Notes under the pieces: model-generated
Told to the model about the DNA's origin: nothing
Seen by the model: the letters and a program-made list of their open reading frames with translations, nothing else
The model's database searches: none
Shown here: piece after piece, positions 1 through 64,000 of the stretch
How positions within the stretch are numbered: position 1 is the first letter of the stretch
Layout of the letters: the number at the start of each line of letters is the position of its first letter
Source: Clavelina lepadiformis
Lineage: Eukaryota; Chordata; Ascidiacea; Aplousobranchia; Clavelinidae
Direction: 5' to 3'
DNA length: 64,000 bases
NCBI RefSeq assembly: GCF_947623445.1
Contig: NC_135242.1
Coordinates: 21,700,001 to 21,764,000 of the forward strand
Translations under genes and position numbers: made by a program

Positions 1-2105
1 TAACAGCAGCTTTCAACAACGTATCAACATTTTCAGACGTAATCTTTATATGGGAAGTATATATGAAGTCAAGCAAAATCTCGAATACTGAGGTAGATGT
101 TTCTGGTATCTGTTATTTAGGCAAAGTATACAGCTAGTGCCACGACAAACCATCCTCTATCCTTGATATGTGGCCATACATTAAATTGTTTTGTAGTTTA
201 AATAAATGCTCCGAGTATATTAGACTACCAGTATGTTTTTATGCTTACATACTTCTAAAAATGTTGAAGTGTCATTCAAACATTGGGCAAAATAATCAGA
301 AGAAGCAGCAAGGATAGTCTTGTTTGCCTGTATGATGTCATTTCCTAGAAAATACATAAAACAAAAAATCATAACAATAGCTGAGATTTTAAAGTCACTA
401 AATTCAAAGAACTGAATTACTTAATCCAAATTACTAACTATAAAAATCAAACTTTAAATTACACTCAATTCAAATAACCTTTTTAAATTTTTACCACCAC
501 CCTGTGTAAGTGGCAAGATTTATAATTAGCCTTCCTTAGCAATCAAAATCTTTAGCGCAATCTGATTCTATTAAACTACAAGCATTATGCCTCCCGGATT
601 GTAAAAATGTGTTTGAAAGTGAGCAGCTTATGAATTTTTTTACAAAACAAAAAGGTATTGAAAAAATGTTGCCTAGTTTTTATTTATCACACTTTAAACC
701 TTTCACACCAGATTAGTTTGGTATGATGTCACAATATATAGTTAGCATAGCATGCAACGTTTACATAACATCAAGCTGAACATGTGCATATAGTGCTTCA
801 GTTCGTATATGCCTGTAGTATTTTAAACTTTGCAAGTGCAGGAAAATATAATGTTATATAACACAGCTGATACCAAGAAGTCAAATTTGTACTCAAGGGG
901 TCAACTTTTTAAAATTAAAAGTGCAGTTGCAAAATGAAAACCTAGGCAGCCTAAAATTAGGCAACATTTTCCGAAATAACTTTTTCTTTACAGTGTGATA
1001 AGAAATTCATATGCTGCTCATCAGAGTGAATTCTTCACAGTCTGATGCACGGAGGTTTGCAACTTAAAATTCAATTGGTATGAAATGATTTCCATTGCTA
1101 AGCATCATCTATTGAAAACCCTTGCAACTCAAGAAAGATGGTGGTTGTAACTCAAAAAAAAGTCCATTCAGGTAAATCTAAATTAGCATTATTTATCCAC
1201 TATTGTTGTGTTCATTTCATGGCTAATAACTCAACAAACAACGTTAACAACAGCATCTATTGAATTTTACCATACAAAGTAGTAAGAAATTGGTTGGAAA
1301 ACATAAACATTCAACCTTACCAATTTTGACAGTTAAGTCACAGAATTTGCAATGTTTTCGAAATGTATTGGCTCTGCTAAGAATAGAGTTGCAGCAGGGT
1401 GTGTCGTAAACCATTGCATTCTTGTGGAAAGTTATTCCTTTGAAGAATTATATATGTATTAATACCTATTTCTCACAAACAAAGTCTAAGCAAACAAAAG
1501 CTATGATATTATATATTATACAATGTGTAATCAGCATATGTAAGCTAGGGCAATAAAAACTACATGCAAAAACATACAGATTTAAAATAATTTCAACTTA
1601 AAAGTCCATGCACTGCAGTAAGATATCTCTTGAGGTAATTCTGTACAAGCATATTTACCACATACCACATAATAGCAGCTTTTCAAGTACTGCTGCTAAA
1701 CTAACAAGACGATGAAGATCCTTCAAGGAATTTAACTCGAGTAAAACTTGATCCATTCTATTAGCATCAGAAAAATGTACAGACCATGACACAGCTTTTT
1801 CCCTTTTCATTTCATTAAATGATGGTAATGGAGTATCAAATGATATATCTTTTCTGAAATTTTAAAAATAACAAAAGTTGATTCATACTGTCATAAATGA
1901 TATTACCAGTCTTCCACTTCATTTGAAGTATGATACAATATCTATAAAATAGATACGCGTATTAGCCTACTTACCTTTGCAACAGGCTCTTCATAGCACA
2001 TTCTACATTTCCATCAAATGCTTTTAAATATGTATTAAAATAGTATCTAACACAATAGAATGTTTTCCCCAAGACGACAGGCGGATTGTCAGTGACTTTG
2101 TTCAT
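1..2105 (-). CDS. BTB-domain protein, N-terminal part, runs off the left edge
   Basis: Five coding exons on the minus strand: 2105-1975 (ATG at 2105-2103), 1853-1659, 1376-1321, 344-253 and 109 to the window edge. All joins use GT/AG and the phases agree. The first ~110 residues (start MNKVTDNPPVVLGKTF) match nothing I recognise. The next three exons give a classic BTB/POZ fold: FCDLTVKIGND, then IIQANKTILAASSDYFAQCL, then VFEILLDFIYTSHIKITSENV. BTB domains of this kind form dimers and often recruit cullin-3 in kelch-type ubiquitin ligase adaptors. The kelch or BACK part, if any, lies outside the window, so the subfamily is open. A start-stop ATGTGA lies directly before the chosen ATG and overlaps it by one base. 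The gene is head to head with ADHFE1, about 1.4 kb away. BTB is clear; the exon boundaries at 1659 and 1376 are the least certain. Confidence 0.75.
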
Positions 2106-3530
2106 CACATGAAAGTTTCTTTACTGTATTACAATTTAAAAAGGTAAATTACGGTGGTATAAACACAAAAGAATCAAAAAAAGTTTTTTTTTCTAAAACC
2201 TTAAAAACCACTATTGCTACGACGTGCACAATTGCACATGCCAGCATGTTTTCCAGTTAACTTACTGGTAGACTGGAGAGAATATGAAAAAGTTCCAAAT
2301 AACATGTTACTCAAACATCATAGCATAGCCTATAGTATAATTAGCAAAGTGATACCTTGCCACCTATGAAGTGCCTTATCGTATTCAACAATTAAAAAAT
2401 TTTGCAATACTATAGGATAGGGCGTAGGCCTGTACCGGTAGCAAAGAAAACAGAAACTTCTTGACAAACTGTGCAAACAATACCCTATAAAGTACAAGCT
2501 GTCTATGCCTATTTAAATTGATACGCATGAATGGATTCTGATTACGCATGACTGAGTTCTCTGCGTTTGTTTATTTTTGACAATCGTCACCAACGAAGTT
2601 CGTACTAGTAGCAAAACGATGTGCAAAGATGTGCCTGAGTTTTGTTTGCTTTCAACGTCACGAACAAATTTAATAGGCAAACCTGGTCACGAAGACTGCA
2701 TGTAGAATGGAAAAAGAGGGTGCGGTACTTTTGGTGTTTTGAACTACAGCACACATTCAGTCATACACTTCAGCGCTTGCTACACCGATACACGGTTATT
2801 CTGGTCAAATTAGTAACGTCCGGAAACAATACTGTTGAAAGTTCAAGGAATTGCAGAAACAACTTTGCATGCAGCGATGGCCTAATTCTGTAGGCACGTG
2901 TGCTGGTATGATAGCGAGAGAAAGTTGGAGTGATTGCTTGTGTTTGTACTAATACTGTTATCAAGTAGTAAGAGCTGCTGTTACTAGGAAAGCTTCATCA
3001 TGAATTTAGTAAAATTTAGTCAAAAATTTTGACACTGCATGAGTAAAGCATTCAGTTTTTTTTGAAGAAACTTTGGGCCAGCAGGTCAGCTGCATGGTCA
3101 TTGCTTCCAATAATAATATTTAATTGGTCAGATTAATTCTGGACACATTTCACATTTTTAAACACACTGAAAATATTCTGTAAATTTTATTGCGCAACAA
3201 GAGTTCTAACATGTCGCAATAAGTTTTTTAGACTTTCAACACATGGCTTCCACATAGAAAGACACGTACTATTCAAAAATACAATAATTTTTCTACGTTG
3301 GGTTATAAAACGTTAGAAGCTTCCATCATAGTGCAATTAAGCATGGTATCAGGCAGATTTACCCATCACTGTTTATTATAGTAAGAGTTAAAACGTTGTG
3401 CCCAGTTCGGATACTGTTCAAAGATATGGTGTTTGTCAGTAATTTTCTGCCTCTTGTTTGCAGACAACCACAAGCTAATTTCCTTGATCATAATTGGTTT
3501 GAACTGTTGCACGCAAAGTAACAAAAAAGA
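2106..3530. promoter_or_regulatory. Intergenic region between two divergent genes
   Basis: About 1.4 kb lies between the BTB gene (minus) and ADHFE1 (plus), so it should hold both 5' ends and promoters. The short open frames here have no coding signature. I see no CpG-rich island, RNA gene or recognisable repeat. Promoter content is inferred from gene orientation only. Confidence 0.4.
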
Positions 3531-6378
3531 ATGTTGCGTTCCATGAATCCTATTTCCATTTCAAAGGTTTTTAGAAGATTTGGGTAAGTTCAATTGTCAT
3601 GAAAGGTATTATTAATAATTAAACTTTAAGGTACATTTTTGTTTTATTTACAGACCTGTGACTTCACTTCAGTCTGCGTTTTTCTCAAATGCAGGTAATA
3701 TCATTCAAATAAATTAATGTAACTTTGTTTGTTACGGTAATGAATAGATTTGTAATCCAATATTGACCAGGTCTTGATTTCTATTTTCTAGACAGTATTT
3801 ACTGAGATGCCACATGTGTAGCATATCAGATGTACAAAGTCTAACATGTACTATACTTAGCTGTGCAGCATATTTATATTTCCCAAATTTGGAATCCCTT
3901 TAAAAATGGTTAAGCATTTGGAGACATAAAACGTCAGTTTAAGTTTGAACTGTATACTATTAAGACTAAAATCAAGCATGCAAGAGTGCAAGATATTTTT
4001 GTACAGGGTAAAGTTTTAGCTGAGCTATACGTACCACTTGTCATCTTAAATTCTTTATTTGTTATTATGGTTTGACATGCCCTTTAAAAAGTTTTGTACT
4101 TGTTTGTGACTACTTTTATACTTTTCCCCATAAATTGCTAAAAAATGTATTTGATTATTTTGCAGGCTCCCCTCAAACAGAATATGCAGTGGAGGTAATG
4201 CAAAGTATTTATTAAATTGTATAAACTAGATAAACAATTGATGAATTGTTTTTATATATTTATTACTTGTTAAGCGTAATCTCTTAGGCTTCAACGTTAC
4301 AGCACATGCTCAGTCACTTGGGTATTTGGAATAACTTTTTGTTTTGAAATTAAGATGGCTTGTTCAAACATTCGATATGGACTTGGTGTTAGCAAAGAAG
4401 TTGGGAAAGACTTGGTAAATATGAAAGCCAAAAAAGTCATGGTTGTCACCGACAAAAATGTAAGCATTTATACAGTGTGGTTAAATAATCCTGTTTGTTG
4501 GTATAAGAATCAGTCATCATTGTAGATGTTTTCACGTCATGTATTGATGTAAATTGTTGTCATAATTGGATAAATATATTTCAAAGTTGGAAACTTTGCC
4601 GCCTGTACAAACTGTTCGAGAATCTTTGGAGCTGAATAAGGTCAACTATGAGATATATTCTGGAGTGAGGGTTGAACCGACTGATCAAAGGCAAACTGTG
4701 TTTTTATTTGTGCAATAATTTTCAAAACAGTTGTATACTGATTATGTTAAGTGTTAAATAAATGTATTACGTTATTACATGTGCAGCTTTGCTGATGCAA
4801 TTGATTTTGCAAAACGTGGAAATTTTGATTCGTTTCTGGCAGTAGGAGGTGGTAGCGTGATTGACACGTGCAAAGCAGCCAATTTATATGCTTGCCACCC
4901 TGATGCAGATTTATTGGATTTTGTGAATGCTCCCATTGGCAAGGCAAAGCCTATCCTTACTCCATTGAAACCACTGATTGCAGGTTTACATTTTACGCCG
5001 TATGATATATTAGCATTAATATGCACATAAAAATTTGTTAAGGATAAAAGCATTTGATACAAATTATTTTGTGCAGTAACTACGACTGCTGGAACTGGAA
5101 GTGAAACAACAGGAGCTTCGATTTTCGATTATCTTCCACTGAAAGCCAAAACAGGAATAGCAAATCGTGCTTTGAAACCCACATTGGGTATTGTCGACCC
5201 ATTGACCTTAGAGCATTTACCAAACCGTGTGACTTGCTATTCAGGTTTCGATGTTTTATGGTGAGTTAATAATGTGAAAAATGGTCAAAACAACATTGCA
5301 GGCTTTTGAGCTTTTTGCATAAAATTTATGTAGCCATGCACTGGAGTCTTTCACTGCCATACCATACAATGAAAGGACACCATGTCCTACAGATCCTGCA
5401 CTGAGGCCAGCTTATCAAGGAAGCAACCCAATCAGGTATCCGAAATATGATGTAAAGTATGCTTTATGCAAACAGCAAAGTTTCAGGTTACTAAAGCATA
5501 AGACTGGTAATAATTTTCTTCATTTTTTTCCCAGTGATGTTTGGTCAAAGCATGCTTTGTCAATTACCAGTAAATTTCTGGAAAGCGCCGTTAACAATCC
5601 AGATGACTTAAATGCCAGGTCGCAGATGCATTTAGCTAGCGCCTTTGCAGGCATTGGCTTTGGCAATGCTGGAGTTCATCTTTGGTATGTCCTCTGATGA
5701 CGCAATATGCAAAGCACAAGGTATAAAGTAGCTACCAGCTAAGCAGATCATAAATAATTAGTATGTTTTTATCTATTTGCAGTCATGGAATGTCTTATCC
5801 AATTTCTGGCTTGGTAAAGAGTTATACATCCCCAGACTATGACCCAAATCAACCGTTGATTGTGAGTGCATTGTTACAGTATGAAGTCTGCTTGAGTCAC
5901 GACTTAATTATAATATTCGATTTACACGCAGCCACATGGTCTCTCCGTAATAATCACAGCACCTGCAGTGTTCCGGTTCACTGCTCCTGCATGTCCTGAT
6001 AGGCATATAGAGGCAGCTTCTTTGCTTGGTGCCGATACATCAAATACAAAGCGATCAGATGCAGGCCTTGTGCTATCAGACATCCTTCTTAAGTATATGG
6101 ACAAGCTTAAGGTATTAGCTTTTCATTTTTTTATGTGATTTCAAGTCTATATAATTTTTGAGCAATTGTTTTCATGTAGATAGTGAATTTAATGATTATT
6201 ATTTGTTGCCTGGACATAGATACCTAATGGCATATCAGATCTTGGATTTACGCAAGATGATATATCAGCTTTAGTAGATGGAACTCTGCCACAGGAAAGA
6301 GTGACAAAAATATCGCCTCGTAAATTTGTTCGAGATGATTTAACCCAAATGTTACAAGAGTCCTTAAAAATTTATTAA
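3531..6378 (+). CDS. ADHFE1: Hydroxyacid-oxoacid transhydrogenase, mitochondrial
   Basis: Twelve exons: 3531-3583, 3654-3694, 4166-4194, 4355-4459, 4587-4690, 4787-4983, 5077-5260, 5334-5435, 5535-5684, 5783-5861, 5932-6111, 6220-6378. They encode 460 residues, close to the human length. The enzyme is a group III (iron-type) alcohol dehydrogenase that oxidises 4-hydroxybutyrate to succinic semialdehyde while reducing 2-oxoglutarate to 2-hydroxyglutarate in mitochondria. Visible motifs: the nucleotide loop [27 protein letters not shown], and the metal-ligand histidine stretches VLCHALESF and [14 protein letters not shown] followed by PHGLSV. The N-terminus ([17 protein letters not shown]) is basic with no acid, as expected for a mitochondrial import signal. 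The intron after 4690 begins GC, not GT, yet exactly this junction gives the conserved [13 protein letters not shown]. The protein ends ESLKIY. Identification is firm. Confidence 0.95.
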
Positions 6379-7711
6379 TTTTCATAGTTTTTAGTCTTTT
6401 TTTAAGGTGTATATTGCAGTATAAATAATTAAATATGTCTTAGGTAATTGAGCCATAGGATTGCTTTATGAATTTTTCGTTTTTAATTCTAACAATAGTG
6501 TGCTGAGTTCCATTTTGAAGTATTTTATCAAAGTATTTCATATGCAAATTTTGTAAGCATTTAACTATTTGTATGGCTTTCAGTTCTGAAGTATGACAAA
6601 GTTTTTACGTTAACAAGTTCACGTTCCGATAAAACTATTTACTGGACTATAAAAAGCTTTTTGTAGAAGATTGTCATAATAGATCATTATGTTAACGTGA
6701 AAAGAAGTAATTGTTGCATCCTTCATATTTACTGTACCTTACATAATTTTCACTTTTAGCTATCCTTTTTCAAAAGATATTTTAACCATGTCACTAGCCA
6801 TTACCCTCAACAAGTTTGTCTTTGATTAAAATTTTGAAGTATCTTGACACTGACAGTTATGAAAAAATTGATGTTTGGTAACCACCATTATTAATATGCA
6901 ATATAAACAGCAATAGGATAGGGCTGCCTTGTGTTTTAAAACAAACCTGTGAATTTGATAACTGGATTAAATCTCCATGTACCTGCATTCATAAAATCGA
7001 TGGTGGAACGTGTTTAATCACTGTACATTTCTTTGCTTTATGTACCTGTAGTGCAATAAAAATTATCATAATTTACCAATATCGATGTGAGTACAGTAAT
7101 ATGTTGGAAATTCATTTTGTGCAGTGACCAATCTGCACATTATTAAGTAATGTTTTTCAAAAATAGGTCTCTCTCGAGGTGCCATCTACTATAATGGTGG
7201 TTATTTTTGTTTTCTAGTAATGTTATTAATTATTACGTTGCATTTAATTCAGGCATATTATAAGACAACAGTTGATAACATTGGCGGCAAAGAACAGAAA
7301 AATATACCTTAAAACATAATTATCACGGCAGGTTATATCTAAGTATCATCAAATAACTTTCTGCTTTTATTTAAGCGAACCGTGTTAAGAACTTGAATAA
7401 ACCTCATTCACATTATTCCTCCAAACGCGGAGTGTAAGCATCTTACCAATTTAATTAAGTGGTTAGGTACGAGCTTTGCAACAAAACGTTGTTGTTGTAA
7501 AAATCCTGCGCGACAAAATCTGTGAAAATGACGTCATAATACCCTAGTTACGCAATGCTGCACATTATGTAACCAAAAATAAACACCGACGTGGGAATGC
7601 GAATGTGCTGGCTGTACTGTACATGTTGTTGATCTGTGACGCTAATTGGTGGCTAACTAGCTATAAAGCGTTCTTCCTGATTTTGACATTAAATTGTGCT
7701 GTAACAACGAC
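6379..7711 (+). other. ADHFE1 3' UTR and intergenic spacer
   Basis: No coding signature is seen. A canonical AATAAA at 7055-7060 is the best candidate end of the ADHFE1 transcript, giving a 3' UTR of roughly 700 bases. The remainder up to 7711 should hold the promoter of the next gene. No repeat family was recognised here. Confidence 0.45.
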
Positions 7712-9456
<1,745 letters not shown>

Positions 9457-9809
9457 CTTTGTGTTATGCTTCGTGTAATGGTCATTATATGCAATAATTT
9501 TATCGACTATAAAACTCACAGCACGTTCTTATTCACTCATCGTATAATTAAGTGCTTAAAAATGATATTTGTTTGAAATATATTATTCTTTTGCACATGC
9601 ACTTGCTAAATTGAAAAAACTCTCTGCTACCTACAATAGAGCACGAATTGTGTGCTCTTATGTTATTGCAGTTATTGAAATACGTTCATTTTTTAAATTG
9701 CTTAACGCCTTTAACATGCTCAGCTTCAGTTTTTAATTGAAAGTATGTTTTCTAGGATTGGGTGTTTGTAATTAAAAAAATTTTGAAGTGACAATCGCCT
9801 ATGTTGTAC

Positions 9810-9815
9810 AATAAA
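9810..9815 (+). terminator. Likely C1orf50 poly(A) signal
   Basis: Canonical AATAAA about 350 bases after the stop codon, the best-placed hexamer downstream of the gene. Confidence 0.5.
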
Positions 9816-12312
9816 GCTGGGTTTTTTAACCCTGTCACAAAAAATAATAACTTCACCTGATATATTATATTAGATATTTCGGAACACAAGACTTACATGG
9901 AACGTTATTTTGCACTTGGCATGAATTTTATATATATAAGGTGTGTTATATATGAGTATTCATGTTTGTAAAGGTTTCTTTTACTTAGAAATTTGTTGTA
10001 TGTATATCATAAAAAGAGTGACATTTGGAAACTGGAGATGCTGATGCACTGGATACTGTTAGAATTGTTCTGTGTTGGATCGAATGATTTGTTTACGCCA
10101 TAAACCGTTGGAAGTGAAGTACAGCGCCAACATTCATGCACGTATTCTATAGATAGACTAAAAACGCTGGTAAAATCGAACAACTAAAAGTAAAGACGTG
10201 CAAGATTTTAAACAATGCTGCTATAAAAATGCTTAGCCACTAAACTTAGTGACCAAAGTAAAATAAATCCAGATCTGACTGCTACGTTTTGATATTACAC
10301 ATAGGCATACAAAGATTATTATTCAATCTGACTATGTCATAAAACATGAAATTCGATAGCGAAATTCAAGCTTACTTTTAGTCGACTACCTTATACGATA
10401 GTTTCCTCGAACCTGGAAAATCACGTTCGCAGAAAAGTGTTAATTATAGAAGTCATAGACGTTCCAATAGGAGCTAAATGTATTGTTTCAATTTCAATAA
10501 TACGAAAGCTTCACTTGATTTTATCCCTTCTTCATATTTTATAACGTTTTGTATACGCAGGCCCCACTTTCAGCAAATTTCAATCATCTGTTGTTTGAAC
10601 ACATCACCTGCACGTCTGCGTAATTTTGTTTTTATCAACTTATGTCTTGTTGATTTAACTAGCTATGGGCAGTACCGCGGTAATATAGTACCGAAATACG
10701 GTACCGCGGTACTTTTTCGATACAGGTACCGTCGGTACTTTTTTCAAAAGTACCGAAACTCTGTACCGAATTACTTTTTTCAAGAAACTTCGGTCGGTCC
10801 CGGTACTCGGTATTTTTCACGTGATAATTTCAAAATGTTAACAAGTATGTTTTCAAAAATACATATTAATTAATCCTTAATACTAATTTCAGCATCTATT
10901 GATATTTTTTAATCAAAAAATGTCAAGTAAAATTGCAAGCGATTAACGTCACATATGTTTTGACCTGGAGTAACTTTTATCGGGGGCATAATTGCGGCAA
11001 ACATTGCATTTGCAGCAACATCTTTTACACAAAAAGTACCGAACTACTATTTAAAAATATTGTAATACCGGAAACGTCGGTACATTTTTTGCCAAGTACT
11101 GATACCGTTACCGACGGTACTTTCAAAGTAACTACTGCCCACCTCTGGTTACGGATTTAGTAGCCGTGGTAGTTGTTACCAGCATTTATTACCTTAATTT
11201 TTTATGAGCACGTTGAAGTCTCTACGGCTTTTCACTTTTTTCCGTTCATTGGCGCGTGTTAGTTACAACTGGCTTGATTTTTCGTCCCCACCGCGCTTTT
11301 GACGAAAAATAAAATGATTGATTGTCTGTTGGTGGGGCTTTCACGAAGCAGCGATAGCAATTCTGCAGAAATAAAGATATTTTGTTTGCTGTAGTTTAGT
11401 TGGCTTGTTAGTTTATAACCTTTAGCCTTGGACTGAGGAAGGTCTTTGTTTTTACACAACTTAAACCTGGCGACGATTCCTTTACGCTCAAACCTCGGTT
11501 ACTGAGCAATTGTTTGAGCAAGTTAGAATTGTCACACATCATTTATAACGTGTTTGTTTATACAGTACTGTACGTATTGCTTGAATTTAGAACTGTCCAC
11601 AAAATCCACTGAACAAGAACAAGTGTCGTTATACCTTGCCGAAGAACATTACTATGTTATAACGCCACTGGGTATCGAACAAGGAATACGAGCATTTATA
11701 GCGAGGACAGTTCTGGAACCAATCGGCTATTTTATCATTCGAACAAAAGTATCACTTAACCAGGTAAGTAAATGATACAGTCAGCCAGCAACCATAGAGC
11801 ACTTCAAGCAATAATAATGTTATCTCTGCAGCGAATCCAGCAATCCACTGTTAATTTTGCTTTCTAATCACAGCGGGAAATATCTGCGGACACTTTCATC
11901 TTCTTTGACTTATTTGGATCGAGTATTTAATGTCGCTGTTTGACAGATTGCAATTTGGGATACCTTAACTAAATAAATGACGTGGGCCCCAAGCAATAAA
12001 CGCCGACTTTGAAGCCGATTAAAATCCGTGTTTAAGGAACGAAACACAGAATATCCGCTTTTTTCTGTTCCTATCGGTTACAAACCTCAGAACATGAAAT
12101 AACAATAATATTGTGTTTGGGTTATTGAATATACTTTAAGTGACCAGATGTCTTTGATGTAGATGATGTAAAAATAGTGTATACACAGGTTAATTGGTTG
12201 CTTGAATTGCCTTTACAGGTTGGTAGGCTTACGACATTTAATGAGTTCAGCTATTAGCTAAGTACACAGCTTTTTCTGGAGACTGGAATTTTGCTGTCTG
12301 CGAAGCACGATG
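9816..12312. other. Intergenic region before ATG3
   Basis: About 2.5 kb without a supportable gene. It contains the hAT-like element at 10660-11147. Open frames around 10478-11160 are produced by that repeat, and those at 11259-11775 have no splice, motif or composition support. The last few hundred bases presumably include the ATG3 promoter. Confidence 0.4.
10660..11147. mobile_element. hAT-like non-autonomous element dense in CGGTAC motifs
   Basis: The left end reads TAGCTATGGGCAGTACCGCGG. The right end, read inward, is CAGAGGTGGGCAGTAG. These share the TGGGCAGTA block common in hAT termini. Internally the sequences CGGTAC, GTACCG and their complements recur many times near both ends, so the single strand could fold extensively. 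No clean 8-bp target duplication was found, so the exact ends are uncertain. No transposase is encoded. Confidence 0.6.
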
Positions 12313-15300
12313 ATGCAAAATGTTTTCAATTCGGTTAAGAGCAGTGCATTAAACGTTGCTGAAAAATTCACCGCTGTGTTAAAGGTTTGTTATTGGTAGC
12401 TGGTAGCTAGTATTAATAACTTAAATGTATAGGCTATCTCACTTTATAGAAACCTGATTTTGATATGATCCTTAGTGGAAAGTGTGCCACTTGAACGCAC
12501 GGTATTTGTCAGCGTACACGCCGAACTTCTTTATCTTCACGCCGGTTTATAAGAAATAAACACAAAATCTGGTTGTTTTGCACTAATTTATTATAAATAA
12601 ACAAAGATTTTAGGCCCCCGTAGTGGAAAGTGTGGGAGCAGCATGCAGGCGATTCATCAACGTGCAAGACGAATTTTTTATCTTCATGCCGATTTATAAT
12701 AAACAAAGTGAAGCTGGTTGTTTAAATCCTAATTTACAATAAATAAACAAAGAATTAAGGTTTCAGTGCATGGAATCACTTCCTATGCAAAGAAAGTATT
12801 TAAAGCATGATTGAATGAGTGATTGAAAGCGTTGTGCACCTGACATGTCTGGTACACAAAATGGTTCAATAAAGCTTTTTTGTAAGCTAAGTAATTCTCA
12901 AAAAGGGATATTTACTGCACACTCGCGCATACAGGTGCACAGTTTTTGTTGCAAACTGGGCGATCACGCCAAAATTTGTGGTCTAATGCAGAAGTACACA
13001 ACCACATCATGTTCTATTATATAAGAACACCACTTCCCAAATTAAGACATCGTTTGGTTGTGCACTTTTGCACTAGACCCAAAATTTGCGTCTTTCGACG
13101 CATGATTTTTTGTCAAGCTGCCGTACCTTCTAATCGGATTCTGGCTTCACACCAAAATTCGTATGCGTATACCTTGCACTAACCTGTGTGTGTGCACACA
13201 CGCAAGCAATCACTAAAATACAGTCTTAGATTCTTACGATGCAGCTGCAATTGATTATAATATTTTGGTTTAGCAATTGCGAGTTAAAAAGTTTGTGAAT
13301 TTTTCTGTTATAATGAATTAATGGTTGTGTTTGGTGGCGTTCAATCAGTTGTTTTCTGCAAACTTCGTTGTGGTCGTGGTCTGGTTACCGAAGTGGTCGC
13401 GTTGTGAAATGGAATGTTATACATAGCAATAGCACGATATTTTATGCTGCTTTGAAGTGGTCGTGATTTGTAGTTGTCACATTATCATGGTGGTCGTTAA
13501 CCGTGGTTCCACTGTATTTCATTAAAGTTAAACTGTTAATTTTCAGTGGGCGCTTAATTTTGTATACATTGTTCAAATTGATGATTAAGTGTGGAGACCG
13601 ATGTTTCTTGTGTAACCGTTTTGATCGGAAGCGATTTGTAGTATGGCGTACTCGCAATGTTGTGATATAAATATCTTTTACTGCAACCCAAACACCAACT
13701 GCTACTTTCTCATCACAGCTATAACTTTTTTTATTGTACCAAAATAAAATCTTCTGTTTTAACAGTATTGTGTGTCAACTAAATGTGGTCAAGTGAAGCG
13801 CTCATGCAGCGACAAAAAATTTTTAAACTCATGATCCATTTTTGCTTAACTGCCGGTAACTGCAACAATAAAAGTGTGTAATAAACATTTTTAGTTTTCT
13901 CTGATTTAATGAAAGCAAAAAAGCGATGAACAAATTAACATGATTTAAGTTTGTTGTGAAAAATTCCACTGAAGTTTAATAGTGCCCTTTATTTGTACGA
14001 ATATTGCTAATTTGTTAATATTTGCCGAATATATTCGGGTTTATGTTGGTACGTTGATGGGTCCCGTTCACACAGGTGCCACAGTTTTTACTATGGCTTT
14101 CATGTTGATATTACAACAATAATGACATTATCTGATTACCTTCTGCAAAGGAGTCCAAATTTAAGGAAACTGGTGTTTTAACTCCTGAGGAATTTGTTAT
14201 TGCTGGAGATTTTCTTGTGCATCATTGTCCAACATGGCAATGGCTTCCAGGGGATCCTTCTAAAACTAAAGACTATCTTCCTACTGATAAACAATATCTT
14301 CTTACAAGGCATGGTAAGATTACCAGTATCTTTCACTTTTGAACCATTCTGTGAATATTGTATGATTTCCTTGAGATTAAACATAGTTTATGTGTTAATT
14401 TGTAGTAAATCTATAACATAGTATAGTAATTAGCAGAGAAATTATGTGCTAGAAGGTTGATTGACCAGTTACACCTTTTGCAAACTACAATGATTTTTAC
14501 ATTATTCGTCATAAATTGTAGAAAAGTTAAATCAGTCAACTATTCTGTTGTCTTCAGTTCCCTGTCACAGACGTTGCAAGCAAATGGAGTATAATGATGA
14601 ACAGGAAGCTATCATTGACGGAGAATGGGTTGATACTCATCATAATGTTGACTTTGAGAAGATGCAGGGTGAAATAAAAGACATGACACTCAGTAAAGAG
14701 TCTGAGGTATTGTAAATAAAACGTTTTGCTCTATTTAAAGTAATATGCTTCACACTGCTGCTGCGCAGTTACACTACCAGTAACAATCGTGGTAGCAGCA
14801 CTACTTCTATTAAATGATTTACAGGAGTGAACTACTTTGTATCTGCTACTTTTATGTGCTAAAAGATGATATCACTTGCAACGGTGAAAAGCATATTTAC
14901 TTGTATATATATGTTACACAGTGAATGCTAAGGTCGAAGATCGGTTGGGTCACCAAACCCGAATTATGTGAATACTTTTAATTTCATTAATCAGTCAGAG
15001 ATTTGCTCTCAACTTCCTTTCAATTGGTATATTTTGCATTGAATTCAATCTGTGGACAATACATTGCGACTTTGTGCCAGATTTCTGAACCAACTAAAGA
15101 GAGTTTGGAAAAAACTAATGCGTTTCAACCACCTTATGGGGTTACTTACATGTATTTTTGATATATGGTATTAGCAGCAACTTAAATAGCAGTCCTTACG
15201 ACGCACTACAGTCAACCTCGGTGGGTTTATATTACATACTTGGGTAACTTAGCTCTCATGGCATAGGATAGAAGTTTAAGTATAGGGCTGGTGTATCTAT

Positions 15301-16987
15301 ATTTCCTGAGCATAATGATAATTGGATTTAATCCACCGAGTTGGACCAAATCATCATTTCAATGCTGCGGATGAATCTATTGCTGATACAAAAAGATACT
15401 TCTCTTTTTGTTTGAAACATGGTTGTGACTGTGTGAAAGTGAAAACAAAAAAAGGCAAACAAGTAAAAATAAAAAACCCATCGCAAAGATAAATTTGCCA
15501 ATCACCAGACCAAATACTGTATAATTGTGTCCAAAAGTAACATCTTTGCACAAATGCCCAAGGAAACACAGTAAGTGTTTAATATAGTTACTGTAAAAAA
15601 CATGTTCCTGGTTTTACTTGGATTAACATAGCTATAAGCCATGGATAGATTGCAAGCCTTTTACGTGGCTTGTTACAATATAAGGAGGGTTGAGGACAAA
15701 AAATATAAAATTGCATTGGCTTAGGCTATTAGCTCTAAGGCATTTTTAGTTAAAACACTTAGCCTGTAATACTTGTTGTTGTACAACACAAACATAGTGA
15801 AATTGTGTCTGTAATCTTCTAGCAATCTTTCCAAACCAAGGAAGATATTGAAGATATAGATGGTGAAGATGATGATGATGAAGAAGCTTTAGATATGGAT
15901 GACTTTGCAGAGATGCTTGATTCTAAAGACAATGTAACTTAGCTTAATGAAGTCATTTATATCTATGTTCTAACGGTCTTTTAGTAACAGAAATGTTTTT
16001 CTGTTGTTGAAATAATATCTCAATTTCACCAACGATGAACAATTAATCTATACCAGTTAGGTAACTACTTGAAGCTAACCGTATGTGTATGAGTTAGCAA
16101 GGAAACAGAGTACAAGTACATTTTAGTGATGGACAATATTAGCTGTTTTTGCAAAATGATCATTGCGTCAGTTTTTTGTGATTCACTTCAGTTTATGCAT
16201 CTGTTATTAGGCTACCCTAGATCTTCTCACTGTAAAAAAAGTGAATGCTGCATCATTGCCAAAAGATGATGAAGGAAATATTCTTCAAACACGGACATAT
16301 GATCTCCATATTACTTACGACAAATATTATCAGACCCCACGCTTATGGCTGTCTGGATATAATGAGGTTTTTTCCAAGTTTTACTTGCAGTAATGCTGTA
16401 CTTGCCTTATGTAGATCCTTTAATTTTGAAATTTATATAGTGCAGTTACAACTTTGCCTTTCCAGTATTGCTTTTTAATTAAGTAAACTGTGTCACTACC
16501 AGTATATTTTTTATGACTTTTGTAGGATAGAAAGCCGCTTTCAATGACTGAAATGTATGAAGATATCAGTCAGGATCATGTCAATAAAACTGTAACGATT
16601 GAACCCCATCCCCACCTACCCCCACCAAACATGTGTTCTGTGCATCCTTGCCGGTAAGTTTGGTGAGAAAGCTGTCTCACTTTGTAATAGTTAAGATGTA
16701 ATCTTGACTTGCCTTTAAACAAGATTTCAAAATGGAAATGGTTTATATAAAACAAAACTAGGAGAAAGTTTGTGATGATAATGACTAATGAATAGCAGAG
16801 ACTGATGCGGCATCGAACAGTTCTTATTTTTCGCAGCCATGCTGATGTAATGAAAAAAATAATGCAAACTGTAGAGGATGGCGGTGGAGAACTGCATGTG
16901 GACATGTACCTATTGGTCTTCTTAAAGTTTGTTCAGGCAGTCATTCCAACAATTGAGTACGACTATACCCGGCATTTTTCCTTGTAA
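12313..16987 (+). CDS. ATG3: ATG3, E2-like enzyme of autophagy
   Basis: Seven exons, 12313-12384, 14151-14313, 14558-14706, 15823-15933, 16211-16366, 16526-16653 and 16837-16987, encode 309 residues (human 314). ATG3 receives ATG8/LC3 from ATG7 and transfers it to phosphatidylethanolamine on the growing phagophore. The N-terminal amphipathic helix [19 protein letters not shown] is followed by [13 protein letters not shown], the acidic flexible region ([16 protein letters not shown]), [20 protein letters not shown], and the catalytic segment [11 protein letters not shown], whose HPC cysteine forms the ATG8 thioester. The C-terminus is [16 protein letters not shown]. An upstream in-frame ATG at 12310 would add one Met; the second ATG matches relatives. 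Intron 1 (1.8 kb) is packed with repeats. The gene ends tail to tail with CWC15. Confidence 0.97.
12480..12765 (-). repeat. Repeat A, two adjacent copies in ATG3 intron 1
   Basis: Read on the minus strand, two related units each contain a TTCTTTGTTTATT-like start (in one copy ATCTTTGTTTATT), AACAACCAG and a CGGCGTGAAGATAAA-like stretch, ending near a CCACACTTTCCACTA block. Similar sequences occur at 19055-19124 joined to 21090-21190, and at 50185-50375. It is a dispersed repeat with no coding capacity; its class is undetermined. Confidence 0.6.
12832..12942. mobile_element. Short MITE (repeat B), copy 1
   Basis: The ends form an inverted repeat: TTGTGCACCTGACATG on the left and CATACAGGTGCACAG on the right. 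A diverged copy with the same internal order lies at 50566-50710 (shared GACATGTCTGG, GTAAGCTA and GTAATTC). About 110 bp and non-coding. Confidence 0.55.
12979..13080. mobile_element. Short MITE, second copy of the 8164-8264 family, with target duplication
   Basis: The left end is TGGTCTAATGCAGAAGT and the right end ACTTTTGCACTAGACCC, in inverted orientation. The 8-bp sequence aaaatttg flanks both sides (12971-12978 and 13081-13088). The related repeat near 19030 carries the same site uninterrupted, which supports the boundaries. Confidence 0.75.
13081..13180 (-). repeat. Repeat D, related to 18955-19045
   Basis: Read on the minus strand this matches the plus strand around 18955-19045: both contain a TACGGCAG block, a TCGTGCC- or TGCGTCG-like segment and AAAGACGCAAATTTT. 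It appears to be the outer part of the same composite repeat as repeat A. Confidence 0.5.
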
Positions 16988-17285
16988 GGTTTTCACTCGG
17001 ATCATTTGACGCAATATTGTCTACTTTAGCAACCTGTGAATCTGCATTGTAACTTATTATTTGCTCTCAGTATGTACGTATTCGCGGTGCATTTTTGCAT
17101 TCAAGTTTTTCCTGAACACATTGAGACTGAGGTTCAAACTTGTTCATTGCTGCTTTGCGTGACTCTGCTTATGTGTTGTTTTGTCTTGTGTTCGCTCGTT
17201 ATCTGTATAATACTTAACACTTTGTGAAGCACCGAATTAAAAACATGATTTATTTCTGTTATCGTCTATTTATCTGGCATCATCA

Positions 17286-17291
17286 AATAAA
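17286..17291 (+). terminator. Likely ATG3 poly(A) signal
   Basis: Canonical AATAAA about 300 bases after the ATG3 stop, in the short interval shared with the converging CWC15 gene. Confidence 0.55.
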
Positions 17292-17746
17292 TGCTTTATG
17301 TACATGAAAATGTTTATGGGAGAATGTTTCTTTGAGAGTCATACAAACATATGGTAATACTCAGTAAATCACACCAATTTTGAAAATAAGACATGTTTTA
17401 TGTTCACTCAATATGTAACAACATACAATAGTTATGTACATGGCAGTTATAACACATGACCACATGAACAAGGTTTGGAGTTAGATGCAAGGAAAATGCC
17501 ATTTTGGCAATAACTTTGTAATGTGTAGGAATTGAAGAGGATGATCAATACTTTATTTAGCTGGTATCTTGGATTAAAGCATTATTTTAAATCAACATAG
17601 CCAATCAACATACATTATTGTAATAAGGAGAATCCACCACTGTGCTATAACTTAATGATGTGAAATCGAACAAGAAATGAACAGTTGATCAAGACCGAGA
17701 AGTCTCTAAATTATTAGATCCAAAAAGAAATGTAAACCAACAAGAT

Positions 17747-18415
17747 CTACTTGACATATTTTTCCATAAACTTCTTATGAAATTCAGATCGAAGTGTGTC
17801 GTTTATAAAATGCTGTTTGATTTTATCCGATTCTCCTCTTGCACAATTTTTGAATACCACGTCATCATCCCACCTCCGTTTCACAGCAAAAGAAGAAGTC
17901 TTTCCTCCTCCAGACAGAAGTGGATTACCGCTTAAAATGTTTTCTGTTCTGATTCTCTCCTCCTCTTCCTTTTGTTCCTGCTCCCGCTTGGAAGCTTCCT
18001 CCGCTCTCTCTTTTTTAATCCGATTAAGTTCCGCCATCAACTCGGCAGTATCATCTTCAGAATCATCAGAATCACTTCCGCTATCACTGTCCACAGGATC
18101 ATCAGCATCCAAGTTTGATGCAGAGACATGATCAATTCTTTGGCGTTTTTGGTTATCTCGTGAAGATCTGCTGCTGCTTGAATCACTTGAACGTTTGTCT
18201 GAACGTGAAACACGCTCCCTCTCTTCTAAGTCGTAACGAAGATCTCGGCTACGAATATCGTCAGGAGCATTTTGACCTGTTTGTCTGTACTTCAGTTTCG
18301 TATGGCTGGGCAAATCGCGACTTGAATATTGTTTAGATAATTTGCCCAAATCACCTTCACCGCGAGATGACCCACCTTTTGCAGGAGCAAAAGTTGCCCT
18401 GTGTGCCGTAGTCAT
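17747..18415 (-). CDS. CWC15: CWC15 spliceosome-associated protein homologue
   Basis: A single uninterrupted exon encodes 222 residues, near the usual family length. CWC15 is a component of the Prp19/CDC5L-associated active spliceosome in the nucleus. The hallmark N-terminus is [15 protein letters not shown], followed by [21 protein letters not shown] charged, serine-rich linker follows, with the run [21 protein letters not shown] coiled-coil-like helix contains [20 protein letters not shown]. The C-terminus has NPLLSGG, the conserved [20 protein letters not shown] and a tail ending KFMEKYVK. The start is fixed by the conserved MTTAHR. It lies tail to tail with ATG3. It has no intron although most neighbours are intron-rich. 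Confidence 0.96.
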
Positions 18416-19124
18416 AACTTTTAATCGTTTTTTACTTCAAAAAACTCCAGTAGAATTTCCCAGGAACAAACTTCAAACAACGCTAATGCCACTAAAAAGA
18501 AATGCAGGTATGAGTTGGGGAATTTTTTTCACAGTAAAGCCCAATAATTTTTTGCTAAGTGCAAACCCCTAAAATACTTTTGGTAAGGCACTCTATATTG
18601 CTTTGAAATTTTGAAGTAACATACTTTTTATTTTTATATTTTTAAGTGATCATAGTTACATATTTTTCTTGTAAATTTATATTGTCTTTTAAAAAATATA
18701 AACCCTTTTTTGTGTTAAATTGTAATGGCTTTTAAGATTTCTTTTACTAGCTAAAAAATTCCACCAGAAGACAAGAATTGTGAATTGTGGAGTGGAGTCT
18801 GTTGTTATTGTTAATCAAAAGGTGATTGTATGTTGGTGATGTTGTGTTGGTCCTTCTTGGAGGTGAGTTTTTTGTTTAAATTTGCAAGTTAGAAGTTATA
18901 GAAATACATGGTGAGATCTTATGTCGCTGTCTGTTTTGTGTCATCTGCCCTGACCGGGCTTCACCAGCTCATAAGTTCTGAAAATTATGGTACGGCAGTT
19001 TTCGACGAAGAATCGTGCCAGCAAAGACGCAAATTTTGTCGTGATGGCGTGCACCAAAGCCTTAATTCTTTGTTTATTTATCATAAATTGGCGTTCAAAG
19101 AACCAGCTTTTTTTGTTTTCATTA

Positions 19125-21089
19125 CACTGGTCAACACGATTTTTTATGCCAAAGATTTGACAACGATTTTAGGCTAATTTGGGGTCGCTGATTTCAAAAA
19201 TGGCAATCATTTTTCTCAATTGGCTCTAGTTTTTGAGATATTTAGATTTTTCACTTTCGGAAATTCCACTCATACCACATATAACGCAATACTAGGTTTC
19301 AGGTCTCAGCCAACTGTAATACACTTGGACAATAGCCAGTAATATAGTCAAATGCATAAATATCACAATACTAAATCAATCAGTGCGTAATAAGTCTATT
19401 TTTATATATAGTTGCTGGTGAATCACTTTTTGTATGACTTTTTTTATGGCGGACGTCAGTACAATAATGCTGAAAACACCAACAATAGTCTGCCATCATG
19501 TTTTTCTCCCATCTGCCCTGGTATCTTTCTTCCATCACCTTTATGTCCTGATGAAATCTCTCCCCTTGTTCTTCAGAAAAATCTCCCAAATTGTCAGGAA
19601 ATTTATCCAAATGGCTGTGGAGATAGTGCACTTAAATGCTCATATTTGCCCCTACCTGTTGGTAGGCCTCGAGCATATTTTCCACCAGCTCTGGATAGTT
19701 TTCTGCTTTGTGGTTTCCAAAAAGTTCTTCGCCACAGACACAAAACAAGACCAAGCTTTGAATTCCACATTGTTCATGCTTGTTCCAAATTTGAATGATT
19801 GATTAATTTGCGAATTTGAGGCCCATCAAAAATGCCTGCTTTCAATTTTTCGATTGTCAGTTTTGGAAAACGTCTACAAAAACTTTTACAACAATCACAT
19901 TTGCCTGACATGGAGAGGTGGTAAAATGATCTTCTTTCTTTGAAACAAAGGTTCTTTAATCACATTTGCTTTACCTACTTTCAGGTCTTCTCTTGTGAAC
20001 CATGCCTTTTTTACCCAGTGCTGGATTTTTGCCCTGCTGTCCCACAAGCACATAAAGCAGGGATAATTATTTTATCCACTTTGCTGCCCAAGCAAAAAAT
20101 TTCACCATCTTTAAGTCAACACAAATCGACCACTGGTGCTCAGCATAGCAGATCTTCCGTACAACTAATTGAACGTTTTCATACTCTTCTTTCAGTTTTG
20201 TAGAGATGCATAGCAGTTGCCATTATGCAACAGAATGCATTTCAAACTTCTGGTAGAGCTGTCTATAAACAATCGCCAGTCTTCTTGTTTGTAGTCTAGG
20301 AATTTTCATTTTGATGAGAAGTCCAGTTATATCATTTCAATATACAAGGTCTGCATCTTGACTGAAGAAGGAAGGAGTTCCTCTTCTCTAGTCCGGTAAG
20401 CTGTTATCTTTGCATCCGCCTTTAGACAGTTCTTCTCCTTCAGTCTGGAAGCTGAAACCTCAGATGCTTCTTTTGATAAGTTAAGGTCTCTGATAAATTC
20501 CTTTTGTGTGAACTGTTCGAGAGTGGAAGAACTTTCTTTGTAATCAATAAAACTGTCACCATTTGCTTCACTATGTTTCCTTTCATGCTTTTCCTCAATA
20601 TCTGTTTCTTGAAAATCTGGTACTGATGTAAACGCAGGTACGGGAATGCTTTTGCAGTGCTCAACCGGTCGCCTTACTAACTAGTTTTAAGAAGAGTAAC
20701 GCTTTATACACCTGCAACTCGAAAGAAGCAAACTTGTTCAAGGTCAGCGATTCTTGCCTTCAGTGCATTAAAAATTTCAAGAAATCAGGAGAAATTAGCG
20801 CATTTTTATCAGTACATCAACAAATAAGGCAGGTTTATTTAATAAGAATCACAATTGAGTCTATTCTGAGGTTTCAACCCAAACACAAACAATGACGTGA
20901 TAGCTAAAACACTGTCACTAATGCCAGAAATAGTGAAAAATGCTGAAATAAAGAAAATGACTATATCTCGAAAACTAGAACCAATTCAGCAAAACCAATG
21001 CCAAATTCGGAATCAGCGACCTCAAATTACCCTAAATCCGTTGAAACATCGCTGGCATCTCAAAAAAAATTTTTTTTTGTTGGGCAGTG
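19125..21089 (-). mobile_element. DNA transposon with CACTG termini, long inverted repeats and TTA target duplication
   Basis: The left end reads CACTGGTCAACACGATTTTT. The right end read inward is CACTGCCCAACAAAAAAAAA. Inverted similarity then continues for about 140 bp or more, including the matching blocks ATCAGCGACC, CAAATTA-CCTAAA and TCTCAAAAACTAGAGCCAATT. The trinucleotide tta abuts both ends (19122-19124 and 21090-21092). Both flanks belong to one older repeat, so the boundaries are well constrained. The 1,965-bp element encloses a decayed minus-strand coding region. CACTG ends with a 3-bp duplication fit the CACTA/EnSpm (CMC) group, but the superfamily is an inference from the ends. 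Confidence 0.8.
19380..20690 (-). pseudogene. Decayed gene of an orphan transposon-borne protein family
   Basis: Conceptual translation of the minus strand, interrupted by several stops and frame changes, shows in order: SSSTLEQFTQKEFIRDL, WRLFIDSSTRSLKCILLHNG, NYPCFMCLWDSRAKIQHW, FDGPQIRKLINHSNLEQA, NNVEFKAWSCFVSV, ENMLEAYQQVGANMSI, HYLHSHLDKFPDNLGDFSEE, QGERFHQDIKVMEERYQG and MMADYCWCFQHY. I recall the same series of blocks in uncharacterised multicopy proteins of insects and cnidarians. The spacing of an Asp-bearing beta strand (FIDSS) and a late Glu (GERFHQD) is compatible with an RNase H-like DDE transposase, but that is inference. Its location inside 19125-21089, between the inverted repeats, indicates that it belongs to the transposon. 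The copy cannot encode an intact protein. Confidence 0.7.
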
Positions 21090-21425
21090 TTATCAATCAA
21101 CGTGAAGAAAAAAATTTCTGTGTACATGTTGATCTATCTCGTGCATACAGGTGCCACACTTTTCAGTATGGTCAGGCTGCCACAGTTTATGAATTTGGAG
21201 AAAAACAACTTCAGTAAATGGCTAGTTAATTAAGCAAGTAGTATTTTCTTACTTTGATAACTTGCGGCCCATAAAGTAGAATTTAGCTAATTTTCTACTT
21301 AAAATGACATATTAGTTTTTCAAAAGTCTAAAGTAATCCAAAGCTAACCTCCTCAGACCCAATCTCTCTTAAGTCAGGACTGAGTTACCTCGATACTAAA
21401 TCTGAAAAATAGTCAAACATTAGCT

Positions 21426-21486
21426 GGATTTAAACCCCAAACATTTAGCATACTAGTCTGACGCAAACCACTGTGCCACAGCCCAC
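21426..21486 (-). repeat. tRNA-derived SINE head or tRNA pseudogene
   Basis: On the minus strand an A-box-like TGGCACAGTGG (21478-21468) is followed 31 bp later by a B-box-like GGTTTAAATCC (21436-21426). This is the spacing of an internal RNA polymerase III promoter. The sequence starts GTGGGCTG and does not form a convincing functional tRNA cloverleaf (the B box lacks the GTTCGA core). The 3' limit of any SINE body was not determined. Confidence 0.55.
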
Positions 21487-22968
21487 AAATTATCTATTCT
21501 CCAACTGAGGAAAGTCTCTGTCTGACTTAGAACTAGGCATGATTCCTTGTTGTTTAAGCTTGTCTGTGGAGTTTTTGATAAATGCGTTTTTCCTGTTTTA
21601 TTTTTTTGTTTGTGACCAAATTTAAAATCGTTCATTATGGCCACTGAACATAGGAGTGTATGGTTAATGCCTTGTCCTTGTTAAGACGATAGAATTGTTG
21701 AAGTTTTTAAAAATGGTATCAGAAGCTTTGAACTGAGTAAAGTCCTGGATTTTGTAATGGTTTCTCATCATTTGAGCCCCATTTGTAGCCAAGCTTGTCT
21801 TTGTGTAAGTTCTGAGAGGCATACATACATTTTCTGTGATTTTTATATTGTTTTTTTTTCAATTTTGAACTATTCACCAGGACCACTGACCAGAAAGAAA
21901 CATCATTCATGCCTTGTTTAGTAGCACCAATGAATATAGAGCTCTTGTCACATTAAGCCAGTGCAGTGCAGTGCTTTAGCTAACCATGCTTGATATTAAA
22001 ATAACCACTTTACTAAGTTTTTCTCAAATTTGTAGGATTTTAAAGCACGAAAACAAAGCAAAGACAACTTAGACTGTTGTATGATTGTGAACCTATGACC
22101 CTCTCATAAAGCACTTGTGTGGATTTCAAGGTCTGCTGTTTGTGGTTTATGATTTTTATTTGGATGGATTGTTTTTGTGTGTATATGTAAGGCATATACT
22201 TTGTATTGTACACATGTGTAAATTGATTTATTATTTTGATTGTTATTGCATATGATAATCATGTTTTTTAATTCAGGGCTTCTATAACCATGGGTTGCAA
22301 ATCCAAATTTGTTTAGGGGTTGTAAGCATTGGTGAGATTCAAATATTTTAACATCCAGTTCTCTCACTAGCAGCATGCCATATTGACCTGGGACAGATAT
22401 ACACATAGGCCTATACATTACCATTTGCATTTTATATAAAAAAGATTGTTAACCTTTACCTTTTGTATAATGCTAACCAAAAGACCTTCTAAAATTATTA
22501 GATAGGCAATTATCAATAAAAAATTATCATGTTTTTCTTTCATTAAACTATTTGCTGGTGATTATTTCGGTTAACGGATCTGGTTCAAAAAGTACTGGTG
22601 TGGCTTAGAAGTTTATACAGAATAAGAGGTCCAAGTTATATAAGAGATTTTGTCCCTGAAAACGGGGTTGCGGACGTAAATGTTGAAGTCCTGTTTCATA
22701 TAATTATCATTATAAGTTAACATAACGTTTGGTTGTATTTGTATACATACTACATCTTTTTTATAATTTTGTTGTGTATAGAATTGTCAAATTGTTATTC
22801 TTTGAAATGAAATTTTACATGTAAAAGTTATTCAGTCTTCGGCAGATCTTAGATTTTGAAATCTGACAATTAGGTTACTGAAATGTTCTACTAACTTAAA
22901 AATATCTGTTTGTCAATAACAGCTATTACACAATAAATCTAGCTAATGTGTTTTTTTCAGCCATAGCT

Positions 22969-25900
22969 ATGACACTCACAATGCCGCCACAAACAAAGGT
23001 GAAATGGACCAAGCAATCTCCTGGTAATATTCAAAACGCAAAAACAGCTCAAGCTTTGAAAAGATATCTGGATTTAACTTTAACTGGGACAAAAAAGAAT
23101 TTGGCAGAACACGCCAGGCATGGTAAGATGATTGATGGCGGTTTGATTGTTTTATCATTAAGTGTCACTCTTTTTGTGTTTCTTTACATTTTTAACAGGG
23201 TCTGTGTCTCAGTGTTTTGGCTAAATCAGCTTAACAGGCTTTTCAATTGTCTGTCTGTATTTTGGCAACAAATGGATGCCATGGTAAAGCATGTGCTTCA
23301 TGAAACCATTAAAAAGGGTCATGGTATTTAAGAAAACACTAAAAACTTTTACCTCCAATTATCATCTGTTGTAGCTTCACAGACATCTTAACAGAACGCC
23401 AAGGAATAAACTTGAACATACAGAAAAAGTGCAAAGGTTTTAATCGTTATAAGTCATGTTCAGTTACTTTTATATTAATTATGGTAATCAGTGTGTTTGA
23501 GTTGATCATTGTCTTCAGACATGGCAGTAATTTTACCACCCATCTATGTCTTGAGTCCAGTTAATGGTAATCATTATTATGAAAATCCTAAGTTCAACAG
23601 TTTTGTAAATGACGACTTTTGAGTATTAACGTAAAAACACACCTGAAAATACTATTGATAATTAATTAAATAATAGTTGATAAACATATATATCCTAATT
23701 TAAGTGTTAAGTATAAAGAATACTTACATACTGTAGATTAGTGGAAGGCTGCATTTGAAATTTCCGTTAACTGTTCAGGGCGAAAAGGTCACCCACCATC
23801 TCCATATACGTTTGATCGGCCAGATTTTGAAAGTACCATTCATAGAGCTCTGTCGTCTCAACTTGGTCAAAAAAACACCACTAAAACGCCAGACTGGGTC
23901 CATGAAATTAACGAAAAGATTTGCAATCACAATGGTGAAGCTCCGGTGTTTACTGAGAATTTCCTTCCAAGCCACAAAGTATGAAAGAAACTATACTAAT
24001 ATAATGTACATACAAAACCTGTTTTTATGTGTATTGGCTACGTATTATGTACCGATAACAAACCAACTTAAGTTCAATATTGTTGAGCATGCAATATTTG
24101 CAGTTATATAAGCCAGCTTCCTTGAGTAATTAAACCGTTCTATCAAAAGTATCATGATGTGATTCTGTTTGTAGTCAGAGCAAAGCAAAATTGCTCCCTC
24201 AAGACCTTTGTCGGGGATATCTACCAAAAGTGCACCAGTTGTGATCAATGGTGAAATGTATTACAGACCCAACAAAAAACACATTTACCTGCAGGTATGT
24301 GAATGGCGCTTGCTGGCATTATGTCATTTTTTTTCGATCACATATCAAGTATATACACGTTAGTTTTAAATCACGTGAAGTGATTCTGTTTTAAACACTG
24401 GCTTAACAAATGGATGAAATAAAAACAAACAGATTGATCCAAAAATGATACTATCACAGGCATGTAACAGGCCAGCGTCAGCTAAAGAAGAACGCTTGAC
24501 AAGAGCAAGTAAGTTACGCAACAAGCATAGAACACAGTCCATGTCCGCCATACCATCTACCGATGCAAACACCAAACTACAGCTGAAAAGTAAGCTTAAA
24601 TGATAGTAGATTGATTTAATCGGTAATCACAATTATTTGGGTGTAGCATTTTTAGTTTTTGTGTGACAATATTTTTATATTTAGACTTTCTTCATGTGAA
24701 TTTGTGTATTGTTTCTCGTAACAAGTACTAAACCGTTAGCATTGTGAACTCCTTTTGGTTGTATGTGAACCGAGTAATACTGTAGACACCACTCGATTTA
24801 CTGAAGTCAATTGTTAACAGTCGTTTTTGTTGTCCTACAACAGCTCTGAATAAACAGCAAATGGATTATTCAGTTGTTAAAACTTTGTCGTAATGGCCAG
24901 ATTAAGTCGTACAAAGAAAACATTGTTAATCCCTATTATGTCTGGTGATTGTAAATCAAACAGTTTAGCTCAATGACATACCATTAAATGACATTTCTGT
25001 GACATTGTGCATATTACATACGTTTTAACTGCTTTGAAAATGTCATATTTTCCATTATTGTTTAATGTATTTCATGGACTACCCCTTCATGACACGACAA
25101 TCATTTGTTTTGCGACTTTGTCAAGGAAACTTCTGTCGTAATCAGTTATTTTGAAAGCAACATGATACTATTCATGATTCAAACTGTTCAACCACTTACA
25201 TTGATCTGAGCCTGAGCCCTTTGTCACATCACAATTGTGTTTGTTTGAAACAAAAACAAGACGAGTATGCTTGTTTTCTGCCTAATTTTGTAGGTTCAAA
25301 GATTCTCCAAATATCTCATTGATTATAATTATTGAACCTAAACAATATTTTTAGGAATGAAAGAAGCAAAGCCCAGACCACTTCATCTTAACAAAGAGTG
25401 GGTTTGAAATCTGGATTTTAATGATTCTTGTTCATATGAAACATTATTCTAAGCAGTGGTGAGTGGTGTTTTTGCTGTTTAATTCGATTCACTCATTCAC
25501 GCATTTCTACAGCTTGCTACCCATTCCTTGTCACATGGGTGAAACCCCCCATTCATTTATCATTGGGGCTCGATACAATTGCACCCATTTTATGGATTCT
25601 CGATCGTTTGCTCGTTTGGGTCTGTATGTTCCACGAAAGGATCCAATAAGGACTTTCTTGAAGACTTACAAGGGAGGGGATGCTTTTACTGACCCAGGAA
25701 GTGATTCAGGTAGATACTTGCATCTATCTATCTACTGGAATCAATTTATTACCTAATTCAAAGTTTGTTAGTATTAAAATTATAGCTGACTTTTATTCAT
25801 GAGAAAGTACAAGGTTTTCATTGTAGTAAGTAAAAGAGTCAGCAAAGTAATTTTTGGAATTACACATGAAAAATAATTCCATTGTCTTGCTTGCAACTCA

Positions 25901-27572
25901 TAAGTTTCGTAAGCATAATTTTTTCATTAAATAGTCACTGTCAAATGACAAACAACAGCAAACAACTGTAATGTACTGGTAGCAGATTAAGAACTTGTAA
26001 TTAATGTATAACTTGCATGACCAAAAGCAAGAGATCTCGCTAACCAAACTTAGTTCGCAACCCAAACCCACTATATGAGGAAACATGAGCCAGAAAATCT
26101 ATGATATTGTGTAAAACAGCAATTGTTTTGATAGTATACACTAAGTAAGAACTGTTGATTGTGGAATTCGCATCTTATCTTTGTATAATAAAATGCGACT
26201 ATACTTAAATCTAGACTTCGTCGGATATACAAGTGTTCGAGGTGGAAGTAGCGGCAAGATGCAAAATCCGCCTCGATCCCAGAATATTCAAACTCAAACA
26301 CGAAATCCAGCATCCTTCCCTGGCACTCACATCCGGAAAGTTGTGAAGGAAGCTTGGTTGAGCGGAGATGGTCAAGAAGCAAAACCACTAAAGTATAAGC
26401 CTCCGTCTGTTGCAAGCACCATCAGCCAAACAATACTAAACCAAGGTAGAACTTCTCAACGGAAAACACCATCAGATGACAATGTGAAGAAGGTGAGTTA
26501 CAATCGTATGTTAATGTAGCTTACGCCATTGACAAAATAATTGATTTGTTAAATTGCTACAAGTCGTAGATCCGGACACTTTGTGCTTATGAAACGCTGC
26601 AAGAGGTCCAGAGGCAAGTCCAAAAATAATTCAACCTTAAACCAGACAATAGTTGACAGCAAGCATACCGGCTAAAGTTTACTGAATTGGAAGAAACAAC
26701 TGCTATGGAGCTATATATTACATGCGTGGTGGTGATTATGACATCACAATGTAAAGTCAACATGCTTAATAGTTGGCGTTTGAACAAGTCTGGTAGCGTG
26801 GCTACCATATTTACTTGACTGTAAGCCTCATATGATAGTGCCGAAAATTGAATTTAAGCCACTTGCTACAGCACAGTAAGCCTCTACAATATACTCTCTA
26901 TTTTATAACTTCGTGTCGTGAGAGTTGAAATAATTTATTTTACCAGATTTAAAAAAATGAAGCCCTGTAGTGCAAAACATGATAAAAAAGGTGCGGCTAA
27001 CAACTGAAAAAATAAATGTGTCCTCCACAGATAAACAACTAGTTGCATTTGATGTTTATTTACAGCATAGAAATGTCACAGGTGACAGTAGATATACTAG
27101 CGTTTATGTCCTTTTAGCTATTACCAATATTGGACTAGTCTAGCCAAGATTGAGATGTACCTTGGCACCTTCTGCTTTTACCAATAATTGCTTAACGGCT
27201 AAATATTATTAAACAATTCTTTGTTTGGTATACTTGCTGACAACTCGTTTGTGAATTTAAGTTGAATGTTTTTACACTTCGTCTCTCTTTATGGTTGAGG
27301 GGATATTCATTAAATTATTATAAATATGGATTCACAATTTAAAGCAGGGCATGATTCCTATTCATTTTGTTCAGGCAAATCAAGATAAAAATGCTCGTAC
27401 CACATCACCTAGCAGTGGCAGACGGAAGTCAAGTTTAAAGACACCTCCACCTAAAGCCAAGTTCAATGTTAAAGGTCAACCAGTTGTGACATTCACTGGA
27501 CTTGAAAGGTCGTCGCCTATCCCTAACCAGGCAAAGCGCAACATCGAAGCAGTAATCCCAAGCACAGAGTAG
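22969..27572 (+). CDS. Unrecognised basic, proline/serine-rich protein, eight exons
   Basis: Exons 22969-23122, 23779-23978, 24175-24294, 24433-24589, 25355-25397, 25513-25709, 26215-26492 and 27375-27572 join in phase to give 448 residues. I do not recognise the family. An acceptor just before the ATG implies an untranslated upstream exon. Visible stretches: MTLTMPPQTKVKWTKQSPGN; RKGHPPSPYTFDRPDFESTI, which looks most like a conserved core; a basic helix EERLTRASKLRNKHR; DSRSFARLGLYVPRKDPIRT; and a disordered tail SPSSGRRKSSLKTPPPKAKF. There is no signal peptide, membrane segment or enzyme motif. The composition suggests an intracellular, partly disordered protein, for example cytoskeletal or ciliary, but that is a guess. 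The donor after 25397 is GTGGGT. It converges on FNTA. Confidence 0.75.
26605..27180 (+). repeat. Repeat C, copy 1, inside the last intron of the gene above
   Basis: It shares several colinear blocks with 39150-39600: GGCAAGTCCAAAA, CCTTAAA-CA, AATAGTTG-CA, ATACCG, ATG-CATCACAATGTAAA-like, and ACAGCATAGAAATGTCAC-GGTGACAG. The spacing differs by about 140 bp. It is non-coding and the class is undetermined. Confidence 0.5.
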
Positions 27573-28117
27573 CTTGAGCTATTTTGCAATTTTGTGTATC
27601 TCTCTGTACTCATAGGAGTTTTAATAATAATCCCGTTTAGATCTTGCCCAAGTTACGTAACATAGCTGTGTTTGTATAGTTTAGGAAACGCTAAAACAGT
27701 CACTGCCAATGGACTGGTGAAGTTGAAAGTATTTGGAGTTGCCAAGTCAAGATTAATGCTATGATTGTCTTAAAAGTCTATATTGATTAACGTCACATAA
27801 CATTCTTTATTGCATCGACAATTTGTTTGCCTTGCTTGCCCGCACAACATATTTTCATTCAATCTGATACTTCTTTTGTATGTTACCTAGCTAAGAATCC
27901 GATATTTCCTGTGGAAATTTTCTTAACAAAACACTGTGATATTTTTATTAATTATTGCTATTGGGTTATTTATATTCACTGTGCCAAATAAACCAAGACA
28001 ACAATCGTACTTTCGCTTCCACCAATTCGATCATTAGCAGATACAGTACAGCATGATATCTAAACAGCTTAGTAATCAAGAGACAGTTGCTACAGGGGCA
28101 AATCTTTTTGAGTTTCT

Positions 28118-29711
28118 TCAGCTGACTGCTTGATACTCTCTTAACATACGTTGAAAAACAAAGTTCCAATATTTCCTACGCACAACATCTGTCTCTTCTG
28201 CCAATTCTCGGCATAGCTAGGAAAAAAAGATATATTTAAGGAACTTAATGTTACATTTTATATAAAAAAAAAGTGCAGGATACCTCCTTGACAACATCCA
28301 GGGTTTTTTCTTTGTTGCAAGTTTTATTTTCAAGATCCTCTTCGTACATGTCTATTAAAAATGCAGCTAAGTGTGGAGATTTCAAGCCCTCTGCCCTCCA
28401 GGAAGTTGCGCGGGTTCTAAGGTCGGAGCTCCAGGTTAAGCCGCGATCTTGCAATATCCTACACAACATTCTACAGTTAAGCCACCTGAGCAAAAATTAC
28501 GCCATTGAGAGGAGTCACTTAACTTACCCCCGTAAATAGCTCCATGCGCTTTCATTCTTTGTAATGACATCGATCTTTTTAGTGGTGTACCTAAACACGA
28601 CTGAATTTAACAACAATCCTATTTTCTGTAGTTAATGTGAGTTAGGTGTGCTGTGAAGGTTTTGTATCATCTGATATCACTTTCTTACTCTATCTCTTGC
28701 TTAACAACTTCATCTGTAAATCCTGTTGTGTGTTGAATAATGAAATAACGTTCATTCCAAGCAGAATTATTTCTCATATCGTTGTTTATTAACGTGTCTA
28801 CAAAGTCCAGTTCACCTTCCCATAAGTCAAATTCCTTTTGCAAATAGATAAGCATTACTTAATATTTGTTAGTTGTAAAATATGATTTATTGACTTTAAA
28901 TAAATATTGATCGAAGCCTTCAACTTACTTTAATCACCCATTGTCTGTGTTGCCAAGCATGGTAATTTTTTTGGTCCATGTTAATTATTTTTGAAGTAAA
29001 CTCAAGCTCCTCAGAATGCTCTCGACTCCATTCCACCAATGCCCTTCGATGGTGCCAAACCTAAAAAGGACTGAAATTTGTCTGGTGGTGTCTCCAAATG
29101 TCTGGCAAAATTTGGCAATTAAACTCGCATTCTATTCTCATTACCTGGTAGTTCTTTTGCTGTTCGACTATGATATCGGATAGAAAGTCCATTTCCTTTT
29201 TCACATCCTTGTCTAAAGCTTTCAAAATAACACGTCTAAACAAGAAAATTATTGTAAACAGACCTTATACAAATAAACAAAAGTGTTATTGTTGCCCCTC
29301 ACCTGTAATGCCATACAGTGTAGTTTGCAGCATTTAGATCAATGGCCGTTTGTGTTAATTCTAAAGCACGCTCACTCTTTTCGTCTGCAGCCAGAACAGC
29401 TCGGAAGTAATCAAACACATCTTTGACTGTAATGAATTTTTAGTTACAATTTTGCCCAATTCTCTACAGCCATGCACACAAACTTAGCAACATACACATA
29501 ACGGTATACTTACACTTTTCACTGTAAGCTATCTGCACAACAGGCGCAACGCCATCATTTTGTGGAATTGGTTTTACATCACTCCATTCTGGCCTGTCCC
29601 TGTACACAATTGGAAAACTTAAATTCTACAGTTAAATACAAGATTTACAATTTTGGCAACAACTCACCTGTAAAATTTGTAGTCATCATCCTCATCTGAA
29701 CTTGAAGACAT
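28118..29711 (-). CDS. FNTA: Protein farnesyltransferase/geranylgeranyltransferase type-1 subunit alpha
   Basis: Nine exons: 29711-29668, 29599-29514, 29426-29303, 29235-29145, 29060-28929, 28834-28689, 28590-28528, 28458-28284 and 28216-28118. They encode 319 residues. This is the shared alpha subunit of cytosolic farnesyl- and type I geranylgeranyltransferase, which prenylate CaaX proteins. The prenyltransferase alpha repeats (a Trp-containing turn within a helical hairpin) are plain: [54 protein letters not shown] and [12 protein letters not shown]. The N-terminus [20 protein letters not shown] is short, without the long proline-rich extension of mammals. The C-terminus ends MLREYQAVS. Three boundaries were chosen by phase and family match (donor at 29514, acceptors at 28590 and 28458). 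It converges on the unknown gene to its left. Confidence 0.95.
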
Positions 29712-30152
29712 TTTTGCATTAACCCTAATTTAGGAATTATTTCAACATATCTGCATGTTGGAAAGGAACAAATTAAGTCGTATACTTTGTAATGTAAATG
29801 TAAAACAATAATTAATATCACATTACATACTGTGCTATAGCTGTGAAATGATTTCAGTTTACAGTCTGATTTGAAATCACTTTAAATTATAATCATATTA
29901 TACAGAAGATTTAAAATCTATGGATAAAATTTCCTTATTATAGTAGAAAGATAATTAAAACAAGGCAAAGTTCTAACTTTGGTACAATTTTTTCTCAAAT
30001 ATTGTAACAGAACAATCAGTGATGAGTTAAAAATCAAACACATAACAGTGCAGTGCGAAGCTAAATATAGCATACGGTGAAAAACTCTTTTGCGTAAGAC
30101 ATAAGCGTTTGGCATATTCACAAGAAACATGAAATGATGAATTTTGTAAAGT

Positions 30153-32249
30153 TTATGTCCGAGCAAACGAGAACGATGGAGGCAGATGACCAGACATCAC
30201 AGTTGGGGAATGTTTCCCTGTCATAAATGTCGGAGACTGGGTACGCTGCATCACAATCTGATCATATTGTTCGATGAGATGCGGATTATAATTTTCAATG
30301 CGACCACGTAAAATACTTGCCCCAAGAAATTTGGCGAGCCCAATCAGGCAATCTTGTGCTGCTGCAACAGTAAGCTGGACGTCACTTGACAAGGCATAAA
30401 AAATGGCATCGAAAAAGGTTTCGATGTGCATTTTAAAAGCTCGCTTGCCGATCCTGGAAGCTAGTGTGGGTAGCAATTTGCATGTGGTCTCCAAAAACAC
30501 AACATGCTGGGAGAATTGCTTGGAACTTAAAGCTTTTGTAATAAATGGTAGAAGTGTGGTGACTTTCTGTGGATAATATGTTGCCAGTTCCGCAATCAGG
30601 TAAAGGCAACCATCCGAACGCTCCCAGGGTTCTGACGGGCGCCGAAATTTACAATCACTGCATCCTCCTCGCCCACCTCTGCCCATTTTCGGTGCAAGCG
30701 AGCCACAAGAGTACATTTGCTGATCAGTGTGTCGTGGATCTGAAGTTTCGTGAAGATTTTTGACAACACCAAATTGAGCAGGACGCTTATCTAAACCGGT
30801 AAATCTGCCACTGTTTTCAGGCTGATTTGAAACTTCTTCTAATCCATCCTGGATCTCTTTGATGATGATTGGCAAGAGCTCATCACCATAAACCTTTGTA
30901 TATTTTGCTACGGCAGCTCCTGCACCTTCTCTCACAGATGGAATTGGATCTTTCAAATTTTCCAAGAAGAGACTGTAAAGTAAATCTCGCTTCACTTTTG
31001 CTTCAGATGCAAAACTAAGGATAAAATTACCGCAAGCGATGCAAGCAGCATCACGCACGGGCCAGCTGTCATCTTGGAAACACTCCAACAACGCGTCCAG
31101 CAATCGGTTCACATGATCTCGCACAGCTTCTGGTTTTATTTTGGTAGCGAGTTCAGAAATACAAGCACAGGCGGCCTCTCGTACGGCATGATTGTCTGCC
31201 TGAGTTGCTTCTATGTAGTAATCAACAACAAACGAGATGTATTTTTCCACAATGTCCTTGCCGTGACCATGAGATATTTGTCTCCAAGTTTCTTGCGAAT
31301 AAATGCGAACTCCTTCTGCTATGTAGTAACGATTGAGGCACATCCGTGGTATCAGGTCTGGAAAGAATTTCTCCTGTTCCTGGGTACCAGGAAAAGACAA
31401 CAAGAAATTTCTCACTGCAACTGAAGAAGCTAGTCTTACTTGAGACCAGTTATCTGCTAAGCCTTTGCCAAGGTATTTTGAAAACTGATCACCATATTTC
31501 AGTACAGAGTCACTAGTTGCGACTCCGTCAGTTTGGCCACAACGAACAATGGCGGCACAAACATTGTATCCAGTTTCCCTTACAAACCGATTCGTGTGGT
31601 TGAGAGCAGAAAAAAGTAAGTTGAGAAGCTCTTGAGTAATGTAAGGATTAAAGGTCTTTCCACATCCCTCAATCATGCACTGAAGACACTTCATGCTGGT
31701 TTCAAGATACCTCCATCCGGCTGATTCATGAAATATGTTAGCAGCGTTGGATGTTGTAGGACTGCCACGACCATCACCTTCCTCATGAAGATCACCCTCA
31801 ATTTCTCGCTTTAGGTCTTTATGTAGAAGATTCAGCACAACATCACTGCTCTTGCTATAGACTTCACTCCCTTTCAATTTGCAAAGAGCACCAAGTAATT
31901 CTCCAGCTTCGGTCCTTACTCTTACTTCCGGGTTGGCGAGGCACTTAAGAGCGAAACCATGAAAGAAATCTGTTATGGCTTCATCCACAACAGACCCACC
32001 ATCATCTTGACGAATGGAGTTGTCAATGATGCATCTTACTCCTAGCAAACATCCATGTAAGGCTTCCCACGGAGTTGAGTCATTGGATGAGGATGCATTC
32101 TCTTGAAATTTTGCCAGGAGCGCTTGGGCAATTTTATCTTTTTCTGAACTTTTCAAAAAAGATTTTAAGTGAACGATTCCTTTGTCTCTTTCGAGTTTCT
32201 GTTCACTTTGTAACAACTTGTTCAATTCATCCACTTGTCGGTCTGACAT
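30153..32249 (-). CDS. HEAT-repeat protein with a CxxC-containing insert, single exon
   Basis: One uninterrupted frame of 698 residues beginning MSDRQVDELNKLLQSEQKLE. It consists almost wholly of helical HEAT/ARM-type repeats, recognisable by turns such as WPVRDAACIACGNF, HAVREAACACISELATK, PSVREGAGAAVAKYTK, RVRTEAGELLGALCK and RFVRETGYNVCAAIV. Between repeats, near residue 520, sits a distinctive insert GRGGRGGCSDCKFRRPSEPW followed by SDGCLYLIAELATYYP. I think similar GGC-DC-F-SEPWE sequences occur in HEAT proteins of other eukaryotes but cannot name the family. No membrane segment, signal peptide or enzyme motif is visible, so a scaffold or adaptor role is the most that can be inferred. 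It lacks introns, unlike its neighbours FNTA and GTF2F2 on the same strand. Confidence 0.85.
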   Translation of the reverse strand: MSDRQVDELNKLLQSEQKLERDKGIVHLKSFLKSSEKDKIAQALLAKFQENASSSNDSTPWEALHGCLLGVRCIIDNSIRQDDGGSVVDEAITDFFHGFALKCLANPEVRVRTEAGELLGALCKLKGSEVYSKSSDVVLNLLHKDLKREIEGDLHEEGDGRGSPTTSNAANIFHESAGWRYLETSMKCLQCMIEGCGKTFNPYITQELLNLLFSALNHTNRFVRETGYNVCAAIVRCGQTDGVATSDSVLKYGDQFSKYLGKGLADNWSQVRLASSVAVRNFLLSFPGTQEQEKFFPDLIPRMCLNRYYIAEGVRIYSQETWRQISHGHGKDIVEKYISFVVDYYIEATQADNHAVREAACACISELATKIKPEAVRDHVNRLLDALLECFQDDSWPVRDAACIACGNFILSFASEAKVKRDLLYSLFLENLKDPIPSVREGAGAAVAKYTKVYGDELLPIIIKEIQDGLEEVSNQPENSGRFTGLDKRPAQFGVVKNLHETSDPRHTDQQMYSCGSLAPKMGRGGRGGCSDCKFRRPSEPWERSDGCLYLIAELATYYPQKVTTLLPFITKALSSKQFSQHVVFLETTCKLLPTLASRIGKRAFKMHIETFFDAIFYALSSDVQLTVAAAQDCLIGLAKFLGASILRGRIENYNPHLIEQYDQIVMQRTQSPTFMTGKHSPTVMSGHLPPSFSFART

Positions 32250-33002
32250 GTTATGACAGCAGTTATGAAAATGTCTTTTTAACTGTAAATGTTACTCCTA
32301 ACAGTTACCTAAAAGTAACGTATTATAAGATTATTGAAAGCAGGAAACCAGTTCGCATAAGTTGAAAAAAACATCGAAAAATGAGAATGGTCTTAAACAA
32401 ATGGTGACGAAACATCATTGCAAACATATAAAAGTCGCATCCTTTTAATTGATTATTCTAGAAAAGATTTGATTATTTTAGAAGCCTTGAAATCACAATC
32501 ACAATAAAACATGGCAACTTGTAGATAACATGTATTTATACATAACAGACCAAACTAGAACAAATTCAACTATTATTTTCAGGATATAAATTAACAATTT
32601 TTTCAATCTTGCAACAAGTGCTCAGTATAATGATATATTACACGCACTATACTTTGCAATAATAGTTCTATTGTCATGTGCCCTCCATCTAGTTCGTCAG
32701 AGTTAACCAAGTCTATGGCAGTAAATAACAGCTTGACAATAACAATGCCAACAAACAGAATAAAATAACGTTTGATTTACAAATAGGTTTGATTTCAGCG
32801 TTTCAACGTTTGATTTCAGCCACTAAAAATTCTACATTTCTTAATGTCAAGAATCTGAAATAAACCTGTTTTAAACATGTGCACTATTGACACATCACGC
32901 ATCATATATTGACTAATATTAATCCAAAAGAAAATGCTTTTTCTGATTAGACATATCTCGCGCTCCAGTGCTACTAAACAAGTCCACAGTTACAACGCTT
33001 TT
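32250..33002. other. Spacer between the HEAT gene and GTF2F2
   Basis: About 750 bp of AT-rich sequence with no coding signal. It should contain the GTF2F2 3' UTR and the HEAT gene promoter. A short tandem CGTTTGATTT...CGTTTGATTT duplication lies near 32768-32815; otherwise I see nothing. Confidence 0.4.
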
Positions 33003-34361
33003 TCATGATGAGTCATCAGAGTCCTTTGTCTCCACTTTGTGATGTCTGTACTCCGGCTTCAGCTCCCACATGTGACGATGTCCAGGATGTTTATTGTACA
33101 AGCCAATCTCTTTCAACACATCCTTCAAAAATGCCTGCCAAAGTGAAAAAACAAACACTTGAGAAACTGTGTATATACAATCGGTAAGCTTCTGGCACAA
33201 TATGTTATAATGACATTAGTAAGCAGGTAGTTTTATTCTGTTCGAAAACATCAAATTAACATTTAACTTCAATTAACATTTTAACGAAAACATTAAATGG
33301 TGCCAGAAGGTACAAATTACAGACGTCTGATGCCTATAAATTTCACATGAAACATTTATAGCCGTTAAAGCACACATACCACCGGCTGTTGAGTGATGTC
33401 CTTTAAGTCTTTAATATTATAATATTGATGCTTCTCAAATGCTTGAAACAGCATCCCTTCAAGTTCTTCTTTGGCCACTCGAATCTTCTTGCCTTCACTT
33501 TTCTTCTGCTCTTTATATGCCAACTACAAAGAGATCAATAAGTTGTAAACCAAAGCAGGGAAACAAAGTGCACAAACATTTTATCAAAAGTTGAAAATAT
33601 TAGTAAATAAAAACCATACTATTCTTACCTCTTCTTTAACAACATTCACTGGCTTATACACAGTCGTGACTGCAGATTCAAGCTGCTTTGTAATCCTTTT
33701 AGGTTTGCATGCTTCAATCATTTGAGTTCTCTTCAACTTCATATAATTGTGGCTTACAACAGGTCGACAATCCACTTTCTGGACGACGCGCCCTTCCATT
33801 GACCTTTTTTCACCAGCTAAATGCCATAATTTATTACAAGCATAGCCAATGCGATAGGAGATACTCAGAAAAACGAGTAATATATAGGCCTGAAATACTA
33901 CAGGTACACATAATGGATATAACATACCTTTGGCATTAGTTGTAGAAAAAACGGCCAAGCTCTGTCTCTCAGCTCCCTGTAGAACAAATTTATGATCGGT
34001 AGCAAGATTTTTTGTTGAAGCTTCTCCAACAAGCTCTAATCTTTTGTCCATTGAGTAATTTACTTCTGTGCGCCCAGCATTTCTGATAACAAGGTTACAT
34101 TTAATTACAAAACGGTTACTAGTTAGTTAGTTAGGTTAGTAGTTTGTCAGGCACGCATGTTAAATACCAGTTGATGGAGATTTAATATTAAGCTTTAGCT
34201 TACTTTGTAATTCGCAGTTTTCCCACTGGACAGCCGTCCGGGGCATTCAACCATTTATTTGCAAGGTATTTGGGCACTTTGACCAACCAGACATCGTGTT
34301 TTGCTCCAGACAATTCTAAACATGAATCTCCAGTATCTCCACCATCATGAGTTTCACTCAT
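33003..34361 (-). CDS. GTF2F2: General transcription factor IIF subunit 2 (RAP30)
   Basis: Five exons, 34361-34204, 34082-33928, 33816-33629, 33523-33380 and 33134-33003, encode 258 residues (human 249). RAP30 is the small TFIIF subunit; it binds RNA polymerase II, brings it to the preinitiation complex and contacts promoter DNA through a C-terminal winged helix. The N-terminal dimerisation region has KHDVWLVKVPKYLANKW and GCPVGKLRITK. The linker has EGRVVQKVDCRPV with SHNYMKLKRTQMIEACKPKR. The winged helix runs from ELEGMLFQAFEKHQYYNIKD to QQPVAFLKDVLKEIGLYNK. The end is HMWELKPEYRHHKVETKD. All phases agree. An LTR fossil ends 39 bp upstream of the start codon in the same orientation, so the native promoter may be displaced or shared. 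Confidence 0.96.
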
Positions 34362-34399
34362 TCTGTGTTCAGATTAAAAATTGCCCAATGCTTCAGACA

Positions 34400-34714
34400 T
34401 GTTACAGAGTAAAAAAGTACTAATACAGTATTTTTCTCCTATTTAACTGTAATAAGTTGATGATTGTAATATCGGCTCACACAGAGCGTACACACAACAC
34501 GTTCTCTACTAGATACGAATGACCTCTTTGGCCAATCCCAATGACAAAACTTAGCTTCACACGAACTTAAAGGGAATAGTACTTAAATTAAATGATAGCA
34601 TTAAATGATTAAAGTTAAACATGGAAATCACATAAAATAACAAGAATTAACTCATAGTTTCCTTAATGAACAATTGCATGATTACAATAACAATTTGACT
34701 CAAACATTATCACA
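34400..34714 (-). repeat. Candidate 3' LTR of the Ty3/gypsy fossil
   Basis: Read on the minus strand, the purine tract AAGGGGAGA ends against TGTGATAATG, the expected start of a 3' LTR. The candidate ends ACTCTGTAACA about 315 bp later, giving TG...CA termini. No second LTR copy was recognised at the other end of the element, so the boundaries rest on the purine tract and terminal dinucleotides only. Confidence 0.5.
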
Positions 34715-37700
34715 TCTCCCCTTATACAGGGAATAGAAAAGCACAACACAACACACTACACAACTAAAACTATATTTCTTCAATGAGTCGACGAGAATGT
34801 TTTGGAGTTCGCCGAGACCGTCGTGGCAACACCACGTTAGTAGGAGGCGGTCCATCCACAAAATTATTTGAGGTAAAAGGAACTATGGTATTCAGTTCAC
34901 TGCTGACCACTGGTGGTGATTGTTCCTCCGTTGAAGAAGCTTCCTTGCAGGTACCCATTTCATTCTTACTTTTATGCAGGTGAGATCTGTTTCGACGCAG
35001 TATTGCCCCATTGTCCAACTGAACGAGGTATGACCTCAACCCGACCTTTCGCAGTATTTTTCCTTTTTCTCCCCAGCGTTTGGTCTTGTGGTCATATGTG
35101 AATACGACATCATTTACGTGCAGCTCACAAAGACTTTTTACTCCTTTGTCATAATAGTGTTTTTGTTCCAGCTTTTCTGCCCAGACTGGCCGTTCAACAC
35201 CTGGTTCAGGATTGTACAAGTTGTTACAGAGCGATAGATTGTTTCTAATGCGGCGGCCCATCAAGAGTTGCGCTGGAGAGTATCCGCATTTCAAAGGGGT
35301 ACTCCTATACACCAGTAGCGCTAGATTGAAGTCTTTTCCTGAGGCGTGGCTTTTTCTCAGTAGGTCTTTTACTGTGTGTACAGTTTTCTCGGCTAGGCCA
35401 TTTGACTTCGGATAGTGAGGGCTTGATGTCTTGTGATGGAAACGCCAGGTTTCTGCAAACACTTTGAATTCATGGGAATTAAAAGGGGGGCCATTATCGC
35501 TGAAGACGACTTGAGGGATTCCGTGGCGGGAGAAGATTTGTTTTAACCTCATTATGACTTGTTTTGAACAAGTTGACGGTAATGCACATACTTCAGGGTA
35601 ATTTGAATAGTAGTCTCCAACAACCAGGTAAGTAGTGTTACACCATTGAAAGAGGTCAATACCTACTTTTTCAAACGGTAGCATTGTTGGTTCATGTGGT
35701 AAAAGAGGCTCCTTCTGGTGCTGATTTCTGTATGCAGCGCAGGTTGCACAGCCGGAGACCTTGTTGACTATGTCCTTGTTGATCCTTGGCCAAAACACCG
35801 CTTCTCTTGCTCGCCTCTTGCATTTCTCCTCGCCCAGGTGTCCTTCATGTATTATCTCAAGAATGGATTTCCTTAGTGATTTTGGTATTACGAGGCGGTC
35901 TCCCTTCAGAATGATGCCATCTTTTACTGCAAGCTCATCTCGGTAATTCCAATACTCTGAGATTAATGTTTTACAGCCTGCCTTGCTAGATGGCCAACCT
36001 TGCTGTACGTATTGGATGAGGTTTGTCAGCTGTTCATCCTTGGCTGTTTCTTCTCTCAGTTGACTTAGGAATTTGTTGGTTACTGGTAGAGTACTTATTA
36101 TCATGTCTTCATGCGATTCAACCAACGAAACTGTCGAAGATGTCTGTGGCTTGGTAGCACTTCTTGATAGCGTATCAGCTGTGTGCATGAATTTACCAGG
36201 TTTATAGACTAGTGTAATATCATAAATTTGTAGTCTAATCATGAGTCGTTGCACTCTTAAGGGGCAGTTGTTGAGTTGCTTTTTGAACAAGTGCATTAAT
36301 GGCTTGTGGTCACTTTCGACTTCAATGGACTGTCCATAGATATACTGATGAAAGCGCTCGCAGGCATATACAGTTGCCAAGAGTTCTTTTTCAATTTGTG
36401 CGTATCTTGTTTCTGCAGGTACCATTGCTCTTGCAGCATACGCTACTGGATGCCAATCCGAATCATGCCACTGCAGGAGTACTGCCCCGATGCCTTCCTT
36501 GGACGCATCTGCAGATATTTTTATTGCTACCTTGGGATCAAAGAATTTCAAAACTGGTACTTCCGAGACTAATCGTTTGAGCTCATTCCACGCACTTTCA
36601 TGTGTGGAGTCCCAGTTCCACTCACTTTTGTAGTGGGTCAATGCGCGCAAAGATGCGGTTTTGATTGAGAGTGATGGTAAGAACCTGCCGAGATAATTTA
36701 TCATACCCAGGAAGCGTTGTACATCCTTTTTGTTAGAAGGCCTTTGCATGTTGTTGACAGCATCAACCTTTAGTGGATCAGGTTTCAGACCTTCCTTACT
36801 TAACACATCACCCATGAATGTCAATTGTTGAACCCCTAGTATGCATTTGTCTTTGTTTAGTTTAAGATTGGCATCACGTGTTGCTTGCAGTACGTTTCGA
36901 AGTCGCTTGTCATGTTCTTCTTTGGTAGTGCCCCATACAATAATGTCGTCCATTGATGTGTCGACGCCAGGCAGATGCGCATATATTAGATGGACGGCTT
37001 TGTGAAACACCTCAGGAGCTGAGGAAATGCCAAATGGCAGTCTTAAAAAGCGATATCGCCCAAACGGCGTGTTAAACGTACACAGCTTCGAACTGCCTTC
37101 ATCTAGCTTCATTTGCCAAAATCCTGACAAAGCATCTAACTTAGAGAAGTATTTCGCATTGGCAAACTGGGACGTCAATTCCTCTCTCGTTGGCAGGTTG
37201 AAATGTTCTCTTAAGATTGCCCTGTTTAAGTTGCGCGGATCAAGACACAGGCGTAAGTTGCCGTTCTTTTTATTTACCACTACTAACGAGTTAACCCAAG
37301 AAGTAGGTTCATTTACTTTTACAATTACATTGAGCTCTTCGAGGCGTATTAACTCGTTTCTCAGTTTTTCTCTCATGGCAAATGGAACCTTTCTTGAAGG
37401 GTGGACTACCGGAACAGCTTCTGCGTCAACTCTTATGACATGCTCACCTGGAAGACAACCAAGACCATTAAAAAGATCTTTGAATTCGTGCAGGAGAGTG
37501 GAATAAGCATTTGTCTTGTAGACGGTGGACACCCGTTGTATCAGGCCAAGCAGCTTCGAAGACTTCAGTCCTATGATTGATTGTGAGTCTTTGCAGTTAA
37601 CAATAACAAACTCTACGTTTTTTGATTTGGGGCCAACCTTCGTTTGTACCGTACACGTACCGAGGACAGGAATTTTGTGGTTTCCATAGCCCGTAAGTGC

Positions 37701-37835
37701 AATAGAGGTTTTCTTAATTGTAGGTGTGTGACGTAACGTTTTGTAGTCGGAAACGGTTATTAAGTTCACCTCAGCACCTCGAGGTATGAGGTGATACCAC
37801 GAGCGGAATTTTCTCCAGGAATGCAAGGTACGCAA
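34400..37835 (-). mobile_element. Ty3/gypsy LTR retrotransposon fossil (pol region plus candidate 3' LTR)
   Basis: An LTR-retrotransposon copy on the minus strand. Its pol region (37835-34770) is a single frame of 1,021 codons containing, in order, the end of an aspartic protease-like domain, reverse transcriptase, RNase H, the zinc-binding integrase N-domain, and the integrase core plus C-terminal region. The domain order RT-RNase H-integrase is that of the Ty3/gypsy group. A gag region and a 5' LTR were not recognised, so the copy looks broken, with at least one substantial break. The long open pol frame suggests it is fairly young. It lies directly upstream of GTF2F2 in the same orientation. 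Confidence 0.85.
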
Positions 37836-40483
37836 AATTACGGCCGTCTATATTGGCCTTAATTTAATTCTTCCATGATGTTGCATGTTTACCAGCAATA
37901 TTTTTCATAGACATCTCAAAATTAAGAGTCAATGCAGTGCATTTGCCCGACAAACTAGAGAACTGAGTTAAAATATTGGGTCGTGGTTGCTAATATCTGC
38001 ACTTTGTCTAGTAAAACCTTTTACATTTTAGTGGGGTTTTTCTTCTTCCATCCAGACACACAGGCCGGTTCCATCTTGACGGTGACACAACGCTTATGAC
38101 CTGCCAAACTATCAGCGTAACTTTTGTTTTATATTAAATGTGTTTAAATTATGTGTTTTATGTTAAATTATGTTTAAATAATGTGTTTGTAATTTGGCTT
38201 GGTGGCCGTGCTGGCGCTGATAACTTTTTCACATTCTCATATTAGTCTGTAATGCACGTGTTTGCCTTCGAGGCCTTGTCACATTTGTCCATCCAATTTG
38301 TGGAAATTATTGTCTGCTAATATGTTTGCGACCACCTGTGTCAGAACAATTTTTTCGTTCCCCACATTAAAGACAAAAACAAAAAGATGAATGAAAAAAA
38401 TGAACTGAAATATTTATTAAATTGGAAATTGCAACTGGGTCTTAATCGCTCGTACAAAACTTTAATTACACTTTAGAAAATAGCCAAACTAGGAAAGAAA
38501 AACAATAAAATCTGTCGAAAACCATTCTTATGTCGGGTAGAAGAGTAGTGAAATTGACTGTTAATTTTCGTGGAGAACCAATTTATTAGCATTACAATGA
38601 GAAACAGTATTTAATGCCACTAATGCTATTGAGAGCTACTACAGGAGGCTGAGTAGCTATAGCAATTCATTCTATCATAGCATCTTCGAAATAAATGTTT
38701 CACAGCACTAGGCAACAAAAATTGCAAACATTAATTATGCTTTCCTTGAATAAATATTCAAAATTTTTTTTTAAGTCTCTGATTCTCTGTACAAGCTTAC
38801 ATGGTGTGGTTGGTTTTAATTAGTCTAGAAATATGTTTAAATTCTTGTGAAATAAAATTTTCAGCAAGCAGCGATTTCTGAGTAAACCAACCTTTTTAGA
38901 AACATTAGCCAAAGGCTTGAGATAAAATGAATTGAGCGTTATTGCAGACCTTTTGCATACTAAAACGCTTGAATTAAGATTTAAGCCACGTGATACTTTT
39001 TGATGACATTTGGCTATTTCTCTTATTTTTTACAATGCAGATTTCTTTTGTTAGCTTTTACAATTTTGGGAGAGTGTAGTTTAAATTTTCAAAGTATGTT
39101 TATATTTTGAATAGATACCATACAAAGCTTTTCCATAAAAATTGGAATGTAAAGTGAGGGCAAGTCCAAAATCAGGTTGGCCTTAAATCAAAAAATAGTT
39201 GTCAATAAAAATACCGCTGAAAGGTTTTTTAATAATATGTAGTAGGCCTAGTTAAGTAGTTTTTGCCAAAATTGTATCACAAATTGGCCTCTTATAATGA
39301 CGGAGACCGTTGACGCTATGGTGTCACAATATAAAACAATTTACTTGATGACTGTGATATGTAATAAGTTAGGTATGTTAGTAGTGGTAGGCTAGCTAAA
39401 ACGGTTTAGAATTTAGATGGAATACGTCTCCATAGGTAGGTGATTAGTAGCAGGTGATGTTGATTTTCAGCATAGGAATGTCGCAGAAGACAGCACACGA
39501 ACTGGTGAAGCATTCCTGTTTTTACCACAGTTACCTTTGCTGGACTACAGGTTAGAGGCAGCAGCCAAGACTGCATGGTATGCTACTAGGCCTATAAGTT
39601 AGCATCCACAATTCTACATTTACCACTAAAAATATTGTACAGTGTACAATGACATCAACATTAAATTAGTTTAGACTTATTTAATGCCTATATTTGTAAT
39701 TTATTTTATGTCTATAGGCTATATGATTGCGTAATCTATAATTTTTGTTCATAAATAGAGCTGCTGAGAATAAAACATTAAAGAAACCAGTGTTTGTACA
39801 AACACTTTCCTAGGACCCAAGCAAAGCTCAATCGTCATTAAATTTTGAATATGTCATTTTTCATAAACGACGTTCAATGAAGGATGCGTTTGTGGTTACC
39901 GACCACAACCACTGTAATAGTGAATGGTAAAATAATGATTTTGTTAACTTCTTGTATACCTGTGTAGAATAAGAACATATCTAAGTATCGTGACAACATA
40001 ACAAACGGGATATTTACTACAACAAACTATCCGTGAGTTATAAGCGACCTAATTTCAAGCAGAATTTTGCTTGCCAGCAAAGTTTTCTTGACTGCAAAGA
40101 ACTTCCGAACTTATGTAGTATATATTGCTTTTTTAGTTGTGGCTTGTATTCATATTGCTGCCCAAAATATTACGCAGCATGAAATATAGGCTATACGTAG
40201 ACTATTATAGTTAGTAGGCTGTTACCAATACGTAGAGCTCGAAATCATAACTCTGCCTGCAGAGAAAAGTAGACACCTCGGATAGCAGAAGGCCAGGACG
40301 GAGACGTTGTTTTGTATTGACGTCTTCATACCAAAAGCAGCCACCTGCTACATTGTTTGGCTTACTTTCGAAAGTACTGTATATGAACAAAAAATTCTTT
40401 TTTTTCGGAAAAAACTTGTTTTTGTCTTTGAATTGCATAAGCCTTTTGCAATAGGGTGTTGCTTACAAACTAACCGCAATATT
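37836..40483. other. Gene-free interval with a dispersed repeat
   Basis: About 2.6 kb without a supportable gene. Repeat C copy 2 lies at 39150-39600. There is a short tandem motif around 38130-38190 (repeated TGTGTTTTATGTTAAATTATG-like units). Otherwise AT-rich sequence with nothing recognisable. Confidence 0.4.
39150..39600 (+). repeat. Repeat C, copy 2
   Basis: Colinear blocks shared with 26605-27180, including GGCAAGTCCAAAATC, AATAGTTGTCAA, AATACCGCTGAA and TCAGCATAGGAATGTCGCAG. By eye, roughly two thirds of bases agree in the aligned blocks. Confidence 0.5.
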
Positions 40484-40939
40484 CAGGGTTGTGGAAAAAA
40501 CGAAAAAAGCGAGTGTGAGTTCGAGCTTTTGAACAAGCTTGTGCGAGCCTGAATCTATGAAATTATAATAAAACCAGCCGAGATGCTGATTTGTGAAAGC
40601 ATAAAGGTCTTTGTCGATATTCAAAGCCTAAAAATCTTCTGTCTCCGTACTTCTTACAGATGAAATAATAGGAACAGAAGCATTCTAGTAACACTGCTTA
40701 GTGTAACTGTGTATGCACGTGTGACGTATTATGCGCTAATTTTCTTGACTTAAGATGGGTACAGCAAGATTAGAATCATTCCCGGTAGCAAATATTGGAA
40801 AAATTGCCACTTTTTTCTCTTTTTGGTCAAACAATCAAACGTTCGGGTAAAACCAAAAAACAAACTTCGGGCTCGTGAGAACAGTTACTAAAGGTGATGT
40901 TCGTGCCAGACGTTCGGGCTCGGGTTCGGCATATCCCTA
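40484..40939. mobile_element. hAT-type non-autonomous element with exact 8-bp duplication
   Basis: The 456-bp element is flanked on both sides by gcaatatt (40476-40483 and 40940-40947). The left end is CAGGGTTGTGGAAAA. The right end read inward is TAGGGATATGCCGAACCCGA. Both inner ends contain GAGCTC- and TTCGGGCTCG-like tracts in opposite orientation. There is no coding capacity. Confidence 0.75.
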
Positions 40940-41190
40940 GCAATATTAGATAACTAGTCATAGTGGTAAAGAGGTAGGTAGACGTTAAATGAAGTTTATG
41001 TTTTTCTTAATACTTCAGCCTTAGAAATCAGGCGAATTTCTAACACTTCAAGCTTACAGTGCGGGTAGGCGGATGGGAACTTAAATAAGGGATTGTAAAG
41101 TCACCATAAGGTCAAACAGTTTCTGCTTTTTCTTTGTTATGACTTGGGCCATATAGTATACAGTTGCACTTTTTATTGCAGTAAAAATCG

Positions 41191-42159
41191 TCAAAATGAA
41201 GTTTTGGTATGCTCAACGGAACACTCAATCAAAAAAGATGGACGCTTTGTCTCCTTGAAACGTTTGAAAGGAAACATTCGACTGCGCCAGTTACAAAATG
41301 AAAAAAACAACGCTGCGGTATTAACGATAAGATCTGTTTGCACAAATAATGACCAATAAGAATCGGGAGCGTATAAAATACAAACACCAGTGAAAGTTCC
41401 CGCTAAAATGGCGGATAAAATGCAAACAGCGGAGCATGCGACTAACCTTTTAATAACTTTGAATATGTCATTATTGACGCTTTCAAATATGCTGGAAAAT
41501 GACACCTGTCGCTTCGAATTTTTTGCTAAAGGGTAAACTAGTAAAAAAAGCAAGCAAATCTGGAAAATTACATAGCTAATTGCAACGCCTATCAAAGAAG
41601 TTACTGCCAGCGATGAAACCTCGACTTCCATAGTTAAAATACAGCCACCTGCAGAAGTGCTTTTTAGTCGATAGCTAAGCGTTAGCGTGAGCACAGTGGC
41701 GATCAGGGTAACGTAAATGCCAACAATAATAATCGCACTTACGCGGCGTAACACTTTGCCAGAGTATTTCTTCAGCAGTTTATCCGTGTAAAACGATCGC
41801 TGTCGTAACCAGAGGACCGTATACGTGCTCAAGGTCCCTACGCAGTAGAAGGTAGCGACCAATGCTGTGTACGCGCTGCACCAATTGTCTGAAATTTTTC
41901 CGCCTTGAAGCTCCAGTTGCTCGGATAGGCAAGCGAGAAAAGACGAAGTTGACGACGTGATACAGAAGAATCTTATTGTGGTTTTAGTAGCTGGACCTGT
42001 CTTACACTCGTACGCGAGCAGAGAAAGCAGGAGGTAGAATGATATAGCGGTCAATATTCCTGTAAGTACGTTTCCTGTTAATTCGGCCTGCAAGCCGCTG
42101 CCTTGAATGTCTGTTGACTTCTGTTCCAAGAGATCTTCTATGGCGGTAACATTTACCAT
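41191..42159 (-). CDS. Orphan seven-helix membrane protein, GPCR-like, single exon
   Basis: One exon encodes 322 residues starting MVNVTAIEDLLEQKSTDIQG, with an N-glycosylation sequon (NVT) near the N-terminus. Seven hydrophobic segments are evident, roughly at residues 27-51, 61-83, 92-116, 137-162, 180-212, 233-260 and 268-288. A Cys just before helix 3 (NWCSAYTALVATFYC) and one in the second outer loop (STSAGGCILTMEV) could form the usual GPCR disulfide. The motifs of rhodopsin-class receptors are absent: WLRQRSFY stands where DRY would be, and FCNWRSRMFPF where NPxxY would be. The family is not recognised; it could be a lineage-specific receptor of the ascidian. The tail SVEHTKTSF is short. 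The ligand is unknown. The seven-helix topology is well supported, the receptor call less so. Confidence 0.75.
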   Translation of the reverse strand: MVNVTAIEDLLEQKSTDIQGSGLQAELTGNVLTGILTAISFYLLLSLLAYECKTGPATKTTIRFFCITSSTSSFLACLSEQLELQGGKISDNWCSAYTALVATFYCVGTLSTYTVLWLRQRSFYTDKLLKKYSGKVLRRVSAIIIVGIYVTLIATVLTLTLSYRLKSTSAGGCILTMEVEVSSLAVTSLIGVAISYVIFQICLLFLLVYPLAKNSKRQVSFSSIFESVNNDIFKVIKRLVACSAVCILSAILAGTFTGVCILYAPDSYWSLFVQTDLIVNTAALFFSFCNWRSRMFPFKRFKETKRPSFLIECSVEHTKTSF

Positions 42160-45106
42160 TTCTGAACAGCAGAAAGTTGATTGACAAAAACAAAATGAAA
42201 GCTTACTCTAGTTACGCCTTAACACAGTCTTGTAGCTGTTTGGTTTGGCTGACCTGTAGCAAGCAATTCAATTCGATTGCTTATTGATAGCGTGTATCAG
42301 CGCCTCTGCTGCACAATTCAGACATGACAAACAGTGTAGGCTGATACCTCGCTAAGTACAAGCGAAACCAAACGTTCGTCTGGTTTCAACTCTACTGTAT
42401 GTCGGTGTTGAAGCACAAGAAATAAACCGTACACGCGAAAAAATGAGGAAATGTCTCAATGAGCACAGTTGTTTACAGCGGAGGTTTTAGCGTTAGGCGT
42501 TGAATATGTCTCCCTTCCTTCCATAAATAAACATATAACTACAGCCATATAAAGTGATATTTTTAGACAATTGAAAGCCGCTCCTTCCTGCAATTCATGT
42601 AGGCTACTCCGGCTCTGTCTGTTCCCATAAAAACTATTTATGGAAACGGGAATACCTCTCAGAATACCGGCCGCGCTGGAACGTTAGAACACCACTGATA
42701 AGGTTTTCTTAGAGTGTTGGGAGTTTTTCCCTCGACAGCACATGTAACAAACACAAGGCGAAAATCTTTGTCGTGTATTTTAAATAAGGATGAGCTTTTA
42801 CGTAAGTGCAAAATTTTATCACCAATTCACCATAAATTATTGAATGGCTTCTTTAAAACGGAACAAATAAGCAGTTCAAAAAACTGTTGTAAAATAAGCG
42901 AAAAAAGCAGAATAAAATTTTGACTTTATTTGTGAAATACACATCGAACGTTTAATCCAAGAATACTGAAAATATAGACTCACACAAACAACTTAGATAA
43001 AACAGTGCGAAACCCACAAGTGCTAGGCTTTGAAAAAAAAGTTTTCTCTTAGCAAATGTAGACAGGATTTGTATTGTAAAACATTTGCGTGAAGATTCTT
43101 TAAACGACTTAAAGCCTGAGTGTGTATTTTGCTTCTCTTGTTCTTGTATTTGATCTAAACAGCAAATAGGTTATTTCAGCTTTCCCCTTATTTCCACTGC
43201 GGCGACGAAGTCACAACAATGATTTTTGGTAAAGTAAAAAAAAACAAGAACTTAATCACTATAAATTAGGGATGACCAAAATAGAATTCTGAACGCTTGG
43301 TTTCGAAAACATTATGCGTCAGTTGTCAAAAATGATACGGGCAGCCGATCAAACGATATGCCGACCAATAATCATGGAAGGTGGCAACGAAATAGTTGAG
43401 TAATGGAAGTTACAAAAGACAAACGTTATACCAATGCGTTCAAAGGCCATAGATCAAATAGTCGGCCATTTACACCATGTTCAATGTTTCAATCAACGTA
43501 AATATTTGCAACGACATTGAACGAGTCTGGTATAATTAAAGCTGACACTATTTCACAGGGAAAAAATCGTACGTTCGAAGCTATTTTTCGTCGTTTTTTT
43601 GTTGTTAACATAACTCAAATGTTATGACATTGTAAGCTAAACCTAACCTAAATCAACCTCCTAATCTAAATCTTAACTTCAACCAAATCTTACTTAACTA
43701 AAATCAACTCTTTGTACACCATTCTCCTAACTTTACCACCGGGCTGCGTGACCCACTTATAGTGAAATAGTCACTCTCATGGTAAATTCAATCGAATCCG
43801 TAGCGAAGCGTGGGATGTTTGCGGTTTTTGTCTCTCCACGTTCTGTCTGAATAGCGCAATAGCTATAGGATAGAGAATAATTTCATGTAAATTTGTAGTA
43901 CCAGTTATCGTAAAACCTCATCAAAGGAAAAATTTAACCAGTAACGCATCGTGTATCGTAGTCCCTAAAACGGGTTTAATTACACGAGAACATAAAATCG
44001 ACGAAAACAACAGGCGTTGAAATACCTCCACGCACAGTATTAGCATCTCTGTTGTTTTTCTCGCATAAGAAACGAGTTTGTAACGTTTCGGTTACGGGCT
44101 GTCGCTTTTAATAAGACTAGTACCGCACACAAGGGGTGACTCCAATACATACAAATTAGCATGGACGGTTAATTTAGAACAGTACGTACTTCTTAACCGG
44201 GTCTTAACGTTTACCAGCACGTGGTATTTCGTGTCTATTATGTGGAGGGTATATTTGCTGTTAAAACTCTCATGTGGGTAAATTAATTAATTAAATTTTT
44301 GAAAAGCTACACGTAAGTTGTCATGAAGGTGCGTTTGAAAACTTTAGTAAGAAATATATTATAAAATTTATTAAACTGAAAATAGCCGAAATATTTTATA
44401 CCAAACCTAAGCAGACCGAACTTTCTATCTTCTATATATAAAATTAATTCCGTTTGTTTATTTTAACAATGGATTCCAGTGTTTTTAAAGCGATTTTGAG
44501 GGCCAAAACAGTCTCTTAACTTTCTTCAACAGTCTCTCAAAATTTATATTGGTGCAATTACAGCAGAAAATTAGCAGTCAGTGTTTGAAAGTAGCGGTCT
44601 CTTAAAACTTCTTACCGGTCGCCAAAGTCGAACCATTAAAAAAAACTGACAGAGTCCAAGTACGTCATATAGGAGCTGGCAAAATTATTGGCAAGTGTTT
44701 ATTACAGCTGCTTGAGCGTTGAAATTATAGCTGTAACAGTAAAAAACATATTCTATAGCTTTAGTAACGGTTTCAAGTTGTCCACAAACGATCAAAACAT
44801 CGAAGTCGTCCAAGCGAACCTGTGTATTTTAGAGCCACCCCAACACAAGTTGGACTTATATTGCAACCTAATGGTAATGCGTTTGTCAGCTAAACGCATG
44901 AGTGGACATTTTTTCCCACATATCCTGATTTAACACAGAAGTTGAATTAGCACAACCGTATATGTATCACGGTGAATCAAGCCCCCTGCTCTAACACATG
45001 TTAATGGTAAGAATATTCTTGGTTTACGATAGGGTACCAGAAAACTGTAACAAGGATTTGAATGGATTATAATTACTACGAAGAGACGGATGGAAACATC
45101 CAAATG
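42160..45106. other. Gene-free interval between the GPCR-like gene and haspin
   Basis: Nearly 3 kb with only short chance reading frames. It should contain the GPCR-like gene promoter near 42160 and the haspin 3' UTR near 45000. No tRNA, clear repeat family or transposon end was recognised. Confidence 0.4.
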
Positions 45107-48100
45107 TTATCTATTTTCACCAAACACACTGTCAAGGAAATATTCTAAAAACATCCAAATGTTAATTGTCCTACTCACCTTATTCAAACACTTATCAAGG
45201 AGATAATAAATCCAAAATACATTTGTTTTAGGTTTGAAGACAGACCAGTCCTCGTCAACTTCGCTTCTCATCATCCGATAAATTTCAAACTGATAATCTT
45301 GGCTTGCATCTCCCTTAAAAATGTCCGGATCACACGACAGATCCTGATAGAGACACAATCCTCCTACAAACACAACATTTGTAAAACAGTTGTACCAAGA
45401 AAATGGCCTTGGATTACGAACTGAAATAGAATTCATGGATTACGAACTGAAATGAAACAAAATAGGAATATAATAGTTTGTTTAAGCGAGCGTCGATAAA
45501 CACAACATAAAGCTACATACTACCTTTAGATATTCTTGACAGAGTGAAGTCGATGATGTGAACCCTTAGTCCGCAGGTGGATATCTGATTGGTTTTCCCA
45601 CAACACGTGTACTCAGTTTCATTGCTACCATCCGATCTGATAAGGATATTTCCCCAGTGGAGATCTCTGTGCTCAAACTGATATGCTTCTTCAGCAACAG
45701 CGAGTCCTGCTACCGTTTGCTGAACGAGTGTGACTGCCTGTTTTGAAAACTCAGTATTTAAATTTTTTAACCAATAGCAAATGATACTGAGTGCAACATC
45801 AAACTTCATAATCTTCAGTGTAATTAACATAAGCTTGCTTTAATTGCAAACAATGCATTACATGCATTTCAAATGTGCTAGGTTGGAAAAAATGCCTCTC
45901 CAAAAAGTAAACATTTTTAACCTGCGTGGCGTTACGGAATTGAAAATGCTCGATATCTATGCCACCATCAGCAAACTCGAACACAATGTAGAGCTGATCT
46001 TCATCAAATACATCGGGTCGATCGTTTTCAGAGGTCCTCTTTGCATCATAATCATCCCAAGCTTCAAGGAAGTGAGGTGGGTATTGACCAATGACACAGT
46101 GAACCCTGTTGCAAAATAAATACTTTCATGACAATTGACAAGCGCAATTTCAATCTATTCTTTCTGCATTTTTTACGATAGCAAAATCATGTTTACACAA
46201 CCCGAAGCAGTCTACTGAAAGTTTGAAACCAAGCCCAATCTACAATACTTGAACAATGAAATGAATGCATCTGTTCTGTTGGTGACGCCCTTTGAGAGAC
46301 CAGAGAGTTCACAAGAATTGATAATCTCGGGTAAAACTTGTGCAAACGTTTTCTGTTTTTCGCCGTTGATCTCCTTGCTCCCTTCCACCGGTATTACCTA
46401 AAGTGTACAAACATTCTAAAAAGTTATCGGTTGACTCGAACATTAACCATAAATTATATGTACAGTATTTTCATGTAATTACTTCATTAATGTTACCTTC
46501 ACAGCAATGTGGCGGCTAACTGAACTTGATAAACATCGAAAAACTTCACCATAGACCCCTTCGCCTAGTTTAGTGCAGGAAGAGGCAGACGGATACAGAG
46601 TTTGAAAAGAAACCGGTTCTGTCTGATTGCATTCCAAGAGCACTTGGTCCCTACTATTGCAAATACTTTTCTCAACCAAAGGTTTTCCAGGAATGACATC
46701 TGTTTCCTAAACCAAGAAACAAGTTTCAATCGGTATGCTTAGCCTTTACCTGAAGTAGAAATAACAATAAATTTGTCACATGCATTTCCCAGAAAACTTT
46801 GTTTATGTGCTGGTCAGTTTTAAATTCATCGTTAGTGATATTTCTTATCATTCATAACTGACCAGAACATAATCACCACACTGAAATTGAGTACTGTAAA
46901 AGCAATGAGAATTTCTTTTGCTTTTGCAATCCATGCTGTTTGCTAAAACTATCAAATTAGGCAAAAAGGATAAAAAAAACTTTACAAAGAGTTATTATGA
47001 TGTCACAACAGAAATTTAAAAACATAAATACATATTTGCAAAACTAAAGTAAGTTCAAAAAAATCATTAAAATAATCACTAATAGTAATTTAAATTAACT
47101 GGAACCACGATATTGTACCCATGAGCAAAATATTTGGTCACTGGTCAAGGTCAAGGTAACTCTTTTCAATGACCTCACAAATTGTTGATCCTGTTGTAAG
47201 TAATACCTTAGAAGACTAAATATTATGATTTGTTACCTAGTTAAAGGTTTGTCAAGTGAGTATACATATGTAAGTTTTACATGGTAGCAATTTCAAGGGA
47301 AGAAAAATGACTACAACCAGTAACATAATACCTCAAAGATACGGCAACTTTTGCTGCATGTAAGCAAAGGACTGGCAAATTCCTGCACAAGACTCTTTAA
47401 CTTTTGGCGGGGAAGAAAGGATGGTGTGCTTGGGTGATGAATAACGCTTTGGCTCAGATGAAGCGCAGCTGGAGTGTTGTTTGAATTCGAAGCCCTTGGT
47501 ACGATTGGCGTTGATTGAATGATATTGTTTTTTTTAAAAGCACTGATTTCGGAAGGTTTGTCAAAAAAATTTATAACTGAGGTAGACATAAACGTAGTTT
47601 CATTGCGAGCATTTACAGTTGACTGATGGAAAGAAGCAATCCAATCATTGGCTTCGGCTGGTGCATCAGATAAGATATAAGTTGAAAATCCGTCTGTTAT
47701 TTTAAAACTGATGTTTTTTCTTCTGCGTCCACGAAACTTCGTGACATGCTTTGCGAAGTTTTCATTCAGCAATGGCCAATGATGGGATGAACTTTTATTG
47801 GATGTTGGAGTTTGTTCCATAGAACAAGATAAACCATTAATAGCATCATCACAATCAACTTGTACTGAGAAGCCTTTAAAGTTATCAGAAAAGCTGTTGG
47901 AGCTTTTAAAAATCTGATCGAGTGCTTCATCTTTAGCGCTGGACAAATCTGAAGAACTTTGAGGGAAACTCTGTTTGTCAGATTTTTTCACAGTTGGTGA
48001 AGATGGTTTAGCCTGAAGTTGTTCTAGCTCAGCTTTTTCTTTAACACAGCTAACTAATATTTTTGACTTTTCAAGGCCATTAATCCCCTTTGTTAACTTA

Positions 48101-49162
48101 TCAATGATGTGTTTGTCTTTGGACAAATCAACGTAGCATGGTGACATAGAAACACTGTTACGAAGCAGCTTGGTGATAACATTTTCTTTCTGAGTTGAAC
48201 TTGTTAATTTGTTGTCAATCTCTTCTTTAATTTTACTTTGCTTCCGAGGTTTTCTTTGATTCTTCTGCTCTCTGGTTCTAAAAAATTGCAAAACATGATA
48301 AAATTAAGGTGCAGGAAGAAGAATCAGATTCAGTTTACAGATGTGAGCTTATTAACTAGACCAAATACAAATAATACTTTAGAATAATATAATACATATA
48401 AATATATATAATAATAATAAATAAGTTTTGTCAGAGCAGTACTGACTTTTATAGATATGTTCATGTGTTACCTTTTCTTTTCACGCCCTCTTTTGGCAAA
48501 CACACGTTTTTGTTTGGTGGGTTGAACTGGACTAGTAGTAATGATGCAACTTTTATCAGAATCAGAAAACAAACCATGTTTCTTGCCAGGAAACAGTTTT
48601 CCAACTGACTTAAATTCATCCTTTGATTGACAAACACTGTCATCAGAGTCAGAGAATATATTCTTTTTAAATCCCAAGTCTCCTCGAATGTTCAACCAGT
48701 TTGTGTTGGTCTGACAAAGAAGAAGAATTTAGACCTTAAGTGGGTGAATGTGCAGCAGTGCATGTATACACACACATAGCCTACATGTAAGCTACCTACA
48801 ATACAATATTCCAGTAAATATATTTTATCTATTATGTAAAACAGTGTCCGTGCTCATTACAAGTAACCATGGCCTTCACACCATAACACAGCCGATCAAA
48901 CATTTAATATAATGGCATAGTATGTATATATATAATAAAACACGTGAACAGTAAACATATTATATAGATCTAAATTAAGATGTAGCTTTTGCCATAACTT
49001 CACTTAAAAAATAAAATGACACAGGGAAACAATCCCATTTTAAGTGTATAGGCCTATAGAATCCAAAGATACCTCTAAAATTCGTATGTTATTTTTGCCG
49101 TATGTAGAAACACTGGTATTCAGACCGGAAGATTTTCTTTGCCGTTTGTGGAAATTCTTCAT
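45107..49162 (-). CDS. HASPIN: Haspin, histone H3 Thr3 serine/threonine kinase
   Basis: Eight exons, 49162-49073, 48710-48472, 48277-47332, 46706-46497, 46397-46249, 46105-45922, 45737-45524 and 45363-45107, encode 762 residues (human 798). Haspin phosphorylates H3 Thr3 at mitotic centromeres and so places the Aurora B complex. The N-terminal half is disordered, basic and serine-rich, with SDSDDS and FSDSDKS acidic clusters. The atypical kinase domain follows: glycine loop KLGEGVYGEVFRCL, lysine HIAVKV, ELSGLSKGVTNRTDAFISL, hinge FEFADGGIDIE, catalytic loop FEHRDLHWGNILIRS, and IIDFTLSR in place of the usual DFG, as is known for haspins. ASQDYQFEIYRMMR is the family-specific C-lobe. The last exon reads through a potential GT donor; splicing there is possible but not needed. 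Confidence 0.95.
48360..48425. repeat. AT-rich simple repeat in a haspin intron
   Basis: A run of ATA/TAA units (such as AATATATATAATAATAATAA) within the intron between the second and third coding exons. A low-complexity microsatellite. Confidence 0.6.
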
Positions 49163-50184
49163 GATGAAATGTTTTCAGCTACATTGACACATTTATTTAG
49201 TCCACCAGAATACTGCTAACTATTAGATTGTCAAGCTTATTCTTAACCTTTTATTTAGCTAACAGCTGAACACTGCATTATTATACACCATAGTATGGGG
49301 TTTCTCATAGTGTTTGCCGCAAACATTTGATTAATTAGAAGCAGTTTTTAAGTTGCTTACAATTAACACTATCAGTCATGTTATTTAACTGCCAGGATAG
49401 GTCCTGTTTATCGCCAACAATTTTTGATTTTTTTAGACTGATCCAGTCAAATTCTTTTTCCGATTGCAGCATAATAATCAGCAGGTTAGATCGCACAGTT
49501 GGAGGGTTAGCCTGTCGCGCTGAGAATGGGCCAGACAGAAGAATATAGCAAGAGCACACATGAGACAAAACAGTATTGCACACTGGGAAAAGCCGGTGTC
49601 TTCAAAAAAGGAGACATATTTTTGCTCCAAGTTGAACTGCAAAATTAGTGTAGAAAAGCGATGTCTGAGACATCTCTAAAAATCTCTGAGACATGTCTCT
49701 AAAAAAACACCAGACAGCCTTGGGCCACGAGTCCCAATGCACACCAGCAAAGTGCGCACCTGCAGACCCGAGGTTTTGGCAAAAACTGCTATAGGCTGTG
49801 GTGACATTCCGCCGGTGAAATTCCTTTGTTTACACTAGTTTGCTTTGCGCTTGATCACGCCTCCTTGATTGATCGCCTTAATTGCTTCTCCGCCTTAAAT
49901 GTGTTGGTCTCATCGATAGAACGTCACTTCAGTAGTAAGCGCAGTGTCGGTGGGTCGGCTGTTCAATAGTATGAGTTCATATATAAGTGTTATATAGCTT
50001 TCACGTTTTGCCTAACTGATTCTATTTGTTTTAGGACTGTTCTGTTCTGTTTTTAATGAAACCTAAGTTACTTGAATTTAGTGTTTGAGTTTCGAGGTCA
50101 TAACATAGGCTACTCTACAGTCCGGGAATGGGGCTCACATTGCTGTCCCAAGTAAAAAGCACGACAGTTTTCAAATTTTTTGGG

Positions 50185-50375
50185 TGCTCTAAAGCCGTAA
50201 TTCTTTGTTTATTTTACATAATTGGAATTCAAACAACCAGGTTTTCTTTGTTTGCTTATTATAAATCGGCGTGATACTGACAAGTACTGTCAGGCGTACG
50301 CTATTAAGCGTGTATGTGATGAATCTCATGCGTGTAGCCGCCACACTTTGCACTATGGACAGGACAGCAGTCAAC
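50185..50375 (+). repeat. Repeat A, separate copy
   Basis: It contains GTAATTCTTTGTTTATTTTA, AACAACCAGG, TTATTATAAATCGGCGTGA and CCGCCACACTTTGCACTATGG in the same order as the copies at 12480-12765 and 19055/21190. It is uninterrupted at the point where the CACTG transposon entered the other copy. Confidence 0.6.
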
Positions 50376-50565
50376 AGGCCTTTTTATTGCAATTACAAAC
50401 TGCACCTCAACCTCTAATTCAGGCTAGGCCTATGAGCTACCGATATTCGATATAAATTGCTCAACTTAATCAGCATGACAGACTAACTAACCTAGTAACT
50501 GATATCATACATCACTGCCATAACATAAGCTATCATGCTTTGCCAGCCCGTATAGAAAGAAAGTG

Positions 50566-50710
50566 TTGTGCACAGGACATGTCTGGTGCACAAAATAGGT
50601 CAAGAAATCTTCTTTGTAAGCTACGTAATTCCAAAACAGCGGTATTTGGTGTACACTTGCGCATATACCGGTAGACACTTTTCACCCTTTTGTTGCCTAC
50701 TGGTGCACAG
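50566..50710. mobile_element. Short MITE (repeat B), copy 2
   Basis: It starts TTGTGCACAGGACATGTCTG and ends ACTGGTGCACAG, with the internal blocks GTAAGCTACGTAATTC and ACTTGCGCATA shared with 12832-12942. The right part is longer than in copy 1. Confidence 0.5.
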
Positions 50711-53083
50711 CAGTGTTTGAAAATTACGTTGTTAGGCGCATAAATAACTTACATTCCATACTGTTTTTGGAGCTGATCTTTTCAGATCAACATGTCGGCA
50801 TATCCACGGTCACCTAGCCTAATCTCTCTCCTCAGTGGCTATTGGCGCCAGGGGTTAGGCTACTGGCACTACAGAAATCAGCGAATGAGTAGCCGCTACT
50901 CACTCGCTGATTTCTGTGCTTTAAAATTCCCGCAATGTCTGTTATATTTTCACAACACAACATTTAAGTTGGATAATGACATAGATATCTTATAGCTGAA
51001 AGGCCCGTCATAAGACCTTAGGAGAGGCGGAAATTGGCGGTACTGGAAAGTGACGGCAAAGAAAATGACAGTACTGGAAAATGGTGGCAATCAGTGTTTT
51101 CTTTGAAAGTTGCAAACCATATGGATTTTGAGATTGAACGATCTAGTTTTCTGACGATAACCTTTTTAACGCTTTTTGTTAGTAATCTGTTTGCAACAAG
51201 CTCAGTCTTCAAGTTTGTGAACTGGCTGACACAGCAGACTTAAAAGCAATTTTGAGCAATTTATTTAAAAGCAAATTTAAAGTAGTTGTACATATAAAAC
51301 GATGAAATTTTACGTGTGTTCCAGACATGATACTTACAATTACATAAACTTATAATTACAATGATATTGTAATTAATACAGTTTAGTCAAACTATGTAGT
51401 AACGTGATTACTAAGTATTTAGTAGCGACTTATTCTTTTCATTAGTTTTGTTTGTATTAATGGGTTGACTTTGTGAGGTTTCTTTGAAATTTTTTGAAGA
51501 AACAAATTTTTGTACGGTTCAATCGAATATGTTCATAAAGTAGGCTACAAGTTTTTTGTGGGCAAAGCGATGTGGACTGTTTCACATCGTATGATATGTT
51601 CCATGGAGAAAAATAGCTAGCCTGTAATAGCTATTAGTATGGCGATGTACCTTGAAAAAACTACCATATTTCAAACTTTTTACCATTTAAATTATACGAA
51701 AAACAGCGTTTATCACAGTTAAAACATCACTGTCGTTAAAATATGTCACTTTTACAGATTGAGACCAATCAGGCCAATGTGAACCATTGGCAAAACTACT
51801 GCAAACCTAGCCTGGAGCTTTCAAGCCGTTTATCTTCCGTTTGCAGTCCAGAAATACTTACCAATTCTGAATTTTGTTCGGACAATATCAATCTATTAAA
51901 ATACATCAATCAACTCAAATAAAGATGAGTGAAACTTGGAGAACTGTACTAACTGGTTCAATTCTAAGTTACAACAAATCAACAACGGTCTTGTAAGCTT
52001 TATAAAAGCTGGAAATTAAATTATATCACCTAGGGCCTAGGCTATAGGCCCTCCTGTTCCAAAACCTACAAAAAAATATGCTGTTTGAAGACAACTATCG
52101 AAGAGCTGTAATATGTAAAAGAATTTAACTAAACACAGTTGGTTAAGAAGATACAAGGAAATAAATTCAGCACGATGAAGAAAAATACATAGGACAAAAA
52201 CAGAAAACAAATATGGGCTAAATATTTACTCAAACAAGTTTTTAAGATAGGGAACTACAGTAGTCACCAACGAGCGAATAATAATGAAAAGAAACAAGAC
52301 AAAAAATGAAAGGATAAAGAATATATGGTGCCGTGGTCCTAATACGCTATAAGCGATGCAAACGCGTTCAGAAAATCAACATACAATATTTTGTGTTGAA
52401 TACCAACCTACATATTGTTGGTGTCTTAACAACTTGTTAAACTCATTGTAGCATAATTTAGTAATCATAGCTCTCAGTTTAAAATACAATAAAATTTTAA
52501 AGCTATTTTATATTGTAATGATAACCTACGTGGTACTATAAATAGTATACGCAAACATGCTCCATATATACGAGGTGCTTTAAGTTTAAAAAACGACATG
52601 ACTGACAAAACACTGATAAAAACACCACGATAAACAAAAACTAAGTTCCAATAAGCACCAATTCTGTTTAAAAACATAGAAAATAAAGTCTGGGCATTAT
52701 AGCGTCTTCAAACGCGATCGAACTACGCCTGATCTATCATGTCGAATGCTCTTTGAAGATTGACGGAAATAAGGTGCAAATGCAAAATAAAACGGTACAC
52801 TTTTTCAAAAATCTTTCAGACGACCAATTTTCTATATCTCAGAGGCAGTTTTATAAATAACTGAAAACCAAAGTTGCGCTTCAGTTGAAGCTCGATGGCA
52901 TTGAGTGGACAGTCGACTGAATTTTTGCCTAAATGAATTCCACTATACTGCTTATAAATACGACAAAAGCACAATCCCGTATCTATACCGTACAACCGAG
53001 CGGGTTGGCATTCGCTTCCTTTTTTTGGGATGCAGTTGCGACTTTCGGGAAGAAAAAAGTTTGATTGCAAAAACAAATAATTT

Positions 53084-56000
53084 TCACATGATTCGGCACG
53101 TTTTGCTTTTCCCCTCCGCCTCCTGTGGCTTCGGAGACTGTGACGCGTTCTCGGACGCCACTCTGTTCTTCCGCCGTTTTTTGGTTTTATTCTCGGAATT
53201 ATCATTGTCAATCTGGGAGTTGACTGCAGACGACGACTTTGCCTTTTTCTTCGGGGAAAACACAACACGCTCAATCACAACCTTTGAAAAACATAATTTC
53301 TTTTGAAAGATTTGAAGTTATATGTTTACGACAACTAGTCTGAGACCTAAGAGGCGCATGTAAGTCCTAAACTTCCTAAACCATAGTCTATAATAATATG
53401 TAATGCTTTGAAATACAAGGTATCAAAACGCTAACTGACTGCATAAAATTAATAAGCAATTCAACTGCATTGGTTACCTAATATAGCACAGTATTATGAA
53501 AAAAATCTTAACAAATATGGTCGTTTCCATTTGTTGGCAACAACAATGAAATTACCAAAGTCCATATACTCTATAGTCTATAGGGTTACCATATTTGATA
53601 ATGCGCAATCCCTGACAAATTTACCTCAGTTACATTGACCAACTTTAGAATATTACCAAAGTAGGCCTACATTGTCGCCATTGCTTTTTGTGAAAGAAGG
53701 ATAAACAGGAAATAATACAAAAACAGCAAAGAAATGTTGCATTGCAATACAGAAAAAAGTTAGAAAGAGTTGGAAAAGAGGTGGCAACCTAGAAAAACTT
53801 GGACTAAAATACAATTTTAAAAAATTCCGGACTTTTAAGCATATTTTAGCATTTCTCCCTGACGCAGATTTGAACACTAAATTCCCTGACATGTCAGGAA
53901 ACATCCTGACGTATGGCAACCCTAATATACTCAAAACATTTGATAATTAATCGATAAAAATACATAGAATTATATCAAAGGAAATCGCAGTTTAACCGAA
54001 ATGACTTAGAATATACCTACAGCGCCACGTGAATAATAACTTATAGACCAATGTCTTCAGTTAGCCCGCGCACAAGTGATGTTTAAAAAGGAGTCTCGGG
54101 GAGATGTTTCGTCTTATTCCGGCATTCTTTAATGCCCTTTAATTGCTTTTATAAATTTTTGACCTTTTCTGTTACATCTTCTTAATTAAAATCTTACCTC
54201 TGGCGGTTTTTCATTGGGGTCGATACCCCAGATATAATTTTCTGGGTCCATGTTCCAGTATTTCACCCACAGGTCCCCATATTCTTTCTTGTCTTCCTTC
54301 CTTTCCTTGGGTGCGTCTGGATCCGGCTTCCCTTGTTCAACTAAAGGAAAAACAGAAGCGATTGAACGTGATTGATTCAAACAGAGCATTTGTTTCAAAA
54401 TCAATATTTTGAAACTCCAAAAGCAAACCCAAGGTTCAAAGGCGTTTGTTAAATACAAGTAGGTGCAACTAGATAGTCAACATTAGATGTGGCGGTCATC
54501 CAAGTAAATATATTCTATAAGAATAAATGCAACTCACTGGCTCTCTCGCGCCAACGCTGTCTGTTGTCTTTCATTCCGTCTCTCAGTGGTGAGAACTCTG
54601 GACAGAAATCGGCCATCATCTGCAAAGAAAAAGAAAGCTTGAAAGGAAAATAAACTGAAACTTAACGACTGCTGTTTTGGCATTGACCTTTCCATAACAG
54701 GCATGCCATATTTTGAAGCATGTATTGACAATGGGAATTTTCCCTATTTTTGCAGGATGGTTTGAAAAATCGTCGCCAACGCGACACCAAAGGAATATAG
54801 AACTAATTTGTGCCTACAATCAGTCCTTACTCGACCTGTAGAACCTTCTTACGTTACTGAAGGCGTAATTGGTAAAAACAACGTCCCAAACAACAATAAA
54901 GTACAAATGAGCTTGCTTTTACCATAACTTTACAGCAATAAATTAATATCGTTAACCACCACGCACGTGACAACGCAAACAATGACGTAGTGATACATAC
55001 CACAGTCAATTCTGGTAAAAGGTTTATAAAGTAAAAAACCTCAAATGCTATTGGTTGGGCACATGAACTATACTTAAATCGCAAATCAGACGCAAACAAA
55101 ACAAGGACTTCGTAGAAAACTAAGTTACATGACAAGTATTTGCTAAGCTGCTTTGTGATATGGACGAGAGGACGAGCCTAGGTCAAACATTATGATTGTA
55201 TGTGAAAGCTTTCCAAGGGGTTAATTTTTTGACAACAAGGAAAGCTGGGCTAAGATTTTTATACGTGGCCAGAACAAACGTCAAGAGCACAAATAATAAT
55301 TAATGACGCCATATGAAAACAACGCCGTATTATTGTGAAGATTGGCAGCTTCGACAATAACACTAACACACAGTCTCTTCATAATTTATTTGGCAGCATT
55401 TTTGCCTGGCGCTCTCCACAGCGTTAATTCAAAATTGAATCAGTAAAGACGACGCTTATTCGTTGTAATAAAAACCATGCAAACAATAACTAAAGAAAAT
55501 AAAAATAAACATAAAGCGTTCGGTGACGTATTTAGGATTGTGTTGAGGGAGGGAGTTGTATGTATGGTTTTGAATGAACGTATAACTCGCCAAGCCCCTA
55601 TTATATATGTCTTCTTATAAGCTATAACCCAATAAATAGCCTATGCTATGTAGTTATAGTCGCAAACAAAAAACATGTGATGAACGAAAAGAAACGAAAA
55701 CATAACAACGCCTCCGACCCCCAAAATGGGTTCGGGAGGGCGCCATGACCCAACGCCCCTCGTCCTAATATCCTAGTGAAATAATTTCCATCTGACTTCT
55801 GGCAATATCCTGTATCAACAAAAACTCCGACACATGCGCAGCCGCATTTTACAAACGAAATGGCAAGAGCCGAAAATATAAAAGTCAAACAAGGTGTTAC
55901 GGCAAAAATAAATTTTACGAGTATGGAAGAACAAGTTTAGAAAATTCGTTAACATTTACGGTTCGCAGTAATACGACCACATAATAAATTTCATGGTTTC

Positions 56001-59000
56001 AAAAGCGCTATAAAACTGTTTGAAAGCTCGTGTAGGGATTTCAAGAACAAGTTTGACGGTGGAAGAACCGTGCTAACCTGAATAGTATGATTAATAAAAG
56101 CAAAAGCAGGATAGATAGAACCTCCAAGGTTAAATTTAATTCATTAAAGAACAAGTTTAGCTCACTTCGCTCAACCCGCTGTTAACCGGGTTATAAGAAA
56201 TGAATATTTCACGACAATTCGCTCAACCTAGATGCGGACTGGAATGAGCCCAACGGCAGTGTAGTCACGTTGATTTATTTTAAGCAAACAGGCGGGGTCT
56301 GGCCAGTCATACTTGATCTGCGCAGGCATGTGTATTGATAAACAACGATCGAGCTTATATAGCGCTTCTGCCTTTAAATAGAAATCTTTTCTAAGCAAAG
56401 TACAGGATCGCGTGACTAAATCTCGTGAATTTTCCCGCACACTATAGCCTATTTGTTTGTTATATCGCATTACAAAACGTTTCACATTGCTGTAAGTACC
56501 GAGATGATCCAAAATTGATGCTATAGCCTACTTTACCTGAAAATTATCTTCATTTCTGAATGAAGAAAACAAGTCAATCCAAATTATTTAGATACCAAAT
56601 CGTAGTCTATTTGTCTTCCTGAATATTAAAACCCTAACCCTGTTAAAATGCAATAGAAATTGCTGAAAATAAACTGGTTTAAAATACTTGCATCGAAAAT
56701 CCTCTGTTTTGTATCACTTGAACATAAAATCATCAAACAAATACAAGACCATCACAGTGCAGTAACAAAGTAATGTAGATTTCTCGTTGACTAATCTAAC
56801 CCAGGAATGCTGAAAAAAGTCCACAAAACTTCCACACACTTAATCTCTAAGGCTAAATTGAACGGGTCGTTGCTAGAAACGAACGACTACTCCCTCTCTC
56901 TGTCACACACACACACCACACCCAGGAGCCTTGGGACTAGCCAATTTTTAACTTAATATAAACACTGCGAGTTTTTCGGCCGCTGGTCGGTTCTTGCGCC
57001 TAACTTATCAAATCAAAGAGTACCTGAAACTTAATTTACCATTAAAAGTCACGTAAAACTCCCATAACGATCGATTTGATAATCTCGAATAATGAATACA
57101 ACGTCTCGTTTGAATGTGGGTGAGCAAACAGCCATAAACAGGCTTCGCTTATCGATCTGGTAACGTTGGCGTGTCTTATTGAACAAGAAAATCAATAAGA
57201 CGATATCCGCCGGGGGAATTCGACTGGCATGTCCCTCAATTCTGTCTATAGCCAGCAGCAAGGAAGTATGTTTTATACGAGGTTCGAAAAATTACTGTTT
57301 GTCTTAGTTGTGTTGAAATACATAGTAGTTTTGGCAAATTTGTAATATTTTTAGAATAAAAGTATCAGTGGCCTATACCCAGTTGCAACGGATATCCTAT
57401 AAATCATTTATTTTCGAGCAGACGATTCAGTAAACATTAGTGCCATTTTGGGTACAAATAGCTATCGCAACCCAGCAGAAATGGAAGGTCCGCACCTTGC
57501 TCCAAGTTCAAGAAAACACTATCAATTGGCAGTCTTGTTGAAAAAATATACACCACAAGCTTTTCTGCCTTATCATCTCTTGTTCCCTTGAATTGTGTTC
57601 CAAATTAATGCGCATTTCCGCTCGTAAATAAAGATTAGCAAAGCAAGCCAGAGACGAGTTTTATGCTTTGGTCTGTCTCGCTAAGTACAAAGTGTGATAC
57701 CTTTGTAATCAGTGGAAACAATGCTATATAGTGTTACTTGCTTATCACCTCCGCATTGTAACTGACAATCCAGACTTCGTTTAAGGATCGTTACACACAA
57801 CAGCGTTTGGCAAAAAGGATTTGACAACCTGCCTTTTAAAATTTAAACAGTTTTCTAAGAAATCGTCCACACGTTTACGTAAAGCACACATCTCTACGTT
57901 GGCCCACAGAACATAATCACCAGCATATATTTGTGTTATCGACCAAACGCTGTAAACAATGTTATGCGTACGCTGCCATTCCATTGTGACGCACCTCATA
58001 CGCCATAGAGCAAACTCCGTCAATGAAACCGATTTGCATATTGGGTAGATCGTCGGACTTGCTACGATCCATCATGGGCATAGGTTCGGTGCCAAACAAT
58101 TTCCGTTCCTGGTCGCCCTGGTCGTAGAACTCGCTGGTCACTAATTTCGCCATCTAAAGTCAATTGATAATAATTTAATCAGCGATGATTAATCATTTCT
58201 TGGCCTTTAACATCAACATGGTCCGTGCAAATAGATAAACAAAACAGAAAGTTTGCCGACGTTAACTTAGCAGTGATAGTATCAGGCTCGAAACTCGCCA
58301 AAGACGATTTCAAAATAGTCCAAGCTTACCTTCTGTTGCACTTCCCATGGCTTAGTGATGGACGAAAGATCGCAAGCTGTCATCATCATGGACATCAGTA
58401 GCATCCGGTTGTCACCGGAAAAATCTCGTTCCGCCGCCTGCTTTTCCAGAATAGCCTTAAACGTATTTCTTCGCCTGTCAATTACAAAATAATACGTGAT
58501 TTGTCTCATCATGTAAGACCGTAACGTTTCTTGAGTCGATGAAGAATTCGGTGATAACGGTACCAGATATGCGTAGGCTGAAGATAAGACGACAAAAATG
58601 ACTTCAGAAAAGAACCCTGATAAGTCAATCATACTTTGGTCCATCGTTAAATGGTCGTGATAATTCATTGGTGGTCACGCGGGTTGACCAAAGTTTGACT
58701 TGAATTGAAAGTTAAATTGAGGGTTAGATTTAAATTACATGTTAAAAATTTAAGTTAGGCTAACAAGAAACTGGAAAAAATTGTTACTTTATACCTACGA
58801 TTTTTTCGGTGAAATAGTGGCGGCCTAACTAAAACCGAGCGAAAAATTAAAACAAAGAGTGTCTCTCAGAGGGTCGCGATAATCCATATACTGTTAGCAA
58901 CAATGGGATTGACAGAATATGACACAAAGATTTATGACTTCGGCACACTAACGTAATTACATTGTTCTCCTTAACATGATTTTTGCCATTTGATGGGGCT

Positions 59001-62000
59001 TTTCACGTTTGTATTCGCTTTGGAATTAATCACATCGTAACAATGAGGTTACCATGACTTCTGTTGTTTGCCAAAAAGTTTTGATGAAAATTATTCTATT
59101 GACGCAAAGACGAGGGCGTCATTCGCTCTGCAAACATGACGTCAAGTGACACTTAAAACTCAATTTATAATAATTTTAACCGCTCTTGTACATACGGAGC
59201 CATATATAACCGTCAAATGGGATTGTCTGAATTAAATTGATTTTGTCATCAGTTTACACGTTTTACTTTACTGTAAAAGCATGGCACAATTTTTTCGCCT
59301 ATCGTAACATATAACCAGTAACTATACTAGAGTAAAATGATTCAAATTCGGTCGTAGACAAATTTTCAGATCTCAAAGCTGCCAAACCAACTCACTGGAA
59401 ATACAGGGCAAGGTCTGTAGCCAGAATTGCGTGTTTCATCAGTTCACAAGACGCTTTGAATTCGTCCTCGGTAAAATGTTCGAAAATATTATTTCCCTCC
59501 ATGCTCGAAATTCTCAAGCACGTATCGTAGTGATGATTCTCCAGCGTTGACGTGTTGTACAGCACCGCAAGTGGCGCTCCGGCTCTGCGGTAAAAATTGA
59601 AACCAAACTCTGGTCAGCTTGCATTCAATGTGTTTTTTAGAAAAATAACGCTAAAGTAATAATAACCTTATAGCCTAACACACAAAAGTATACAGTGTAC
59701 ACATGAACCAGGGTGATTAGCCTGAGTGAATGCGCATCATTGTTACTTTCACATCTTGCCATGATCTAAGCCAGGGGTGGGCAACATACGGCCCGCGGGC
59801 CGGATCCGGCCCGCGACGGGATTTTGAGCGGCCCGCAGACAGTTTCCGGTCTTACATGATAATGTGGCCTGCGGCCACATTCTACCGCAATCCCTGTATT
59901 GCGTCACTGAATAAGTCCAAGTTTGCCAACCTGAGAAAGATGGCCATAAATCTACTTGTTCTGTTCGGGTCTACATACATTTATGAGCAAACATTTTCGA
60001 CCATGAACATTAATAAGACAAAGCTGCGTTCCAATCTATTCAGGAATCCGGCCCGCCAAGTACTTCATTTTCTCATATCAGGCCCGCCGACCGAAGAAGT
60101 TGCCCGCCCCTGATCTAAGCAGACTCCCGGAAAAATCAATGCAATTCTTATGGGCATTCACCGTACAACATACTACTGCGGCAAAGTTTGCAGAACTCAA
60201 ACAATTTTGACGAAAGCGCACTAATTTTGTGAGGCTAACCTTATCAGAAAAGCGTTGTTCGTTCCTCGATGATCGATGTCGTGACAGAAACCAGCGACGA
60301 CCAAAGTGAATCTTTCCATTGGGGTGAAAATTTCAGAAATACCTGGAGTCTGTGAATAGCGCGTGACACCACTTTTAAGCAGAAGATAAAAAGACAAACC
60401 GTAAGAGGGCGCTAAAGAGCGCACGCAGCAAAGTGGATTGTGATGAATGAAAGGTATCAAGTATAGAAGTATGAGTGCACATAAAAAACACGGGCTTTTG
60501 AACAATTAATAACTTAGCAAATTCGTTGAAAATAATTGACCACATAGGAGCTATGCATGGCCTTAAAATAGCTTAAATCATTATTTCATTCACCATTGTG
60601 GCCGTTTTAAGTCGATCAAGCATCAGGAACATAGTATGTGCAACGTTGAAGCCATGTCGCCAGTTGTGGTAGGATACGGGACGATAACATCTTCTAACGG
60701 AGATCACCCAGCGCATCATTTTCTGCGACAGAAGAAGACACGCGTGGACTTGGTTTGAATTTAGTAAAAATATGCCTCCAAAACCTTCCTTTTCGCATAA
60801 ACTCACTTATCTTCCAGCTTATGCTTTTACCTCTTTCGGAATTTTGAATAAATTGAATGCGTCCAGATCTTCAAACATCCTCATCGCTCCAAGCACCGTC
60901 TCATCATTCGTCATCGGAAGATCAGAGAAGGAGAATTGATAAAGGTTGTATTTCTCCCCCTCTGGGACGGGTTCGTTCTGTTAAAAATACTTTGCATTTG
61001 TGCAGTAGTCTGATAACCACATTGGCAATAGGGTAAGCGTCATTATCTAGCGTACAAAGTTAACATACTTAACACTTTAATATACAGTACAAATGTTAAA
61101 AGAAATTTCATTCAAATAGGTTCTGCACTTACAATCACTCGGTCCACTTCCTCCGCGAAAGCTCTGGTGTGAAATCGTACAATATCGTCGGCAACATCAG
61201 TCTTGGCTTTGTTTATTACGATGGAGTTAAATCCGTTGGCAAACAAGAGTCCATTCATGATGTACGGGCGCACTGACTACAAAAAGCATATAACAGATTA
61301 CGTTTTATCTTATGACGTCAAATTATGCTTTGACCTAGACTTCCACTATTGAATGCAAAATATTACATTTACTGCAACGTTTATAGCCTAAACGAAAATA
61401 TACAGCATGGCAATGAGAATCTTTTCACATGATATAAAATGTGCATGGGACCAATTCAATTTTTTCTATAGCACTAACACAATATTAAATGTACTTGATT
61501 GTAATTGTAATTGTAATTACTGAGAAAAAAAGTAAGGAAATAACGAGCGAATGAAGAATTTCTACTTTTTGGTTAAATTCAAGTTTAGACCTCAATTATT
61601 GCTTCATCATTTTCATCAAATCCCTTCTTTTTATTTGCGAGATGCAGAACCCCAAGCAATCTATCTGCCTCGTCATAATAAGGAACACAAAGAACTGATT
61701 TAAGGCTAAATTCTTTCTTGGCATCCTGAAAGCAAATTGTAAACCATCTTTGATAATAATTATAGGCTATACTTTAGCTTGGTTTTCAACAGTTTTCTTT
61801 TCATTTACAATTTCTATAAAATCATAAAAAATTTTTGCTTTTCCATTTTCAAATGGATTTAATATCACAACATTTCATCACAAGTTACATCTTTGAGATG
61901 TATTTTTAATATTTAACATGCAACTTTGAGGCTTACCAAATTGTCATAATATTATCAGACCTTGAATATCATTGAGTAACATAACATAACTGAACATAAC

Positions 62001-63623
62001 ATACCTCCAACTTAAACTCTGAGAAAGGTGTAATTTTTCCCATGTTTAACATCTATAGAATAAACAGAATTATTAAGATAAAGTTTTCTACAATTCAAGT
62101 TAAAAAAACGTGTTGAAACATTCAACTACGTATACCAGAATCAGTCAAGAGGAATTTTTGTTTTTTACCTTTTTGGTTTCGACAACTTTTTGAATAACTT
62201 TGTGACTAAATATCCAGTCATTCTTTTTTAACCTGAAAGTAAAAAATCGCACAAAACCGCAAAATAAACACAAAATGTCATGTTTGCAAAGCTTAAAACA
62301 AACTCTTTGTCAGGAAACGAAATATGTGTATCTAAGTTCTCACTTGATAACATCAACCTTGTTGCTCACTTCTTCTTCGTCGTCATCAAAGAGACCTCCC
62401 TTTGATTTTTGTATAAGCATGTCGTAGGATCTTGCAAATTGCAAACAACCTTCGATATTACAGTTGTCAACCAGTGCAATTGCTAACGTGTATCGCTCGC
62501 AGGTGATTAGTTCCGATATTTGATGAATGACCTCCTTATTGACATCGTCATACGATCGACTCGGCCACAACTTCGCGATTCTTCCCGAAAGTGTCTCTTG
62601 TAGCTGCATAAAGAACAAGATCAATTTCAGTGATTATGTTACGATTAGACAAACATTAAGCACAATTCAAAAGTGAAGCCTTGAAAATGGACTCACAAAT
62701 TTAAAACCTTTATTCAAATTTAACACTCATGTTTATCTGTGTCTACACAAAACCCAGTATTTCAATACATCAAAAAACATCGCAGTCAATGTTTACCGTT
62801 GCTGCTTGTTGTAGCCGTTTTATTTGACTTGAATGTCGACTGTTTTGTATTGCAAGTACACAGAGAACAACAAAATGATCCAGAACCTAAAAAATTGAAA
62901 TACTAAATACATGTACATAAACCTAGATACAAAAAATATCAACACATCATACTGCAAGTGCTACACATGTGAAAAGAAAATTATAATCTTACGCACTCTT
63001 TTCTATTTTATTGGAAAACCTTTGATACAAAATGTGGTTATCCTGTTACCAGAATTAGACAACAACGAGGAAAAGAAATCAAAAACAGCTTTAACCTCTT
63101 CATCTTTTTCTGTAAAAGGCTCCTCCGATTTCTTATTTACAACTTCTGCTACACCCACAACCCTATCTTCTTTTTCTAATATCAGGGGATGACATAAGAT
63201 GTCTCTGGTTTCAAATCCAGTCTTGTTGTCGATTGTTTTGTTAAAATTCTGGTGCTACAAAACATTATGCAACAAAGCTGTTAACAATGCAATTCTCTTT
63301 ACGCTAATGCACATGACTTCATAAGCAATAGTATGTAACATACTGTCTATAATAAATAGTAAGATAAGCTTTATTTTAAGATATTTTTATCCGAATTTAG
63401 CCTAAACAAGTAATACAGCACAGAACGTAAAACATTACCTTACATAAAACATTACCTCATAGGCATTAGCAACATTTATGGGAGTCTTGGTACTCGCTAC
63501 TAGCCCAGCAATTCCGACAGTTATTGGTACAACCAGTTCATTTTTAGCATCACAAACCACATCTTTAAAGGTAGACTTGGAAGTTATATTCCACAGGCGT
63601 GAAGCAAGTTCCTTGCCATCACC
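53084..63623 (-). CDS. cGMP-type 3',5'-phosphodiesterase, PDE6/PDE5 family, with CaaX end; N-terminus off the right edge
   Basis: Seventeen exons in the window, all in phase: 63623-63456, 63254-63096, 62886-62797, 62603-62344, 62232-62169, 62052-62005, 61725-61591, 61276-61133, 60977-60831, 60722-60594, 60349-60240, 59584-59396, 58474-58330, 58153-57995, 54619-54538, 54340-54198, 53281-53084 (789 residues). Two GAF domains come first; each keeps the NK...F...DE motif ([27 protein letters not shown]) tied to cyclic nucleotide binding. The catalytic domain shows [54 protein letters not shown] and the purine-site glutamine in [10 protein letters not shown], so the metal ligands are present. A lysine-rich tail ends KTCRIM, a CaaX box expected to be farnesylated, as in photoreceptor PDE6. 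PDE6-like is my best call; a PDE5/6/11 relative is the safe one. Confidence 0.9.
54620..57994 (-). other. Large intron of the PDE gene
   Basis: This 3.4-kb intron separates the [12 protein letters not shown] exon from the [15 protein letters not shown] exon, much longer than the others in this gene. The flanking phases agree, so no coding exon needs to be missing. It includes a short CA repeat near 56905-56920. Open frames here have no similarity I recognise. Confidence 0.5.
59772..60112 (+). mobile_element. hAT transposon remnant with exact 8-bp duplication, in a PDE intron
   Basis: The ends are CAGGGGTGGGCAAC on the left and, read inward, CAGGGGCGGGCAAC on the right. The 8-bp sequence atctaagc flanks both sides (59764-59771 and 60113-60120). 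Subterminal GC-rich tracts (GGCCCGCGGGCC, GGCCCGC) stand out from the AT-rich surroundings. Inside, the plus strand encodes [20 protein letters not shown] followed by KLRSNL. This is the C-terminal dimerisation motif of hAT transposases of the GTF2IRD2/EPM2AIP1-like type. At 341 bp it is an internally deleted copy keeping only the transposase tail. Confidence 0.9.
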
Positions 63624-64000
63624 CTAAGCACAGGTTCGAAGTAACATATTATGGTGCATTTGCAATGTCTCAACTACTACTCGATCAGCTGTAGTACTTT
63701 GGCATTTAGCCATAGTAAACACATGTTGAATCATTATTAATGTGCAGTAAACAATGTGTATTGTGTAGGTGTCATTATCTATTATATTTTTATTTTACTT
63801 TCAACTTATTGACCAATTGAATGCAAAATATAACAGAAAAGGGTGTTTGCCTGATAGGCGAATGTTAATTTTACGTCTTGGTTCTTTTAGAGCTGTTTTA
63901 ACTTGTTTCCCATCAAATAAATGTCACCGGTTTAGAGAACGTTTTTAGCCATAGCCCACAGACTATTTTTTCTTGGCCCAAATTCGTTTGAAAAAAGAAG

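Follow-up and report, generated by a model that had tools for sequence, protein, structure and literature searches.

The gene remnant at 19380-20690 of the window (the whole 64,000-nucleotide stretch of Clavelina lepadiformis DNA analysed here) raises the question of what its multicopy family does; relatives in invertebrates are listed as uncharacterised proteins. A first-pass annotation had placed the gene inside a DNA transposon with CACTG ends and read it as a possible DDE transposase. The present analysis, for which a genome of 209 Mb (95 contigs) was searched, confirms the observation of an ended element with a decayed gene and supports the interpretation. With a probability of about 0.9, the element belongs to the Chapaev3 group of cut-and-paste DNA transposons, in the CMC or RAG-Transib branch.

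Structure and insertion site of the element

The transposon spans 19125-21089 (1965 bp). Its left end is CACTGGTCAACA, with which the terminal inverted repeat on the 3' side of the gene (19125-19264, plus strand) begins, and its right end is GTTGGGCAGTG, with which the repeat on the 5' side (20950-21089, minus strand) ends. TTA stands directly outside both ends (19122-19124, preceded by A, and 21090-21092, followed by T), giving the junction context A-TTA...TTA-T. The outer 140 bp of the two arms are identical at 104 of 128 aligned bases, and their best local alignment scores 95, a value far above the maximum of 35 reached by 500 shuffles; the inverted repeats of about 140 bp with TTA duplications described earlier are thus borne out. 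Other copies with the same ends had been proposed as a check, and these were found. Of 40 genome matches scored, 38 extend to the first base of the 19125-19264 repeat. Among the 28 loci L002-L029, homology starts at most 8 bp from the left end in 26 (exceptions L007 and L014) and stops at most 11 bp from the right end in 24, of which five stops (L010, L016, L020, L022 and L024) coincide with the end of the fetched stretch.

The sequences on either side (19005-19124 and 21093-21209) are, by matches to the joined flanks, the left and right parts of a host interspersed repeat. When joined via one TTA, the flanks match across the junction at no fewer than 38 other genome places (40 of 866 candidates scored). 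All 13 empty sites fetched are uninterrupted, with a single TTA in nine and a one-base variant in the others (TTG in two, TCA and GTA in one each). The insertion target was therefore an old interspersed repeat, in which three bases became duplicated. The copies of this target repeat are 77-85% alike.

Between these ends, the minus strand carries a decayed transposase gene. Aligned to a 565-aa relative, it runs from residue ~122 to residue 558 and is split over two frames that contain stops. The pieces at 19428-19802 (frame -1) correspond to residues ~435-565 of relatives, and those at 19691-20677 (frame -2), with stops and frame breaks, to residues ~122-470 of a relative. The first ~120 codons are missing, a loss absent from the earlier account, and nothing matches before residue 122 in 22 of 23 tested copies, the window's included (exception L029). 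The window copy is 99.2% identical to L002/L003, one indel apart, and their sites and duplications differ. Because such near-identical truncated copies occupy distinct sites, each with its own duplication, the break in the gene most likely preceded the spread of the window copy and its near relatives. With its N-terminus deleted, the window copy is a non-autonomous derivative, and we infer that the truncated copies were mobilised by an enzyme supplied elsewhere.

Three other minus-strand frames lie in the window. An ORF at 17747-18436, ~0.7 kb from the element, presumably resembles the splicing factor CWC15. By eye, the open 712-aa frame at 30153-32291 looks like a HEAT-repeat protein and the open 1025-aa frame at 34770-37847 like a Ty3/Gypsy-type polyprotein.

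Genomic copies and target-site choice

A conserved 60-aa block of the protein has at least 150 matches in the genome, the window's own included (150 of 898 candidates scored), in line with the multicopy family first described. Open frames of at least 568 aa hold 18 of these 150 matches, one of which is interrupted by a stop. Among 19 loci of ~9.9 kb selected for long frames, inverted arms surround the gene in 18 by reading; in L035 and L049 one of the arms stands ~3 kb away, and L040 has no fitting arm. The sister elements contain a compact, open transposase gene of 554-571 aa in a single frame, and in the long-ORF loci this gene takes up most of the interval bounded by the ends. The proposal that the family is transposon-borne thus stands; the opposite outcome, of most copies lying outside inverted repeats, did not occur among these long-frame loci. 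Within subfamilies, dN/dS is 0.8-1.5 in five of six pairs (dS being 0 in the sixth), and between subfamilies (five pairs) dS is saturated with dN at 0.33-0.45, a pattern that indicates little selection after insertion and constraint between lineages. At G000:C2:13113257-13113811, two copies of the transposase block lie 0.2 kb apart in opposite orientation, possibly through nested or inverted duplication.

Target-site duplications were scored in two sets of copies. In the window's subfamily, 22 copies have both junctions readable, and 21 were retained once L003, which shares its insertion with L002, had been set aside. Of the 21, 13 show a duplication of 3 bp or more, a count reached by 1 in 10,000 random re-pairings of the flanks. 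The other eight (L005, L006, L010, L011, L013, L017, L021 and L022) have an exact match of only 0-2 bp; most copies of this subfamily are only ~1-3% from their nearest relatives, though 8 of 21 lack a clean 3-bp duplication.

The younger family (loci L034, L036, L041-L043 and L051-L108) comprises at least 27 copies with identical first 85 bp, the query's own included (40 of 82 candidates scored). Both junctions are available for 30 insertions, a set that excludes L035, L039, L040 and L044 (one end found) as well as L109 and L110 (one side fetched); 28 are readable, two having been dropped for a mutated end. L079-L082 represent a single insertion present twice, which leaves 27 independent insertions among the 28. 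Every readable insertion lies in an ATWAT target. The exact form A-TWA-T, with TTA or TAA duplicated, is present in 24, and the remaining four have 4-bp duplications at the same site (ATAA, TTAT twice and TAAT). A duplication of at least 3 bp is thus observed in 28/28, against about half when flanks are re-paired at random, a baseline due to the occurrence of only two triplets. Genome-wide, CACTGGTCNACA occurs 676 times against 67 for the reversed pattern, and ATWACACTGGTCNACA has 401 fitting sites against 0 reversed. For end pairs within 3.5 kb, the first 100 places listed gave 24 pairs facing each other and none facing away, all 24 with the same duplication on both sides; three of them share one spacing and are possibly local duplicates. 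Extra end bases left by imprecise cleavage were considered for the uneven duplications of the window's subfamily. In the younger family, variable stagger is the simpler reading, because the junctions there are accounted for by duplication of 3 or 4 bp of ATWAT, and the mixture of the two lengths suggests it.

The transposase and its N-terminal domain

In the alignment of relatives, D262, C335/C338, L383/H384 and H492/H497 are conserved in all 15 rows covering them, E514 in 14 of 14 and D316 in 14 of 15 (His in one copy). The corresponding minus-strand positions in the window, recognised by conservation in relatives, are the codons of the first Asp (WRLFIDSS, 20261-20263) and the second Asp (CVDLK, 20115-20117), the C(2)C block PCFMCLWDSR (~20032-20066) and the LH block PPLH (~19908-19922). 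The H(4)H block HYLHSH (~19611-19631) lies within the 19428-19802 pieces, and the predicted catalytic Glu (GERFHQD, 19560-19562) was assigned from the alignment. The Asp of FIDSS and the Glu of GERFHQD had been picked out beforehand as the acidic residues and hold, being conserved in aligned relatives; the second Asp, LH and H(4)H are additions to that motif list.

The predicted fold of the transposase matches RAG1/Transib (best rows at 10-14% identity), and the protein is accordingly predicted to carry an RNase H core of this type. A fold lacking such a core had been named as contrary evidence and did not appear; together with a gene that moves with the ends, the predicted core argues for the DDE transposase role suggested at the outset. 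The window fragments and six intact proteins gave nothing above any Pfam family cut-off, and the full model had no Foldseek match in the PDB at E<=0.001, with RAG1 and Transib absent among the 50 rows listed. The BFVD fold search likewise had no match at E<=0.001, and solved-structure sequences yielded only two FYVE-type matches to the six-member profile (E 0.25 and 2.3). PF06918 had 0 matches in the genome and 0 in the controls, and GERFHQ was not found as a word in the literature searched.

Intact copies carry a Cys/His-rich N-terminal domain, which is absent from the window copy. Kapitonov and Koonin (2015; PMC4411706) describe an N-terminal "Chapa" zinc domain in Chapaev3 that is also present in RAG1. 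Here, hhalign of the transposase against RAG1 gave a weak match (E 0.015, probability 2.9%), as did the N-terminal domain alone (E 0.002, probability 13.8%, equalled by 1 of 300 shuffles), and RAG1_imp_bd matches three of 13 family members (best E 0.01). By these statistics, a relationship between the N-terminal domain and RAG1 leans positive but is weak.

A further candidate relative is the ZAD (zinc finger-associated domain), found at the head of many animal C2H2 zinc-finger transcription factors. Pfam zf-AD (PF07776) matches seven of 13 transposase N-termini (best E 6.5e-4) under the Pfam cut-off, and the domain is therefore filed as ZAD-like, not ZAD. The same family is the best non-self Pfam match of RAG1 (E 0.0028), and ZAD crystal structures are the top three of seven Foldseek matches to the predicted N-terminal model. 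Across the 209-Mb genome, zf-AD has 12 matches, all below the cut-off, of which 11 are copies of the transposase N-terminal domain (two by place); the best, at 25.7 bits against 28, lies outside transposases. By eye, this match (G000:C9:12018549-12018740) is probably a genuine ZAD exon with an intron interrupting it. Competing Pfam matches at the 13 N-termini are FYVE in five (best E 0.015) and a zinc ribbon in seven (best 0.077). Against the Grauzone ZAD, the transposase N-terminal profile scored no better than shuffles in hhalign (123 of 250 reached it), and the RAG1 N-terminus hardly beat them (15 of 250) with five residues aligned; the N-terminal profile found no ZAD among PDB sequences. 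That the Chapaev3 zinc domain, the RAG1 N-terminal domain and ZAD are one homologous domain is a tentative proposal, less likely than not and lowered in standing by the low hhalign probability for RAG1 and the competition from FYVE and zinc ribbon. If homologous, the dimerisation domain of ZAD factors would have been taken from Chapaev/RAG-type transposases, a capture paralleled by the ZBED genes, which derive from hAT elements according to excerpts of PMC3606216.

Classification and comparison with known systems

The possibility that the conserved protein is a host or accessory gene lying by chance in transposons would accord with the listing of relatives as uncharacterised invertebrate proteins; it is largely refuted and has a negligible chance of being right, as the protein spans most of the inter-end space in the long-ORF loci, moves with the ends and has a predicted RAG1/Transib-type core. 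For the transposase reading, the CMC placement holds. Of the earlier "CACTA-like" label, the CMC part stands and the group is refined: judged against published descriptions, Chapaev3, and not CACTA proper, is the most likely assignment. The element has CAC...GTG termini in inverted repeats and an A-TWA-T duplication (24/28 exact, A-TTA-T in the window, with empty sites), and its transposase shows the C(2)C, LH and H(4)H motifs with a putative DDE triad. Chapaev3 is described with a 556-aa transposase bearing these three motifs, CAC...GTG ends and, in all elements examined, a TWA duplication between A and T; most of its transposases apparently have a single exon (Zhang et al., 2014; PMC4079192, in part).

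A strict-sense CACTA/EnSpm transposon, another CMC branch with the same chemistry, would also be consistent with CAC...GTG ends and 3-bp duplications. The C(2)C and H(3-4)H motifs are common to EnSpm, Mirage, Chapaev, Transib and RAG1 (excerpts of PMC12730594). Nevertheless, 24 of the 28 young insertions that could be read lie exactly at A-TWA-T. This target and the compact 554-571-aa gene with LH and H(4)H fit Chapaev3 as published in the portions cited (PMC4079192), and the Pfam EnSpm family Transposase_21 is absent at E<=1 for all six intact proteins, making EnSpm very improbable. A lineage of the CMC/Transib branch distinct from Chapaev3, its target and motifs alike through convergence, appears very improbable: the likeness is to a published description, and four of 28 young insertions have 4-bp duplications against TWA throughout, but the duplicated bases and their neighbours, the termini, the length of the protein and its motifs all match that description, and Chapaev elements generally are given 3- to 4-bp duplications (PMC4079192, in part). 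Viral contigs, searched by protein and by profile, gave no relative, and the bracovirus Chapaev3 of Zhang et al. was not found there. The element adds a member to the already known Chapaev3 type.

The analysis establishes inverted ends, an ATWAT target with TWA duplication, an empty site and open transposase genes in sister elements, to which a predicted RAG1/Transib-type core is added. In the mechanism proposed, the transposase would pair both ends, use two Asp and a Glu set in an RNase H fold to cleave next to CAC, and join the ends to ATWAT target DNA three base pairs apart (four in a minority), with the N-terminal zinc domain probably serving end recognition or dimerisation. That domain and an intact reading frame are missing from the window copy, whose line of broken copies was probably still moved by the enzyme of intact relatives. 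A multicopy family without a Pfam model thereby gains a likely function as a cut-and-paste transposase of the RAG1/Transib branch, and both its target and its empty site are documented. In annotation, copies that carry the label of uncharacterised proteins could be treated as transposons and masked, and the open, little-diverged copies would make the chemistry of the group testable. If the ZAD link is true, one transposon domain would stand behind a large insect transcription-factor family and the N-terminus of RAG1.

Amongst known systems, ZAD (PF07776) shares two Cys-x2-Cys pairs with the present N-terminal domain but heads C2H2 transcription factors, whereas here the domain heads a transposase and not C2H2 fingers. 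Transib and RAG1 share the predicted RNase H-type core, though no RING finger stood out in the present protein; Transib makes 5-bp duplications, and the element, with 3-4 bp, is therefore not filed under it. The closest likeness is to Chapaev3 (Merrow, Garfield and Conan), as described in parts of PMC4079192: CAC...GTG ends and a TWA duplication between A and T, the C(2)C, LH and H(4)H motifs (compared by published description), and a 556-aa transposase in silkworm Garfield against 554-571 aa in one open frame here. The difference lies in the 4-bp duplications of four of the 28 young insertions, against TWA throughout in the published elements (PMC4079192).
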